Position numbers and translations under genes: made by a program. Positions 1 through 64,000 of a stretch of 64,000 nt of DNA are shown here, one piece after another. The notes below the pieces were generated by a model, which was not told where the DNA came from, did no database searches, and saw only the letters and a list, made by a program, of their open reading frames with translations. The DNA lies in NCBI GenBank assembly GCA_945901855.1, contig CAMDLT010000017.1, positions 1 through 64,000 of the forward strand, read 5' to 3'. How positions within the stretch are numbered: position 1 is the stretch's first letter; every line of letters begins with the position of its first letter. Source of the stretch: Asaia bogorensis (GTDB taxonomy: Bacteria > Pseudomonadota > Alphaproteobacteria > CACIAM-22H2).

Positions 1-1
1 A

Positions 2-130
2 AGCCTGCTCCGCACCGCCGCAGCACGCACCATCGACGAACTCGAAGCCGCGATCAAAAATACCCTCCCGGCATTCAAGCCCGCCGAATGCGCGAACTAC
101 TTCAAAGCGGCAGGATACAGCTCTACGTGA
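2..130 (+). pseudogene. IS630-family transposase, C-terminal end (cut by window edge)
   Basis: An open frame enters from the left edge and encodes 42 residues before a TGA. The end (…FKPAECANYFKAAGYSST) has the 'ECANYFxAAGY' ending seen at the C-terminus of many alphaproteobacterial IS630/DDE transposases. Only the tail is visible, so whether the element is intact cannot be judged from here. The bases just after the stop (about 131-146, CGGAATCGGCTCTAG) look like the terminal inverted repeat and end near a TA-type target, as expected for IS630. Family assignment is by recognition of the C-terminal motif. Confidence 0.7.
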
Positions 131-355
131 TCGGAATCGGCTCTAGAAAAAGTTCCGACAGCGTTTTGAATGGCATCCACATAGCCAACCTTCATAGCAA
201 ATCGGTGATATGAAACACGACGTGCTGGAAGCCGGTGCGAACGGTTCAGCCGTCGTAGCGCAAAACAATCCGCCTAACTTCCGTGCGCCGATGCCAATAC
301 AACCCCTTTGCGTGTCTATTAACCTTATGGACGGCACGACCAAGCGTTTACCTGA
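131..355. other. Intergenic stretch between IS630 end and hutF
   Basis: These 225 bases hold the presumed right end of the IS630 element (131-146) and then nothing I can recognise. Short open frames exist on both strands, but they overlap each other, lack convincing ribosome binding sites and resemble no family. Confidence 0.4.
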
Positions 356-1708
356 TCAAATCTGCGTCAGGCGTGCTATCGTCGCGTGGAAGTTTCTGGC
401 GATCGCAGTTCGCCGAACATGTTGACCTCCCTCAACGAGTTTGACCCCGCTCGAATAGACGCTGTCGATCGCGCGCGAACCAAGATTAAAAATATAAGTA
501 TCGAGCCAGAGATCACCACTTGCCACCGCCATGGCAGGTGAGCTTGTGTCTAGCACAACAATATCGGCGCGCTGGCCCCTCGCAAACGCGCCCGCGTTGC
601 GACCGAGAGCCTGAGCCCCGCCTGCCAACGCCGCGCCATATAGGCACGCGCCGCTCGAAGCACCTTCGCTCGTCGCGAATACATTGCGTTGGCGCAGCCC
701 TAGGCGCTGGCTGTATTCCAGCAGGCGCAATTCACCGGCCGCCGAAATCTCGACATTCGAATCGCTGCCAATGCCGTAGACACCGCCCACCCGCAGCAAC
801 GTTTGGGCATCGAAGATCCCGTCGCCCAAGTTGGCTTCGGTAATGGGGCAGAGCCCTGCGACGGCGCCGCTGCGCGCGATCGCCTCGCATTCGTCCTCGG
901 TAACGTGCGTCGCGTGAACGAGGCACCAGCGCGCATCGATCTTCGCGTTTTCGAACAGCCACTCGACCGGGCGCAGGCCGCTCCATGCGACGCAGGCATC
1001 GACTTCCGCCATTTGCTCGGCAATGTGGATATGGAACGGACCTGTCGGGTAAGCGGCCAGCAGTGCCGCGAGTTCGACCGTGTCGACGGCGCGCAGCGAA
1101 TGCGGTGCAATGCCGACATTGGCATTGCCAAGAATACGACGCGCGCCAGCGACGATATCAGCGAACCCGTCGAGATCGTTCACGAAACGACGCTGCCCTT
1201 CGGTCGGTGCTTTGCCAGCAAATCCGCTGTGCGCGTAGAATACCGGCAAAAGCGTGAGGCCGATGCCGCTTGTTTGCGCTGCGGCCGCAATGCGCTCGCA
1301 ATGCTCGGCCGGATTCGCGTAGCGCTGGCCGTTGATCGCATGGTGTAGGTAATGAAATTCGGCAACTGAGGCAAAACCGCCCTCAAGCATCTCCATGAAT
1401 GCGTAGGCCGAAACAGCTTCGATATCGTCGGGCGTCAGTGCACCCAAAAAACGGTACATGACCTGGCGCCAGGACCAAAAGTCGTCGCCCGCGGGTCCGC
1501 GAATTTCTGCAAGTCCAGCCATGCCGCGCTGGAACGCGTGGCTGTGTAGATTGGCGAGAGCGGGCAAAGCGACCGCCCCGCTCCACGGCGTTGTTCCGCG
1601 CGCAGCGCCAACGACGACGCCCGAAATCATGCCGTCGGCGATTTCGATGCACACATCGTTCGCCCAACCGTCCGGCATTAAGGCCGCATCAAAGAACAAC
1701 CGATCCAT
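356..1708 (-). CDS. hutF: Formimidoylglutamate deiminase HutF
   Basis: 450 residues, the usual length for HutF. It converts N-formimino-L-glutamate to N-formyl-L-glutamate and ammonia in the cytosol, feeding HutG. The amidohydrolase-fold metal motifs are visible: LHSHAFQRGMAG near residue 55, HIHIAEQ in the middle, LVHATHV, and the late aspartate in IGSDSNVEIS. The ATG follows a GGAG at a normal distance. The gene diverges from hutI across about 90 bases that hold a candidate HutC site. HutF together with HutG indicates the five-step histidine pathway rather than the formamide-releasing HutE/HutG2 variant. Confidence 0.95.
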   Translation of the reverse strand: MDRLFFDAALMPDGWANDVCIEIADGMISGVVVGAARGTTPWSGAVALPALANLHSHAFQRGMAGLAEIRGPAGDDFWSWRQVMYRFLGALTPDDIEAVSAYAFMEMLEGGFASVAEFHYLHHAINGQRYANPAEHCERIAAAAQTSGIGLTLLPVFYAHSGFAGKAPTEGQRRFVNDLDGFADIVAGARRILGNANVGIAPHSLRAVDTVELAALLAAYPTGPFHIHIAEQMAEVDACVAWSGLRPVEWLFENAKIDARWCLVHATHVTEDECEAIARSGAVAGLCPITEANLGDGIFDAQTLLRVGGVYGIGSDSNVEISAAGELRLLEYSQRLGLRQRNVFATSEGASSGACLYGAALAGGAQALGRNAGAFARGQRADIVVLDTSSPAMAVASGDLWLDTYIFNLGSRAIDSVYSSGVKLVEGGQHVRRTAIARNFHATIARLTQI

Positions 1709-1755
1709 TCAACGCTCCAAAGATCAAGCTGGACTTTAGGCAGATACCGTTCTTA

Positions 1756-1765
1756 TGTATAGACA
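1756..1765. promoter_or_regulatory. Candidate HutC operator between hutF and hutI
   Basis: TGTATAGACA is a near-perfect inverted repeat and matches the TGTATATACA core reported for HutC-type GntR repressors at nine of ten positions. It lies between the divergent hutF and hutI genes, where a urocanate-responsive repressor would act on both. No hutC gene lies in the window. A single short site is weak evidence on its own. Confidence 0.4.
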
Positions 1766-1799
1766 AATACCTTACGAAATAGCCTTTGGAGCACCGTAT

Positions 1800-3008
1800 A
1801 TGGCGTTCGACCGTCTGTGGCGAAATGCACGGCTCGCAACGCTCGACGCTGCCCGGTCGGGTCTTGGCGAAATCGAAGCCGGCGCGATCGCAAGCAAAGA
1901 TGGTCGCATCGCCTATGTCGGCCCGCAATCGGACTTGCCTGCCGATGCAAAAGCTGGCGATGAGATCGACTGCGGCGGGCGCTGGATCACGCCGGGTCTG
2001 ATCGATTGCCATACGCATTTGGTATTCGCGGGCAGCCGCGCACGCGAATTCGAATTGCGCCTGGAGGGAGCAACCTACGCCGAAATCGCCAAAGCGGGCG
2101 GCGGCATTATTTCGACAGTCGCTGCCACACGCGCAGCAGATTTCGACGCCCTGGTGGCGGACGCGCTACCGCGCCTCGACCAGCTGCTGGCCGAGGGAGT
2201 CACGAGTATCGAGATCAAGTCGGGCTACGGACTCGATTTGGAAACCGAGATGCGGATGCTTCGCGCTGCCAGGCATTTAGGCAAGCTTCGAAACGTGTCG
2301 GTTGCGACGACATTCTTGGGCGCGCACGCGCTGCCCCTGGAAGCCAATGGCGACAAGGACCGCTATATCGACTTGCTTTGCGAAACGATGCTCCCAGCCA
2401 TCGCGGCAGAAGGTTTGGCCGACGCGGTCGATGCGTTCTGCGAGGGCATCGGTTTCTCGGCAAAACAATGCGCACGCGTGTTCCATGCCGCGCGCAAATT
2501 CGATCTGCCAGTTAAGCTGCATGCGGACCAACTGTCGAACCTTCATGGCGGCGCATTGGCCGCGCGTTTCTGCGCCCTTTCAGCCGACCATCTTGAATTC
2601 ACTGACGAGGCGGGCATTGCGGCGATGGCGGCGGCAGGCACCGTGGCGGTACTGCTGCCGGGCGCATTCTATTTCCTCAAGGAAACGCGGAAGCCTCCGA
2701 TCGCAGTGTTGCGCGCGCACGCGGCGCATATGGCGATCGCCACCGACTGCAATCCAGGCTCCTCGCCGCTGACATCATTGTTACTGGCCATGAATATGGG
2801 CGCTACTTTGTTCGGACTTACCCCCCAAGAATGCATCGTTGGAGCTACACGTTCGGCTGCGCGTGCGTTGGGCAAGCAGACCGATACTGGGACGCTTGAA
2901 GTCGGCAAATTCTGCGATCTTGCGATCTGGAACGTCGAAACGCCGGCCGAGCTCGTTTACCGCATGGGTTTCAACCCGCTGCACGCGCGCATATGGAGAG
3001 GAAAGTGA
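1800..3008 (+). CDS. hutI: Imidazolonepropionase HutI
   Basis: 402 residues. It hydrolyses 4-imidazolone-5-propionate to N-formimino-L-glutamate. The zinc-site motifs are clear: [14 protein letters not shown] near residue 75, KLHADQLSN near 240 and [10 protein letters not shown] near 315. The ATG at 1800 is preferred because a GGAG sits eight bases upstream. An in-frame ATG at 1755 would add 15 residues but lies on the candidate HutC operator and has no Shine-Dalgarno sequence. It is the first gene of the hutIHGUD operon and its TGA overlaps the hutH start. Confidence 0.95.
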
Positions 3009-4540
3009 ACGAAATCTTGCTCGTCCCGGGACACGCAACGCTCGCCGATTGGCGGCGAATCTATCGCGGCGAAAGTCTACGCCTAGATCCCGCCAGCTTC
3101 GCAGCCATCGAGCGCGCGGCCGGTACGGTCGACGCGATCGTACAGAAAGGCGACCCGGTCTACGGCATCAATACAGGCTTCGGCAAACTCGCTTCGGTGC
3201 GCATCGATGCGACCGACCTTGCCCTGCTGCAGAGCAATATCGTGCTGAGCCACGCAGCTGGCACTGGCGAGCCGATGGCACTCTCAGTCGCGCGCCTGAT
3301 GATGGCGCTAAAGCTCGCAAGCCTGTCGCAGGGTGCGTCGGGCGTCAAATCCACGACGATCCGCCTGCTCGAAGCGATGCTCAAAAAAGGCCTTACGCCG
3401 CTTGTCCCGTGCCAAGGCTCGGTGGGTGCGTCGGGCGATCTTGCGCCGCTTGCGCATATGACGGCCGCCATGATCGGTGTTGGGCACATCTTTGTCGATG
3501 GCGTATGCAAGGATGCCAAAACCGCATTGGCCGATGCTGGTCTGTCGGCGCTAGCCCTTGGACCTAAAGAAGGTTTAGCCCTGCTTAACGGCACGCAGTT
3601 TTCGAACGCCTATGCGTTGGCGGCCCTGTTCGAAACCGAGACGCTATTGCAGTCCGCGCTCGTGACAGGCGCTCTCTCGACCGATGCGGCGCGAGGCTCC
3701 GATGCTCCATTCGATCCGCGCATTCACGCTTTGCGCCGCCACAAAGGCCAGATCGAAATCGCCGCCGCTTTGCGCGAGCTTCTGGCGGGTTCCAAAATCC
3801 GCGCCTCGCATCTGATCGACGACGAGCGCGTCCAAGACCCCTATTGCCTGCGCTGCCAGCCGCAGGTAATGGGCGCTGTTCTCGATCTGCTGCGCCAGGC
3901 AGCAGCAACGCTTGCGACCGAAGCCAATGGCGTTTCCGACAATCCGTTGATTTTTCCCGACACGGGCGAAGCCTTGTCTGGCGGCAACTTCCACGCGGAA
4001 CCCGTAGCGTTTGCCGCAGACATGATTGCGCTTGCGATCTGCGAGATAGGCTCCCTTGCCGAACGACGCATTGCGATGCTGGTCGATCCGGCACTCTCGG
4101 GCTTGCCAGCTTTCCTGACACCCGCGCCCGGACTCAATTCGGGTTTCATGATTCCACAAGTCACGGCCGCTGCGTTGGTCTCGGAAAACAAACAGCGGGC
4201 CTATCCCGCGAGCGTGGACTCCATCCCGACCTCTGCGAACCAAGAAGATCATGTCTCAATGGCGGCGCACGGTGCACGCCGATTGATGGCCATGGCTAAA
4301 AACGCGCGGGCTGTAATCGGCATCGAGCTGCTGGCGGCAGCGCAAGGCTGCGACTTCCACGGAACGTTGGCATCGAGTGAACCCCTCGAGGCTGTGCGCG
4401 CAGCCTTGCGACAAAAGGTCCCAACTATGGCAGTCGACCGCTACATCTACCCAGACATGGAAGCGGCGAACGAACTCGTCGAGACGGGTGCGCTTGTCCT
4501 GATGGTCGGCGCCGAACGTTTGCCCGGTATTGTGCGATGA
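3005..4540 (+). CDS. hutH: Histidine ammonia-lyase HutH
   Basis: About 511 residues, normal for the family. It removes ammonia from L-histidine to give urocanate. The Ala-Ser-Gly that cyclises to the MIO electrophile is present in [14 protein letters not shown] near residue 140, and the substrate loop [12 protein letters not shown] near residue 52. Two starts are possible: ATG at 2993, or GTG at 3005, which directly follows GGAGAGG and overlaps the hutI stop. The GTG is preferred. The 3' end overlaps hutG by ATGA, implying translational coupling. Confidence 0.95.
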
Positions 4541-5358
4541 CGACCGCCTGGCTCACCGTCCGCCAGGGCAATGCGCCGCTCGTACTGAGTATGCCACATG
4601 TCGGCCATACGATTCCGGGCGACGTTGCGGGTGGTTTTGTTTCGGCTTGGCTTGCGGTCAAAGATACCGACTGGTGGATCGACCAGCTCTACGATTTCGC
4701 CGACGAGATCGACGCGACGGTGGTGCGTACTGCAATCTCGCGCAGCGCCATCGACGTCAATCGTGACCCTTCGGGCGCCTCGCTATATCCTGGCCAAGCG
4801 ACCACCTCGCTATGCCCGACGACCAGCTTCGACGGCGAAGCGCTCTACCGGGACGGTCATGAACCCGACGCAGCCGAGATCGAACGGCGTAAGGCGCTTT
4901 ATCTGATCCCCTACCATAGGGCCTTGGCAGACGAACTTGCCCGGCTGCGCAATACGCACAAAGCGGTCGTGCTTTACGACTGCCATTCAATCCGCTCGGC
5001 CGTACCGCGCCTGTTCGAAGGTTTGCTGCCGATTTTCAATATCGGTACGAACAGCGGAGCTTCAGCCGCTCCGGCGCTGTGCGCTGATATCGAAAGAATC
5101 TGCGCAGCCAGCGGCTATTCTTGGATCGCGAACGGACGTTTCAAGGGCGGCTACATCACAAGGCGCTTCGGCGAGCCTGTAAAGGGCGTGCATGCGGTAC
5201 AAATGGAACTCGCCTGCCGAGGCTATCTGCGCGAAACCCCCGGCCCAGTCAACGCAACTGACTGGCCGATCACATATGATTCCGCCTATGCCGAAACGAT
5301 TCGAACGCATTTAAAAAAGATTCTTCAAAACTGCATCGCGTTTGTCGCCAGCCAGTGA
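4537..5358 (+). CDS. hutG: N-formylglutamate amidohydrolase HutG
   Basis: 273 residues. It cleaves N-formyl-L-glutamate to glutamate and formate, the last step of the pathway that uses HutF. Family motifs include [11 protein letters not shown] near the N-terminus, [12 protein letters not shown] near residue 80 and [13 protein letters not shown] near residue 147, which carry the metal and substrate residues. The start overlaps the hutH stop by four bases, and the stop is followed closely by the hutU ribosome binding site. Confidence 0.95.
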
Positions 5359-5365
5359 GGACAAG

Positions 5366-7030
5366 ATGAACCGCTTCGACAACTCTCGCATCGTGCGCGC
5401 CGCGCGCGGGTCGAACATCACCGCAAAAAGCTGGATGACAGAAGCGCCGCTGCGCATGCTGATGAACAATCTAGACCCTGACGTTGCGGAAAAGCCCGGC
5501 GAACTCGTCGTCTATGGCGGCATCGGACGAGCTGCGCGAAACTGGGAAAGTTTCGACCGTATCTGCGCGGCACTCACCCGGCTCGACGGCGACGAGACGC
5601 TGCTCGTACAGTCGGGCAAGCCGGTTGGCGTCTTCAAGACGCATGCCGACGCGCCCCGCGTACTCATCGCCAATTCGAATCTCGTGCCGCATTGGGCAAC
5701 CTGGGCGCATTTCAACGAACTCGACCGCAAAGGTCTCATGATGTACGGCCAAATGACGGCCGGTTCGTGGATCTATATTGGCTCGCAGGGCATTGTGCAG
5801 GGCACTTACGAAACTTTCGTCGAAATGGGTCGCCAGCACTATGCGGGCGACCTGTCGGGGCGCTGGATTCTTACGGCTGGCCTCGGCGGGATGGGCGGAG
5901 CACAACCCTTGGCGGCAACTATGGCAGGCGCTTCGTGCCTCGCGGTCGAATGCCGCCCCTCATCGATCGAGTTTCGCCTGCGCACGGGCTATGTCGATGT
6001 GCAGGCCAAAGACCTCGACGAAGCACTGGCCATGATCGACGCCTCGGTGCGCGACAAGACGCCAAAGTCGGTGGCGCTGCTCGGCAACGCAGCCGATATC
6101 TTTCCCGAACTCGTTCGGCGCGGCGTTCGGCCCGACTGCGTGACCGACCAGACGTCGGCGCACGATCCGCTCAACGGCTATCTGCCCAAAGGTTGGACTC
6201 TGGCCGAATGGGAATCGCGCCGCGCGAGCGATCCCAACGGTCTTGTCGATGCGGCGAAGAAATCGATGGCGACACACGTGCGTGCGATGCTCGATTTCCA
6301 CAAGGCGGGCGTTCCGACAGTGGACTACGGCAACAACATCCGGCAAATGGCACTCGACGAAGGTGTCGACAACGCGTTCGCATTTCCGGGCTTCGTGCCC
6401 GCCTATATCCGTCCGCTATTTTGCCGAGGAGTTGGACCGTTCCGCTGGGCAGCGTTGTCGGGCGATCCCGAAGACATCTATCGCACCGACGCCAAGGTCA
6501 AGGAATTACTGCCCGACAACAAGCATCTACACAATTGGCTCGACATGGCACGACGGCGCATCAAATTCCAGGGCCTGCCGGCGCGTATCTGCTGGGTGGG
6601 GCTTGGGGACCGCCACAAACTCGGTCTCGCCTTCAACGAGATGGTCGCATCGGGCGAACTCAAAGCCCCCATCGTTATCGGCCGCGACCATCTCGACTCT
6701 GGCTCCGTTGCATCGCCCAACCGCGAAACTGAAGCGATGAAAGATGGCTCCGACGCCGTCTCGGATTGGCCGCTGCTAAACGCCCTGCTGAATTGCGCCT
6801 CGGGCGCCACGTGGGTATCGTTGCACCATGGCGGCGGCGTGGGCATGGGTTTCTCGCAGCATTCGGGCATGGTTATTTGTTGCGATGGTACGCAAGATGC
6901 CGCAAGGCGCATCGCCCGCGTGTTGTGGAACGATCCGGCGACAGGCGTCATGCGCCACGCCGATGCTGGTTACGAAATCGCGATCGCGAGCGCTAGACAG
7001 CACGGTCTCGATTTGCCCAGCCTCGACTGA
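5366..7030 (+). CDS. hutU: Urocanate hydratase HutU
   Basis: 554 residues, full length. It converts urocanate to imidazolonepropionate with NAD+ as a tightly bound electrophile. Recognisable segments are [37 protein letters not shown] and the glycine-rich [17 protein letters not shown]. Near the C-terminus is [19 protein letters not shown]. The ATG at 5366 follows GAGGACAAG. An ATG 24 bases earlier, inside hutG, is less likely. In this operon hutU comes fourth, after hutH and hutG. Confidence 0.96.
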
Positions 7031-7621
7031 GTGGCAAAGCTCACGCACCTGCCGGAAGCCGCATTCCGCAAAATGCCCTGGCGGAACGGCGGTGGCGAGA
7101 CGTCGGAGATTGCGATTTTTCCGGTTGCTGCAAGCCTAGATGATTTTATCTGGCGGATAAGCAGCGCAACCGTCCGCCAATCGGGCCTGTTTTCGCAGTT
7201 TCCGGGAATTGATCGTACGCTTTGCGTGGTTGAGGGTGAAGGCATCGATCTCGCGTTCCCCGACGCCATCACAGCGAAGCTGGACCTGTCCAGCGTGCCT
7301 TATCGATTTGCGGGCGAGTTGTACGTGAAGGGAACCGTCGTCGCCCCCGGCATTGTCGACTTCAACGCGATGACACGACGCAATGCTGCTCGCCACACTG
7401 TGGCACGGCGGCACATTGTCGCCGAAATCGACATCGCCGTCCCCGGCGACTTCCTGCTCGTCTATACATCGCAGATGCCACTCGTTGCGCGTTGCGGCGT
7501 TATATCGTATGCCCTTGCGCGCGGCGACGCCTTACTCGTCGCCGATGCGGCGGGGCAGACGTTGTCGCTCGCCACACAAACGCCCGGCACAATCCTGATC
7601 GTCGATCTTTGGCTCGTTTGA
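7031..7621 (+). CDS. hutD: HutD family protein
   Basis: 196 residues starting at a GTG that directly abuts the hutU stop. The start of the protein (MPWRNGGGETSEIAIFP) is the signature of the HutD family, a two-domain cupin. HutD has no known enzymatic step; work in Pseudomonas suggests it limits or tunes hut expression, possibly by binding formylglutamate. It is the last gene of the operon here. The function is taken from the family. Confidence 0.88.
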   Translation: MAKLTHLPEAAFRKMPWRNGGGETSEIAIFPVAASLDDFIWRISSATVRQSGLFSQFPGIDRTLCVVEGEGIDLAFPDAITAKLDLSSVPYRFAGELYVKGTVVAPGIVDFNAMTRRNAARHTVARRHIVAEIDIAVPGDFLLVYTSQMPLVARCGVISYALARGDALLVADAAGQTLSLATQTPGTILIVDLWLV

Positions 7622-7783
7622 TGGCACGCCTGAATCTAATAAATAGCTATTGTTGGAGTTAGCTATAAAGATTGCTAAGATCTTGCGTGTACGATCCGTC
7701 GATCATTCCGAGTACACTGCGCGCCAATATGAATTTTTCCATTGAAGTTAATGCCGATAAATTTCGGATGCTATCCTTTGATG
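7622..7783. other. AT-rich convergent intergenic stretch
   Basis: This lies between the convergent hutD and haloacid dehalogenase genes. It contains a short inverted repeat (ATAGCTA … TAGCTAT, near 7646-7670) that could help end transcription, but no T-tract follows it, so I do not call a terminator. Base composition is clearly more AT-rich than the flanking genes. Confidence 0.35.
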
Positions 7784-8455
7784 CTAGCCAAGATATCGAT
7801 CGAGCTCGGCAAGCGACGCGACCTGCGGCACTTTGGCGATTGAGACGTATTCTTCGAACTGGCCGCTGCGATTGATCCACACCGCCTGGAAGCCGAAGTT
7901 TGCAGCTCCTGCCGCATCCCACGGGTTCGACGACACGAACCCGATCTGAGATGCTTCAAGCTCCAACCCTTGAGTGGCGAGCCGGTAGACGCGTGCGTCG
8001 GGCTTAAAAATGCCGACATCTTCGACTGACCAAACTGCGGCAAGGCGCCCATCGAGGTTTGCTGCGCGCACGGCCGAGGCGAACCACTTCGGCGTACCGT
8101 TCGATAGAATGGCGCATTTAATGCGTTTTGCAGCTAACGCATCGAGGCATCCGGGTGCATCGGCGAATGTCGACAACTTTTGATACGCCGCGAGCAGATC
8201 GGCACGAAGCTCGGTTCCTGAAATGCCATAACGCGCCATGGCATAATCCAAAGCTTCGCTCGTCACTTGGGCGAAATCTGCGTGGCGATCCATAAGACTG
8301 CGCACCCAAGTGTATTCGAGTTGCTTGGTGCGCCACAACGCCGACATGGAATCGGCCGACGGCCCGACCCGAGCCGCATGCGCACGAACTGCCGCATGGA
8401 CGTCAAACAAGGTGCCATAAGCGTCGAATACAACAGCTTTTACAGCCAGTTTCAT
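7784..8455 (-). CDS. Haloacid dehalogenase, type II (HAD superfamily)
   Basis: 223 residues. It resembles L-2-haloacid dehalogenases, which hydrolyse 2-haloalkanoates through an aspartyl ester. HAD motif I is VVFDAYGTLFDV near residue 9 (nucleophile Asp), motif II is ILSNGTP, the Lys is in GIFKPDARVY, and the type II ending GFVSSNPWDAAGA supplies the Ser/Asn/Asp group. The ATG at 8455 follows GGGGAG. A longer frame to 8611 has no family similarity in its extra 52 residues. The natural substrate is unknown, and many relatives act on other small acids or phosphates. Confidence 0.85.
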   Translation of the reverse strand: MKLAVKAVVFDAYGTLFDVHAAVRAHAARVGPSADSMSALWRTKQLEYTWVRSLMDRHADFAQVTSEALDYAMARYGISGTELRADLLAAYQKLSTFADAPGCLDALAAKRIKCAILSNGTPKWFASAVRAANLDGRLAAVWSVEDVGIFKPDARVYRLATQGLELEASQIGFVSSNPWDAAGAANFGFQAVWINRSGQFEEYVSIAKVPQVASLAELDRYLG

Positions 8456-8554
8456 GGCGTTTTCTCCCCTCGGACAATTCGACCGCCGATTAACGGATGA
8501 TTCATCGTTTCGAGTCCATACTTGTGCCTGTGCAAATGAATTGCGAAGGCTGAG

Positions 8555-8854
8555 ATGTCCGAAACATTGATAAGTGACCGCATCTATATCGGCTCGAACT
8601 CCGTCGCCCAATGGTTTTTGACTTTGGGCGAGGCAGAGGGGAAACCTTGCCTAGTGGCCCACCAGGTCTTCACAGATGCGCCTAAACAAATGAATGTGGT
8701 CGCGCGCCAATTGGCAGGTGGGCGTTTGTTTTTTTCCATCAAACAGCTCGAAATGATTATGCAGATGCGCCACGCATTCGAGGTATCGCTGGCATCGGGC
8801 GACCGCATGCGCATTGACCGCCATTTGCAGGAAGCACGCAAAACGACGGCTTGA
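8555..8854 (+). CDS. Hypothetical small protein, 99 residues
   Basis: I do not recognise the family. The 99-residue product has no signal peptide or membrane segment. It is mixed alpha/beta in appearance with a basic, helix-rich C-terminal half (…IKQLEMIMQMRHAFEVS…). It lies between the divergent dehalogenase gene and msrA on the msrA strand, 60 bases upstream of msrA, so the two may be cotranscribed. Third-position G/C is moderate, which fits a real gene but does not prove it. Confidence 0.5.
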   Translation: MSETLISDRIYIGSNSVAQWFLTLGEAEGKPCLVAHQVFTDAPKQMNVVARQLAGGRLFFSIKQLEMIMQMRHAFEVSLASGDRMRIDRHLQEARKTTA

Positions 8855-8914
8855 CGCAGAACAAGCGGCGCCTCAGTTTCGAACCGCTGAACAAGCGAAG
8901 CTGGAGGAATAGCA

Positions 8915-9565
8915 ATGTTTTTTGGCCGCAAAAAAACCGAAATGCCATTGCGCGAAATGGCCCCCAAAGGCCGCGCCACCGCCATCAAACCACCCGAGAG
9001 ACATTTCGTAAACGGCAATACGATGGAGGCCCCTTATCCTGCGGGCACCATGCTGGCGCTTTTCGGGCTTGGCTGTTTTTGGGGCGCGGAGCGCAAGTTT
9101 TGGCAGCTTTCGGGCGTGCATGTTACGGCCGTGGGCTATGCGGCGGGCTACACACCGAATCCAACCTACGAAGAAGTGTGCACCGGTGCCACCGGTCATA
9201 ACGAGGTCGTGCAGGTCGTCTACGACCCCGCCAAGATCTCGTATGAACGACTATTGCAAGTCTTCTTCGAAAGCCACGATCCTACCCAGGGCATGCGTCA
9301 GGGCAACGATATCGGCACGCAATATCGTTCGGGTATCTATGTCTATACGCCCGCTCAGGAGAAAGCGGCTCAAGAGGGCAAAACCGCGTTTGGCTTTGTC
9401 CTTGCCAAGGCTGGCTTTGGTGCAGTTACGACCGAGATTCTGCAAGCCTCGGATTTTTATTATGCAGAAGGATATCACCAGCAGTATTTGGCTAAAAATC
9501 CAGCCGGCTATTGCGGTTTAGGCGGAACGGGCGTCGACTGCCCGGTGGGGACGAATATCATTTAA
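8915..9565 (+). CDS. msrA: Peptide methionine sulfoxide reductase MsrA
   Basis: 216 residues. It reduces methionine-S-sulfoxide in proteins or free methionine using thioredoxin. The catalytic motif [13 protein letters not shown] lies near residue 52. The C-terminal [15 protein letters not shown] supplies two likely resolving cysteines. A strong GGAGGAATAG precedes the ATG. The first 40 residues form a basic extension ahead of the catalytic core, as seen in many alphaproteobacterial MsrA proteins. The next gene starts almost at its stop codon. Confidence 0.95.
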
Positions 9566-9570
9566 GATTC

Positions 9571-10377
9571 TTGCGCGCGACTGCGGATTGCCTTAACGGA
9601 AATAGGGTAAAAAAACCTCCCGCTCTGTCACTTACCGGTATCGTCAAGAGATTCGGCCCGCACGAGGTCCTGCGCGGTGTTGATTTGTCCGCAAGCACGG
9701 GCGAGGTCGTCGCAATCATCGGGTCCTCCGGCTCGGGCAAAAGCACGCTCTTGCGGTGTGCTAATCTGCTCGAGGTGCCGGAGGCCGGCGAGATTGCAGT
9801 CGGGAGCGAAACACTAAAACTCGCGATGAAAGCCGACGGCAAGCGCGTTCCCGCCGATCAGGCCCAGGTCGACCGTGTACGCGCCAGCCTTGGCATGGTG
9901 TTCCAACAGTTCAATCTTTGGACGCACATGACCGTGCTGCAAAACGTCATCGAGGCACCTGTCAACGTGCAGAAGCGCGCGCGCACAGAATGCATCGCGG
10001 AAGCCGAAGCCCTCCTCGAAAAAATTGGCATCGCGGACAAGCGCGACCACTATCCAGCGCACCTCTCGGGTGCCCAACAGCAGCGAGCGGCAATCGCGCG
10101 CGCGCTCGCAATGCGACCAAAAGCGATGTTGTTCGACGAACCGACATCTTCGCTCGACCCCGAACTTGTCGGCGAAGTGCTGCGCGTGATCCGCGCGCTG
10201 GCCGAAGAAGGACGCACGATGCTCTTGGTAACGCACGAACTGGGGTTTGCGCGGGAAGTCGCAACGCGCGCGGTCTTCCTACATCGCGGTACAATCGAAG
10301 AAGACGGTACACCTGCCCAAGTCTTCGGCGCACCCAAGTCCGAACGCTGCCGCCAGTTCATTGCCTCGCAACTCTAA
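9571..10377 (+). CDS. Polar amino-acid ABC transporter, ATP-binding protein (HisP/GlnQ-like)
   Basis: About 268 residues. It energises uptake of a polar amino acid. Walker A is GSSGSGKSTLLRC, the signature is LSGAQQQRAAIARALA (a common GlnQ/HisP variant), and Walker B is AMLFDEPTSSLDPE. The start is uncertain: no ATG is well placed. The in-frame ATG at 9511 lies inside msrA, TTG at 9571 is the first plausible start after the msrA stop, and neither has a good Shine-Dalgarno. It is followed by genes for a binding protein and two permeases, so the system is complete. Confidence 0.88.
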   Translation: MRATADCLNGNRVKKPPALSLTGIVKRFGPHEVLRGVDLSASTGEVVAIIGSSGSGKSTLLRCANLLEVPEAGEIAVGSETLKLAMKADGKRVPADQAQVDRVRASLGMVFQQFNLWTHMTVLQNVIEAPVNVQKRARTECIAEAEALLEKIGIADKRDHYPAHLSGAQQQRAAIARALAMRPKAMLFDEPTSSLDPELVGEVLRVIRALAEEGRTMLLVTHELGFAREVATRAVFLHRGTIEEDGTPAQVFGAPKSERCRQFIASQL

Positions 10378-10406
10378 CAACCTCGAAAACCAAGGAGTCC
10401 GATCGG

Positions 10407-11255
10407 ATGTTCAACAAGATTGCATTTGCCGTCGTTGCGGGATTGCTGGCCTTCGGGTCCGCCCTGCCCGCCGATGCACAGCAAAAACGCGTGCGCATCG
10501 GTAGCGAGGGCGCCTATGCGCCGTGGAACGCGACCGATACCGCCGGCAAACTTGTCGGGTTCGAAATCGACCTTGGCAACGAGATCTGCAAGCGCAAGAA
10601 CCTGCAGTGCGAGTGGGTTGCCCAGGCGTTCGACGGCATCATACCGGCCCTTAACGCCGGACGGTTCGATGCGATCATGGCGGGCATGTCGATCACGCCG
10701 CGGCGCCTCGAAACGATCGATTTCACTCAGCCCTATGCCGGTACGCCGAGCATTTTTGCAGTTCTCAAAAACACGCCAATGGCCGCTGCGATCGGCCCAG
10801 CAGGCGACCGCGTCGCGATGGACGGCGACTCGCCCGAGCGCAAGGCCGCGATCGACAAGATCTCGGCCGCTTTGCGCGGTAAGACCGTGGGCGTACAGCG
10901 CGCCACGATCCAGGAAGCCTTCCTCAACGATTACCTCAAAAACATCGTCACGATCCGCCTTTACGATACCAACGAAAACCTGCTGCTCGACATGAATGCA
11001 GGCCGTGTCGATGCGGGATTCGCGTCGTACTCCTACTGGCTGCCAGCAACCGAGAAGGATGCGGGCAAGAATCTTGCAATCGTCGGCAATGGATTTTCGG
11101 GTGGAGGTTTTGGGCGCGGCGTTGGGATTGGCGTGCGCAAAGGCGATGCGGAAACCAAGCGCCTGTTCGACGATGGGCTGAGCGAACTCAAGAAAGACGG
11201 CACGATAAAACGCCTCGCTTTGCAGTGGTTCAAGTTCGACGCGACGATCGACTAG
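10407..11255 (+). CDS. Polar amino-acid ABC transporter, periplasmic binding protein
   Basis: 282 residues with a clear Sec signal peptide (basic MFNK, hydrophobic AVVAGLLAFGSA, cleavage near ADAQQK). The mature part is a family 3 solute-binding protein: RIGSEGAYAPWNATD at the start, GFEIDLGNEIC, then AGRFDAIMAGMSITPRR. These features are shared with lysine/arginine/ornithine and histidine binders. AAGGAG stands nine bases before the ATG. The position after the hut genes suggests histidine or another basic amino acid as substrate; that is inference. Confidence 0.9.
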   Translation: MFNKIAFAVVAGLLAFGSALPADAQQKRVRIGSEGAYAPWNATDTAGKLVGFEIDLGNEICKRKNLQCEWVAQAFDGIIPALNAGRFDAIMAGMSITPRRLETIDFTQPYAGTPSIFAVLKNTPMAAAIGPAGDRVAMDGDSPERKAAIDKISAALRGKTVGVQRATIQEAFLNDYLKNIVTIRLYDTNENLLLDMNAGRVDAGFASYSYWLPATEKDAGKNLAIVGNGFSGGGFGRGVGIGVRKGDAETKRLFDDGLSELKKDGTIKRLALQWFKFDATID

Positions 11256-11258
11256 ACG

Positions 11259-11972
11259 TTGGCCGACGCGCTCGCACTGCTGGCATGGGGCGACAAAGGA
11301 TGGGGTGATGAAATGGCCTTCGGGGCGCTCGTCACCTTGTCCGTCGCCCTGTGTTCGTTTGCAATCAGCCTCGCGATCGGCACGTTGACGGCAGCAGCCA
11401 AGCTATCGGGCGTAGCGCCCGTACGCTGGACCGCTGACGCCTACATAATCTTGATGCGCGGCATTCCCGATCTGCTCGTCATATATTTGCTCTTTTTCGG
11501 CGGCTCGATGGCGCTTGGTTTCGTTGCAAAGATATTTGGCTATTACGGCTATATTGAACTGCCTGCCTTCGCGATAGGATCTCTAGCGATCGGCATCGCG
11601 TCGGGAGCTTATTCAGGCGAGGTCATTCGCGGCGCCTTCGAAGCGGTGCCCAAGGGGCAAATCGAAGCCGCGCGTGCTTGCGGCATATCGCGCCTGTTGA
11701 CCTTCCGACGCATTCAGGTGCCGCTTGCACTGCGCTACGCGCTGCCGGGCCTCGGCAATGCGTGGCAAGTGGTTCTCAAGGAAACCTCGTTGATCTCGGT
11801 GATCGGACTGGTCGAGATCATGCGCCAAGCCTCGATCGCGTCGGGATCGACGCAGCAGCCTTTCACGTTCTATTTCGTGGCCGCAATCGCTTACTTGGCG
11901 CTCACGCTAGTTTCCAATCGCGGCTTTGCAGCGGCTGAAATCTTCGCCCAACGCGGCGTACAGCGAGCCTAA
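11259..11972 (+). CDS. Polar amino-acid ABC transporter permease (HisQ-like)
   Basis: 237 residues, an inner-membrane permease with about five hydrophobic segments. The EAA loop is present (QIEAARACGISRLLTFRRIQVP). The start is a TTG only three bases after the binding-protein stop. It is preferred over a later ATG because it retains the WGDKGWGDEM lead that matches HisQ/OccQ-type proteins. It pairs with the following permease. Confidence 0.9.
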   Translation: MADALALLAWGDKGWGDEMAFGALVTLSVALCSFAISLAIGTLTAAAKLSGVAPVRWTADAYIILMRGIPDLLVIYLLFFGGSMALGFVAKIFGYYGYIELPAFAIGSLAIGIASGAYSGEVIRGAFEAVPKGQIEAARACGISRLLTFRRIQVPLALRYALPGLGNAWQVVLKETSLISVIGLVEIMRQASIASGSTQQPFTFYFVAAIAYLALTLVSNRGFAAAEIFAQRGVQRA

Positions 11973-11975
11973 GCG

Positions 11976-12686
11976 ATGCTTGATCTTGCCCTCATGCGCG
12001 AAGCTTTCCCGGCAATCTTGGGCGGGACGGGAACCGCCGTTCGGCTTGTTACGCAGGCGCTGTTTTGCGGCCTGTTTCTGGCAGTCGCCACGGCCCTCGC
12101 AGCCCTCTCGCGATGGCAAGTTTTGCGTTGGCTCGCTCAAGCCTACGTCTTTTGCTTTCGCGGCACACCGCTGCTGGTGCAGATATTTTTGATCTACTAC
12201 GGCCTCGGGCAGTTCCCGGCCGTGCGCGAATCGTTTTTATGGCCGGTGCTGCGCGAACCCTGGTGGTGCGCGCTACTCGCCCTCTCGCTCAACACTGGCG
12301 CCTATACGGGCGAGATTGTGCGCGGCGCCCTGCTGTCGGTGCCTGCGGGCCAGATAGAAGCCGCGCGCGCGGCTGGCATGTCCGGTTTGCTGCTCTATCG
12401 GCGCATCGTCGGTCCGGTCGCCTTGCGTCAGGCCCTGCCCGCCTATTCCAATGAAGTCGTTTCTATGGTCAAGGCGACGGCGCTAGCCTCGACAATCACG
12501 ATTATGGAAATCACGGGTATCGCGCGGAAGTTCATCTCCGAGACCTACAAGCCGATCGAAATTTTTCTGGTCGCGGGCGCGATCTATCTGGTGCTTAATT
12601 TTATCGCAGCCCGCCTGCTGCGCCTGCTCAAATGGCATCTTAGTCCGCATCTGCGCACGATTGCATCGACACAGCCGAAAAATTAA
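11976..12686 (+). CDS. Polar amino-acid ABC transporter permease (HisM-like)
   Basis: 236 residues, the second permease of the four-gene transporter. The segment FCFRGTPLLVQIFLIYYGLGQ near residue 55 and the EAA loop QIEAARAAGMSGLLLYRRIVGP identify it as a HisM/OccM-type subunit. It starts three bases after the upstream permease stop and ends the operon; 105 AT-rich bases follow before the next gene. Confidence 0.9.
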   Translation: MLDLALMREAFPAILGGTGTAVRLVTQALFCGLFLAVATALAALSRWQVLRWLAQAYVFCFRGTPLLVQIFLIYYGLGQFPAVRESFLWPVLREPWWCALLALSLNTGAYTGEIVRGALLSVPAGQIEAARAAGMSGLLLYRRIVGPVALRQALPAYSNEVVSMVKATALASTITIMEITGIARKFISETYKPIEIFLVAGAIYLVLNFIAARLLRLLKWHLSPHLRTIASTQPKN

Positions 12687-12791
12687 CTGTCAAAAGATGT
12701 GATATTTGCATTTTGCGGCGGTATTTTAGGTGACAGTCATCCGATCCTACCGCAAGTTAGGGGATAATCTAAACTCACAAATCGTAAATAA

Positions 12792-14000
12792 ATGTCAAAA
12801 GATGATATCTCCCCGAACGACCTAGACGACGTTCGCAAATATCTCGCGGCGACTAAGGCGGCGTTGGTCAGCGCCCCCAACAAGCCTCACGATCTGTCGC
12901 ATCGAAACTTGGCGAAGGCCAATTTCGAAGGGCGCTCCCTCGCACGCGCGCGCATGATGGGCTCTGATCTACGCGAGGCGCGCCTAGCGCGCGCGGATCT
13001 GAACGAGGCGGATCTGTTCGGCGCCAATATGACCGGGGCCGATATGAACGGCGCCAATCTCTCGAATGCTGTCCTGCGGGGCGCTTCGCTACGCGGTGCC
13101 AACATGAACGGCGCTAATCTGTCGGGGGCCGATTTCCGCGGTGGCGTGATGATGGGCCAGTCGGGCCAGGGCCGCACGGGGCTCGAAATCACGGACCTGA
13201 CCGACTGTCTTGCCGACTACGCAACTGCATCGCGCGCCCAGATGGCCGGCGTGGATCTGTCAGGAGCAAGTTTCCAAGGTGCCAATTTAGAGGGAGCGAT
13301 CCTGTTCGGGGCAAACTTGGCGAACACCAATCTCGCCTTCGCAAATTTGCGCGGCGCTGATCTGTCCGATGCAAGGCTCGGCAAAACATCTCTGATCGGC
13401 GCCGACCTTTCCAACGCAAGATTGGCAAATGCCAAAGCGGACGGAGCAAATTTTTCGGGCGCCAATCTGACGAATGTCGACACCAAGACCTTCGATTTGG
13501 CGCGATCGATTGTTGCGGCAAGGCCGCCGCTCCTGGGTCGCGATAAATTGCCAGCCTCGCTCAAGGCAGCCTTCGAGAGCCACGCGCATTGGCTCGCCAG
13601 CATCGGGCGGAACGGCACACAGGCCTATCTTGAGGGCGCGGATTTAAGTTATTTCGACTTGTCGGGTATGGACCTTTCCGGTGCCGTGCTGCGCAATGCC
13701 AAGTTCGTCGGCGCAAATCTGGCAGGCGCTGTCTTGCTGCTCGCCAATCTGCGTGGTGCCGATTTTTTCCATGCCGACTTGAGCGGCGCGAAGCTGCACG
13801 GCGCCATGTTTGACGGAGCCAAATTGCGCGAAACCGAACTTGCTGGCGCCAAGGCCCTGCCGATGCCCATCGCCAATCCCGACGGGTCATCTTCGACACG
13901 CACGCAGCCTACCAGCTTCGTACGTGCCGACCTAACGGGCGCAAAAACCAAGGGCTTCGACATGTCGCAAGCAAATCTCGAAGGCGCCGCGCTTCCCTGA
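12792..14000 (+). CDS. Pentapeptide-repeat protein
   Basis: 402 residues. Three blocks of A(D/N)LxG-type five-residue repeats (about residues 30-125, 155-235 and 275-400) predict right-handed quadrilateral beta-helices, broken by two non-repeat linkers. A short charged N-terminus precedes the repeats. No signal peptide or membrane segment is visible. Pentapeptide proteins include gyrase-protecting mimics such as Qnr, but this one is longer and interrupted, so no function is assigned. It ends five bases from the convergent cyclase gene. Confidence 0.9.
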   Translation: MSKDDISPNDLDDVRKYLAATKAALVSAPNKPHDLSHRNLAKANFEGRSLARARMMGSDLREARLARADLNEADLFGANMTGADMNGANLSNAVLRGASLRGANMNGANLSGADFRGGVMMGQSGQGRTGLEITDLTDCLADYATASRAQMAGVDLSGASFQGANLEGAILFGANLANTNLAFANLRGADLSDARLGKTSLIGADLSNARLANAKADGANFSGANLTNVDTKTFDLARSIVAARPPLLGRDKLPASLKAAFESHAHWLASIGRNGTQAYLEGADLSYFDLSGMDLSGAVLRNAKFVGANLAGAVLLLANLRGADFFHADLSGAKLHGAMFDGAKLRETELAGAKALPMPIANPDGSSSTRTQPTSFVRADLTGAKTKGFDMSQANLEGAALP

Positions 14001-14004
14001 TGCG

Positions 14005-15123
14005 TTAACCTGCGGGGCGCGTTTGGGTCAGTTCAGCATGCTGCAGCCCGCAAAAATAGGGTTCGACTCCGTCCAAAAACGCGTTGAGCTTCATATTGAA
14101 GCAAAAATGCGCGAGGCCGTGTTTGTCGACAACGCGAATTTTTTGGCGCTGAAAGCGACCGTCGGGCATACGGCGGCCTGTGAGATAGAGCGCCGTGCGA
14201 TCGATGCGATGTCCCATCACCGGCAGCCCGACGAGCTTTTGTAGGCCCTGCGCCACGCGCTCGATGAACTGCTCTTCGTCGAGCCAATCATTGGTTTCAC
14301 TGTCCCAACGCTGGAAGGCACCGATCAGTATCTGGTCGGCGCGGCAGTTGGCGACCAAGCGCGCGACTTGGATCGTCACGTCGCCGACAATGAAATCGTT
14401 GCGACTGCCGCCGCTGCGCTCGGGCTGGCCGTAATTATAGTGGCTGCCGAGCCCGAGTGCCGTGCGCATCACAGGCACCGCCAAGGGCGAGGCGATCGTG
14501 CGTTTGAGGGCGGCATAAAAGATCGCAAACAGCACGTATCCCAGAACCAGATCGATGTCGGCATCTACGCCCTTCCGGTCGTTCCAAACATAGAATCCAT
14601 CGCCGGTGGTGGAGCGGCGCATGTCGAACTTAATTGCGTGTGCGTTTGCAGTTTCGGCCGCAATGTTGAGCGCAAATTCGAGCGTCGCAAGTTGGCTTGC
14701 CTGCTGTTCGGGCAACAGCTTGGAGAACCCAACGATGTCGAGTAGCAGTACCGCGCGCTGGTCGGTTTTGGTTACCGCGAACGGAGCGAATAAAGATTCG
14801 ACAAGCCCGACTGGTGTGGATCCGGGGCCGACGCCGATCGGCTGCGACAAACGCACGTCGAGCGGATGGGCCTGGAAGAGTTCGGCCAACTCGTCGAAGG
14901 TTTTGTCGCCCATGCGCCGTTCGCCGACGAACAAGCGGCGCGGCGGATCCTTGATCTCGAAGATTCGAATTTTTGGCACGGTCAGGATTTCAAGTCCCGT
15001 CGCGGTGGGTCGCCACGCGACCAGGGCATTGGAACCGAACCGCCAGACAGCAAAAAGCGTGCGGTTCAGCTCCCCCAGTATCTCAGGCGCAACTTGCGAA
15101 TGAAGAGGCGTATCGTTGGACAT
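14005..15123 (-). CDS. Divergent class III nucleotide cyclase-like protein
   Basis: 372 residues. A cyclase homology domain spans about residues 120-300: AVLLLDIVGFSKLLP carries the first metal Asp, and TTGDGFYVWN the second. NDFIVGDVTIQVARLV matches the 'GDxVNxAAR' catalytic strand, but the usual Asn is replaced by Ile while the Arg is kept, so activity may be weak or altered. The roughly 115-residue N-terminal part has no family I recognise, and there are no membrane segments. It is the third gene of the minus-strand trio after the radical SAM and Smr-like genes, with 38 bases between it and its upstream neighbour. Confidence 0.75.
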   Translation of the reverse strand: MSNDTPLHSQVAPEILGELNRTLFAVWRFGSNALVAWRPTATGLEILTVPKIRIFEIKDPPRRLFVGERRMGDKTFDELAELFQAHPLDVRLSQPIGVGPGSTPVGLVESLFAPFAVTKTDQRAVLLLDIVGFSKLLPEQQASQLATLEFALNIAAETANAHAIKFDMRRSTTGDGFYVWNDRKGVDADIDLVLGYVLFAIFYAALKRTIASPLAVPVMRTALGLGSHYNYGQPERSGGSRNDFIVGDVTIQVARLVANCRADQILIGAFQRWDSETNDWLDEEQFIERVAQGLQKLVGLPVMGHRIDRTALYLTGRRMPDGRFQRQKIRVVDKHGLAHFCFNMKLNAFLDGVEPYFCGLQHAELTQTRPAG

Positions 15124-15161
15124 GGCCGAGTACGACTATACACAGATTTTTCGATACCGAA

Positions 15162-15479
15162 CTATCCCATCCCCAGATCCACGAAATACCCGCTACCGGG
15201 CGGCTCGGACAATGGCGAGAAGGCAAAAATCCGCCCCGCGCGCTTAGCCTCAAGCAGATAGCGCCCCACCGGCAAGAACAGCGTTTCACCCCTCCCCGGA
15301 ATTGGCGAATCGATTCGCACAGCGTAAAGCTGTGGCCCCGGTATGATGCGTTGGTCGACAAGTCGTCGCAGTTTTTCGAGTGCTGCCTCGCGCGCAAACC
15401 CGCGCAGATCGAGTTCGGCTTCGACTGACGGCGTCTTGCCCAGCAGGTGCAGCGCCTGTTCGGGATCGAGATGTGGCAT
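15162..15479 (-). CDS. Small Smr-like protein
   Basis: 105 residues. The core (VEAELDLRGFAREAALEKL, then PGRG and a GSGYFVDLG ending) follows the layout of Smr domains, which usually read LDLHG … GxG … GGxGVTxV and bind or cut nucleic acid. The Smr histidine is replaced by Arg, so the assignment is tentative. The ATG abuts the radical SAM stop with no spacing, which implies translational coupling. Confidence 0.6.
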   Translation of the reverse strand: MPHLDPEQALHLLGKTPSVEAELDLRGFAREAALEKLRRLVDQRIIPGPQLYAVRIDSPIPGRGETLFLPVGRYLLEAKRAGRIFAFSPLSEPPGSGYFVDLGMG

Positions 15480-17462
15480 CTAAAAATGGCCCGCCAAATG
15501 GCGCGCCAGCGCCTTGTTGCCGTAAAGATAGGCGCCCTTCTTGTTGCCGTACCAAACCACCTCGCGGCACCAATCGTCAAAATTTGGCCACGTCTCTTGC
15601 GAGCGCGCAATGCGATAGACGACCGCTTCGTCGACTAAATCTTCGCTACGCCCTTCGAGCACGGCGCGATAATAGGGGTAAAGATCGCTTGCCAGCCGTA
15701 CCTCGGTATCGGCAAGCGTTCCCGGCTCCTTTACTAGCGCGCGGTTGAGGCGGAACGCGTCGGCCACGGTCTCGCGCGGGATCAATGCGCGGTTGCCCGC
15801 AATCGCGGCGAAGACCAGCCGTTCAGCTTCTTCGTAGAACGCGTCGAGCTTGCCGTTTTTGACAAGGTCGATGAACACATATTCGTCGGCTGGCCAATGG
15901 ATGCCAAGCCATTCGGCCGAATACACATATTCGACCTCGCCATTCTGGATCTGCAGCGCGTAGTCGTCGAAGAAGGCGCGAATGGCGCCGAGCGTCGGAT
16001 AGAGCTTGGGATCCGCCTCGAAAAATGCGTCGAGAAGGCGACGGTAGGGCACCGCGCATTTTTCGTGCGCGACCAGGATCGGGATCTGCAAAAGCTTGTT
16101 GTAGTGTACCAGTGCTGCCATCCACGCGTAGCTGCGCGCACGCCGCCATTCGGCCGCCGGCATCGACGCGGTTTCCACGACCAGATCCTGCACCTCGTAG
16201 ATTCCGTCGGGGTCGATCTCCATTGAGCCATGGATATTGACGATGCGCGTTTCGACCGTCCGCATGCCGAACTTGGCCTGATAGGCGGGATCGCCCATTT
16301 CGGCATTGGGGAGGATCGACAGATTGTTGAACTGGATGCGGTTGTGCTGGCCGTTGTCCATCAGCCACACGATGCCATCGACCCAACTGTCGAACGTCTC
16401 ACCGGGCAGTCCCAGGATCAGATCCGAATAGGTCTCTACGCGGTCGCGCGTGAAGCGGCGCTGCAGTTCCTCGTAGGTATCGAGTGCGATGTTCTGCCGC
16501 TTGATCGCCTTGAGCGTGCCAGGATCTAGCGACTGCATCGATAGCGTGACACCCTTGTTCATGCCTGCATCCGACAGGATCTTCTGCGTTAGATACGCGC
16601 GGTCGGTCGCGTTCTTGGTGTTTTGTACCGACACGGCTTTGGGATAGCCTACGGCTGCCTTCGAGCGCGCCAGCGCTTCGGCAAGCTGGATATCGCGCGC
16701 GAGAATGCCGAAGTTAGCGTCGCAGCAGAAAATGAATTCGATTTTGTGGCGTGCAAACCAATCGATTTCGCCTTCCAAGCGCGCAAGGTCGAACTGAAAA
16801 ACCTTGGCTTGCGTGGCCGAGCCCCAGTCGCAAAAAGTGCATTGGAACGGACAGCCGCGGTTAGTTTCCCACAGCACGATCCAGTTTTCACTTGGGCGCG
16901 CTTGCATGAGCGGCGCGAACGTGCCGTCCAGATAGGGTGACGGTATGTCGGCCAGTTCGCGGATGCGCGGCCCCTTTGCCTGCACGACGAATACGCCGTC
17001 CTTAAGGTACGACAGATTCGCTATCCCCTCCCAGCTTCGTGCGGGATAGGTTTCGAGCAGTTTGACGAAAGCGTTTTCGCCTTCGCCATTGACCGCGACG
17101 TCGACATAGGGATGCATGCGCAAGAATTCTTCGCTGCGATCCGGTACCTGCGGCCCGCCGAATACGACTAGAATATCGGGCTTGCGGTCCTTCAGGCGCT
17201 TGGCGATCGCCAGCGACAATCTGATGTTCCAAACATAGCAAGAGAAGCCGACGATATCGGCCGCAATTAGTTCGTCGACCGCCGCTTCCACGCGCATTCG
17301 CTTGTACACAGGCAACAAAAAATCGAACCGCTCGGCGTTTGCCGCGTATCGGCGCACATGCGCTTCCAGCAAGCCCACCGCATAGGGCAGATAATTTTGC
17401 CCCGAAAAACTATTGTTGATCTGAACCAATCCCACGCGACAGCGCGGCGGTTGCGGCTGCAT
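15480..17462 (-). CDS. B12-binding-type radical SAM protein
   Basis: About 660 residues. The N-terminal 150 residues resemble the cobalamin-binding Rossmann domain (LVQINNSFSGQNYLPYAVG, DIVGFSCYVWN, VFGGPQVPDR) but lack a DxHxxG base-off motif. A radical SAM core follows, with the cluster motif CPFQCTFCDWG near residues 204-213 and DANFGILARD, typical of this superfamily. The remaining 250 residues are a long, uncharacterised C-terminal region. Start ATG at 17462 has AAAAAGG upstream; a TTG seven codons earlier is possible. The reaction is unknown. Confidence 0.85.
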   Translation of the reverse strand: MQPQPPRCRVGLVQINNSFSGQNYLPYAVGLLEAHVRRYAANAERFDFLLPVYKRMRVEAAVDELIAADIVGFSCYVWNIRLSLAIAKRLKDRKPDILVVFGGPQVPDRSEEFLRMHPYVDVAVNGEGENAFVKLLETYPARSWEGIANLSYLKDGVFVVQAKGPRIRELADIPSPYLDGTFAPLMQARPSENWIVLWETNRGCPFQCTFCDWGSATQAKVFQFDLARLEGEIDWFARHKIEFIFCCDANFGILARDIQLAEALARSKAAVGYPKAVSVQNTKNATDRAYLTQKILSDAGMNKGVTLSMQSLDPGTLKAIKRQNIALDTYEELQRRFTRDRVETYSDLILGLPGETFDSWVDGIVWLMDNGQHNRIQFNNLSILPNAEMGDPAYQAKFGMRTVETRIVNIHGSMEIDPDGIYEVQDLVVETASMPAAEWRRARSYAWMAALVHYNKLLQIPILVAHEKCAVPYRRLLDAFFEADPKLYPTLGAIRAFFDDYALQIQNGEVEYVYSAEWLGIHWPADEYVFIDLVKNGKLDAFYEEAERLVFAAIAGNRALIPRETVADAFRLNRALVKEPGTLADTEVRLASDLYPYYRAVLEGRSEDLVDEAVVYRIARSQETWPNFDDWCREVVWYGNKKGAYLYGNKALARHLAGHF

Positions 17463-17563
17463 CGAATCCGGCCTTTTTGGCAATGCGACAACGACGATGG
17501 TGCCGTAATTAAACTAAAATGTCTAAAATTAGATTAATTTCGCCTTAACGACCTTTTTCATCT

Positions 17564-17581
17564 GGCTTTTCCGTAAAAGCC
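17564..17581. other. Perfect 7-bp hairpin in divergent promoter region
   Basis: GGCTTTT, a four-base loop, then AAAAGCC. It lies in the AT-rich stretch between the divergent radical SAM gene and the HAAT transporter operon. It could be an operator or part of a leader; neither strand shows a following T-tract strong enough for a terminator. Confidence 0.3.
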
Positions 17582-17690
17582 ATTGGCGCTAAAGGCCATG
17601 CACCGCGATTGCACCGGTCTCAGTCCTTCTATACACAAGATATATCCGCGCAATTAGACGCGGCGCGCGCAGGAAGAGAAAACGGACGGC

Positions 17691-18443
17691 GTGGCCGATT
17701 ACATTCTGGAAACCGACGGGCTGACCAAAGAATTTCGCGGCTTCGTCGCGGTGAATGGGGTTTCGTTGCGGGTCAAGCGCAACACCATCCATGCGCTTAT
17801 CGGCCCCAACGGGGCGGGCAAAACCACCTGCTTCAACCTTCTGACCAAGTTTCTAGATCCCACGCGTGGCGCCATTCGCTACAAAGGGCGCGATATTACG
17901 CGCCTCAAACCCGCCGACATTGCGCGCCAGGGTCTTGTCCGGTCGTTCCAGATTTCGGCGGTGTTTCCACATCTGACCGTGCTCGAGAATGTACGCGTAG
18001 CGTTGCAGCGCCAGCGTGGCAATTCCTTCGATTTTTGGCGCTCGGAACGCGTGCTCGATGAGTATAACGGGCGCGCGCGCGAGTTGATTGACTGGGTCGG
18101 GTTGTCCGAATTTTCCGACGCGATCGCGGTCGAGATGCCCTACGGACGCAAACGCGCACTCGAAATTGCCACCACCCTCGCGCTCGATCCGGAGATGATG
18201 CTGCTCGACGAACCCACCGCCGGCATGGGCCACGAAGACGTCGGCCGCGTGTCGGCCCTCATCAAGCGCGTCGCGCAAGGGCGTACGGTGCTGATGGTCG
18301 AGCACAATCTGTCGGTCGTCTCGGACCTGTCGGACACGATCACGGTGCTGGCACGCGGTGAAGTCTTGGCTGAAGGCGATTACGCAGCCGTTTCGAAAAA
18401 TCCGGACGTGATCCAAGCCTACATGGGGGCCGGCGATGTCTGA
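17691..18443 (+). CDS. HAAT-family ABC transporter ATP-binding protein (LivG-like)
   Basis: 250 residues from a GTG start. It is the first of two ATPases of a branched-chain-amino-acid-type importer. Walker A is GPNGAGKTTCFN, the signature is the LivG variant MPYGRKRALEIATTLA, and Walker B is MMLLDEPTAGMGHED. The coding end overlaps the livF-like start by eight bases. This is the first gene of the operon ATPase-ATPase-binding protein-permease-permease. Confidence 0.92.
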   Translation: MADYILETDGLTKEFRGFVAVNGVSLRVKRNTIHALIGPNGAGKTTCFNLLTKFLDPTRGAIRYKGRDITRLKPADIARQGLVRSFQISAVFPHLTVLENVRVALQRQRGNSFDFWRSERVLDEYNGRARELIDWVGLSEFSDAIAVEMPYGRKRALEIATTLALDPEMMLLDEPTAGMGHEDVGRVSALIKRVAQGRTVLMVEHNLSVVSDLSDTITVLARGEVLAEGDYAAVSKNPDVIQAYMGAGDV

Positions 18444-19140
18444 CGCCATGCTTCAGGTCGACGATCTACATGCTTGGTACGGCGAGAGCCATATCCTGCA
18501 CGGGGTTCGCTTCCAGATTTCCAAGGGCGAAGTCGTGACGCTGCTCGGCCGCAACGGGGCTGGCAAAACTACGACCATGAAATCGATCATGGGACTCGTC
18601 GCCAACCGCACGGGCAAGATCGCGTTCGAAGGCGTGGAAACGATCGCGCTGCCATCCTACAAGATCGCGCGTCTGGGATTGGCTTTTTGCCCCGAAGAAC
18701 GCGGCATCTTCGCCTCGCTCGACGTCAAAGAGAACCTGATGCTACCGCCCACGATCGCGCCGGGCGGTCTGTCGGTCGATACGATTTTCGAATTGTTTCC
18801 AAATTTGCGCGAACGCCTGGCCAGCCAGGGCACCAAATTGTCGGGCGGCGAGCAGCAGATGCTCGCGATCGGGAGGATCCTGCGCACCGGCGCAAAACTT
18901 CTGTTGCTCGACGAGCCGACAGAAGGTTTGGCTCCCGTCATCGTACAGCAAATCGGTCGCACGATCCGGCGCTTGAAGAACGAAGGTTTTACCATTTTGC
19001 TGGTCGAGCAAAATTTTCGTTTCGCTGCAACCGTCGCCGACCGGCATTACGTGATGGAACATGGCCATATCGTCGACGAGTTCGCCAACAGCGACCTTGC
19101 CGCGAACATGGAAAAGCTCCACGAGTATCTGGGCGTCTGA
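18436..19140 (+). CDS. HAAT-family ABC transporter ATP-binding protein (LivF-like)
   Basis: 234 residues. Walker A is GRNGAGKTTTMK, the signature is LSGGEQQMLAIGR and Walker B is LLLLDEPTEGLAP, the typical LivF set. It pairs with the LivG-like ATPase at the inner membrane. It overlaps that gene by eight bases and is followed 27 bases later by the binding-protein gene. Confidence 0.92.
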   Translation: MSDAMLQVDDLHAWYGESHILHGVRFQISKGEVVTLLGRNGAGKTTTMKSIMGLVANRTGKIAFEGVETIALPSYKIARLGLAFCPEERGIFASLDVKENLMLPPTIAPGGLSVDTIFELFPNLRERLASQGTKLSGGEQQMLAIGRILRTGAKLLLLDEPTEGLAPVIVQQIGRTIRRLKNEGFTILLVEQNFRFAATVADRHYVMEHGHIVDEFANSDLAANMEKLHEYLGV

Positions 19141-19167
19141 AAAACTACAAAAAGGGAGGGAACTGTC

Positions 19168-20376
19168 TTGAAAAACCTTAAATCGATGCTGCTGGGAGCT
19201 GTGGCGCTGGCAAGCTTGGCGCTGCCCGCCGCAGCCCAGACCAACGTCAAAATCGGCGTTCTATCCGACATGTCCTCGCTCTATGCCGATCTCGGCGGGG
19301 CGGGTTCGGTTGCGGCCGCGCGCATGGCGGTCGAAGATTTCAACGCAGCTGCCAAAGGCATGCGCGTCGAGATCGTGTCGGCCGACCACCAGAATCGCGC
19401 GGACGTCGGCTCCAACATTGCGCGCCAATGGTTCGACCGCGACAGCGTGGACGTAATCGTGGACGTGCCGAACTCGGGCGTAGCCTTGGCCGTTAACGGC
19501 GTTACTCGCGAAAAGAACAAAGTGTTCCTCGTGTCGGGTGCCGCCACATCGGCACTGACAGGCGAACAATGCTCGCCCAATACCGTGCACTGGACCTACG
19601 ACACTTGGGCGCTTGCGAACGGTACGGGCAAGGCCATCGTCCAGCAAGGCGGCGACACGTGGTTCTTTCTGACGGCCGACTATGCGTTCGGCCACCAGCT
19701 CGAAGCGGACACTTCGGCCGTCGTAACCAAGCTCGGCGGTCGCGTCCTCGGCGGCGTGCGCCATCCGCTGAACGGCAGCGACTTCTCCTCGTTCTTGCTG
19801 CAAGCGCAAGCCAGCCGCGCCAAGATCATCGGCGTGGCGAACGCCGGCGGCGACACGATCAACACGATCAAGCAGGCCGGTGAATTCGGCATCGTGCGGC
19901 GCGGCCAAAGCCTTGCCGGTCTGCTGATCTTCATCAGCGATGTGCACGGCCTTGGGCTCGAATCTGCCCAGGGACTCGTCTTCACCAACGCGTTCTATTG
20001 GGACAAAGACGATGGAACCCGCGCCTTCGCCAGGCGCATGGCCGCCGCCAACCGCGGCATCCACCCCACCATGGTGCATGCGGGCGTCTACGCATCGGTG
20101 CTGCACTATCTGAAGGCCGTCGAAGCCAACAAGTCGGCCGCCGACGGCAAAGCCACCGTCGACCGCATGAAGGCAATGGCGACCGACGACGCACTGTTTG
20201 GCAAAGGTACTGTTCGCACAGACGGACGCAAGATCCACGACATGTACCTTTATGAAGTGAAAAAGCCTTCGGAATCGAAGGGGGCGTGGGACTACTATAA
20301 ACTGCGCACGACGATCCCCGCCGCCGAAGCCTTCCGGCCGCTCGCCGAAGGCAAGTGCCCGCTCGCGGGCAGTTGA
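19168..20376 (+). CDS. HAAT-family ABC transporter substrate-binding protein
   Basis: 402 residues starting at a TTG preceded by AAAGGGAGGGA. The Sec signal peptide is KNLKSMLLGAVALASLALPAAAQ. The mature protein is a type I (Leu/Ile/Val-like) binding fold starting VKIGVLSDMSSLYADLGG. Members of this subgroup bind amino acids, short-chain amides or aromatic acids, so the ligand cannot be named. A strong terminator lies 7 bases after its stop, which probably makes this the most abundant product of the operon. Confidence 0.9.
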   Translation: MKNLKSMLLGAVALASLALPAAAQTNVKIGVLSDMSSLYADLGGAGSVAAARMAVEDFNAAAKGMRVEIVSADHQNRADVGSNIARQWFDRDSVDVIVDVPNSGVALAVNGVTREKNKVFLVSGAATSALTGEQCSPNTVHWTYDTWALANGTGKAIVQQGGDTWFFLTADYAFGHQLEADTSAVVTKLGGRVLGGVRHPLNGSDFSSFLLQAQASRAKIIGVANAGGDTINTIKQAGEFGIVRRGQSLAGLLIFISDVHGLGLESAQGLVFTNAFYWDKDDGTRAFARRMAAANRGIHPTMVHAGVYASVLHYLKAVEANKSAADGKATVDRMKAMATDDALFGKGTVRTDGRKIHDMYLYEVKKPSESKGAWDYYKLRTTIPAAEAFRPLAEGKCPLAGS

Positions 20377-20382
20377 ACCAAC

Positions 20383-20420
20383 CGGGGCGGAAGCGTTGAC
20401 GCTTCCGCCCCGTTTCTTTT
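20383..20420 (+). terminator. Rho-independent terminator / attenuator inside the transporter operon
   Basis: A perfect 13-bp GC-rich stem (20383-20395 with 20400-20412) with a TTGA loop is followed by TTTCTTTT. It lies between the binding-protein and permease genes. Such partial terminators let cells make more periplasmic binding protein than membrane subunits. Confidence 0.9.
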
Positions 20421-20441
20421 GACCGCTAACGACGAGAATCC

Positions 20442-21329
20442 ATGCCCGACATTTTCGGCATTCCGCCCCAGGCTCTGTTCGGCCAGCTTTTGCTGGGCCT
20501 CATCAACGGCGCGTTCTACGCGCAGCTGAGCTTGGGCCTCGCGATCATCTTCGGGCTCCTCAACATCATCAACTTCACGCACGGCGCCCAGTACATGATG
20601 GGCGCATTTGTTGCCTGGATGCTGCTGAACTGGCTTGGGCTCGGTTACTGGTGGGCGCTGCTCGTTGCCCCGGTCGTCGTGGGCGCGTTCGGCGTTCTAA
20701 TCGAGCGCACGATGCTGCGTCATCTCTACAAGCTCGACCATCTTTACGGATTGCTGCTCACATTCGGCATCGCTCTGATCGTACAGGGCGTTTTCCGCGA
20801 CCAGTTCGGCTCGACGGGCCTCCCCTATCGCATTCCGGCCGAACTGCGCGGCGGCACGGATCTGGGTTTCATGTTCATGCCGAACTATCGCGGCTGGGTC
20901 GTGGTTGTTTCGATGGTCGTGTGTTTCGGTACTTGGTTTGTAATCGAAAAAACCAAGCTCGGGTCCTATTTGCGCGCGGCGACCGAAAACCCGGCGCTGG
21001 TACAGTCCTTTGGGATCAACGTTCCGCGTATGGTCATGCTGACCTACGGCTTCGGCGTCGGTCTTGCAGCCTTTACGGGTGTGCTGGCGGCCCCGATCTA
21101 CCAGGTCAGTCCGTTGATGGGAGCCGACATCATCATTGTGGTTTTTGCCGTCGTCGTTATCGGCGGCATGGGTTCGATCCTCGGCTCGATCGTCACGGGC
21201 TTCGGACTTGGCATCGTCGAAGGCCTGACCAAGGTGTTCTATCCGGAAGCCTCTTCCACCGTCATTTTCGTCGTCATGGTGATCGTGCTGCTGATCAAAC
21301 CCGCCGGCCTGTTTGGGAGGGCCCGCTAA
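20442..21329 (+). CDS. HAAT-family ABC transporter permease (LivH-like)
   Basis: 295 residues with about eight hydrophobic segments. The N-terminal LLLGLINGAFYAQLSLGLAI and the LNIINFTHGAQYMMGAF motif mark it as LivH. The EAA-like region near the C-terminus includes ENPALVQSFGINVPRMV. Its TAA shares a base with the ATG of the LivM-like gene. Confidence 0.92.
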   Translation: MPDIFGIPPQALFGQLLLGLINGAFYAQLSLGLAIIFGLLNIINFTHGAQYMMGAFVAWMLLNWLGLGYWWALLVAPVVVGAFGVLIERTMLRHLYKLDHLYGLLLTFGIALIVQGVFRDQFGSTGLPYRIPAELRGGTDLGFMFMPNYRGWVVVVSMVVCFGTWFVIEKTKLGSYLRAATENPALVQSFGINVPRMVMLTYGFGVGLAAFTGVLAAPIYQVSPLMGADIIIVVFAVVVIGGMGSILGSIVTGFGLGIVEGLTKVFYPEASSTVIFVVMVIVLLIKPAGLFGRAR

Positions 21330-22291
21330 TGTCGGGATCCCCCGCTCCGCACGGCTCGAAAACCGGCATGCCTACGCACCAGCGCATTCTGGTCGTCGCG
21401 CTGATTGGCGTGCTGCTCGTTTTGCCGCACTTGCTTTATCCCGTGTTCGTGATGAAGGTTTTGTGCTTCGCTTTGTTCGCGTGCGCCTTTAATTTGCTAA
21501 TTGGCTATGTCGGCTTGCTGTCGTTTGGACATGCGCTGTTTTTCGGCTGGGCAGCGTATGTGTCCGCGCATGCGGCCAAAGTATGGGGCTTGCCGCCGGA
21601 GCTTGCGATCCTCGCGGGCATGGGGTGCGGCGCTGTTTTGGGCCTGGTCGTGGGAGCGTTGGCGATCCGCCGCCAGGGCATCTATTTTTCGATGATCACA
21701 CTGGCCTTGGCACAAATGGCCTACTTCTTTGCGCTACAAGCGCCATTTACGGGCGGCGAAGACGGGTTGCAGCGGGTCCCGCGCGGCATGATGTTTGGCG
21801 TGCTCGATCTGCGCAACGACCTCGTACTTTACTATGTCGTGGCTGCGATTTTCCTCGCCGCATTCTTGCTGATTTACCGCATCGTGCATTCGCCCTTCGG
21901 GCAAGTGCTGAAGGCGATCCGCGAAAACGAGCCGCGTGCCGTGTCGCTTGGCTATCGCGTCGACCAGTACAAGCTCGCGGCGTTCGTGATGTCGGCGGCA
22001 TTGGCGGGCCTCGCTGGGGCCGTCAAATCGCAGGTCTTCCAGCTCGCCTCGCTGTCGGATGTGCACTGGACAATGTCGGGCGAGGTCGTGCTGATGACGT
22101 TGGTCGGCGGACTCGGCACGGTGTTCGGACCCATTGTGGGGGCGGCCGTCATCATTTCGATGCAGAACTATCTGGCCGAGCTAGGATCGTGGGTTACGGT
22201 CGTCCAGGGTGTAATCTTCGTCGTGTGCGTGCTCGCCTTCCGGCGCGGCATCGTCGGCGAAATCGCAGCCAAGATAAAAAAGCCGCTATAG
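21329..22291 (+). CDS. HAAT-family ABC transporter permease (LivM-like)
   Basis: 320 residues with about nine hydrophobic segments. Family features are LIGYVGLLSFGHALFFGWAAY, RRQGIYFSMITLALAQM and ALKAIRENEPRAVSLGYRV-type text. The start overlaps the preceding stop as TAATG. It is the last gene of the transporter operon; a GNAT gene follows after 31 bases on the same strand. Confidence 0.92.
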   Translation: MSGSPAPHGSKTGMPTHQRILVVALIGVLLVLPHLLYPVFVMKVLCFALFACAFNLLIGYVGLLSFGHALFFGWAAYVSAHAAKVWGLPPELAILAGMGCGAVLGLVVGALAIRRQGIYFSMITLALAQMAYFFALQAPFTGGEDGLQRVPRGMMFGVLDLRNDLVLYYVVAAIFLAAFLLIYRIVHSPFGQVLKAIRENEPRAVSLGYRVDQYKLAAFVMSAALAGLAGAVKSQVFQLASLSDVHWTMSGEVVLMTLVGGLGTVFGPIVGAAVIISMQNYLAELGSWVTVVQGVIFVVCVLAFRRGIVGEIAAKIKKPL

Positions 22292-22322
22292 CGTCCGCAC
22301 GCGGCGGGCGTAGAATGGCACT

Positions 22323-23165
22323 ATGCGGCTTTTGCAGCACGGCGACGAATCGGCCTTGTCCGCGTTTCTGGCGCAAACGCCCGAAACGGCAATGTTCTTG
22401 CGCTCTAATCTGCGCGCAAGTGGCATCGTTGACCACGGCAAAGCCTATCAAGGCAGCTATGTTGGCGCATTCGAGGGCGACAAATTGGTCGGTGTCGCGT
22501 CGTTCTGCTGGAACGGCAATTTGATGCTGCAATGTTCCAGCGCTTTGGCGCCCGATCTCGCCGCCGCCGCCCTCGCCGCCAAGCCCGATCGCCAGGTACT
22601 GGGCGTGTTGGGGCCGCAAGCGCCGGTTGCCGCCGCGATCGATATCCCGGAGTTTACCAAACGCCGCGCTAGGCTTGCAGCCCGCCAATCGATACTGGCG
22701 CTCGACCTCGCCGATCTGCCGGACGAAACGCCGATTTCGGCCCGCGTACGCGCGGTTTTGCCCAAAGACGGCGACGTGGCGGCAGCATGGCGCCACGACT
22801 ATTTGTGCGAAACGCTGGGGGCCGCACCGGGCGATGCGACAAGGCTGCGAGCGGTCGACGAAATCGAGCGCGCGACCGACGATGCGCGCGGGTATGTCCT
22901 GTGCATGGGCGACCATCTCCTGGCTTACGCCGGATTCAATGCGACACTGCCCGACATGGTGCAGATCGGCGGGCTCTATTGCCCGCCCGAGGAGCGCGGC
23001 CTTGGATATGGGCGAGCGGCGCTGCTTGGCGCCCTGCTGGCCGTGCGGACAAAGGGCGTGGCCAAAGCCGTGCTGTTCACCAGCGACGACAACGTGCCGA
23101 CCCTGCGCTGTGCGCAAGCGCTCGGATTCAAGGCTGCAGGCGAATACGGCGTAGTGTTTTACTGA
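22323..23165 (+). CDS. GNAT-family N-acetyltransferase
   Basis: 280 residues. The C-terminal half carries the acetyl-CoA-binding pattern: QIGGLYCPPEERGLGYGRA followed by the late strand AVLFTSDDNVPTLRCAQALGF. The N-terminal half (LAQTPETAMFLRSNLRASG) is like that of two-domain GNAT proteins whose first half is a degenerate GNAT fold. The substrate is unknown. It may be cotranscribed with the transporter upstream. Confidence 0.8.
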   Translation: MRLLQHGDESALSAFLAQTPETAMFLRSNLRASGIVDHGKAYQGSYVGAFEGDKLVGVASFCWNGNLMLQCSSALAPDLAAAALAAKPDRQVLGVLGPQAPVAAAIDIPEFTKRRARLAARQSILALDLADLPDETPISARVRAVLPKDGDVAAAWRHDYLCETLGAAPGDATRLRAVDEIERATDDARGYVLCMGDHLLAYAGFNATLPDMVQIGGLYCPPEERGLGYGRAALLGALLAVRTKGVAKAVLFTSDDNVPTLRCAQALGFKAAGEYGVVFY

Positions 23166-23193
23166 GTTTCCGCGCCAAGACCCGGCAGCGAGA

Positions 23194-23373
23194 CTAGATA
23201 TCCTCGAGTTTTGCACCGTCGAGTTTTCGGGCGGCCACAGCTTGCTCGGCCTCGGTTCGAAGGCGCTCTTCTTTGGTGCGCCCGTGTTTGGCGCGGTTGG
23301 CGTCGGCAAGCCCGGCGGCATCGGCGCGGGCGCGCATTTTTCGGATGCGTTTGAGGTTGACGATCTCGGCCAT
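23194..23373 (-). CDS. DUF4169 family small protein
   Basis: 59 residues, too short for most gene finders. The sequence starts MAEIVNLKRIRKMRARADA, continues through NRAKHGRTKEERLR and ends LDGAKLEDI, the characteristic form of DUF4169. A GGGAGG stands four bases before the ATG. The protein is highly charged, probably helical and of unknown function. In alphaproteobacteria it is often next to a ribbon-helix-helix protein, which is not seen here. Confidence 0.85.
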   Translation of the reverse strand: MAEIVNLKRIRKMRARADAAGLADANRAKHGRTKEERLRTEAEQAVAARKLDGAKLEDI

Positions 23374-23394
23374 TTTGCCTCCCTATAGGCGGGC

Positions 23395-23955
23395 ATGGTA
23401 ACAAACGCGACCCCCACTGCCTACACGCCGACGGCGCGAGGCCTGCACTGGTTGGCAGCCCTCCTCGTCGCGATGCTGTTCGGCGTCGGGCTCTATATGA
23501 CGCGGCTCGAATTTTCCGACTGGAAAGTGCGTGTCTATGCGTGGCACGAATGGACCGGGCTCGTCGTGTTCGTTTTGACCGGCGTGCGGCTGGCTTGGCG
23601 CCGGTTCCATCCGGCCCCGCCGCTGCCGCCCTCGGCCTGGATCGAACAGGCCGCAGCAAGTGCCGCGCACGCGATTTTGTATGCGCTGATGTTCGTGCTA
23701 CCGATCCTCGGGTTTCTTGGCACGAATGCCTTCGGCTTCAAAGTGGTGTGGTTCGGCCTCGTCGAACTGCCGGATCCGATCGGCAAGAACGAAGCGCTCG
23801 GGCGCGTGCTGCTGGCGACGCATGCGTGGCTTGCCTACGCGATGATGGCACTGGCGGCGGTCCATATTGGCGCGGCGCTCTACCACCATTTCGGGCGCCG
23901 CGACGGCATTCTGCGGCGCATGTTGCCGGGCCTCGCTCCGCGCGGCGATCAGTAG
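23395..23955 (+). CDS. Cytochrome b561
   Basis: 186 residues with four hydrophobic helices. Histidine pairs that could ligate two b haems are visible: RGLHWLAALLVAML near residue 19, AWHEWTGLVVFVLTG near residue 50, and LLATHAWLAYAMMALAAVHIG near residue 145. It would sit in the inner membrane as an electron carrier, and such proteins can oxidise quinol or respond to superoxide. It diverges from the DUF4169 gene across 21 bases. Confidence 0.9.
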   Translation: MVTNATPTAYTPTARGLHWLAALLVAMLFGVGLYMTRLEFSDWKVRVYAWHEWTGLVVFVLTGVRLAWRRFHPAPPLPPSAWIEQAAASAAHAILYALMFVLPILGFLGTNAFGFKVVWFGLVELPDPIGKNEALGRVLLATHAWLAYAMMALAAVHIGAALYHHFGRRDGILRRMLPGLAPRGDQ

Positions 23956-24491
23956 GACGCGATTTCGACCTGCGCCGCGGCCAAGCGCCGATAGAGACGG
24001 CGCTTGCGCGCAATCGGCCACCATTCGTAGAGAAAGATTTCGAGCGGGCGCCAGTTTGCGACCCAACCCAGGATCAGGAAACTCTCCTGGACCAACGGCG
24101 CGAAGGCGCTGCCCGCAAGATACGCGCTTGTCCCGTGCGCCAGCGCAAAACACGCGAGCAGCAGCGCGATGCCGACCGCGAGCGCGTACCGGCCGATGCG
24201 GAACAGTTCGGCCAGATCGCGGCCGGTCGCCTGGGCGCGATAGGCGAAGAAATGCCCGAACGCCTCGCCCACATCGCCCGCACGTTCGCTTGCGGCCTCG
24301 CCGGCGGGCAAATGGACCACGATGCGGATCGGCCGGTCGGGTGCCAATTCCCTCGCCCAGCCGACGACGAACGCCTCGGCCTCGGCGTCGAGATCTTTTT
24401 CGCGGAACGGGTACGGGTCAAGCGAATGGGAAAGCTGGGCGACCGTGGCTACGCGCAGTTCGATCGGGCCGCTTGCGGAGATATTCCGCAT
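23949..24491 (-). CDS. Hypothetical membrane protein
   Basis: 180 residues, family not recognised. The N-terminal 95 residues are soluble, with acidic and charged text (FREKDLDAEAEAFVVGWA). Two hydrophobic segments follow at about 103-122 and 130-150, then a very basic tail (WWPIARKRRLYRR). The start lies four bases after the stop of the SRAP gene, so the two are probably one transcript. It overlaps the cytochrome b561 gene by seven bases, tail to tail. Confidence 0.7.
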   Translation of the reverse strand: MRNISASGPIELRVATVAQLSHSLDPYPFREKDLDAEAEAFVVGWARELAPDRPIRIVVHLPAGEAASERAGDVGEAFGHFFAYRAQATGRDLAELFRIGRYALAVGIALLLACFALAHGTSAYLAGSAFAPLVQESFLILGWVANWRPLEIFLYEWWPIARKRRLYRRLAAAQVEIASY

Positions 24492-24495
24492 CGGA

Positions 24496-25224
24496 TCAAA
24501 ACAAGCTCCCTTGCCGCGTGTCGTTGGCGCGTTTGGTATTGGGTGCAGGCGGCTCCTCGTCGGCGGCAGCAGGCTCCAGGCAGCCCGGATCGTCGTTGCG
24601 GACGCTGTTCACGTAGGAAGACACGCGCACATATCCAAGCGCTTCGCTGGCAGGGGCCCGCACCAGCGCCCGCGCGTCGATCTTGGGATCGAGCCAGGCC
24701 GCGTAGTCGAACGGATCGAGGATCACGGGGATGCGGTCGTGGAACGGCGCCATCATTGCGTTGGCGGCGATATTGACGATGGCGAAGCTTTCCACCACCT
24801 CGCCTTGCGGCGGGACCCAGCGTTCCCAGAGCCCGGCAAAGGCGAACGGCGCCTTGTCCTGGCGGCGAAACAAGAAGGGCTGTTTGCTTTTGGCGCCGAC
24901 CGTGGGCCATTCGAAAAAGCCGTCGACCGGCACCAGACAGCGGCGCTGGCGAAAAGCCTGCCGGAAGGCGGGTTTTTCGTGCACCGTTTCGCCGCGTGCA
25001 TTGATCATATGGCTTTGAAGCGACATGTCTTCGGCCCAATAGGGCACAAGGCCCCAGCTCAGCATCTGCATCTCGCGCCCGCCGTCGCCCCCCAGACGGA
25101 TCACGGGCGCGCGCTGCGTGGGCGCGATATTGTAGCGCGGTTCGAGATTGGGGGCCGCGCCCGCAAAATCGAACAGCTGGCGCAATGCCTCGACCGAACT
25201 CGTCAATGTGTAGCGTCCGCACAT
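24496..25224 (-). CDS. SOS response-associated peptidase (SRAP/YedK/HMCES family)
   Basis: 242 residues. The catalytic cysteine is residue 2 (MCGRYTLTSS) once Met is removed; it forms a thiazolidine with abasic sites in single-stranded DNA and so protects them. Other SRAP residues are the Asn of PRYNIAPTQ, RRCLVPVDGFFEW and the His of APFHDRIPVIL. The ATG at 25224 is forced by the need for Cys2. An unknown membrane protein follows directly downstream. Confidence 0.93.
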   Translation of the reverse strand: MCGRYTLTSSVEALRQLFDFAGAAPNLEPRYNIAPTQRAPVIRLGGDGGREMQMLSWGLVPYWAEDMSLQSHMINARGETVHEKPAFRQAFRQRRCLVPVDGFFEWPTVGAKSKQPFLFRRQDKAPFAFAGLWERWVPPQGEVVESFAIVNIAANAMMAPFHDRIPVILDPFDYAAWLDPKIDARALVRAPASEALGYVRVSSYVNSVRNDDPGCLEPAAADEEPPAPNTKRANDTRQGSLF

Positions 25225-25267
25225 GGCGCTATTGTAAATCGCTTGGCGGCGGCTTACGAGAACTACG

Positions 25268-26065
25268 ATGAACCGTCCCGACCTTGCTGCCCTGCGCCCC
25301 CAGATCGCCGCGATCGCCAAACGCGCCGCCGCAGCGATCATGGCGATTTACGAAGGCCCGTTCGAGGTCCGCACCAAGGCCGACCGCACACCCCTTACCC
25401 TTGCCGACGAGCGCTCGGAAGCGCTGATTGCGGCGGCCCTCGATGTGCTCACACCCGGCATTGCGATCGTGGGCGAAGAAGCGACCGCACGCGGCGAGGC
25501 GGCGTTCGCGGGTGCAGCACCGCCGCTGTTTTGGCTGGTCGATCCGCTTGACGGGACGCGCGAATTTGCGGCGCGAAACGGCCAGTTTGCCGTCTGCATC
25601 GCCTTGATTGCCGAAGGGCGCCCGGTGCTGGGCACGGTGATGGCCCCGCACGAAGGGATTGTGTGGTCGGGCGCCGTCGGGATCGGCGCGTTTCGCCAGG
25701 TCAAAGACGGCGCCGAAACGCCGATCCGGGCACGTCCAAAACCGGCAAGCGGGCTGGTGGTCGTGTCCTCGCGCAGCCATTCGAGCAATGCCGAAGATGC
25801 GTATCTGGACGGGCACCGGATTGCCGAGCATCGCCGCATCGGATCGGCGATCAAGTTCGGCCTGCTGGCCGAAGGCTCGGCCGACCTTTATCCGCGCTTC
25901 GGGCCGACCTGCGAATGGGACACGGCCGCAGGCGAAGCGCTGCTGGTGGCCGCGGGCGGGCGCATGGCAAGGCCCGACGGGCGTCCGCTCGGCTACGGCA
26001 AACGCGACTTCAAAAACCCAGATTTCGTTGCAACCGGCGCTTGGGATCAATCGAGCCCGGCATAG
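25268..26065 (+). CDS. cysQ: 3'(2'),5'-bisphosphate nucleotidase CysQ
   Basis: 265 residues. An inositol-monophosphatase-fold enzyme that hydrolyses 3'-phosphoadenosine 5'-phosphate in sulfur assimilation. The metal motif is [13 protein letters not shown] near residue 85, preceded by GEEATA near residue 68, with [16 protein letters not shown] at the C-terminal end. CysQ is favoured over histidinol phosphatase because of the DGTREF text. Its last 19 bases overlap the convergent ParA gene. Confidence 0.88.
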
Positions 26066-26691
26066 GCCGCCACTTCGTCGGCAAGCCTGGCGATTTCCTG
26101 GGCCGCGACGGAGCCTGGCTCGGCTTCGGTGACGCCCAGCCCCTGCCCCAGGCTCGCGGCATAGCCGGTGCGATTGCCGAGCACGATGCTGGCCACGACC
26201 GCGTCGATTTGGGACAGCTTCTGCGCCATTTCGGCCGCAAGCAGCGAGCGCGGCGGCATGCGGTTGATGACCAGCATCGCGCGCCGCTTTTCGGCTCTGG
26301 CCAGTTCGAGCGTGGGCAGCGTGGCCCACAGATCCATCGGCGAAGGCTGCACGGGCACAAGCACCAGGTGCGAATAGCGGATCGCCGTGCGCGAGTCGGT
26401 CTGCGCATGCGGCGCGGAGTCCACGACCACCACGTCGTGCTCGCGCGCCAGCCGGTCGAGTTCGTGCGGCAAACGCCAGCCCGACAGCTTGGCAAAGCCG
26501 AAGCCCAGCCCCTGGTGCGGGCGGGCGGCAAAACGCAGTTCCGTCCAATGCGTGAACGAGCCCTGCGGGTCGATATCGACGGCCGCCACGTTGCGCCCGC
26601 TTTGCGCCCAGTACGCGGCCAGATGCACCGCGAGCGTGGTTTTGCCCGCGCCGCCTTTTTGCTGTGCCACTGTTACGACCTTACCGCCCAT
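26047..26691 (-). CDS. ParA-family ATPase (orphan)
   Basis: 214 residues. The deviant Walker A is [17 protein letters not shown] near the N-terminus, followed by VDIDPQGS and [14 protein letters not shown] (A' and B motifs). No ParB, parS or plasmid-type genes are next to it, so a chromosome or plasmid partition role is not supported. Orphan ParA proteins of this size often position protein complexes inside the cell. The gene runs toward cysQ and overlaps it by 19 bases. Confidence 0.85.
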
Positions 26692-26740
26692 GCGCCGGAC
26701 AATAGCCGCTGGCGAGGCCCCATGCTATAGCGCCCCTTGC

Positions 26741-27694
26741 ATGGCCCTTGCCAAACCCACCGAAGCCGCCCTCCAGCGCGCCGCCGCCCTGCTCGGCAAA
26801 GGCCGCCTGGTGGCGTTCGCGACCGAAACGGTCTACGGCCTTGGCGCCGCCGCCGACGATCCGCTTGCGGTGCGGCGCCTTTATGCGGCGAAGGGCCGGC
26901 CGCGTTTCAATCCGCTGATCGCGCATGTGTTCGACGTTGCGGGCGCCAAGCGCCTGGTGCGCTTCGATGCGCGCGCCGAAATCCTCGCCCGCCTGTTCTG
27001 GCCGGGCCCGCTGACGCTGGTACTGCCGCGCTTGCCGGGCGCATCTGTATCGAGGATTGCAGCAGCCGGATTGGACACGCTCGGCGTGCGTATCCCCGAC
27101 CACCCGGCCGCGCAGAAACTTTTGCGCAAATTCGGCCGCGCGATCGTCGCCCCCAGCGCCAACCGCTCGGGCCGATTGTCGCCGACGGATGCCGGTGCTG
27201 TCGAACGCGCGCTGGGCGCGCGGGTCGCCTTGATCCTCGATGGCGGGGCGTGCCGTGTGGGCTTGGAATCGACGATCGTCGATCTGTCGGTGTCGCCTGC
27301 CCGCCTGCTGCGCGAAGGCGGCATTGTCAGGGCCGCAATCGAAGCGGCGATCGGCAAGGTCGAAAACGCCGATGCCGCGATCAAGGCCCCCGGCATGCTG
27401 GCGAGCCATTATGCGCCGCGTGCCGATCTGCGATTGAACGCCGCAGCACCGCGCGCGGGCGAGGCGTATTTGGGCTTCGGCCCGCTGCCGACGCTTGGCG
27501 CAGAAGTACCGGCGTTGACGCTGTCGGCCACCGGCAATCTTGCCGAGGCCGCGCATAATCTGTTTGCCTACCTGCAAACGCTGGATCGGCCGACGATCCG
27601 CACCATCGCCGTTGCCGATGTTCCGGCTATGGGCCTGGGTGCGGCGATCCGCGATCGGCTCGCGAGGGCAGCCGCCCCGCGCGGGCGACATTAG
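26741..27694 (+). CDS. Threonylcarbamoyl-AMP synthase (Sua5-type)
   Basis: 317 residues, the long Sua5 form rather than the shorter TsaC. It makes threonylcarbamoyl-AMP from threonine, bicarbonate and ATP for the t6A modification at position 37 of ANN-decoding tRNAs. The YrdC core shows AFATETVYGLGAAADD, KGRPRFNPLIAHV and SANRSGRLSPTDA. The extra C-terminal Sua5 domain begins after the linker APGMLASHYAPRADL. The ATG at 26741 is the natural start of the core. Confidence 0.93.
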   Translation: MALAKPTEAALQRAAALLGKGRLVAFATETVYGLGAAADDPLAVRRLYAAKGRPRFNPLIAHVFDVAGAKRLVRFDARAEILARLFWPGPLTLVLPRLPGASVSRIAAAGLDTLGVRIPDHPAAQKLLRKFGRAIVAPSANRSGRLSPTDAGAVERALGARVALILDGGACRVGLESTIVDLSVSPARLLREGGIVRAAIEAAIGKVENADAAIKAPGMLASHYAPRADLRLNAAAPRAGEAYLGFGPLPTLGAEVPALTLSATGNLAEAAHNLFAYLQTLDRPTIRTIAVADVPAMGLGAAIRDRLARAAAPRGRH

Positions 27695-27763
27695 GTTACG
27701 ATAGGCGCGTGTCGCCAATTTAAACCACTGAAAACAAGAGAATGTCGCCTTGCCGACGATTTC

Positions 27764-27804
27764 GGGCGAGGCGCCCAAAATCACGGATTTTTGACTCTTT
27801 TTTT
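27764..27804 (+). terminator. Candidate terminator after the Sua5 gene
   Basis: GGGCG-AGG-CGCCC forms a short hairpin, followed by the small AT stem AAAATC/GATTTT and a run of seven T (27798-27804). The stems are short, so strength is uncertain. Confidence 0.4.
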
Positions 27805-27822
27805 ACCATGTCAAACAGCGCA

Positions 27823-27848
27823 GGCTCTGTTAGGAGCCATTGTTCCTA
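27823..27848 (+). promoter_or_regulatory. Overlapping alternative hairpins in the purB leader
   Basis: GGCTC/GAGCC (27823-27838) and TAGGA/TCCTA (27831-27848) share bases and cannot form together. They lie about 120 bases before purB, just after the candidate terminator. This could be a conformational switch or chance. Confidence 0.25.
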
Positions 27849-27970
27849 GCCTAGCAAATTAACACTGAAAATGGAAGCCGATCGGCTGCGCCTGGGGGGC
27901 ACTTGCTTGCGAGGGGCCGACGCTTCGTCTATGGGATGGCGACCGATCGACAAATGCAAAGGACCGCCCG

Positions 27971-29281
27971 ATGATTCCGCGCTATTCGCGCCCGCAAATG
28001 ACCGCAATTTGGGAAGCCGAAGCGCGTTTCCGCATTTGGTTCGAAATCGAAGCGCATGCATGCGACGCGCAGGCGATCCTGGGTATCGTTCCCAAAAAAG
28101 CCGCCAAAACGATCTGGAAGAAAGGCAAGTGGGAGATCGCGCGCATCGACGAGATCGAGCGCGAGACCAAGCACGACGTCATCGCGTTTTTGACCAATCT
28201 TGCAGAGCATGTCGGTCCCGATGCGCGTTTTGTCCACCAGGGCATGACCTCGTCCGACGTGCTCGATACGACTCTCGCGGTACAGTTGGCGCGCGCCAGC
28301 GACTTGCTGCTCGAAGGGCTCGACCGCTTGCTGGCAGCGCTCAAGAAACGCGCGCTCGAACACAAATTCACGCCGACCGTCGGGCGCAGCCACGCGATCC
28401 ATGCCGAACCGACGACATTCGGCCTCAAGCTCGCGGGCTTCTATGCCGAGTTCGCGCGCAACCGCATGCGCCTGCTGGCGGCGCGCGCCGAAATCGCGAC
28501 GTGCGCCATTTCGGGCGCGGTCGGCACGTTTGCGAATATCGACCCGTTCGTCGAAGAATATGTCGCCAAGAAGATGGGCCTCGCCGCCGAGACCGTTTCG
28601 ACCCAGGTCATCCCGCGCGACCGGCACGCGATGTTCTTCGCCGTGCTTGGCGTGATCGCGGCGTCGATCGAGCGGCTCGCGATCGAAGTGCGCCATTTGC
28701 AGCGCACCGAAGTGCGCGAGGCCGAGGAGTTTTTCAGTCCGGGCCAAAAAGGCTCGTCGGCCATGCCGCACAAGCGCAACCCGGTTCTGTCGGAAAATCT
28801 GACCGGCCTTGCGCGCATCGTGCGGGCGGCGGTCAACCCGGCGCTCGAAAATGTGGCGCTGTGGCACGAACGCGACATCTCGCATTCGGCGGTCGAGCGC
28901 GTGTTCGCGCCCGATGCGACCATCGCGCTGGATTTTGCGCTGCATCGCGCTGCTGGCCTCGTCGAAAAATGGACGATCTATCCCGAGCGCATGAAGGCCA
29001 ATCTCGACGCGCTGGGCGGGCTCGTGCATTCGCAGCGCGTGATGCTGGCCCTAACGCAAGCGGGTATTTCGCGCGAGGATGCCTATCGCATCGTGCAGGG
29101 CACGGCGATGGAAATCTGGCGCAAGGGCGGCGATTTTGCGGCCGCCCTGAAGGCCGACCCGCAAGTTGCCGAAAAGCTGGGCGCCAAAAAAATCGACGCG
29201 CTTTTCGACCTCGGTTACCATACGAAGCACGTGGATACCGTGTTCAAGCGCGTTTTCGGGAGAAATACCAAGCGCGGCTGA
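27971..29281 (+). CDS. purB: Adenylosuccinate lyase PurB
   Basis: 436 residues. It acts twice in purine synthesis, splitting SAICAR and adenylosuccinate to release fumarate. Hallmarks are QGMTSSDVLDTTLA near residue 90, GRSHAIHAEPTTFG near residue 138 and the signature loop GSSAMPHKRNPVLSE near residue 260. AAAGGA precedes the ATG. Other purine genes (purC, S, Q, L) lie about 6 kb downstream, separated by the restriction-modification insertion and the DUF1476 and NRDE genes. Confidence 0.96.
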   Translation: MIPRYSRPQMTAIWEAEARFRIWFEIEAHACDAQAILGIVPKKAAKTIWKKGKWEIARIDEIERETKHDVIAFLTNLAEHVGPDARFVHQGMTSSDVLDTTLAVQLARASDLLLEGLDRLLAALKKRALEHKFTPTVGRSHAIHAEPTTFGLKLAGFYAEFARNRMRLLAARAEIATCAISGAVGTFANIDPFVEEYVAKKMGLAAETVSTQVIPRDRHAMFFAVLGVIAASIERLAIEVRHLQRTEVREAEEFFSPGQKGSSAMPHKRNPVLSENLTGLARIVRAAVNPALENVALWHERDISHSAVERVFAPDATIALDFALHRAAGLVEKWTIYPERMKANLDALGGLVHSQRVMLALTQAGISREDAYRIVQGTAMEIWRKGGDFAAALKADPQVAEKLGAKKIDALFDLGYHTKHVDTVFKRVFGRNTKRG

Positions 29282-29309
29282 GGGCCGACTGTGCTATACT
29301 GACGTCAGT

Positions 29310-29336
29310 CGTTGGCGAAAGGGGGCTTTCGCAACG
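29310..29336 (+). promoter_or_regulatory. Hairpin in leader of the 155-residue unknown gene
   Basis: CGTTGGCGAAAG and CTTTCGCAACG pair around a GGGG loop with one bulged base. It sits 23 bases before the ATG of the next gene and is not followed by a T-tract, so it is more likely a leader structure than a terminator. Confidence 0.35.
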
Positions 29337-29358
29337 ATCCGGCCAGGGGGCCCGGACC

Positions 29359-29826
29359 ATGCCCACCGATTCGATCGCAGCGTTTCAAAAACCGAATCTT
29401 GCCGCACCATGCGTCGTGCGCAGGCTGCTCGTGCGTTGGGGCATGCGCCCGCACGACGAAGCGCCGCCCGAATGGGACGAATGGTTCGCGAACGTAATCG
29501 TGGGCGATCTGCGCGCGCGCACCTTCGATGCGGCCATCAGCCCCACGGGCACGCCAATCATCGACCGGGCAGGCTCCGAACAGCGCGACGTGCTGGACGA
29601 CATCAAACCCGGCTGCCCGCTCGACCAGGCGCTGGAACCCGTGCTGGGCGACCAGGCCGCCGCACTTGCCAAAGGCGTGTGCGAGCGCGCGCGCGACGGC
29701 CGCCCGCTATTCGTGGAAGTGCCGCCGCGCGCCGACATGGGCGGCTTTGCGCTGGCGTTTGTGCCGCTTCGCACGCGCTACGGCTTGCGCCTGACCGGAA
29801 TCGTGGCGGCCGCGGGGCCGTGCTGA
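29359..29826 (+). CDS. Hypothetical protein, 155 residues
   Basis: I do not recognise the family. The product is soluble, with a basic N-terminal quarter (VVRRLLVRWGMRPHDEAPPEWDEW) followed by an acidic centre (DVLDDIKPGCPLDQALEP) and a short glycine-rich end. Overall it could be a small sensory (PAS-like) fold, but this is not shown. It follows purB by 78 bases with a leader hairpin between. Composition matches neighbours. Just after its stop the accessory insertion begins. Confidence 0.6.
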   Translation: MPTDSIAAFQKPNLAAPCVVRRLLVRWGMRPHDEAPPEWDEWFANVIVGDLRARTFDAAISPTGTPIIDRAGSEQRDVLDDIKPGCPLDQALEPVLGDQAAALAKGVCERARDGRPLFVEVPPRADMGGFALAFVPLRTRYGLRLTGIVAAAGPC

Positions 29827-29850
29827 AGCCGACTGAAAATTCAGGGCTAA

Positions 29851-29867
29851 TCCATAATCTACTGCTT
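29851..29867 (+). repeat. Left direct repeat flanking the accessory insertion
   Basis: TCCATAATCTACTGCTT matches 33647-33663 at 16 of 17 positions. The right copy lies inside the 3' end of the DUF1476 gene. The pair brackets the restriction-modification genes and could be att-like ends or a duplicated target. Confidence 0.5.
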
Positions 29868-29999
29868 GGCCATCAGCGTCACCGGTCGCGCCACTCGCCA
29901 GTCAAACTCGAAAAATCTCCTCGACGCAACTGACCGGTTCAAGTAACACTTAATGTTGAAGGGGAGCAACTGCTTGATCGACATGAATCCTGCCGCTTG

Positions 30000-32900
30000 A
30001 TGCCAATTTTTGACCATCTCCTGCGCTATGCGCAGCGCATCCGCAATCTGCGCCGCGCACATGCGGCCGTACAAGAACCTGCCCTTGCGCCCGCCTTTCA
30101 AGAGCTGCTCGAAAGCACATTGGCAGAAATGCCGACTGGCGTCGGCCTTACTGTGGTTCCAGAGTTCGTAAATCCAGGGATTGGGCGGCCCGATATCGCA
30201 TTGCTACGCGCGGGAGCCCCGGCACGGGCCTTCGTTGAACTGAAAGCGCCCGACAAGCCGGCAAATCCAAATCGCTGGCGCCTTCCTCATGACAAACGTC
30301 AAGCCGAGCGGTTGCGGGAGTTGCGCTGCTGGAGCACGTCCAATTTCATCGATATGTTTCTGTTCGAACGCGCCGAGCAGCAAGCAACGGCGCGAATTGT
30401 TCCTGAGCAGGCGCTTGATCCGACTTGCGACGACACGCGGGCAGTCCGGCTCATACGCGCGCACGATGCGGCACCATTGCTTGCATTGATCGAGCGTCTT
30501 GGCGCTGCGGCGGGTCAGGAGCCGGTCGCGCGGGACGCCCAGCATCTCGCCCAATTGCTGGCACATTCGTCTCGATTTGTCCGCGGAATCATTCAGGACC
30601 GTCTGGCCGACTTGCGTGCTGCCAACGTGGCCGTCCACCCTCTGTTGGACGTGCACGCCGAATTTCAGACCGTACTCTACGCGCATCCCGAGGCGGGCGG
30701 TTATCCAGCGCAAGATTTCGATATACTGTTTTCCTCTGCCTTCGCACAAACGCTGGCCTTCGGGCTGCTCCTGGTGCGCGAGGGAAGCGGACATCCCGTC
30801 GATGCAGAGGCCTATCGGCGCATGCCTGACGAACACCCGTTGATGCGAACAGCGCTGCGCGTGTTGACCCAGGCAGAAATCCTCGATGCGGTGGGAATCG
30901 GCTTCACCGTTCTGCTCGACACTGTGAACAGCTTTGCCCCCGAAATTCTTGCGATCCGGCCCAGACATCCCGACCCGATCCTGTATTTCTACGAAGACTT
31001 CCTATCGACATTCGATCCGGCCGCACGGGAACGCCATGGCGTATACTTTACGCCGATCCAGGTCGTACGATTCATGACGGGCGCGCTTGACCGCGTTGCG
31101 CGTATCAACCTTGGGCTGAATAGTCTTCGCGATCCCGATCTGACAATACTCGACCCGGCCACGGGTACCGGCACCTTCCTGCTCGGCGTGGCCGAGCGGG
31201 TCCGCGACGAGGCTAACGCGGCAGGTGGGCAAGGTCTTGCCGATCTTGAGTTGCGCAATCTTGCAGGTCGGATGTTCGGCCTCGAACTTCTCGTCGGACC
31301 CTATGCGGTGGCTCACTACCGACTGCACCATACTTTGCGAGATCCGGCGGGCCCGGGGCATCGACCGGCTCTCCCACGACTGGGCGTTTACCTCGCAGAC
31401 ACGCTGGCCGAGCCCGGTGCGGCTGCTCCGCTCGGTCCGTTGGGGTTCGTGTCCGCCGGCATCACGCAGGAGCGCCGTGCCGCCGACCGGATCAAGGCGC
31501 AGCAGCCGATTCTAGCGATCCTCGGCAATCCACCCTACCGACGGCTGGAGGAAGGCGAAGACCAAACGTTGGTCGGACAGTGGATGAACGCGATCTGGGA
31601 TGATCTGAAACGGCCCGTGAGGGAGGCGAATCAAGGGAATCAGCTCAATACCTTTCCCGAGCTGTCCGTCGCTTTTTGGCGCTGGGCCATATGGAAAATC
31701 TTCGAAGCCGATGGCGCACCGCAGCGCGGCGTCGTGGTTTACATCACCAACCGCAAGTTCCTGACCGGCTGGCCGTATGCGGGTCTGCGGCAGATGATGC
31801 GCAATCGTTTCGACCGGATCGAGGTCATCGATCTGCGCGGCGATGTTCGGCGCGGACCGCGCGCGGGTATCGAGCGCGACGTGGGCGTCTTCGACATTCA
31901 GGTCGGCACAGCAATCACCATCGCAATCGCGGACGGCTCGCGCGCTGGACAACCGGCAGAAATAAGCTATCTCGACTCTTGGGCCGAGGGACATTTCTCG
32001 CGCGACGCCAAGCTTGAATGGCTGGAGAACGGTGCGGCCACAGGGACATTGCCCAACTCAATTGCGGTTGAGCGACAGGCGCTGGACGATTTCCGCCCGA
32101 GACCCTTCGACAATGGTGAGTGGCCGAGCCTGAAGGCGTGTTTCAATTTCATCCATAGTGGGGTTGAAACGAAGCGCGACCATCTGGTCTATGATGTCAG
32201 CCCAGATGCATTGACCAATCGGATCCAAACCTTCTTGGCCGCCCCGATAGCGGAGGCGCGCCAAGCCTTTAATGAGGTTGGCGCTCGTACCGCACAGGCG
32301 GCCCAAGCCATACCCTTCGATCCGAATTTGATCCAGCCGACTGCGTATCGACCGCTCGACACGCGCTTTCACTATCGCCATGCCGCTTACAATGATCGGC
32401 TCCGCCCGGACCTTCAGCATGTGTGGGGCGTCCAGAACATTTGCCTGTTTGCCCTGCCCTCAGGGACTGGCGCTGGACCGGCCGTTTGGTGCCCCCCCCA
32501 CCTTCCGGATAGACATGCGTTTCGCGGCAGCTACGGCGGCTATGTATTCCCACTTTATGATCGCCGCCCAGCATCAGCGGGTCCTAACGTTTCAGTCGCA
32601 CTGCTCAATGGCTTATCCGGCGCCTATGGGGTCGCGGTGACAGCAGAGGAAGCATTTAATACAATACTCTGTCTCCTCTCGGCGCAAAACTACTCCCTGA
32701 TTTTCGCCGAAGATCTGGAGGATGTCTTCCCGCACGTCCCGTTCCCGGCCGAGCACGCACTGTTCGTGCGGGCCGCCCAGCTCGGCGCCCGAATTCGCGC
32801 AATCCAAACATTCGATACTGCGCATCCGCCAGTCAGAACTGCAGACCCGAACTTCGCGAGGCTCGCTACAGCGCCGACAGCCGGCGCAGGCTTGGCGCCG

Positions 32901-33185
32901 TCCGAGCCAGACGGCTACCGCGTGACGCTTTGCGCCGACGGCTCAGGTCAGGTCGAGGGGCTACCGCCAGATGTTTGGCTTTTCACGGTGAGTGGTTACC
33001 CGGTGCTGAGCCGATGGCTGGAGGGCCGAGCCGGTCTGCCCGTCGACTTGGCGATGTTCACCGCATTCCGCGATGTTTCTGCGCGGATAGCGGAGCATAT
33101 TGATCTCGCCGCTCAGGCAGATACAATACTTCGCGAAGCATTGCTGAATACGCTGAACAGGGATGTTCTTGGACTCCCGGACTGA
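30000..33185 (+). CDS. Single-chain restriction-modification enzyme (type IIG / type ISP-like)
   Basis: 1061 residues. An N-terminal PD-(D/E)xK-type nuclease is suggested by GRPDIALL (near 65) and FVELKAP (near 80). An adenine-N6 methyltransferase follows with motif I LDPATGTGTFLLG (near 385) and motif IV NPPYR (near 510). The C-terminal half resembles the specificity region of type ISP enzymes (VIDLRGDVRRGPRAG … VGVFDIQVGTAI). No helicase domain lies between nuclease and methylase, unlike LlaGI-type ISP proteins. The ATG at 30000 is preferred over the adjacent TTG; no strong Shine-Dalgarno is seen. It lies between 17-base direct repeats with one small gene. Confidence 0.85.
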   Translation: MPIFDHLLRYAQRIRNLRRAHAAVQEPALAPAFQELLESTLAEMPTGVGLTVVPEFVNPGIGRPDIALLRAGAPARAFVELKAPDKPANPNRWRLPHDKRQAERLRELRCWSTSNFIDMFLFERAEQQATARIVPEQALDPTCDDTRAVRLIRAHDAAPLLALIERLGAAAGQEPVARDAQHLAQLLAHSSRFVRGIIQDRLADLRAANVAVHPLLDVHAEFQTVLYAHPEAGGYPAQDFDILFSSAFAQTLAFGLLLVREGSGHPVDAEAYRRMPDEHPLMRTALRVLTQAEILDAVGIGFTVLLDTVNSFAPEILAIRPRHPDPILYFYEDFLSTFDPAARERHGVYFTPIQVVRFMTGALDRVARINLGLNSLRDPDLTILDPATGTGTFLLGVAERVRDEANAAGGQGLADLELRNLAGRMFGLELLVGPYAVAHYRLHHTLRDPAGPGHRPALPRLGVYLADTLAEPGAAAPLGPLGFVSAGITQERRAADRIKAQQPILAILGNPPYRRLEEGEDQTLVGQWMNAIWDDLKRPVREANQGNQLNTFPELSVAFWRWAIWKIFEADGAPQRGVVVYITNRKFLTGWPYAGLRQMMRNRFDRIEVIDLRGDVRRGPRAGIERDVGVFDIQVGTAITIAIADGSRAGQPAEISYLDSWAEGHFSRDAKLEWLENGAATGTLPNSIAVERQALDDFRPRPFDNGEWPSLKACFNFIHSGVETKRDHLVYDVSPDALTNRIQTFLAAPIAEARQAFNEVGARTAQAAQAIPFDPNLIQPTAYRPLDTRFHYRHAAYNDRLRPDLQHVWGVQNICLFALPSGTGAGPAVWCPPHLPDRHAFRGSYGGYVFPLYDRRPASAGPNVSVALLNGLSGAYGVAVTAEEAFNTILCLLSAQNYSLIFAEDLEDVFPHVPFPAEHALFVRAAQLGARIRAIQTFDTAHPPVRTADPNFARLATAPTAGAGLAPSEPDGYRVTLCADGSGQVEGLPPDVWLFTVSGYPVLSRWLEGRAGLPVDLAMFTAFRDVSARIAEHIDLAAQADTILREALLNTLNRDVLGLPD

Positions 33186-33201
33186 AGAGAGACCACGCCT
33201 T

Positions 33202-33468
33202 ATGACTATCGATGCTCAGGGCAGCCTTTTCGGAGACGGTCGCATGGCCGCCCCTACCCGACCGTCGACGCCCGACCCGGAGGCCGTCCGTGAGCGACTG
33301 AGGCGGCTATTGGAAACGCTTCGAGGCGCCCAGACTATGCCGCTTTCCGAGAAAGATCTGCGCATGTGGCAGACTTTGGTGCCGACCATGACGCGGTGGC
33401 TGCCGGACGACGAGGCCGACGCAATTCGTTCCGAATTCGCCAGCGAAACGAAGCGTCTTTGTGGCTAG
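33202..33468 (+). CDS. Small protein downstream of the restriction-modification gene
   Basis: 88 residues, family not recognised. The start is MTIDAQGSLFGDG; a proline-rich stretch is followed by a long amphipathic, arginine-rich helix (EAVRERLRRLLETLR). A GAAGAGAG lies upstream of the ATG, and the gene starts 17 bases after the large gene, so they are probably one operon. The TAG stop is the first three bases of the MITE-like element, so the original C-terminus may have been longer. Confidence 0.6.
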   Translation: MTIDAQGSLFGDGRMAAPTRPSTPDPEAVRERLRRLLETLRGAQTMPLSEKDLRMWQTLVPTMTRWLPDDEADAIRSEFASETKRLCG

Positions 33469-33571
33469 AGCAAATTTCGTTCGCATAGGCTCACGGAACT
33501 GGCTCTAGGCTTTTTGTTTTGCCGCATTTCCCGAGTCGTCAGCCGATTCCGGCTGATTTGAAAATGCTCTA
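33466..33571. mobile_element. MITE-like element (106 bp)
   Basis: The ends are TAGAGCA … TGCTCTA, a 7-bp terminal inverted repeat that begins and ends with the TA expected from an IS630/mariner-type target. The inside has two further palindromes, GGCT…AGCC around CACGGAACT and CAGCC…GGCTG around GATTC, and no coding potential. Segments CGGAATCGGCT and GGCTCTAG also occur at the IS630 end at 131-146, suggesting a related transposase could move it. Confidence 0.6.
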
Positions 33572-33586
33572 AGCTCGCCAGCGCCG

Positions 33587-33604
33587 ATGCCGCCTCGGCA
33601 TTTT
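33587..33604 (+). terminator. Weak hairpin between MITE and DUF1476 gene
   Basis: ATGCCG-CCT-CGGCAT followed by TTTT. The stem is short, and it sits at the convergent end of the insertion and the DUF1476 gene. Confidence 0.3.
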
Positions 33605-33636
33605 CCATGGCTCCAAGCACCATCTGCCGGTAAGGC

Positions 33637-33960
33637 TTACGACTGCTCCATAATCTGCTGCTTCGCGACGGGCAGGAAATGCTCGAGCTGGGCTTTGATC
33701 TCGGCGACCGAGAGTGCGACGCCGCGCTGCTTTGCATCCTTCTCGATCTTTTCGATCACGTCGTCGTCGCCCGGCTTGTCGAAGTCGGCCGACACCACTT
33801 CCTTGGCATAGACATCGACCGCGTCGCCCGCGAGGCCGAACTTCGCTGCGACCCATTGGCCCACAAGCTTGTTGCGCCGCGCCGTCACCTTGAACTGCAG
33901 GTCCTGGTCGTGCTTGAACTTGTTCTCGAAACCTTTTTGGCGATCGTCGAATCCGCTCAT
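33637..33960 (-). CDS. F1-ATPase zeta-type inhibitor (DUF1476)
   Basis: 107 residues. The protein starts MSGFDDRQKGFENKFKHD, the signature of DUF1476 proteins. In Paracoccus denitrificans this is the zeta subunit, which binds F1-ATPase and blocks ATP hydrolysis. It is charged and helical with no signal peptide. The ATG at 33960 is chosen because it begins the conserved text; nine upstream in-frame residues are unrelated. Its 3' end contains the right copy of the direct repeat. Confidence 0.9.
   Translation of the reverse strand: MSGFDDRQKGFENKFKHDQDLQFKVTARRNKLVGQWVAAKFGLAGDAVDVYAKEVVSADFDKPGDDDVIEKIEKDAKQRGVALSVAEIKAQLEHFLPVAKQQIMEQS
33647..33663 (+). repeat. Right direct repeat, inside the 3' end of the DUF1476 gene
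   Basis: TCCATAATCTGCTGCTT, 16 of 17 identical to 29851-29867. On the minus strand it encodes KQQIME of the DUF1476 C-terminus, and the left copy encodes the corresponding KQ-stop-IMD. Confidence 0.5.
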
Positions 33961-34053
33961 GGCACGTCCTCTCGAATTGCAAACCAAAACGCTATATAGT
34001 GGGCTCTTGCACTTTGTTCAATCGTGCTTCGTTCAATCGAGGGCGGGCCGCTG

Positions 34054-34782
34054 ATGTGTTCGATCGTCATTCGGCGCGACCCAGATGCCGATTGGCCCGT
34101 GTTGATTGCGGCCAATCGCGACGAAATGCGCGACCGCCCGTGGGATGCCCCTGCCCGCCATTGGCCCGACCGGCCCGATATTGTCGCAGGCCTTGACCGG
34201 TTGGCGGGCGGATCGTGGCTGGGCCTCAACGATACGGGCGTCGTTGCGAGCGTCTTGAACCGCCATGGCACGCTGGGACCTGCGGCTGGCAAACGCTCGC
34301 GCGGCGAACTGGTGCTGGACGCGCTCGACTATGCCGATGCGGCCGACGCCGCGCGCGCGTTTGCGACGATCGATACCGTATCGTATCGACCCTTCAATAT
34401 GCTGATCGCGGACGATCGCGACGCATTTTGGCTCAAATCCACGGGTGCTGGGCGCGTGGCGGTGGAAGCGCTGCCCGTCGGCGTTTCGATGATCACGGCC
34501 GACGACCGCAACGATCCGGCAAGCCCGCGCATCGCGTTCAATCTGCCGCGCTTCGAAGCCAGCGCCGACGATTGGCACGCCTGGGAAAAGCTGCTCGCGA
34601 GCCGCGAGGGGCCTGCGGAAAAGAGCTATATGCGCGTCGATCTGCCGTCGGGTTTCGGCACCTCGTCGCACAGTTTGATCGCCCTGCCGACCACGCGGCG
34701 CGAGCATTCCTTGAAGCCGCTTTGGCGCTTTGCCGCCGCAAGCGGCGATTCGCCCGCGTTCGAACCCGTAAAGCTTCGCTAA
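34054..34782 (+). CDS. NRDE family protein (TANGO2-like)
   Basis: 242 residues. The protein starts MCSIVIRRD and carries the NRDE motif in LIAANRDEMRDRP near residue 22, then GGSWLGLNDTGVVASVLNRHG. Bacterial and eukaryotic relatives (TANGO2) have been linked to haem trafficking and acyl metabolism, but no reaction is established. ATG at 34054 is used because Met-Cys is conserved. It diverges from the DUF1476 gene and precedes the purine cluster. Confidence 0.85.
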   Translation: MCSIVIRRDPDADWPVLIAANRDEMRDRPWDAPARHWPDRPDIVAGLDRLAGGSWLGLNDTGVVASVLNRHGTLGPAAGKRSRGELVLDALDYADAADAARAFATIDTVSYRPFNMLIADDRDAFWLKSTGAGRVAVEALPVGVSMITADDRNDPASPRIAFNLPRFEASADDWHAWEKLLASREGPAEKSYMRVDLPSGFGTSSHSLIALPTTRREHSLKPLWRFAAASGDSPAFEPVKLR

Positions 34783-34792
34783 AGCAACCCCT

Positions 34793-34827
34793 TAGCCCCC
34801 GATTGCCGGGCGGCAAGCGAGGGGCTA
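34793..34827 (+). promoter_or_regulatory. Two-tier hairpin upstream of purC
   Basis: TAGCCCC/GGGGCTA encloses TTGCC/GGCAA with a GGGC loop. It lies in the 100 bases between the NRDE gene and purC, without a good T-tract. It may be a purC leader structure or a weak terminator. Confidence 0.35.
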
Positions 34828-34882
34828 TACAAGCGCCTTCCTGTTTTACCGCCAGCCACCGACGCCAGGGGGCGATCTGCCA

Positions 34883-35650
34883 GTGTCCCGCCGCAAGCAG
34901 CTTTACGAAGGCAAGGCCAAGATTCTGTTCGAAGGCCCCGAGCCCGGCACGATCGTCCAGTATTTCAAGGACGATGCCACCGCCTTCAACAACAAGAAGA
35001 AGGGCATCATCACGGGCAAGGGCGTGCTCAACAATCGCATCTCGGAATTTCTGATGATGCGGCTGGAGGAGATGGGCATCCAGACGCATTTCATCCGCCG
35101 CCTCAATATGCGCGAACAGCTCGTGCGCGAAGTCGAGATCGTGCCGCTTGAAGTCGTGGTGCGCAACGTGGTGGCGGGGTCGCTTGCCACGCGCTTCGGG
35201 CTTGCCGAAGGCCAGGCGCTGCCGCGCTCGATCGTCGAGTACTACTACAAGAACGACGAACTCGGCGATCCGATGGTCTCGGAGGAGCACATCACCGCGT
35301 TCGGCTGGGCCGACACGCGCGATCTGGACGACATGATGTCGATGGCGCTGCGCATCAACGACTATCTGTCGGGGCTGTTTTTGGGCGTCGGCATCAAGCT
35401 CGTCGATTTGAAGCTCGAGTTCGGCCGCCACTACAACGAACACGAAGAAATGCGCCTGATCCTCGCCGACGAAATCAGCCCGGATTGCTGCCGTCTGTGG
35501 GACCTCAAGACCAACGAGAAAATGGACAAGGACCGCTTCCGCCGCGACCTTGGCAATGTCGAGGAAGCCTACCAGGAAGTGGCGCGGCGCCTCGGCATTC
35601 TGCCCGAAGGGGGCCCGCGCGATCTCAAGGGCTCGGGAACCATCCAATGA
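34883..35650 (+). CDS. purC: SAICAR synthetase PurC
   Basis: 255 residues from a GTG. It joins aspartate to CAIR in purine synthesis. Typical text is [20 protein letters not shown] at the start, [32 protein letters not shown] and [11 protein letters not shown]. First gene of purCSQL; its stop overlaps the purS start as ATGA. Confidence 0.96.
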
Positions 35651-35889
35651 AAGCCAAGATCCACGTGACGCTCAAAAACGGCGTGCTCGACGTGCAGGGC
35701 AAAGCCGTGGCGGCGGGCCTTGGCGGGCTCGGCTTTGCGGGGCTCGGCGACGTGCGCGTCGGGCGCTACGTCGAAATCGAACTTGCCGCATTGTCGAAAG
35801 CCGCCGCCGAAAAGACCGCCAAGGACATGTGCGAGAAGCTGCTCGCCAACACGGTGATCGAAAACTACCGCATCGAAATCGCCGAATAG
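35647..35889 (+). CDS. purS: FGAM synthase subunit PurS
   Basis: 80 residues. PurS bridges PurL and PurQ in the three-part FGAM synthase. [22 protein letters not shown] is cut here to its start; the family pattern continues with [15 protein letters not shown] and ENYRIEIAE. The ATG overlaps the purC stop by four bases, and purQ starts 12 bases after its own stop. Confidence 0.95.
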
Positions 35890-35901
35890 GGAAGCTCGAC
35901 T

Positions 35902-36597
35902 ATGAAGGCTGCGGTCGTCGTTTTTCCGGGCTCCAATCGCGAGATCGATGTGGCCGACGCGCTGCAACGCGCGTCGGGGAAAAAGCCCAAGCTTGTGTGG
36001 CACAGCGAAGCAGCCTTGCCCGACCGGCTCGATCTGATCGTTCTGCCGGGCGGGTTTTCGCATGGCGACTATCTGCGCTGCGGCGCCATGGCCGCGCGCA
36101 GTCCGATCATGCGCGAGATCGTGCGCCACGCCGAAAAGGGCACCGCCGTGCTCGGCGTGTGCAACGGGTTCCAGATTCTGTGCGAGAGCGGTTTGCTGCC
36201 GGGCGTGCTGCTGTCCAATGTCGGGCTCAAATTCATCTGCCGCGACGTGGCGCTGAAGGTCGCGACCAGCCAGAGCCTGTTCACGCATCGCTACGAGACG
36301 GGCGAAAGCGTGCGCTTTCCGGTCGCGCACCATGATGGCAATTATTTCGCCGATGCCGACACGCTGAAGCGCATCGAAGATCGCGGCCAGGTCGCGTTTC
36401 GCTACGATACGGCGGCGGGCGGCAATCCCAACGGCTCGGCCAACGACATTGCGGGCGTATTCAACCGCGCCAAGAACGTGCTGGGCCTGATGCCGCATCC
36501 CGAAAACGCGACCGATCCCGCGACCGCAAGCGCGCTTGGTGGATCGATCGACGGCGCCAAACTGTTCGACGGCATTGTGGACTCGCTCGGCAAATGA
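35902..36597 (+). CDS. purQ: FGAM synthase glutaminase subunit PurQ
   Basis: 231 residues. A class I glutamine amidotransferase that supplies ammonia to PurL. The nucleophile cysteine is in [13 protein letters not shown] near residue 88 and the histidine in [11 protein letters not shown] near the C-terminus. A GGAAG lies before the ATG. The end overlaps purL by ATGA. Confidence 0.96.
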
Positions 36598-38786
36598 AAC
36601 AGAAAACCTATCCCAAGCCCGCCGACCTCATGGGCCTCTCGCCAGCCGAATACGATCTTGCGTGCCGCATTCTGGGCCGCGAACCGACGCGCACCGAGCA
36701 CGGGATTTTCTCGGTCATGTGGTCGGAGCATTGCAGCTACAAATCGTCGAAGAAGTGGCTGAAGACGCTGCCGACCAAGGCGAAATGGGTGATTTGCGGC
36801 CCCGGCGAAAATGCCGGCGTGATCGATATCGGCGACGGCGACGCGTGCATTTTCAAAATCGAGAGCCACAACCACCCGTCCTATATCGAGCCCTACCAAG
36901 GGGCGGCGACCGGCGTTGGCGGAATTTTGCGCGACGTGTTCACGATGGGCGCGCGGCCCATCGCGAATCTCAACGCGCTGCGCTTTGGCGAACCCAAGCA
37001 CCCGAAGACGCGGCGCCTCGTCTCGGGCGTGGTCGCGGGCATCGGCGGTTACGGCAATTGCGTGGGCGTGCCCACGGTCGGCGGCGAGACCAATTTCCAC
37101 AAATCCTACAACGGCAATTGCCTCGTCAACGCGATGACCGTGGGGCTTGCGCGCCAGGACAAGATTTTTTATTCGGCCGCCGCGGGTGCAGGCAACCCCG
37201 TCGTCTATGTCGGCGCCAAGACAGGGCGCGACGGCATCCACGGGGCGACGATGGCGTCGGCCGAATTCGACGACAAGTCGGACGAAAAACGCCCGACCGT
37301 GCAAGTCGGCGACCCGTTCGTCGAAAAGCTTTTGATCGAAGCCTGCCTCGAACTGATGGCGACGGACGCGATCGTCGCGATCCAGGATATGGGCGCTGCC
37401 GGCCTCACCTCCTCGTCGGTCGAGATGGCCGGCAAGGGCGGGCTTGGCATCGAGCTGCATATCGACCAGGTGCCCAAGCGCGAAACGGGCATGAGCTCGT
37501 ACGAAACCATGCTCTCCGAAAGCCAGGAGCGCATGCTGATCATCTTGAAGCCGAACCGCCAGAAGGTCGCGCAGAAGATCTTCGACAAATACGGCCTCGA
37601 TTGCGCCGTGATCGGCAAGCTTACCAAGACCGGCCGTCTGGTGGTCAGCAACAACGGCACGGTCGATGCCGACATGCCGATCGCGCCCATGGTGCAGGCG
37701 AGCCCCGAATATTCGCGGCCCTGGGTCAAAACGCCCAAGCGCAAAAAGATCGACGCCAAGAAGCTGCCCAAGCGCAACGCAGGGGCGGCCCTGCTGAGGC
37801 TGATGGGCTGCCCCGACCTTGCCTCGCGCCGCTGGATTTGGGAGCAGTTCGACCATCTGGTGCGCGGCCATACGCTACAACGTCCCGGCGGCGATGCTGC
37901 CATCGTGGGCGTGCCGGGCTCGAAGAAGGCGCTGGCGATGTGCGTGGATTCCACGCCGCGCTATGTCGAAGCCGATCCCGAGGTCGGCGGCGCGCAGGCT
38001 GTCGTCGAAACCTGGCGGAACTTGACGGCCGTGGGCGCCACGCCGCTTGCGATTACCGACAACATGAATTTCGGCAATCCCGAACGGCCCGCGATCATGG
38101 GCCAGTTCGTGGGCGCCATCAAAGGCATGCGCAAAGCATGTTTGGCGCTGGCCTACCCGGTCGTGTCGGGCAACGTTTCGCTCTACAACGAAACCAACGG
38201 CAAGGGCATTTTGCCGACCCCCACCATCGGCGGCGTCGGCATCTTGAAGGACGCGGACAAGCGCGTCGATCTGGCGCTCAAAAATGCGGGCGATGCGCTG
38301 GTGCTGGTCGGCAAGACGGCGGGCTGGCTTGGCGCAACGCTCTATTTGCGCGAGATCGAAGGGCGCGAAGAAGGCGCGCCCCCGCCCATCGACCTCAAGG
38401 CCGAAAAGCGCAATGGCGATTTTGTGCGCAAGCTCATCCAGGCGGGGCGCATCAATGCCTGCCACGATCTGGCCGACGGCGGCTTGCTGGTGGCGCTGGC
38501 CGAAATGGCGCTGGCCGGCAAACGCGGCGCCGATCTGGCTGTGAAATCCGGCGGCGTCGGCTTCTGGTTCGGCGAAGACCAGGCGCGCTATCTCGTTGCC
38601 ACCGCCAAGCCCGATGCGGTGCTGGCCGCCGCCAAGAAGGCCAAGGTACCGGCCTTGCGCATCGGCACGGTCGCCAAAGCGCCCGCGTTGACACTGAACG
38701 GCAGCATGCTTATATCGCTCGAAGCCCTGCGCGCCGCGCACGAGGCTTGGCTGCCCGATTACATGTCCAGCAAGCGCGAGGGTTAA
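36594..38786 (+). CDS. purL: FGAM synthase subunit PurL (small form)
   Basis: 730 residues, the short PurL that needs PurS and PurQ. It converts FGAR to FGAM with ATP. Family text includes [20 protein letters not shown] near residue 45, [20 protein letters not shown] near residue 90 and [15 protein letters not shown] near residue 265. The start overlaps purQ by four bases. Long antisense frames over this gene are shadows. Confidence 0.97.
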
Positions 38787-38794
38787 ATCGAACC

Positions 38795-39034
38795 ATGCCG
38801 ATGGCCGCCAGCGACATCGAAAAAATGATCCGCGAAGCGCTGCCCGATGCGGCCGTGCGCATCGACGATCTGCGCGGCGACGGCGACCATTACGCGTGCC
38901 ATGTCGCCTCGGCCCTGTTCAAGGGCAAGAGCCGCGTGCAGCAGCACCAGATGGTCTATGCGGCGCTCAAAGGGCGCATGGGCAACGAACTTCACGCGAT
39001 GGCGCTGCAGACCGAAATTCCGGCCAGCGCCTGA
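38795..39034 (+). CDS. BolA family protein
   Basis: 79 residues. BolA-like fold with the invariant region KGKSRVQQHQMVYAALKGRMG and the HALALQT-type ending (ELHAMALQTEIP). BolA proteins form iron-sulfur-bridged heterodimers with monothiol glutaredoxins, and the next gene is exactly that partner. It starts eight bases after purL. An alternative start two codons on is possible. Confidence 0.92.
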   Translation: MPMAASDIEKMIREALPDAAVRIDDLRGDGDHYACHVASALFKGKSRVQQHQMVYAALKGRMGNELHAMALQTEIPASA

Positions 39035-39065
39035 CCCCTTTTCCCCGAACGCGAGGAACATTGCC

Positions 39066-39395
39066 ATGGACGTTAAAAACCGCATCGAAAGCGACATCAA
39101 AGCCAACGACGTCGTGCTCTACATGAAGGGCACGCCCGTGTTTCCGCAGTGCGGCTTTTCCGCCGCCGTCGTGCAGGTGCTGACGCATCTCGGCGTCAAG
39201 TTCAAGGGCATCAACGTGCTCGAGGACCCCGAGATCCGCAACGGCATCAAGGATTACGCCAACTGGCCGACGATCCCGCAGCTCTATGTGAAGGGCGAAT
39301 TTGTCGGCGGCTGCGACATCGTGCGCGAAATGTACCAGACCGGCGAACTCGCCGAGATGATGCAGACCAAGGGCGTGGACGTGAAGCTCGCCTAG
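39066..39395 (+). CDS. grxD: Monothiol glutaredoxin GrxD
   Basis: 109 residues. The CGFS active site is in FPQCGFSAAVVQVL near residue 30, with WPTIPQLYVKGEFVGGCDIV further on. It binds a [2Fe-2S] cluster with glutathione and delivers clusters, likely with the BolA encoded just upstream. A terminator follows 21 bases after the stop. Confidence 0.96.
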   Translation: MDVKNRIESDIKANDVVLYMKGTPVFPQCGFSAAVVQVLTHLGVKFKGINVLEDPEIRNGIKDYANWPTIPQLYVKGEFVGGCDIVREMYQTGELAEMMQTKGVDVKLA

Positions 39396-39416
39396 GCGTT
39401 TTCAGATCGGACATCC

Positions 39417-39447
39417 AAACGGCGGCCCGCAAACGGCCGCCGTTTTT
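39417..39447 (+). terminator. Rho-independent terminator after grxD
   Basis: AAACGGCGGCC (39417-39427) pairs with GGCCGCCGTTT (39435-39445) around a CGCAAAC loop, ending in TTTTT. It closes the purC-grxD transcript. Confidence 0.9.
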
Positions 39448-39462
39448 GTCTGGGAAACGCGC

Positions 39463-40035
39463 ATGCCGCAGAGCGAAAGCGAACGGGAAAGGCTGCTGCG
39501 CTCGATCCTCGCGCGCGACTCGGTACGCATGGCGATCCTGGCGCAAGTTGATGCGCTCGGATTGCCCGACTGCTGGGTCGGAGCAGGCTTCGTACGGACG
39601 GCCGTGTGGGATGCGCTACACGAACGCCAAGCCGCACCGCCTACAGCCGACATCGACGTGATCTGGTTCGATGCGACACGCGCGACGGCGGACGACGACC
39701 GCGCGATCGAGCGGCAACTGGGCGCTGAAGCCCCCGGCCCTGTCTGGTCGGTCAAGAACCAAGCGCGCATGCATCTTCGCAACGGCGACGCGGCCTACAA
39801 ATCTTGCCAGGACGCGATGCGCTTTTGGCCCGAGACAGCAACATGCGTTGCCGCACGCCTGTCGGCGGGCGAAATCGAAACGATGGCGCCGTTCGGGCTT
39901 GCCGATCTGTTCGAACTTGTCGTGCGCCCGACGCCGGCATTCGCTGGCGCAAAGCGCCGTATCTTTCGCCAGCGTCTTGCCCAAAAACGATGGCTCAAAT
40001 CTTGGCCGCAATTGCGGGTTTGCGACGCGATCTAG
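39463..40035 (+). CDS. Nucleotidyltransferase family protein (NTP_transf_6/DUF925)
   Basis: 190 residues. The text WVGAGFVRTAVWDALH and the metal-binding TADIDVIWFD match the DUF925 nucleotidyltransferase-like family. A conserved ETATCVAARLS and GLADLFELVVRPTP follow. The substrate is unknown. It starts only 15 bases after the grxD terminator and ends overlapping the convergent dioxygenase gene by four bases. Confidence 0.85.
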   Translation: MPQSESERERLLRSILARDSVRMAILAQVDALGLPDCWVGAGFVRTAVWDALHERQAAPPTADIDVIWFDATRATADDDRAIERQLGAEAPGPVWSVKNQARMHLRNGDAAYKSCQDAMRFWPETATCVAARLSAGEIETMAPFGLADLFELVVRPTPAFAGAKRRIFRQRLAQKRWLKSWPQLRVCDAI

Positions 40036-40814
40036 CCGAACGAAAACGCCGCCATCGACAGCGAGCCGTGCGTGAAGCTCGCATGGATGCGGGCGCCCCT
40101 TGCCCCCGCCCCGCCCGCCCCGTAAGCAACGAAGACCGGCATCAAATGTTCGTCGCGCGGATGGGCCTGCGCCGCATTGGGCGCCAAGCGGCGATAGTCG
40201 CCAAGCGCTGCATCGTCGCCGGTTTCCAGATGTACGGCCAGCCAATCGTCGAAATGCCGGGCCCAATCGGGGATGGTTTCGTGGCGGCCATAGGTTAACG
40301 TGCGCAGATTGTGCACAGCCCCGCCCGAGCCAAGAATCAGCACGTCTTGGCGGCGCAGCGGCGCAAGCGCGCGGCCGAGCGCAATGTGGTGGGAAGCGCC
40401 CAGATGCGGCTGGATCGAAATCTGCGCGACCGGAATGTCGGCGGCCGGATAGATCAAACGCAACGGGACCCACGCCCCGTGATCGAGCCCTTGCTGCGGA
40501 TCGGCCGTTGCCGCAAGCCCCGCTTTGCCGAGCAAAGCCATCGCTTGCGCGGCCACATCGGGGGCGCCAGGCGCTGCATATTGAAGCTTGTAGAGTTCGG
40601 GCGGGAAGCCCGAAAAATCGTGGATCGTTGCGGGCTTCGCTGCGCTCGAGACCGCCGGTGCCGCCGTCTCCCAATGCGCCGACGCCACCAAAATGGCGCG
40701 CGGTCGCGGCATGGTTTGCCCGAGCGCTGCCAGAAACGCGCGCGCGGGCACGTCCTCGATGCTCAAGGTCGGGGCACCGTGCGAGACGAACAGAGACGGC
40801 AGCTCGTTTGTCAT
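40032..40814 (-). CDS. Extradiol ring-cleavage dioxygenase (DODA/YgiD-type)
   Basis: 260 residues. A LigB-type class III dioxygenase; bacterial relatives cleave L-DOPA at 4,5. Metal ligands are suggested by LFVSHGAPTLS near residue 9, SAHWET near residue 45 and LDHGAWVPLRLIYP near residue 110. GSGGAVHNLRTL follows near residue 165. The ATG at 40814 starts the conserved text. The natural substrate is uncertain. Confidence 0.88.
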   Translation of the reverse strand: MTNELPSLFVSHGAPTLSIEDVPARAFLAALGQTMPRPRAILVASAHWETAAPAVSSAAKPATIHDFSGFPPELYKLQYAAPGAPDVAAQAMALLGKAGLAATADPQQGLDHGAWVPLRLIYPAADIPVAQISIQPHLGASHHIALGRALAPLRRQDVLILGSGGAVHNLRTLTYGRHETIPDWARHFDDWLAVHLETGDDAALGDYRRLAPNAAQAHPRDEHLMPVFVAYGAGGAGARGARIHASFTHGSLSMAAFSFG

Positions 40815-40846
40815 CGCAACGTTGCCCCTTCCTTTGCGGGCCGAAA

Positions 40847-41404
40847 TCAGCCCTTCAGCTTCTTGGCGAAACTTGCCACGCGCGCGCCCAGCCTTGCGCC
40901 CGTCGCCTGGTCGGCCTTGCTGGGATTGTCGGCGCTGGCTTCGGCGTTGGCCGACGTCGCCATCGTACCACCCCACGAGGACAAGCGGTTGAGCGTTTCG
41001 CCGTTTTCCTGTTCGCCCGCCATCACGCCCTGGCTTACCCAAATCATCGAGTGCTGCATCGCGAACACCCACATGGTCGTCAGCGTATTGAGCTTGTCGC
41101 CCGACGGGTTGCCGCTGTTGGTGAAACCAGCCGCAATCTTGTCTTTCCACTGCTGGCCGTACCAGAGCTTGCCGGTTGTATCCATCCAAGTTTTGAAAGG
41201 GCCCGAGACGTTGCCCATATAGGTGGGCGAGCCGAAGATGATCGCGTCCGCCGCGTTCAGCGTCTCAACCTTCGCCTCGGCTTCGGCGACCGGAATAAGA
41301 TCGACATGCGTGCCGTCGACCGAAGCGGCGCCGCGCGCGACGGCCTCCGCCAAAATCTTCGTATGCCCGAAACCGCTGTGGTAGACGATCGCGACCTTTG
41401 CCAT
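40847..41404 (-). CDS. Flavodoxin-fold NAD(P)H:quinone oxidoreductase (WrbA-like)
   Basis: 185 residues. It starts with the flavodoxin phosphate loop MAKVAIVYHSGFGHTKILA; further FMN-binding text is IIFGSPTYMGNVSGPFK and AGFTNSGNPSGDK. It probably binds FMN and reduces quinones or similar electrophiles. It diverges from an hxlR-type regulator gene, which is the usual arrangement for electrophile-induced reductases, and precedes the dioxygenase gene on the same strand. Confidence 0.85.
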   Translation of the reverse strand: MAKVAIVYHSGFGHTKILAEAVARGAASVDGTHVDLIPVAEAEAKVETLNAADAIIFGSPTYMGNVSGPFKTWMDTTGKLWYGQQWKDKIAAGFTNSGNPSGDKLNTLTTMWVFAMQHSMIWVSQGVMAGEQENGETLNRLSSWGGTMATSANAEASADNPSKADQATGARLGARVASFAKKLKG

Positions 41405-41479
41405 TGCTCTCTCCCGAAGGGTAAGTTACATTTCGATACCGAAGTGATATCGACTATTCAATTATGAATATAAAGTAGG

Positions 41480-41491
41480 TACCAAATGGTA
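41480..41491. promoter_or_regulatory. Candidate HxlR operator
   Basis: TACCAAATGGTA is a perfect 5+5 inverted repeat with a two-base spacer, in the AT-rich gap between the divergent reductase and hxlR genes. TACC/GGTA arms are seen in several HxlR-family sites. Confidence 0.4.
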
Positions 41492-41523
41492 ACTAAATGA
41501 AGATTTCGCGACAGGAGACCGCC

Positions 41524-41892
41524 ATGGCCAAGCGCGAAAGTCCGACCGGATGCCCGATGGATGCGCTCCTGCGCCTGCTGATGGGGCCGTGGACGACGTA
41601 TATTCTGTGGGTGCTGCGCACCGAGGGACCCACACGCTTTGGCGCCCTCAAGCGCGCGGTGGCGGGCGTTTCAGCCAAGATGCTGACCGAACGGCTGCGC
41701 CTGCTGGAAACGGCGGGCATCGTGTCGCGCGACTACGCGCCGACGATCCCGCCGCAAGTGACCTACGCGCTGACGGCGCGGGGTGCCGAATTGTCGGCCG
41801 TGTTCGCGAGCCTCGACCGGATCGCGCGCGCGTGGCAGCAGGAAGACGAGCGCCTGGCCAAAGCCAAGCCTGCGCGCAAAAAAGCCGCGTAA
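41524..41892 (+). CDS. HxlR-family transcriptional regulator
   Basis: 122 residues. Winged-helix HxlR protein: CPMDALLRLLMGPWTTYILW near the N-terminus holds the conserved cysteine, which in several relatives senses quinones or hypochlorite. Then come LKRAVAGVSAKMLTERLRLL and VTYALTARG. The ATG at 41524 has CAGGAG upstream; an ATG nine codons earlier is less likely. It probably regulates the divergent flavodoxin-like gene. Confidence 0.92.
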   Translation: MAKRESPTGCPMDALLRLLMGPWTTYILWVLRTEGPTRFGALKRAVAGVSAKMLTERLRLLETAGIVSRDYAPTIPPQVTYALTARGAELSAVFASLDRIARAWQQEDERLAKAKPARKKAA

Positions 41893-41900
41893 AACAAAAA

Positions 41901-41931
41901 AGGCCGGTCCCGCAGGACCGGCCTTTTCGTT
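41901..41931. terminator. Bidirectional terminator between hxlR and rpsD
   Basis: AGGCCGGTCC and GGACCGGCCT form a perfect 10-bp stem around CGCA, with A-runs on the left and T-runs on the right. It can serve both convergent genes. Confidence 0.9.
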
Positions 41932-41949
41932 TCGAAATGCCCGCGCCGG

Positions 41950-42567
41950 TCAGCGCGAGTAGAATTCGATCACGAGGTTGGGTTCCATCTGCACCGGATA
42001 GGGCACGTCGAGCAGCTTGGGCGTGCGCACGAACTTGCCCTTGAACGCCTTCTGGTCGACGACTTCCAGATAGTCCGGCACCTGGCGTTCCTGGCTGGAG
42101 ACGCCTTCCAGAACCTGCACGTTTTCGCGCATCTTCGGATTGAGGCTGATCTCGTCGCCTTCTTTGACGAACATCGAGGAGATGTCGGCGCGCTTGCCGT
42201 TCAGCATCACGTGGCCGTGGCTGACGAGCTGGCGAGCGGCGAACACGGTCGGCGCAAACTTCAAGCGATAGACCACGGCGTCCAGACGGCGCTCGAGCAA
42301 ACCGATGAGGTTTTCCGACGTGTCGCCCTTCTTGCGAATGGCTTCGGTGTAGATCTTGCGAAACTGGCGCTCGGTGATGTTGCCGTAATAGCCCTTGAGC
42401 TTTTGCTTGGCGCGCAGCTGCGTGCCGAAGTCGGTCGGCTTCTTGCGGCGCTGCCCGTGCTGGCCGGGGCCGTATTCGCGCTTGTTGACTGGGCTCTTGT
42501 CGCGGCCCCACAGATTTTCGCCGAGACGGCGATTGATTTTGTACTTGGACTCTTGACGCTTCGACAT
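41950..42567 (-). CDS. rpsD: 30S ribosomal protein S4
   Basis: 205 residues. A primary 16S rRNA binding protein that starts small-subunit assembly. Family text: [37 protein letters not shown], then the S4 RNA-binding domain [19 protein letters not shown] and [17 protein letters not shown] at 42567 starts the conserved protein. It stands alone here, as is common in alphaproteobacteria. Confidence 0.97.
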
Positions 42568-42759
42568 GGTCTCATAATCTCCTCGGCGGCCTCGTGGAGC
42601 CTGGCGCAACCCCGTAACGCGCCGCCGAAAAAAGGTGAACGAGCGATCTCCCGGTAATGGCCCGTCAAAAACGGGGCAAAGCCTTGCCAGGCAGGGGACT
42701 CTCATCCGAAGGTCGCGCAGTATAGTCATCCGGCCGATTCTGTCAAACGCGAGTTCTCA

Positions 42760-44568
42760 ATGGAATTGCAACGACTTGGCACCAAAGAGCGGCGCTACGG
42801 GATCGCCGCCGTCCTAGCTTCGACCATGGTGGGGCTAGTTGGGCTGGCGGTCGCGCTCGTGCTGGCAATCCAGTTTTTCGTTGCAGGTTCGGCTGCGACC
42901 GCCCTCTTCCGCGCCAACGGCAACCAGTTGGTCGAGCGGATGGCCGACCGGGTGCGGGCCGAGTTGGAGCCTGCTGCCGCCCAACTCGCATTCGTGGCCG
43001 AATTGCTGGCCCAGCCCAATGCCGCTTACGACGAAGGGCGCATCGCCGATCTGCTGACGGGCGCGCTGTCGGGCACGGACAGCATCGAACGGCTGATCTT
43101 CATTTCGGCCGACTTTCGTGCCGTCGTGATCGATCGCGGCGCGGCCGCCCCGGAGCGGCGCATCCTCGATGTGCGCGGCGACCCCGCCGCCACCGCGGGC
43201 GTGGCGGAGGGCCGACGCCTTCGCGGCGGGCGTTGGGGGGAACTCATATTCCTGCCGCGCCAGACGGGCCCCGCCGTCAATCGTCGCCAGTCGGTGTGGC
43301 AGGGCGATCGTCTGGTGGGCGTGCTGGCCGCGATCGTGCCGCTCGACAACATGGCTGCCATCGTGGCGCGTTCGGCGGGTGCCGAATATGCCGGCACGCC
43401 GTTCATCCTGTATGGCAACGCGGCGGTGCTGGCCCATGCGCGGATGCCGCAGGCGCTTGCAGGGCTGTCGCCCGAACATCCGCTGCCGAGCCTTGCCGAG
43501 ATCGGCGATCCGGTATTGGCGAATATGTGGACGGAGCGCAACGACGCGCCTTTGCTGCGCGACAGCGAACACTCCCACATGATCGAGCACCAAAACGAGC
43601 GCTATCTGTTTTTGTACCGCCAGTTGACCGAGTTCGGCGACGTGCCCTGGACCGTCGGCGCGCATTTTCCGGCGCGCGACATTGCAGGCAATCTGCGCTC
43701 GCTTGCGTTGGCGGCGTTCGCGGGCCTTGGCGTGCTGGGGCTTGCGGTCGTCGCTGCCTTCGTCCTGGCGCAGCGGCTGGCGCAGCCAACCCAGCGCTCG
43801 GCCGCGGCCGCAGCCCAACTGGCGGAGCTCGACTTCGGCCGCGCGCAAGCCCTGCCCGCCAGCCGCATCCGCGAACTCGACGAGCAGGCCGACGCCTTCA
43901 ACCGCCTTATCGCGGCGTTGCGCTGGTTCGAGGCCTACGTGCCGCGCAAGCTCGTGCGCGCGCTGGCGCGCGACCGCGACGGTATCGGCATCGTCTCGCA
44001 GACGCGCGAGGTGACCGTGATGTTCTCCGACATCGTCGGCTTCACCACGCGCTCGCAAAACATGACGCCGGGCGAAACGGCAGCACTGCTCAACCGCCAC
44101 TTCGCCATCGCCATCGACGCGATCGAAGCGACCGGCGGCACGGTCGACAAATTCATGGGCGACGGCATCATGGCGTTTTGGGGCGCGCCCGAGCCTTTGC
44201 CAAACCACGCGAAGGCGGCCCTTGCGGCAGCCCGCGCCATCGCGGCATCCGCACCGCAGGCCGACGTGCGGCCGCGCTTGGGGCTCCATACGGGTCTGGT
44301 CGTCGCCGGCAATGTCGGCAGCACGCGCCGTCTCAACTACACAATCCTGGGCGACACGGTGAACGCAGCCCACCGCATCGAAGAACTCGGCCATGCGCTG
44401 ATGCAGGACGCCGATGCGGCCTTGGTGCTGGCCAGCGATGCGACCTATGCGGCGGCCGGTGCCCCTGGCGATTTCGAACTTGCCGGCATCTTCACGCTTC
44501 GCGGCCGCGCCGAGCGCGTTTCGATTTTCCGGCTGCGGGAAGATGGGGGCGTTCCACCAGCCCCGTAA
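42760..44568 (+). CDS. Membrane-bound class III adenylate/guanylate cyclase
   Basis: 602 residues. A first membrane helix at about 17-42 is followed by a roughly 260-residue extracytoplasmic sensor region of Cache-like appearance. A second helix (about 310-335) and a HAMP-like linker precede the cyclase domain from about residue 405. Catalytic residues are intact: TVMFSDIVGFTTRS (first Asp), DKFMGDGIMAFWGAP (second Asp), and NYTILGDTVNAAHRIEE with Asn and Arg. The ligand is unknown. It overlaps trmJ by 77 bases at the 3' end, tail to tail. Confidence 0.9.
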   Translation: MELQRLGTKERRYGIAAVLASTMVGLVGLAVALVLAIQFFVAGSAATALFRANGNQLVERMADRVRAELEPAAAQLAFVAELLAQPNAAYDEGRIADLLTGALSGTDSIERLIFISADFRAVVIDRGAAAPERRILDVRGDPAATAGVAEGRRLRGGRWGELIFLPRQTGPAVNRRQSVWQGDRLVGVLAAIVPLDNMAAIVARSAGAEYAGTPFILYGNAAVLAHARMPQALAGLSPEHPLPSLAEIGDPVLANMWTERNDAPLLRDSEHSHMIEHQNERYLFLYRQLTEFGDVPWTVGAHFPARDIAGNLRSLALAAFAGLGVLGLAVVAAFVLAQRLAQPTQRSAAAAAQLAELDFGRAQALPASRIRELDEQADAFNRLIAALRWFEAYVPRKLVRALARDRDGIGIVSQTREVTVMFSDIVGFTTRSQNMTPGETAALLNRHFAIAIDAIEATGGTVDKFMGDGIMAFWGAPEPLPNHAKAALAAARAIAASAPQADVRPRLGLHTGLVVAGNVGSTRRLNYTILGDTVNAAHRIEELGHALMQDADAALVLASDATYAAAGAPGDFELAGIFTLRGRAERVSIFRLREDGGVPPAP

Positions 44569-45268
44569 GCATGCCGTGCGCCGTGCGGATTTCTTGCGCC
44601 ATCGGGCGCGCGCGCAGAAAAAACGCGCGCAGATTCCGCACCGTGCCGGGGCGCATTTTTTCGTTGCGCAAAAAGCCGCACGCGTCGAGTTCGGCTTCCA
44701 GGCGCTGGAAGAACCCCACCACCTCGTCCTTGGTTGCGGGCGTGCCTTTGCCGGTGCGAATGCGGCCGGGTTTGGGCGCATCGTGCAGGCGCAGCCATTC
44801 CCAGCCGATCAGCAGCACGGCCTGCGCCAGATTGAGCGACGAGAAGTCCGGGTTGACCGGGAACGGCACCATCGCGTCGGCGAGCGTGACCTCGTCGTTC
44901 TCGAGGCCCGTGCGCTCGGCGCCGAACAGAAAGCCGACACGTTCGCCCGCAACGATCGCCTCGCGCGTGGCGGCGATCGCGTCTTGGGGCCCCAGCACGG
45001 GCTTCACCATGTCGCGGTCGCGCGGGCACGTGGCATAGACGCGCGTCAGATCCGCGATCGCGGCTTCGATCGTCGCGAACACGCGCGCCTTGTCGAGCAC
45101 GCTGTCGGCGCCCGAACAGGCGCGCGTCGCGCGCTCGTCCGGAAATTCGCAGCGCGGCCTGACCAGACGAAGGTCGGTCAAGCCACAATTGAGCATGGCG
45201 CGCGCGGCCGTGCCGATGTTTTCGGCCAATTGCGGGCGCACCAGAACGATCGCGGGTGCTTGCGTCAT
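44492..45268 (-). CDS. tRNA/rRNA 2'-O-methyltransferase (TrmJ-like, SPOUT)
   Basis: 258 residues. SPOUT-class SAM-dependent enzyme. The N-terminus LVRPQLAENIGTAARAM and the knot motifs LFGAERTGLENDEV and FPVNPDFSSLNLAQAV match TrmJ, which methylates the 2'-OH of residue 32 in tRNAs. The start overlaps the cimA stop by four bases. The C-terminal tail is basic (SKRARRGREA) and overlaps the cyclase gene. Last gene of the nine-gene run. Confidence 0.88.
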   Translation of the reverse strand: MTQAPAIVLVRPQLAENIGTAARAMLNCGLTDLRLVRPRCEFPDERATRACSGADSVLDKARVFATIEAAIADLTRVYATCPRDRDMVKPVLGPQDAIAATREAIVAGERVGFLFGAERTGLENDEVTLADAMVPFPVNPDFSSLNLAQAVLLIGWEWLRLHDAPKPGRIRTGKGTPATKDEVVGFFQRLEAELDACGFLRNEKMRPGTVRNLRAFFLRARPMAQEIRTAHGMLTGLVERPHLPAAGKSKRARRGREA

Positions 45269-46875
45269 TCGGCCGGTGCGGGCGCGCCGTCGCGATAGAG
45301 CTTCCACGTGATCGAATCGCACAAAGCAGCGTAGGACGCTTCGATCACGTTTTCCGACACCCCGACCGTGCCCCAGGTGCGCACTTCGCCGCGCGCATGG
45401 CCGTCCGCGCTTTCGATCATCACGCGCGTGACGGCGGCGGTGGCGCGCTCGGGCGCCAGAATGCGCACTTTGTAGTCGACCAGCTTGAGTTCGTGCAAGG
45501 TCGGGTACGATGCCAGCAAGGCCGCGCGCAACGCGCGGTCGAGCGCTTCGACCGGTCCCTTGCCCTCGCCCACCGTCAAGCGCCGATCCTTGGCGACGTC
45601 GAGCTTGACCGTCGCTTCCGACATCGTGACGAGTTCGCCGCGCGCATTGAAGCGCCGTTCCGAGATCACGCGGAACGAGATCAGGCGGAAATAATCGGGC
45701 ACCCCGTGCAGGACGCGGCGCGCGAGCAGTTCGAACGATCCGTCGGCGCCGTCGTAGGTATAGCCCTCGTGTTCGCGCGCTTTGATCTCGTCGATGATCT
45801 TGCCGATCATCGGGCTCTTGGCGTCGATCTCGATGCCGATATCCTTGAAACGCGCCAAGATGTTCGACCGGCCCGACTGGTCGGAGACCACCACATGGCG
45901 GCGGTTGCCGACCGCTTCGGGCGGCACATGTTCGTACGTTTTGGGATCTTTCTCGACGGCCGACACGTGCAGCCCGCCTTTGTGCGCGAACGCGCTTTCG
46001 CCCACATAGGCGGCGTTGCGCTGCGGGCTGCGGTTCAAGCGCTCGTCCAGCAAGCGCGAAACGCCCGTCAGATTGACGAGCCGTTCAGGCGTACAGCCGG
46101 TGTCGTATCCCATCTTCAGCACGAGGCTCGGCAGCAGCGACACGAGGTTGGCATTGCCGCAGCGCTCGCCAAGGCCGTTGAGCGTGCCCTGGATCTGGCG
46201 CGCGCCCGCGCGCACCGCCGCCAGCGAATTGGCGACAGCATTTTCGGTATCGTTGTGGCAATGGATACCGATCTGGTCGCCGGGAACGGTTTTTGTCACT
46301 TCGCCGACGATGCGCTCGATTTCGTGCGGCAACGTGCCGCCGTTGGTATCGCACAGCACGATCCAGCGCGAACCCGCCGCCAAAGCCGCCTTGAGGCAAT
46401 CGAGCGCAAAACCCGGATTGGCTTTGTAGCCGTCGAAAAAATGTTCGGCATCGAACATGACTTCTTTGCCACGCGCTTTGGCTTCGCAAAGGCTGTCCGC
46501 GATCATGTCGATATTTTCGCTCTTCGAGACGCCGAGCGCCAGATCGACATGGAAATCCCATGTCTTGCCGACAAGACATGCGACGGGTGCGGGCGCGCCG
46601 AGCACGGCCGCAAGCCCCGGATCGTTGCTGGCCGACCGGCCGGAACGGCGCGTCATGCCGAACGCCGCCACGCGCGAATGGCCAAGTTTAGGCAGTGCCT
46701 GGAAAAACGCGTCGTCGGTCGGGTTTGCGCCAGGCCACCCGCCTTCGACATAGTCGATGCCGAGCCGGTCGAGCGCCTTGGCGATGGCGATCTTATCGGC
46801 GACGCCAAAATCCACACCTTGCGTCTGGGCGCCGTCGCGCAAAGTCGAATCGTAGAGATAGATGCGCTCGCCCAT
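45265..46875 (-). CDS. cimA: (R)-citramalate synthase CimA
   Basis: 536 residues. It condenses pyruvate and acetyl-CoA to citramalate, giving a threonine-independent route to isoleucine. DSTLRDGAQTQGVDFG near the N-terminus carries the catalytic metal Asp, with GIHCHNDTENAVANSLA near residue 200. The C-terminal third is the LeuA-type regulatory domain that normally binds isoleucine. Length and the DAQTQG text favour CimA over 2-isopropylmalate synthase. It abuts cysS by one base. Confidence 0.93.
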   Translation of the reverse strand: MGERIYLYDSTLRDGAQTQGVDFGVADKIAIAKALDRLGIDYVEGGWPGANPTDDAFFQALPKLGHSRVAAFGMTRRSGRSASNDPGLAAVLGAPAPVACLVGKTWDFHVDLALGVSKSENIDMIADSLCEAKARGKEVMFDAEHFFDGYKANPGFALDCLKAALAAGSRWIVLCDTNGGTLPHEIERIVGEVTKTVPGDQIGIHCHNDTENAVANSLAAVRAGARQIQGTLNGLGERCGNANLVSLLPSLVLKMGYDTGCTPERLVNLTGVSRLLDERLNRSPQRNAAYVGESAFAHKGGLHVSAVEKDPKTYEHVPPEAVGNRRHVVVSDQSGRSNILARFKDIGIEIDAKSPMIGKIIDEIKAREHEGYTYDGADGSFELLARRVLHGVPDYFRLISFRVISERRFNARGELVTMSEATVKLDVAKDRRLTVGEGKGPVEALDRALRAALLASYPTLHELKLVDYKVRILAPERATAAVTRVMIESADGHARGEVRTWGTVGVSENVIEASYAALCDSITWKLYRDGAPAPAE

Positions 46876-46876
46876 G

Positions 46877-48307
46877 TTATTCGCCCCGTTTCCAGCTTGT
46901 GCCCTTGGGCCCGTCTTCCAGCACGATGCCTTTGGCCTTCAGATCGTCGCGAATGCGGTCGGCCTCGGCGAAGTTTTTGGCTTTGCGGGCGGCCAAGCGC
47001 GCGGCAATCGCGTTGTCAATCTCCGACTCAGCCATGCCGCCGGAGCCAAAATTCGTCGATTGGAACCAAGACTCAGAAGTGCCATTCAACACGCCGAGTA
47101 GCCGCGCATTGAGCAATAGCCTGTACTTTAGGTTTCCTCTAGAAAACTTTGCCGTATCTCCCGACGGGACGAGCTTATGCGGCGTAGGATTCAATACGTA
47201 GTCAGCGACTGCGTGCATGCTGGCAATCGCCATGGGCGTATTCAAGTCGTCCAGAAGAGCATCAAGGACGCCCCCCTGCTCAAACGGCAAAGCATGCTCA
47301 CACGGCTCTTCGACGGCATCTTCGACGGACGCAAGCGCTCGATACCACCGATCAAGTTCGCCCTTCGCCTGTTTGAGCCCGTCGTCGGTGAAATCCAGCG
47401 GCGCGCGATAATGCGTCTTGAGCAACAGCAAGCGGATCGCTTCGCCGCGCACGCCGCGGTTCAGCAGATCGCGCACGGTGTAGAAATTGCCAAGGCTTTT
47501 CGACATTTTCTCGCCGTTCACGATCACGAAGCCGTTGTGCATCCAGTATTTGACGAACTGTACGCCGCCATGCGCGCAGACCGATTGCGCGATTTCGTTT
47601 TCGTGGTGCGGGAATATCAGGTCTTGCCCGCCGCCGTGGATATCGAAAGTTGATCCGAACAACGCTTCGGACATCGCCGAGCATTCGATATGCCAGCCCG
47701 GGCGGCCCCGCCCCCACGGACTGTCCCAGCCCGGCTGGTAGGACGTCGAGGGCTTCCACAGCACGAAATCAGCCGGATCGCGCTTGAAGGGCGCCACTTC
47801 AACGCGTGAGCCGGCTATCTGATCATCGCGCGTACGGCCCGAAAGTTTGCCGTAATCGGCGTAGCTCGGCACATGAAAGAGCACGTGACCGTTGGTTGCG
47901 TAGGCATGGCCGGAGACAACGAGCTTGCCGATCATCGCGACCATCTCGGGCACGCTGCGCGTGCAGCGCGGCTCGTGATCCGGACGTCCGGCGCCAAGCG
48001 CGGCCATATCCGCATGATAGGCGTGCGTCGTCTCCTCGGTGATCTCGTCGATGGTCCGACCCGCTTCGGCGGCACGTGCGATGATCTTGTCGTCGATGTC
48101 GGTGATATTGCGTGCGTATTCCACGCGGCGGTAAAGCCGCTTCAATACGCGATGAAGCGTGTCGAACACGACCACCGGCCGAGCGTTGCCGATATGCGCA
48201 AAGTCGTAGACCGTAGGACCGCACACGTACATGCGTACGCGGGTCGGATCGAGCGGCTCGAATTTTTCTTTGCGCCGCGCCATCGAATTGTAGACATGCA
48301 ATGTCAT
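46877..48307 (-). CDS. cysS: Cysteine-tRNA ligase CysS
   Basis: 476 residues. Class I synthetase: [14 protein letters not shown] is the HIGH motif, KMSKSLGNF the KMSKS motif, and [15 protein letters not shown] and [10 protein letters not shown] supply the zinc ligands. The ATG overlaps the gltX stop by four bases. Oddity: the segment encoding roughly residues 355-425 (about 47,030-47,250) is AT-richer and uses AGA, AGG, CTA and TCT codons that are rare in its neighbours, and it has family-unusual text such as [14 protein letters not shown]. Confidence 0.96.
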
Positions 48308-49635
48308 GCCGTTTTGCCCTCGAGCCTGGCAAGCGCGCGTGCACGACCCAGCAGTGGCAGCATGGTTTTCATTTCGGGCCCATGCTCGCGCGCGGTCAGC
48401 GCCAAGCGCAGCGGCATGAACAGCTCCTTGCCCTTGCGCCCGCTCGCTTGGCCAAGCGCCTTGGTCCAGGCACCCCAGCTTGTCTCGTCCAAAGGCTCCG
48501 GCGGCAGCAGGGATGCGGCTTGTGCTGCGAATGCGGCATCGGCAATGACCGGCACCACGGGCTTGCGCGCCAAATCCCACCAGTCGGCGGCTTCGGGCAC
48601 TTTGGCGAGGTTCGGGCGCACGGTCTCCCAGAACGCCGCATCCGCGCCCTCGGGCAAGCGCGACGCGACCCGCGCAAAATCGAGTTTGTGGACGATCTTG
48701 GCGTTGAGACGCACGAGTTCTTCGGGGTCGAGCTTGGGCGAGGCTCGGCTGAATTTCTCGAACGCAAAACCGGGCACAAGCTCCTCCAACCGGTCCTTGG
48801 GTTCGACCGGATCGGACGTGCCAAGACGCGCGACCATCGCGGCGATGGTGACGGGCTCGATGCCGTCCTCGCGCAATTGGCCCAGCGACAGCGAGCCCAG
48901 GCGCTTGGACAAAGACTGCCCGCCGCCGTCCGAGATCAGCGAGAAATGCGCGAACGCGATGTCGCTTGCCGCACGGCCCAGCGCTTCGAATATCTGGATC
49001 TGCACGGACGTGTTCGTGACGTGATCCTCGCCGCGCACCACGTGCGTCACGCCAAGCTCGACATCGTCGACGACCGAAGCAAGCGTATAGGTCGGCGAGC
49101 CGTCCTCGCGCACCAGCACGGGGTCCGAAACTTTGGACCCATGATAGGCGCATCGCCCGCGAATGAGATCGTCCCACGCGGTCTCTTCGTATTTCAGCAG
49201 GAAGCGCCAATGCGGTTTGCGGCCTTCGGCCTCGAACGTTTTCTTCTGGGCCTCGGACAAACGCAGGGCCGCGCGGTCGTAGACCTGGATGCCGCCGTCC
49301 GAGACTTGGCCGACGCGGCGCAGCTTCAGTTCTTCGGGCGTCTCGTAGCACGCATACAATCGGCCCGACGCCTTGAGCGTTTCGGCTGCCGCCGCATAGC
49401 GGTCGAGCCGGTCGGATTGGCGCGCGAATTCGTCCCATTCGAGGCCAAGCCAGCGCAAATCCGTTTCGATGGCGGCTGCGAATTCGGGCGTCGAGCGCTC
49501 GCGGTCGGTATCGTCGAGCCGCAGCAAAAACTTTCCGCCCGCCTTGCGCGCATAGAGCCAGTTCAGCAGGGCCGCGCGCACGTTGCCCAGATGCAGGCGT
49601 CCCGTCGGCGATGGAGCGAAGCGGACGCGAACCAT
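48304..49635 (-). CDS. gltX: Glutamate-tRNA ligase GltX
   Basis: 443 residues from the ATG at 49635; a TTG three codons earlier is possible. Class I synthetase: [18 protein letters not shown] is the HIGH region and [10 protein letters not shown] the KMSKS region. Alphaproteobacteria often have two gltX genes; this shorter form, next to cysS, resembles the second type. Only one copy is visible here. It is five bases from nadE. Confidence 0.92.
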
Positions 49636-49640
49636 AGAAT

Positions 49641-51299
49641 TCAACCCCGAAAGCCGTTGGTGATGGGATAGCGACGCTCGCGCCCGAAGGCGCGGCTGGT
49701 GATCTTGACGCCGGGCGGCGCTTGGCGACGTTTGTATTCCGAGAGGTCGAGCATGCGCCAGATGCGCTTGACGTCCGCTTCGGCAAAACCCTTGGCGACG
49801 ATCGAAGCGACATCCGCCTGGCCTTCGACAAGCTCGGCCAGGATCGCGTCAAGCTGCGTGTAGGGGCCGAGCGACGCTTCGTCGGTCTGGTCGGCGCGCA
49901 ATTCGGCCGTCGGCGGCTTGGCGATGACGCGTTCGGGCATGACTGCGCCGTCGGGACCCAGCGCGTCGCCGAGGCGATGCGCGTTTCGCCAGCGGCACAA
50001 ATCGAAGACCGTCGTCTTGTACACGTCCTTGAGCACGGCAAAGCCGCCGCACATGTCGCCATAGAGCGTCGCGTAGCCCGCGCTCATCTCGCTCTTGTTG
50101 CCGGTCGAGACGACCATGTGGCCGAACTTGTTCGAGAGCGCCATGAGCGCCAAGCCGCGAATGCGCGACTGGATGTTCTCCTCGGCAATGCCGAGTTCGG
50201 TGCCCGCGAAATGCGGCGCCAGCATTGCGCCAAAGGCCGCAACCGCAGGCTCGATCGCGATTTCGTCGAGCTTGATGCCAAGCAAGCGCGCGCATTCGGC
50301 CGCATCCTCAAGCGAGTCCTTGCTCGTGTAGCGCGACGGCATCATGACCGCGTGCACGCGCGCGGGCCCGAGCGCGTCGGCGGCGATCGCGGCCGTGAGC
50401 GCTGAATCGATGCCGCCCGACAGGCCGAGCAGCACGCCCTTGAAGCGGTTCTTTTCCACGTAGTCGCGCAAGCCAAGCGTCAGCGCGCCGTAGATCGCGC
50501 CCAGCGGATCGAGCGGCTTTGCGCGCGCTGCGGTCGCGCAGAGCAGCCGGCCGGCCGCATCGCGCGTCAGGTGCAATGCCGCCACGGCGTTCTGGAACTG
50601 CGGCAGCTGGGCTGCCAAGGAACTGTCGGCATTGAGCGCGAACGACGCGCCGTCGAACACCAGCTCGTCCTGGCCGCCGACCTGGTTGACATAGACGAGC
50701 GGCAACCCCGTTTCGACGATGCGCGCCAAGCCGAGCTGAACGCGCCGGTCGAGCTTGTCGGTTTCGAACGGCGATCCGTTGGGGACGACCAGAATTTCGG
50801 CGCCGCTTTCGACAAGGCATTCGGCGACATCGGCGAACCACATGTCCTCGCACACCATCAAACCCAGCCGCACGCCGCGAAACATCACCGGGCCCGGCAA
50901 GGGGCCCGCATCGAAGACGCGCTTTTCGTCGAACACCCCGTAATTGGGCAGATGGTGCTTGAAACGGTGCGTTGCGATCTTGCCGCCGTCGAGCACCAGG
51001 GCTGCGTTGAACAGTTTGTCGCCGACGCGCCAAGGCGCGCCCACGACCATGCCGGGGCCGCCGTCGGCGGTGTCGCCCGCGAGTTCTTCGGCGGCCGCGC
51101 GGCAGGCGGCGACAAAGGCGGGCTTCAGCACCAGATCTTCGGGCGGATAGCCCGAAACGACCAATTCGGGCAGCAGCACCAGATCGGCGCCAAGCCGGGC
51201 GGCCTCGGCGCGCGCGGCGCGGATCTTCGCGACATTGCCCGCGACGTCGCCGACGCCGGGATTTATCTGCGCAAGTGCGAGAACAAAGGGTTTTGCCAT
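49641..51299 (-). CDS. nadE: NAD+ synthase, glutamine-dependent NadE
   Basis: 552 residues. Two domains: an N-terminal nitrilase-type glutaminase with Glu in [14 protein letters not shown] and Cys in LMVCEDMWF, and a C-terminal synthetase with the P-loop [17 protein letters not shown]. It amidates nicotinic acid adenine dinucleotide. It sits two genes from pncB in the same run, linking NAD salvage and synthesis. Confidence 0.96.
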
Positions 51300-51302
51300 C
51301 GC

Positions 51303-51821
51303 CTAAGGACTGTCCGACGATTTTTGCCCAAGCATCTTGTCGAGATACGCGAGCATCAGCGCCGACACGATGAAGGTCATGTGGATGACCACGAGCATGA
51401 CAAGCTTGTCGTTGGCAATTTCGCCCGCATCCAAAAACGCCTTCAGCAGATGGATTGAGGAAATCGCCACGATCGACGAGGCGAGCTTGATCTTGAGCGA
51501 GCCCGCATCGAGCTTGCCGAACCACGAGAGTTTTTCGCCCTGCCCGTCGATGTCGAGGCGGCTGACGAAGTTTTCGTAGCCCGAGATGATCACCATGACG
51601 ATCAGATTGGCGACCATCACGACATCGACAAGTTCGAGCACCATCAAAACGATCTTGGCCTCGTCCATGCCCGGCAGCCCGATCGCGAGCTTGAACAGCA
51701 CCATGAAGAATTTGGCGCACAGCACGACCAGCACCAGGATGAGGCCCAGATAGAGCGGCACTTGCAGCCAGCGGCTGTTGAAGATCGCGGCTTCGATGAG
51801 CTTCTCGAAATTCGACATCAT
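51303..51821 (-). CDS. YqhA/UPF0114 family inner-membrane protein
   Basis: 172 residues with about four hydrophobic segments (near 20-45, 60-80, 115-135, 140-160). MSNFEKLIEAAIFNSRWLQV and GLPGMDEAKIVLMVLELVD match the YqhA/UPF0114 family, whose role is unknown. Two ATGs in tandem overlap the nitronate monooxygenase stop; the second (51818) has better spacing from GGGAGG. Confidence 0.87.
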   Translation of the reverse strand: MMSNFEKLIEAAIFNSRWLQVPLYLGLILVLVVLCAKFFMVLFKLAIGLPGMDEAKIVLMVLELVDVVMVANLIVMVIISGYENFVSRLDIDGQGEKLSWFGKLDAGSLKIKLASSIVAISSIHLLKAFLDAGEIANDKLVMLVVIHMTFIVSALMLAYLDKMLGQKSSDSP

Positions 51822-52897
51822 GCGCCTCCCAGCTTGGCCAATACCGCTTCAGCCGCGGCGGCCGTCTCGCGCACCAGATCGCTTGCCGCCTGCGGCTTTG
51901 CCAGCGGCGCGCCCTGCCCCGCCCACATCGCCATCAGATCGGCTTTACCCTGTTCGGCCGCGCGCGCGCGCAGCGGCGTTGTCAGCGCGTTGGTGACGGG
52001 ATAGCCCGGCATACGGTCGGCATGCGGCGCCATGTCGTCGATGTAGCGGTTGCGAAAACCGCGCGCGGGCCGCCCCGAAAACGCGCGCGTGACGCTCGTC
52101 GGCGTCTCGGACGCGTGCGCGAACGCGGCGCGCTGGACCTTGCCGGTGCCCGCCTCGTCCGCCAGCAAGAACGCGGTCCCCATCCCGCAAGCGCTCGCCC
52201 CCAGCGCCAAGGCGGCGGCAAGCCCGCGTCCGTCCATGATGCCGCCCGCCGCGATCACCGGGATCGCCACGGCATCGACGATCTGGGGGACCAGCGCCAT
52301 GGTGCCGATCAGCGAATCCTCGAAACGGCCGACGAACGTGCCGCGATGGCCGCCCGCTTCGCCGCCCTGCGCCCAGATCGCGTCGACGCCCTGCTCTTGC
52401 AAAATTTTGGCTTCGGCGACGTTGGTCGCGGTGCCGACGACAAAAACGCCGCGCGCTTTGAGCGCGGCCGTCTTGCGATTGCCGATGGCCCCAAAGGTGC
52501 TGCTGAAGACAGGCGGCGCCAGATCGAGCACGGTTTCGAACTGCGCTTCGAAATCCTCGGCCCATTTGGCGGGCGCTGGGGCATTCTCGTCGAGCCCGAC
52601 TTCGCGCCGGTATTTGGCGAGCTGCGCATCGGCAAACGCGACCTCGCTCGCATCGGCAACGGTCGCGGGCAAGACGAACAGATTGACGAGGAACGGTTTG
52701 TCGGTGGCCGCGCGGATGGCTGCAACTTGGGCGCGTATGGCATCGGGCGCTACGGTGGCCGCGGCAAACGAGCCGAGCCCGCCCGCGTTCGACACGGCCG
52801 CCACCAGCGCCGGCGTCGTCATGCCGCCGGCCATCGGCGCCTGCACGATGGGATACGCGAGACCCAAAGCCCGGGTCAGTCGGGTTACAAGCGCCAT
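51818..52897 (-). CDS. Nitronate monooxygenase family protein
   Basis: 359 residues. FMN-dependent TIM barrel that oxidises alkyl nitronates such as propionate 3-nitronate. IVQAPMAGGMTTPALV at the start and the phosphate-loop text AQGGEAGGHRG near residue 180 (with the catalytic His) are typical. The natural substrate is uncertain in this family. It starts five bases after pncB. Confidence 0.9.
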   Translation of the reverse strand: MALVTRLTRALGLAYPIVQAPMAGGMTTPALVAAVSNAGGLGSFAAATVAPDAIRAQVAAIRAATDKPFLVNLFVLPATVADASEVAFADAQLAKYRREVGLDENAPAPAKWAEDFEAQFETVLDLAPPVFSSTFGAIGNRKTAALKARGVFVVGTATNVAEAKILQEQGVDAIWAQGGEAGGHRGTFVGRFEDSLIGTMALVPQIVDAVAIPVIAAGGIMDGRGLAAALALGASACGMGTAFLLADEAGTGKVQRAAFAHASETPTSVTRAFSGRPARGFRNRYIDDMAPHADRMPGYPVTNALTTPLRARAAEQGKADLMAMWAGQGAPLAKPQAASDLVRETAAAAEAVLAKLGGA

Positions 52898-52902
52898 CGA
52901 AC

Positions 52903-54072
52903 TCAGCCCGGCTTGCGCAAAAGAAATTCGCGGCCGACCTTCACCGACGGTTGGCCGTCATACTCGACGATGTCCGCCGTCGCGTAGGTCTCGGTCCACA
53001 CTTGGGGCAGGTACGAACCCGTGCCCACCGTGTCGATCGGCGCGTTGGCGACCGCCATCGTCTTGCATTTGGCGGGCGTGAAACCGGACGACGCCACGAT
53101 ACGCACGCGCGCGAACCCCGCCCGGTCGAGTTCTTCGCGCATATGCCAGATCGCGGCGGCCGAAACGCCTGTCCCCGTCAGATAGCGCAGCTCCTGCTCG
53201 GTGCGATAGCCGCGCAAGCTCAGCGGCGCGTTGCGCTCGAGCACCGCGTAGGATTTGCCGAGATCGAGACCTTCGATGTAGCGCCCGCCATGCGTGTCGA
53301 GCCGCATCGCCAAACGGCCGGACTGCGCAACGTCGGGAAAGCGGCGGCAGACCTCAAGCGCGTCGGTCACTTCGCGGCCGTAATAGTCGACGAGCACCGT
53401 GACGTTTTCGGTCGCGAACACGTCGAGCAGCATTTCCGCCGCGCGCAGCGTCGAGCCCGCATAGCCGATCAGCGCATGCGGCATCGTCCCGAAGCCGCCG
53501 CTCTGGCCGAAATAGTGCGAGGTTGCGTCGGTCGCGTTGCCGATGAAACCGCGCGCCCCCACCTCGGCCTTCGCCGCGTTCGATCCGACCGATGCGGCAT
53601 AAGCCATCATCTCGGCCATTTCCGAGCCCGCGCAGTGGCGCGCATCCATCGCAAGGAACGCCGTGCGCGGCAGATCCACGCACATCGTATAGGCGTTGTA
53701 GGCCGCAACGCACGCCGGCCCCAGCTTCTGCAGGTAGATCGTCTCGAGATCGACAAGATGCAGAAGCGAGCCCGACACGTACATGATCGGATCGCCGGCC
53801 CCGGTCCACTCGCCTTCTTTGTGGCGAAGGTCGATGTCGAACTTGGTGCCGCGCGCGGCCGCGATCGTCTCGAGCCATTCGATCGCGAGGCGCGGCGCGC
53901 ACACGACCGGACGGCGCATGAACACGGCGTACGTCACGCGCTTGTCGCCAAAGCGCGCGACGGCGGCCTTCGTCTTGTTGAAGTAATGGTCGGTCAATCC
54001 CGGCACTTCGTCGGCCGTCGGGCGGCGGACAAGCGCGGAGACGGACGGATCGGTCGTGCGGCCGTCGGCCAT
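52903..54072 (-). CDS. pncB: Nicotinate phosphoribosyltransferase-like protein
   Basis: 389 residues. It converts nicotinate and PRPP to NaMN for NAD salvage. Recognisable stretches are LTDHYFNKTKAAVARFG near the start, ISGSLLHLVDLETIYLQ-type text and AEVGARGFIGNATDATS. RLDTHGGRYIEGLDLG sits at the phosphate-binding end. Start ATG at 54072 gives the conserved N-terminus. It lies 32 bases after aroG and in the same transcript as nadE. Confidence 0.85.
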   Translation of the reverse strand: MADGRTTDPSVSALVRRPTADEVPGLTDHYFNKTKAAVARFGDKRVTYAVFMRRPVVCAPRLAIEWLETIAAARGTKFDIDLRHKEGEWTGAGDPIMYVSGSLLHLVDLETIYLQKLGPACVAAYNAYTMCVDLPRTAFLAMDARHCAGSEMAEMMAYAASVGSNAAKAEVGARGFIGNATDATSHYFGQSGGFGTMPHALIGYAGSTLRAAEMLLDVFATENVTVLVDYYGREVTDALEVCRRFPDVAQSGRLAMRLDTHGGRYIEGLDLGKSYAVLERNAPLSLRGYRTEQELRYLTGTGVSAAAIWHMREELDRAGFARVRIVASSGFTPAKCKTMAVANAPIDTVGTGSYLPQVWTETYATADIVEYDGQPSVKVGREFLLRKPG

Positions 54073-54104
54073 GTCGATTCCTTTGGTGCGGTCCACGCGA
54101 TCGC

Positions 54105-55493
54105 TCAATCGTCGTCGCCGACGGCGCGCAGACGCGCCGTGGCACCCGTCTGGGCGCGCAGTTTTTCCGCGAGCAGGAAGGCAAGTTCGAGCGCCTGCGT
54201 GCCATTGAGGCGCGGGTCGCAATGCGTGTGGTAGCGGTCGCCCAGGCTCGCATCGAGCACGCCTTCGGCGCCGCCCGTACATTCGGTGACGTTCTGGCCC
54301 GTCATTTCGAAATGCACGCCGCCGGCATAGACGTTTTCGCCGCGGCACGCATCGAAGAAGCCGCGCATTTCGGCAAGGATCCGCTCGAAGGGGCGCGTCT
54401 TGTAGCCCGAGGCCGATTTGATCGTGTTGCCGTGCATGGGATCGCAGCTCCACACGACCTTGCGCCCCTCGCGCGCCACGCGGCGCAGCAAGGGCGCAAG
54501 CTTGGTTGCGACCTTGTCGTCGCCCATTCGCGCGATCAGCGTAAGGCGCCCCGGCTCGTTCTCGGGGTTGAGAATGTCGATCAGGCGCAACAATTCGTCC
54601 GGATCGCTGGTCGGGCCGCATTTGAGCCCGATCGGATTTTTGATGCCGCGGCAGAACTCCACATGCGCGCCGTCGAGCTGGCGCGTGCGGTCGCCGATCC
54701 ACACCATATGCGCCGAGCAGTCGTACCAGTCGCCCGTCGTGCTGTCGACGCGCGTGAGCGCTTCTTCGTAAGGCAGCAGCAGCGCTTCGTGGCTGGTAAA
54801 GAACGACGCCTCGTGGATCTGGGGCGCCGCTTCGGGGGTGATGCCGCAGGCCGACATGAATTGCAGCGAGTCCGAAATACGGTCGGCAAGCTCGCGAAAC
54901 TTCTCGCCGGCCGGGCTGCGGTCGACGAACCCTTGCGTCCATCCGTGCACGCGATGCAAATCCGCATAGCCGCCGCGCGCGAACGCGCGCAGCAAATTGA
55001 GCGTGGCGGCGGATTGCGAATAGACCTGCACCATGCGCTCGGGATCGGCCGCACGGGCCCCCGCTTCGAACTCGATGCCGTTGACGATGTCGCCGCGATA
55101 CGCGGGCAAAGTCGTGTCGCCGATCGTTTCCACGTCGGACGAGCGCGGCTTGGCAAATTGGCCCGCCATGCGCCCGACCTTCACGACCGGCAGGCCGCCC
55201 GCATACATCAGCACCACGGTCATCTGGAGAATGACCTTGAAGGTGTCGCGGATATTGTTGGCCGAAAACTCGGCGAAACTCTCGGCGCAATCGCCGCCTT
55301 GGAGCAGAACGGCCTTGCCCTCGGCGGCTTTCGCCAATTGGGCCTTCAACTCGCGCGCCTCGCCCGCAAAAACCAGCGGCGGATACCCGGACAAACGTTT
55401 TTCCACGCGCGCCAAAGCGGCGGCATCGGGATAGGCAGGCATTTGGCGCGCGGTAAGGGCGCGCCAGCTATCAGGCGTCCATTTGGCAGGCAT
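54105..55493 (-). CDS. aroG: DAHP synthase, class II
   Basis: 462 residues. It makes the first shikimate-pathway intermediate from PEP and erythrose 4-phosphate. Class II (plant-like) hallmarks: [14 protein letters not shown] near residue 70, [19 protein letters not shown] near residue 275 and [18 protein letters not shown] near residue 390. The ATG at 55493 is chosen; four upstream residues are optional. Its Shine-Dalgarno is inside a hairpin. First gene of the nine-gene run. Confidence 0.95.
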
Positions 55494-55498
55494 GTTTG

Positions 55499-55518
55499 TC
55501 CCCAAGTTCGGTTGGGGA
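55499..55518 (-). promoter_or_regulatory. Hairpin covering the aroG ribosome binding site
   Basis: On the minus strand TCCCCAA pairs with TTGGGGA around CCGAAC, five bases before the aroG ATG. The second arm contains the GGGGA Shine-Dalgarno, so the fold would hide it. Confidence 0.5.
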
Positions 55519-55571
55519 TAAACTATAGGGCCGACTTCGCAACTGCAACCGACGGATTTTCCATTTCAATA
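55519..55571 (-). promoter_or_regulatory. Possible aroG promoter
   Basis: On the minus strand GTTGCA, 16 bases, then TATAGT lies just before the hairpin. It is a weak match to sigma-70, in the AT-richer gap that separates aroG from the hydrolase gene. Confidence 0.3.
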
Positions 55572-56240
55572 TCAGTATTTTAGCGCATCTTCGAGAGCCG
55601 ACAAGGGTGCCGTCCAGCCAACAATGGCGCCCTGCGCCCGGATCATGGCCAGGGTCGCCTGTTTGAACTCTTCGAAATAGCTTTGGGTCGCGTCTTCGAT
55701 CAGCAGCCCCTCGAAGCCGCGATCGTTCGCCTCGCGCATCGACGTTTGCACGCAAACTTCGGTCGTAACGCCGGCAAAAACGAGTTGTTTGGTGCCCCAG
55801 CGCGCCAGAATATCGGCAATGTCGGTCGCGTAAAACATGCCCTTGCCGGGTTTGTCGACGACCGTTTCGCCCGCCACCGGCGCCAGCGCGTCGAGAATGG
55901 CGTTGCCCGGCTCGCCTTGCACCAGAATGCGGCCCATAGGCCCCGCATCGCCGATCCGCATGGCCGCAGTGCCGCGCGACCGCTTGGCCGGCGGACAGTC
56001 CGACAGGTCGGCGCGATGGCTTTCGCGGGTGTGCAACACGCGCCAACCGCGTCGACGCGCGAGCGCCAGAAGGCGCGCGACCGTCGGCACGATCGCGGCA
56101 AGGCGCGAAACGTCGTTGCCCAGCGATGCGCCAAAACCGCCGGGCTCGACAAAATCGCGCTGCATGTCGATCACGACAAGCGCAACCGCAGTCTCGTCGA
56201 AGGCGAATTCGTAGGGCTGGGCAGCGACGCGAATCGTCAT
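55572..56240 (-). CDS. Isochorismatase-fold cysteine hydrolase 1 (possible triuret/urea-oligomer hydrolase)
   Basis: 222 residues. The catalytic triad is visible: Asp29 in [14 protein letters not shown], Lys130 in [10 protein letters not shown] and Cys163 in [16 protein letters not shown]. It is a paralogue of the BiuH-like protein in the same cluster and shares its [16 protein letters not shown] segment. Triuret hydrolases (TrtA) belong to the same family and sit beside BiuH in cyanurate pathways, so a related substrate is possible. It is the last gene of the six-gene cluster. Confidence 0.85.
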
Positions 56241-56245
56241 GGCGC

Positions 56246-57766
56246 TCAATGCCCCGCCATCGCATGGCCGATCGCGTTGCGGTCGGTCGCATCGACAGGT
56301 GCGGTCATGGCGATGCGTCCCTGGCTCATGACCGCAACGCGGTCGGAGAGTTCGAGGATCTCGTCGAGATCTTCCGAGACCAGCAGCACGGCAGCGCCGC
56401 GATTGCGCGCTTCGAGAATCTGGGTTCGAATTTCCGCGGCCGACGAAAAATCGAGCCCAAAACAAGGGTTGACCACGATCAGCAGATCGACCGGCTCCGA
56501 CAATTCGCGCGCCAAAATAGTGCGCTGCACGTTGCCGCCCGACAAGGTTTCGATCGGTGCATCGACCGAAATCGTCTTGACGCGGTAGCGCTCCACCAGA
56601 TCGCGTGCGCGCGCGCGCATGACCGACGGCCGCAACCAGCCGAACGCGCCCGCGATGGGCGGCCGGTCGAAACTGCGCAGCGCCATGTTCTCGGCCACCG
56701 ACATGCGTGGGACCGCCGCGTTGCGCAGCGGCTCCTCCGGCAGGCCGAAAACTTTGAGGCGCGCGAACTGGTCGCGCGTCGGTTCAAACGGTTGGCCGCA
56801 CACAAAAATCCGGCCGTCGCGGATCGGCCGCTGGCCGGTCAACGCTTCGACAAATTCGCTTTGCCCATTGCCCGACACGCCCGCCACGCCCAGGATTTCG
56901 CCCGGCGCCACGTGCAGATCGAGTTCGCGCACGCGCTCGGTACCTGCGTCGTCGGAAGCGTAGAGCGCCACGACGTCGAGGGTGGGCAGCGCGTCGGCGG
57001 CCCGAGCGTGCGAGAGGCGGGCGGCACGCGGGCGCGGCTTGGCATCGCCCACCATCATCTTGGCCATCTCGTCGCTCGATACGGCGCCAACCTTGCCGGT
57101 CCCGACAAGGCGCCCGCGCCGCAGCACCGACAGCGATCGCGCGAATTCGTTCACTTCGCGAAATTTGTGCGTGATCATCAACACGCTCACCAGCCCCCGG
57201 TCGGCCATGTCGCGCAGCAGACCGAGCATTTCGTCGGCCTCGCCGGGCGTCAACACCGATGTCGGCTCGTCGAGAATAAGAAAACGCTGGTCGAGATAGA
57301 GCAGTTTCAGAATCTCGAGCTTCTGCTTTTCGCCCGCCGCAAGCTCCGATACCGGCCGGTCGAGGGGGACGCGAAACGGCGTGGTTTCCAAGAACGCATC
57401 GAGGGCGGCGCGCTCTTTTTTCCAGTCGATCACGCCGGGAACGTCGCCGCGCGCGACGACCAGATTTTCGGCGGCCGTGAACGAGGGAACCAGCGTGAAA
57501 TGCTGGTAGACCATGCCGATCCCAAGCCCGCGCGCCGCGCGCGGGCTGGCGATCGCAACCTCCTTGCCATCGAGCATGACCTTGCCGCGCGTGGGCGGCT
57601 GGTAGCCCATCATGCATTTGACGAGCGTCGACTTGCCCGCCCCGTTTTCGCCAAGCAAGGCGTGGAAATCGCCGGCCGGCACGTCGATCGACACGTCTTC
57701 GAGCGCCGTGAAGTCGCCGAAGATCTTGGTCATGCCGTGGGTCGAAAGCCCGATCGCTTGCGTCAT
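56246..57766 (-). CDS. BMP-family ABC transporter ATPase (two-domain)
   Basis: 506 residues with two ATPase domains. Domain 1 has Walker [14 protein letters not shown] and Walker [16 protein letters not shown] with an [12 protein letters not shown] signature. Domain 2 (from about residue 260) has a degenerate P-loop [13 protein letters not shown] and signature [17 protein letters not shown], with [10 protein letters not shown] in place of the usual Walker B, as in nucleoside-type BMP systems. It energises uptake with the two permeases. It overlaps the biuH stop by ATGA. Confidence 0.92.
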
Positions 57767-58449
57767 TCGGGCAGCCCCGCAATCAGGGCCGCACTGTCGG
57801 CGACCACGCCGAAGACGCCGCCTTGCATTTCCACCATCCGCAACGCCGCAAGATGGTTGCCCTGGTCGGTCGCAGCGCAGCAATCGGCGAGGATCGCGCA
57901 TTCGTAGCCGCGGTCGTTTGCCTCGCGCATCGTGGTGTGCACGCAAACGTCGGTCGTGATCCCGGTCAGCGCCAGATTGCGAATGCCGCGCTGGCGCAAA
58001 ATGAGGTCGAGGTCGGTCGCGCAAAACGAACCTTTGCCGGGCTTGTCGATGATCGTCTCGCCCGGCAGCGGGGCGAGTTCCGGGATGATCTCCCAGCCCG
58101 GCTCGCCGCGCACGAGCACCCGCCCGCACGGCCCCGGATCGCCGATCCCAGCGCCGATCCTGCGCGAGCGCCAGCGCTTGTTGGCCGGAAGATCGGCAAG
58201 ATCCGGGCGGTGGCCCTCGCGCGTATGCAGCACGAACATGTCGCGGCGGCGAAACGCGTCGAGCAGGCGGCGGATCGGCTCGATGGGCGCGCGCGTGAGC
58301 GCAATGTCGTAGCCCATTTTGTGGACATAGCCGCCGGGTCCGCAGAAATCGATCTGCATGTCGATGACGACCAGCGCCGTGTTGTCGCGGCACAGATCGC
58401 CGTCGAACGGCCAGCGATAGGGCGACGATGCGATCGTGCGCGCGGCCAT
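57763..58449 (-). CDS. biuH: Biuret amidohydrolase (BiuH-like)
   Basis: 228 residues. It would hydrolyse biuret to allophanate and ammonia. The catalytic triad is Asp34 ([11 protein letters not shown]), Lys136 ([10 protein letters not shown]) and Cys169 ([15 protein letters not shown]). It closely follows rhizobial BiuH in the stretches [32 protein letters not shown] and KMVKMQGGVFG-type text, which general isochorismatases lack. The gene lies inside a BMP-type transporter operon. Allophanate hydrolase, needed to finish the pathway, is not in the window. Confidence 0.88.
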
Positions 58450-59372
58450 TATCGCGTCGCTCCCAGTTCGGCCGGTACGGCGCGTGCGGCCTTGCCGTCG
58501 CGCCCCGCCCCGATCATGATCAGCAATGTCAGGATGTAGGGCGCGGCATTGAAGAAATAGTAGCCTTTCACGATGCCCACCGACTGCAAGGCCGGCCCCA
58601 GCGCGCCGGCGGCGCCGAACAGCAGGGCCGCATAAAAACAGCGCTGCGGGTCCCAGCGCGCGAAAATGACCAGCGCAACCGCCATCAGCCCCTGGCCCGA
58701 CGACAAGGCCTCGTTCCAGCTGCCGGGATAATACAACGACAAGAACGCGCCGCCGATACCCGACAGAAACCCGCCAACGCACGTGGCGGCAAGGCGCACG
58801 CCATCGACAGATACGCCCATCGCGCGCGTGGCGGCAGCCGAATCGCCTGCCATCCGCAGCACCAATCCGGGACGCGTGTTCGCAAACGCCCAACGCAAAA
58901 AGAAGGCGAGCGCCACGCCGATAAAAAACAGCGGATTGACCGTCAGCGCCTCCGCCAATTGCGGATTTCCGGTCCAAGCGCCGAGTTCGATCGACGGCAG
59001 GCGCGGCGCTTGCGGCTGGATATAGGGCTTGCCGAAGAAAAACGCGAGGCCGGTGCCAAAGCTCATCAACGCGATGCCGATCGCGACATCGTTGACGCGC
59101 TGGAGCGAGCACAGCGTGGCATGCATGGCGCCCAGCACGCAACCGGCGCATCCCGCCGCCAGCACGCCAAGCCAAGGATCGCCCGTCTCGAACGCGACCA
59201 TGTAGGCCGACATCGCGCCGAGGACGAGCGTACCTTCGAGGCCCAAATTGATGCGGCTCGATTTTTCGGTCACGCATTCGCCAAGCGAGACAAACAAAAA
59301 CGGCGTGGAGACGCGGATCGCGCCGCCGATCATCGCAAAAAGCACCGTCGCAAGCGTTGCAAGATCGCTCAT
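58449..59372 (-). CDS. BMP-family ABC transporter permease (second)
   Basis: 307 residues with eight or so hydrophobic segments. [19 protein letters not shown] and [19 protein letters not shown] are the family-typical N-terminal text, found in nucleoside/purine-type BMP permeases. It overlaps the first permease by ATGA and abuts biuH by one base. Confidence 0.92.
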
Positions 59373-60478
59373 GCCCGGGTACCCGCCTTGAAAAAGCGGA
59401 AACGTCCGTAGAGCGTTTCGCTTGCCAACAGCACGACGAAAACGGTGGCTTGCAGCAGCAGCACGGTCGCATCGGGCAAGCCCATGCGGCGTTGAATCAA
59501 ACCGCCCGCCGCCGCAATGCCGCCAAACAAAATCGCCACGGGCACGACCGCGATCGGATTGTGGCGTGCCAAAAACGCCACCAAGATTCCGGTATAGCCG
59601 TAGCCCGCTGCAAGGGCGGCATTGGCATTGCCGTGAATGCCGGCCACCTCGAAAAATCCCGCCAACCCCGCGCACGCGCCCGCGATCGCGGTACAGGCGA
59701 CAACCAGTTGCCCGACCGGCAGGCCTTGGGCGCGGGCCGCGCGCGGATTGCCGCCCGTCACCCGCGCCGCAAACCCGAACACTGTGCGCGACATCAACAA
59801 ATAAAGCCCGATCGCGACCAGAATGCCGACCACGAGCCCCCACGGCACATCGAACCCCGGCACAAGGGCAAGCATGTTTTCGCGTCCGATCGACGGGGTC
59901 GAGGGTTTGTTGAGCGAAGCCGGATCGCGCAACACGCCTTCGACCGTAAAATTCAGGATCGCGATGGCGATATAGGCGAGCAGCAGGCTCGAAATAGTTT
60001 CGTTGACGTTGCGCGCATGGCGCAGATATCCGGCAAGGCCGATCCAGACGGCGCCGACCGCGCATGAAACGAGCGCCATCGCGGCCAGCAGCGCGTAGCT
60101 CGGCACGTTGCCCGCAAGCGGAATGGCCACGGCTGCGGCGGCAAGCCCGCCCAGCACGACAGCCCCTTCGCCGCCGATGATCGTAAGGCCGATACGCGCC
60201 GGGATCGCCACAGCAAGCGCCGTCAAAATCAAGGGAGCGGCGCGTTGCAGCGTGTTCCGCCACGAAAACGGCGTCCCGAAACCGCCGCGCCAAACCAGTT
60301 CGTAGAACGCGGCCGGCGAATGGCCGAGGCTTGCGAGGAAAATCGAAAACAGCAGCCCCGAAACCGCCAGCGCAAGCACCGGGATCGCCACGTACTCGCT
60401 GCCCGCGCGCAGACGCGCAAGCGTGCCGGGAACCGCAAGGGCTCCCGGCGACGTCGCAGCGGCGGACGCGGTTTCCAC
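59369..60478 (-). CDS. BMP-family ABC transporter permease (first)
   Basis: 369 residues from a GTG start. Hydrophobic throughout, with [24 protein letters not shown]-type text, [16 protein letters not shown] and an EAA-like loop [16 protein letters not shown]. It is the larger permease, as in YufP/NupP-type systems. It starts four bases after the binding-protein stop. Confidence 0.92.
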
Positions 60479-60481
60479 GGC

Positions 60482-61588
60482 TCAGCTCGTCGAGCCGACC
60501 ACGCCTTCGATCAGATAGCCCATGCCTTCGAGTTCGGGCGCGTAATTGTCGTAGGTCTTGGTGCCGACGACGGCGCCCTTGTTGTCCTTGAAGGGGCCAA
60601 CGAAGATCGGCTTGCCCGCTTTCATGTCCGCGATCGCGGCATCGGCTGCCTTGCGCGCAGGCTCGGTTGCTGCCGCGCCGTAAGCCGTGTTGCGCACGTA
60701 GTCGAGATCGTAGCCGCCGCGCACCCAATTGGGCAGCTTCTCGCCTTTGGCCAAATTGCCAGCAAACCCCTGGTAGATCGTCTCCCACTTGTACTCGGCG
60801 CCCGTCACGAACCCCTTGGGCGCCAGCGAGGCTTGGCTGGCATTGTGGCCCAGCACCATCGCGCCGCGCCTCTCGGCCGTCTGCACGACGACCTTGGGGC
60901 TGTCGACATGGCAGGTGATCACGTCGCAGCCCGCATCGATCAGCGCGTTGGTGGCTTCCGCCTCGCGCACCGGCAGCGACCAGTCGCCGGTGAAGATCAC
61001 GTTGACGGTCGCGTCGGGCGCGTTCTTGCGTACGCCCACCAGAACCGCATTGATGTTGCGCAGCAACGACGGGATGGGCTTCGCCGCAACGAAGCCGATT
61101 TTTTTGGTCTTGGTGACAAGCCCGGCCGCAACGCCGTTGACGTAGTGCGCCTGGTCGAGATAGCCAAAATACGATCCTGCATTCTTGGGATGCTTCTTTT
61201 CGTCCCACAACCCGACCGCGTGGCGGAACTCGACCTGCGGATACTTGGCTGCCATCGCCAGCATGTGCGGATCGAAATAGCCGAACGAGGTCGCCACGAT
61301 CAGCTTGGCGCCGTCGAGCTGGATCATCGATTCCATCGTCTTCTGGACGGCGATGGTCTCGGGTACGTTTTCTTCTTCGACGACTTTGACCCCGCGCACT
61401 TTCTTGAGCTCGGCGATGCCCATCGCGTGCGCCTGGTTGTAGCCAAAATCGTCGCGCGGACCGACATAGATGGCACCCACGACAAGCGGGGCTTGCGCCG
61501 TCGCCGAGCGCGCGCCCAAGGCTGCAACCAAACCGCTAGCCGCCGCCGATTTCAAAACGCCGCGCCGCGAGAATTTTCCGAATTCCAT
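60482..61588 (-). CDS. BMP-family ABC transporter substrate-binding protein (Tat-exported)
   Basis: 368 residues. The N-terminus has a twin-arginine signal (FSRRGVLKSAAASGLVAALG, cleavage near ATAQAP). The mature part is a BMP/Med fold: GAIYVGPRDDFGYNQAHAMG, QKTMESMIQLDGAKLIVATS and PDATVNVIFTGDW. It is the first gene of the cluster. Its neighbours suggest biuret-, triuret- or ureide-like ligands, but BMP proteins also bind nucleosides. Start ATG at 61588. Confidence 0.9.
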   Translation of the reverse strand: MEFGKFSRRGVLKSAAASGLVAALGARSATAQAPLVVGAIYVGPRDDFGYNQAHAMGIAELKKVRGVKVVEEENVPETIAVQKTMESMIQLDGAKLIVATSFGYFDPHMLAMAAKYPQVEFRHAVGLWDEKKHPKNAGSYFGYLDQAHYVNGVAAGLVTKTKKIGFVAAKPIPSLLRNINAVLVGVRKNAPDATVNVIFTGDWSLPVREAEATNALIDAGCDVITCHVDSPKVVVQTAERRGAMVLGHNASQASLAPKGFVTGAEYKWETIYQGFAGNLAKGEKLPNWVRGGYDLDYVRNTAYGAAATEPARKAADAAIADMKAGKPIFVGPFKDNKGAVVGTKTYDNYAPELEGMGYLIEGVVGSTS

Positions 61589-61770
61589 GTTCCGTCCCCT
61601 TTTGCAGATTATGTAAAGTGCTATTCGATCCTCTTGCAGCAACTGCCGTGCCATGCAGGTTCGTCGCGGTTGCAAGCCATATCGCACGCAACACCGCCCA
61701 AATTAAAGGCAAATGCCTCGATTGCGGCGAGTCTTGACGGCGACCACGCCGCAGGGCTTCATGCCGCCCT
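61589..61770. other. Divergent intergenic stretch
   Basis: These 182 bases separate the BMP cluster from the ydcF-like gene and should hold promoters for both. The AT-rich part near 61605-61625 (TTATGTAAAGTG on the plus strand) is a plausible region for the cluster promoter. No operator or structure is clear. Confidence 0.3.
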
Positions 61771-62580
61771 ATGGATACGCAAGACCTTTTGTTTTGGCTC
61801 TCGAAAATCGTCGGATTTTTCATCGATCCGCGATTGCCGCTCTATATCGCCTTGCTGGTCGGCGCTATTCTCCTGTGGACACGGTGGCGAAGTCTGGGGC
61901 GCGGGATCCTGACGGTCGCGCTCGTCTTCCAGCTCGTGATCGGCACGATCCCGTTCGGCGAAGCGGCCAATCTCTGGCTCGAAAACCGCATTCCCGCCCC
62001 GGCCGCCTTGCCCGCGCACGTCGACGGGATCGTCGTGCTGGGAGGCGACGCCAACAACACGCTGCTTCAAGCGCGTCCCTACTCGTCGGGCAGCGCCCCG
62101 ATGCGCCAGGTCGCCGCCGCCGATTTGGCGCGCCGTTATCCGCAAGCGCGCATCGTCTATTCGGGCGGCTCGGGCAATCCGCTCGACCCTGCGACAACCG
62201 ATGCGGCCGGCGCGCGCGTGCTGCTGCCAACGCTTGGGCTCGATCTGGCGCGCGTCGAATTCGAAGACCGTTCGCGCAACACGTTCGAGAACGCCGTGTT
62301 CGCCTTCGATCTCGCGAAGCCAAAACACAGCGAGACCTGGCTGCTGGTAACCTCGGCCTTCCACATGCCGCGCGCACTCGGCGCGTTTCGAAAAGCGGGC
62401 TGGACGATCGTGCCGGTGCCGGTCGGCTACCGCACCCTGCCCGACGCGACGCTCGATTGGTCGCCGCCGCGCAGTTTTGACGCGCGCTTTTCCGTGATCT
62501 CGGGGGCGCTTTCGGAATTCGTCGGCCTTACCGCCTATTACTGGCTCGGCCGCACCGACGCGTGGCTGCCCGAGCTTTAG
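61771..62580 (+). CDS. YdcF/ElyC-family membrane protein (DUF218)
   Basis: 269 residues. Two N-terminal hydrophobic segments (about 8-35 and 45-65) precede a DUF218 domain from about residue 80: IVVLGGDANNTLLQARPY, ARIVYSGGSGNP, FEDRSRNTFENA and TSAFHMPRALGAFRKAG. ElyC and SanA relatives act in the cell envelope, but the reaction is unknown. Its stop overlaps the convergent gor gene by four bases. Confidence 0.85.
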   Translation: MDTQDLLFWLSKIVGFFIDPRLPLYIALLVGAILLWTRWRSLGRGILTVALVFQLVIGTIPFGEAANLWLENRIPAPAALPAHVDGIVVLGGDANNTLLQARPYSSGSAPMRQVAAADLARRYPQARIVYSGGSGNPLDPATTDAAGARVLLPTLGLDLARVEFEDRSRNTFENAVFAFDLAKPKHSETWLLVTSAFHMPRALGAFRKAGWTIVPVPVGYRTLPDATLDWSPPRSFDARFSVISGALSEFVGLTAYYWLGRTDAWLPEL

Positions 62581-63935
62581 CGCTTCACCTTCTCGCGCAT
62601 CAGCACGAATTCTTCGGCGGCCGTGGGGTGGATCGCGACCGTGCGGTCGAAATCTTTTTTCGTGAGCCCGGCCTTTACCGCGATCGCCATGCCCTGCACG
62701 ATCTCGGGCGCATCCGGCCCCACCATATGCACGCCGCGCACGCGGCCCGTGGCCGCTTCGACGACAAGCTTCATCAAGGTTTTTTCCTGCCGCCCGGCAA
62801 GCGTGTATTTCATCGGCCGAAAAATCGCGCGGTAGACATCCACGCCGTCCGCGCCCAGCAGCCGCTCGGCATCGCCCTGACTCAACCCCACCGACGCCAC
62901 CGGCGGCTGGCTGAACACGGCCGAGGGTATGTCGCTATGGTCCATCGACATCGGATTGGCGTTGAACAATGTCTCGGCAAGGCCGCGCCCTTCGGCGATC
63001 GCGACCGGCGTCAGGTTCGCGCGGTTGGTGACGTCGCCCACCGCGTAAATGCCAGGAACGCTCGTCTGCTGCCATTCGTCGACGGCGATGGCGCCCGCTT
63101 TGTCGCGAACGACTCCGATTTCGTCGAGGCCAAGCGCATCGGCGTTCGGCACGCGACCCGTGGCGTAAAGGATTTGCTCGGCGTCGATCGAGGTGCCGTC
63201 TTCGAGGGCAGCGCGCAGAATCCAGCCGATCTTGTCGATATGCGCGATCTTCGAATTGGCGCGGATCTCCACGCCCTGCCGCACAAGTTCGCCCGTCAGA
63301 TGGTCGCGCACGTCCTCGTCGAAGCCGCGCAGAATCTTGGAACTGCGCAGCACGAGCGTCACTTCGGCGCCCGCAGCGCGGAAAATTCCCGCGAACTCGA
63401 CCGCAATGTAGCCGCCGCCCACGATCACCACGCGGCGCGGCAACGTCTCCAAATCGAGCGCTTCGTTCGACGTGATCGTCGATGCGATGCCGGGGATGGC
63501 CGGGCGTTCGGGTCGGCCGCCGGTGGCGATCAGGATATATTTGGCCGTAACGCGCCGCTCGCCGACCTGAACGGTATGCGCATCGACGAGCTTGGCGGTG
63601 CCGAGCAGCGTTTCGACCTTCGCAGTGTCGAGCATCGTCTGGTAGATGCCTTCGAGGCGCTTGGTTTCGGCATTTTTGGCGGCGACGAGCTTGCCCCAAT
63701 CGAGCGTGCCTTCGACCTCCCAGCCGTAGCCGCGCGCGTCGGCCATCTCTTGCGCGAAATGCGTGCCGTAGACGAGCAGCTTCTTGGGCACGCAGCCGCG
63801 CAGCACGCAGGTGCCGCCGACGCGCCAATTCTCGGCAATGCCGACGCGCGCCCCGTAGCTGGCCGCCCGGCGCGAAGCCGCGACCCCGCCCGAACCCGCG
63901 CCGATCGTGAAAAGATCGTAGTCGTAGCTGTCCAT
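62577..63935 (-). CDS. gor: Glutathione-disulfide reductase Gor
   Basis: 452 residues. FAD- and NADPH-dependent enzyme. The redox pair is in GGTCVLRGCVPKK near residue 42. GAGSGGVAASRRAA is the FAD-binding GxGxxG, VIVGGGYIAVEFAG the NADPH-binding motif, and HPTAAEEFV holds the catalytic His-Glu at the C-terminus. AAGGA lies about ten bases before the ATG. No upstream gene is identifiable in the last 65 bases. Confidence 0.94.
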   Translation of the reverse strand: MDSYDYDLFTIGAGSGGVAASRRAASYGARVGIAENWRVGGTCVLRGCVPKKLLVYGTHFAQEMADARGYGWEVEGTLDWGKLVAAKNAETKRLEGIYQTMLDTAKVETLLGTAKLVDAHTVQVGERRVTAKYILIATGGRPERPAIPGIASTITSNEALDLETLPRRVVIVGGGYIAVEFAGIFRAAGAEVTLVLRSSKILRGFDEDVRDHLTGELVRQGVEIRANSKIAHIDKIGWILRAALEDGTSIDAEQILYATGRVPNADALGLDEIGVVRDKAGAIAVDEWQQTSVPGIYAVGDVTNRANLTPVAIAEGRGLAETLFNANPMSMDHSDIPSAVFSQPPVASVGLSQGDAERLLGADGVDVYRAIFRPMKYTLAGRQEKTLMKLVVEAATGRVRGVHMVGPDAPEIVQGMAIAVKAGLTKKDFDRTVAIHPTAAEEFVLMREKVKR

Positions 63936-64000
63936 CGTGGATTTTTCCTTCGTGCGTTCGCCCCCAGGAATTGGGGCGCCGATGCGACCGGCGCAAGCCT

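What the first reader, a model, noticed from the sequence alone, without database searches (positions are those of the whole stretch)
29851..33663. Compact restriction-modification insertion bounded by a 17-base direct repeat at the 3' end of the DUF1476 gene
TCCATAATCT(A/G)CTGCTT occurs at 29851-29867 and again at 33647-33663, the second inside the C-terminal codons (KQQIME) of the DUF1476 gene. Everything between is accessory: a single-chain R-M enzyme, its small partner and a MITE. The left copy reads KQ-stop-IMD on the minus strand, as if it were a decayed copy of the gene end. This looks like insertion at the end of a protein gene that left the gene intact, as some integrative elements do. 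No integrase is present.
Basis: partly seen in the sequence, partly recalled or inferred. Interest (0 to 1): 0.55.

Follow-up and report, generated by a model that had tools for sequence, protein, structure and literature searches.

The report
Restriction-enzyme unit inserted at gene end
A two-gene DNA-defence unit has inserted right behind a housekeeping gene of this bacterium, leaving that gene working and its old last few codons stranded on the far side, with no jumping enzyme of its own found; the kind of event is known, but this is a clean example.

Summary
The repeat is real: 29851-29867 and 33647-33663 match 16/17 (18/20 extended) and are its only copies in the genome. Same-genus relatives give the empty site: in 4 genomes the DUF1476 gene (ATPase inhibitor zeta, PF07345) and the 155-aa gene are adjacent and convergent, with one copy of the repeat. 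The window's left copy sits where the relatives' DUF1476 end sits, so it is most simply the displaced original gene end. Between the copies is a 3.8-kb insertion: a Type IIG-like R-M enzyme, a conserved small partner and a MITE. The enzyme is in none of 22 other family genomes except one distant 26% match.
A related cassette in Sphingobium terrigena has the same anatomy at lepA, again with empty sites. Two MAG cassettes carry longer gene-end repeats (79 bp, about 810 bp). The other 14 of 18 edge-tested cassettes show no convincing repeat. No tyrosine integrase was found in the window or close-clade loci.
Best reading: an R-M unit without its own integrase, inserted with duplication of a gene end, as reported for other R-M systems; a decayed site-specific element is the main rival.

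The parts
29359..29826 (+). 155-aa gene, left (native) neighbour of the insertion
   Evidence: Homologues (57-84% over residues 17-155) lie convergent and next to DUF1476 in G002, G003, G004, G010; no Pfam, PADLOC or NCBIfam match
29851..29867 (-). left copy of the repeat: displaced original 3' end of the DUF1476 gene (gene sense on the minus strand), extends to about 29870
   Evidence: 18/20 to the right copy; 24 nt from the neighbour's stop against 17-20 nt in the closest relatives; 28/36 to the gene end of G004, 24/36 to the window's own gene end
29868..29999 (.). left interior stretch of the insertion, upstream of the R-M gene
   Evidence: no sigma-70-like promoter reported here
30000..33185 (+). 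1061-aa Type IIG-like restriction-modification enzyme (nuclease + N6-adenine methylase + specificity domain)
   Evidence: PADLOC PDLC03631 over 17-1010, E 3.3e-138; PF02384, PF18135; PD..ELK, DPATGTGTF and NPPY motifs; activity untested
33202..33468 (+). 88-aa small partner gene
   Evidence: Homologue downstream of the R-M gene in 18 of 18 close loci (L065-L084) whose downstream DNA is held; alignment of 18 sequences; predicted three helices, pLDDT 74.7
33466..33571 (.). MITE-like sequence, TA at both ends; its first bases form the small partner's stop codon
   Evidence: one 73% copy elsewhere in the genome
33637..33960 (-). intact DUF1476 gene (PF07345, ATPase inhibitor subunit zeta)
   Evidence: E 1.5e-36
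33647..33663 (-). right copy of the repeat, in the last codons of the intact DUF1476 gene

Best explanation
A two-gene R-M unit (Type IIG-like enzyme plus small partner, 3.8 kb with a later MITE) inserted at the last codons of the DUF1476 gene in this lineage. Shown: relatives keep the empty site with one copy of the repeat; the left copy lies where the native gene end belongs; the coding gene is intact; no tyrosine integrase was found. Inferred: the unit carries no transposition machinery and entered by host recombination or repair that duplicated, or recombined within, a short stretch of the gene's 3' end, the process described for other R-M systems as insertion with target duplication of variable length. 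Gene 3' ends are then what survives selection, because the host gene stays functional. Once in, the repeats could allow excision or amplification, and the unit would act in phage defence and resist loss (both inferred from the family).
For: Empty site in 4 relatives with the same two neighbours. Single near-exact repeat site in each of 6 relatives against two here. R-M gene confined to this genome in the family except a distant match. Same anatomy at lepA in Sphingobium terrigena: 11 of 19 relatives share its left flank, and in 8 of those the flank ends within 60 nt of the lepA end; the displaced copy keeps the native last codon and stop seen in four of them. Gene-end repeats of other length in L075 (77/79) and L080 (about 810 bp, 760 perfect) with only R-M plus small partner between. 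No tyrosine integrase found in the window or the close-clade loci scanned. Such insertion is on record for R-M systems (passages in PMC3874152, PMC3031569, PMC1643837).
Against: 14 of 18 edge-tested cassettes show no convincing repeat. The window's repeat is short (20-36 nt), while target duplications of the order of 100 bp are reported. In S. terrigena the intact lepA carries a last codon (Gly) seen in none of 19 relatives, as expected if the incoming DNA supplied the gene end rather than if the target was merely duplicated. lepA was used by three cassettes that are not sisters, which smells of site preference. L075 and L080 are MAG contigs without a verified empty site.
Confidence: 0.52

Rival explanations
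1. A decayed site-specific element (CIME-like): a tyrosine-recombinase element integrated at an att site formed by the 3' end of the DUF1476 gene, its attP restoring the gene end; the integrase was later lost or acts in trans. The two repeats are attL and attR.
For: Placement in the last codons with the gene end restored; 20-22 nt repeats in the window and in L076; a new last codon on the intact lepA of L076; repeated use of lepA; a distant homologue, L092, sits in an island with a tRNA-Thr, a duplicated tRNA 3' half and a 170-aa integrase fragment.
Against: No tyrosine integrase found in the window or in the close-clade loci (that profile missed the L092 fragment, so short remnants could escape it); several different target genes and repeats from about 20 to about 810 bp, unlike one integrase; nothing but R-M and small partner between the repeats.
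Confidence: 0.33
2. Transfer by ordinary homologous recombination: the cassette arrived with flanking chromosomal DNA of a related species that already had it beside DUF1476, and the left copy is a relic of that donor arrangement.
For: The long, partly converted lepA duplication in L080 looks like homologous recombination.
Against: No other family member searched has the cassette; the left copy sits in native position and near-native distance.
Confidence: 0.1
3. The left copy is a chance match and the cassette is a plain intergenic insertion.
For: In an unrestricted edge test 11 of 1500 random pairs score as high, and 4 of 60 shuffles in the 1200-bp test.
Against: Position-restricted test 0 of 3000 shuffles and 0 of 682 real pieces; right place, orientation and near-native distance against empty sites; the same anatomy with empty sites in L076.
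Confidence: 0.05

Closest known systems
R-M insertion with long target duplication (Nobusato et al. 2000, Furuta et al. 2010; seen here only through passages in citing papers PMC1643837, PMC3874152, PMC3031569)
   Same: R-M unit inserted between genes relative to an empty relative, bounded by a direct repeat of target sequence, no other mobility gene found.
   Different: Repeat here is about 20 nt (up to 36 nt with decay) and lies exactly at a gene's last codons; reported duplications are long and variable, of the order of 100 bp.
CIME (cis-mobilizable element; definition read in PMC5704250)
   Same: Flanked by att-like repeats at a gene 3' end, without integration or transfer genes.
   Different: No trace of a parent ICE or IME; related cassettes are equally bare; att function unproven.
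Type ISP R-M enzymes (LlaGI, LlaBIII)
   Same: Related adenine methylase region and Type_ISP_C specificity domain.
   Different: 1061 aa against 1406-1578 aa in the solved chains; no helicase domain found; alignment to them starts only at residue 327.
Type IIG R-M enzymes (PADLOC PDLC03631)
   Same: Nuclease motif, adenine methylase and specificity domain in one chain; matched over residues 17-1010.
   Different: A small partner gene lies directly downstream throughout the close clade.

Membership tests
R-M insertion with long target duplication | R-M unit present in one genome at a site that is empty in relatives | tested here: met
R-M insertion with long target duplication | direct repeat of target sequence on both sides | tested here: met
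R-M insertion with long target duplication | duplication is long (order of 100 bp) | tested here: inconclusive
   20 nt clear, up to 36 nt at 28/36 against G004; 79 and about 810 bp in L075 and L080
CIME | no integration or transfer genes between the repeats | tested here: met
   The only genes recognised between the repeats are the R-M enzyme and the small partner; no integrase by profile
CIME | repeats are functional attL/attR | not testable with these tools
   needs an excision assay
CIME | derived from an ICE or IME | not tested
   no parent element sought beyond integrase searches
Autonomous tyrosine-integrase element | encodes its integrase | tested here: not met
Type ISP R-M enzyme | helicase-like domain between nuclease and methylase (definition recalled) | tested here: not met
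   no helicase family at E up to 0.1 in Pfam; LlaBIII and LlaGI align only from residue 327
Type IIG R-M enzyme | nuclease, methylase and specificity region in one chain without helicase (definition recalled) | tested here: met
   (by sequence only; activity not tested)

The most novel reading that the evidence does not exclude
A clade of integrase-free R-M plus small-partner cassettes moves by a process of its own that aims at the terminal codons of conserved protein genes (DUF1476, a UDP-glucose-dehydrogenase gene, and lepA in lineages that are not sisters), with the restriction enzyme's own DNA breaks or the small partner driving the insertion and the cassette supplying a new last codon and stop to the host gene.
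Probability: 0.13. Interest if true: 0.72.

Novelty: new member of a known kind. Interest (0 to 1): 0.42.

Why it matters
It gives a clear before-and-after case of a defence unit arriving without a visible mobility enzyme, at the same kind of place (a gene's last codons) as in an unrelated genus. If the clade really spreads this way, it would help explain how defence genes move between distant alphaproteobacteria without phages or plasmids (close relatives were found in neither collection), and the flanking repeats make excision directly testable.

Tried and rejected
DUF1476 protein in viral contigs: none of 21 pattern matches encodes a relative. rpoH-end similarity in L108: within control (score 11, reached by 271 of 1500 pairs), and relatives do not share the flank; dropped. 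Empty sites for L075 and L080: relatives share no downstream flank, so these two rest on repeat length alone. L071 (score 13, reached by 34 of 1500): relatives uninformative. In the wider scan L079, L092, L047 and L110 also exceeded shuffles; L092 is the tRNA island, while the L079, L047 and L110 matches do not look like gene ends and were dropped; L082's 24-nt match likewise. Promoter-like sites near chance, terminator-like sites fewer than in shuffles. Rfam: nothing at gathering score in the window. Small partner: three-helix model (pLDDT 74.7, pTM 0.52), no PDB match at E up to 0.001. Papers: a search on lepA as integration site listed 12 of 4706 papers, none on that by title; one on such insertions in alphaproteobacteria found 0. 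I claim nothing about absence from print beyond.

Rows dropped before counts: the edge test used 18 loci (window, 16 of the 20 close loci L065-L084, and the more distant L108). Of the 20, L072 was left out as the same locus type as L073, L065 for its short contig, and L081 and L083 because their contigs end inside the R-M gene. In the genus, G001 and G008 had no DUF1476 match and G007 only a second, weaker family member; all three are drafts of 84-86% completeness. G006 has the gene, but no site within 2 mismatches of the repeat at its end.

Full report
Observation. The two copies lie at 29851-29867 and 33647-33663, 16/17 identical, 18/20 when extended. The right copy lies in the last codons of a 107-aa gene of family PF07345, ATPase inhibitor subunit zeta, the former DUF1476. 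Between the copies lie a 1061-aa R-M enzyme (30000-33185), an 88-aa gene (33202-33468) and a 106-bp MITE-like sequence (33466-33571) with one 73% copy elsewhere in the genome. A position-restricted control (gene end against the gap left of the R-M gene) gave 0 of 3000 shuffles and 0 of 682 real pieces at the observed score. Looser controls reached it in 11 of 1500 random window pairs, 1 of 306 cross-locus pairs and 4 of 60 shuffles with 1200-bp flanks.

Empty site. PF07345 was found in 32 of 41 genomes (own plus 40 relatives). I printed gene ends for 19 of the 30 loci returned; for those on the other strand only the flank is informative. In six same-genus genomes (G002, G003, G004, G005, G009, G010) the protein ends KQQIMEQ or KKQIMEQ plus one residue, and each has exactly one site at 0 or 1 mismatch to AAGCAGCAGATYATGGA, at this gene; the window's genome has two. 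In four of them (G002, G003, G004, G010) the next gene is a convergent homologue of the window's 155-aa gene. In G005 and G009 no homologue of it was found nearby, and in G006 purB follows directly and the gene end has no such site. Aligned to the empty sites, the window's left copy lies where the gene end lies, 24 nt from the neighbour's stop against 17-20 nt in the closest relatives. Over 36 nt it matches the gene end of G004 at 28 positions and the window's own gene end at 24. I read it as the displaced original gene end, decayed since. The R-M gene is in none of the other 22 family genomes searched, except a distant match in G003 (26% over residues 327-754).

Cargo. The enzyme matches PADLOC's Type IIG model PDLC03631 over residues 17-1010 (E 3.3e-138) and Pfam N6_Mtase and Type_ISP_C. 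A PD..ELK motif is present in all 21 aligned sequences; the two methylase motifs in 20 of 21, L082 being a truncated frame. Solved Type ISP enzymes LlaBIII and LlaGI align only from residue 327 on and no helicase domain was found, so I call it Type IIG-like. The small gene has a homologue downstream in 18 of 18 close loci whose downstream DNA is held. It is predicted as three helices at moderate confidence without a meaningful PDB match. In the window the MITE's first bases form the small gene's stop codon.

Relatives of the cassette. 44 of 385 genomes of the class (own included) match the enzyme, mostly distantly. A scan of species genomes gave 54 loci, 20 of them (L065-L084) at 54-73% identity. 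Plasmid records held only matches under 60% identity, phage records two partial ones. The close cassettes stand at different genes. Family scans confirm lepA next to the cassette in L076 (Sphingobium terrigena), L080 (Novosphingobium MAG) and L083 (Caulobacter vibrioides DSM 9893), a nucleotide-sugar (UDP-glucose) dehydrogenase in L075, smc in L068, rpoH in L108, rimO in L079 and a DnaJ-domain protein in L069. In the tree of R-M proteins the three lepA cassettes are not sisters: L080 groups with L081 and L074, L083 with L073.

Repeats around relatives. L075 repeats 79 nt of its gene end at 77/79; L080 repeats about 810 bp of lepA, 760 of them perfect. In L076 a 22-nt stretch left of the R-M gene matches the lepA end at 18/22. 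By score alone that is within control (97 of 1500 at 12 or more), but the genus decides it: all 41 genomes searched had a match, and of the 19 relatives I compared (L276-L294) 11 share the L076 left flank over about 400 nt; in 8 of these it ends within 60 nt of the lepA end. In L276, L278, L279 and L285 the last codons and stop are the same as in the L076 left copy. The intact lepA of L076 ends in a glycine codon that none of the 19 relatives has; its stop TAG occurs in 3 of them. So the displaced native end is seen twice with empty sites, in the window and in L076. Against a general rule: in the 18-locus edge test L075 stands far above every control and the window at 15; L071 has 13, L076 and L080 have 12 (the long L080 repeat lies partly outside the tested edges), the other 13 have 11 or less. 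L071 and L108 could not be confirmed with relatives.

Integrases. The own genome has six PF00589 matches, none on the window's contig. A profile built from 20 integrases found none in the window or in the close loci (L034-L036, L065-L084) or L108, but found them in five distant actinobacterial loci. It missed a 170-aa Phage_integrase fragment in L092 that Pfam recognises, so short remnants could escape it; flanks of some loci are short. In L092, a distant homologue, the cassette lies beside a tRNA-Thr whose 3' half is repeated on the far side: there a true integrase island is likely.

Mechanism. Shown: insertion at the last codons of a gene, gene kept intact, native end displaced, no tyrosine integrase found. 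Inferred: how it entered. Varying targets and repeat lengths and the bare R-M content favour the insertion with target duplication reported for R-M systems (passages read in PMC3874152, PMC3031569 and PMC1643837; the primary papers were not read). The exact placing at gene ends, the new last codon in L076 and the reuse of lepA favour an att-like site of a lost or trans-acting recombinase, for which CIME is the nearest name (passage in PMC5704250). I put these at 0.52 and 0.33.

Verdict. As a kind it is known. The clean before-and-after picture, and its repetition at lepA in another genus, make it a modestly interesting case.

Noticed in passing
33466-33571: The MITE-like sequence (TA at both ends, TAGAGC.../...GCTCTA) starts at the small partner's stop codon and so seems to have trimmed the end of that protein (ends RLCG against RL plus two or more residues, often KAA, in most relatives).
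   Followed up: partly
L092 2650-8510: Distant R-M homologue in a Thermoleophilia MAG lies in an island bounded by a tRNA-Thr and a repeat of its 3' half, with a truncated Phage_integrase gene.
   Followed up: partly
L295 1941-2160 and 2555 onwards: Another Sphingobium genome (G449) has a decayed second copy of about 220 bp of the lepA 3' end near lepA, with an IS256-like (name recalled) transposase beyond it.
   Followed up: no
L276 about 980-1500: In the closest relative of S. terrigena (G458) about 500 bp lie between lepA and the shared flank, bounded by a short repeat GGATCGATCA (read): the lepA end may be a general insertion spot.
   Followed up: no
L080 5031-5916 and 9466-10310: The lepA repeat is perfect over 760 bp but diverges at both edges, as if gene conversion had evened out the middle; a MAG contig, so an assembly chimera is possible.
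   Followed up: partly
L036 (G203:C1:4015232-4017834): A near relative of the enzyme (77% over residues 1-453) is in two pieces without residues 454-616, probably a decaying copy.
   Followed up: no
5007-5078: ARAGORN calls a 72-nt tRNA-SeC here, short for such a tRNA (recalled), so possibly a false call.
   Followed up: no
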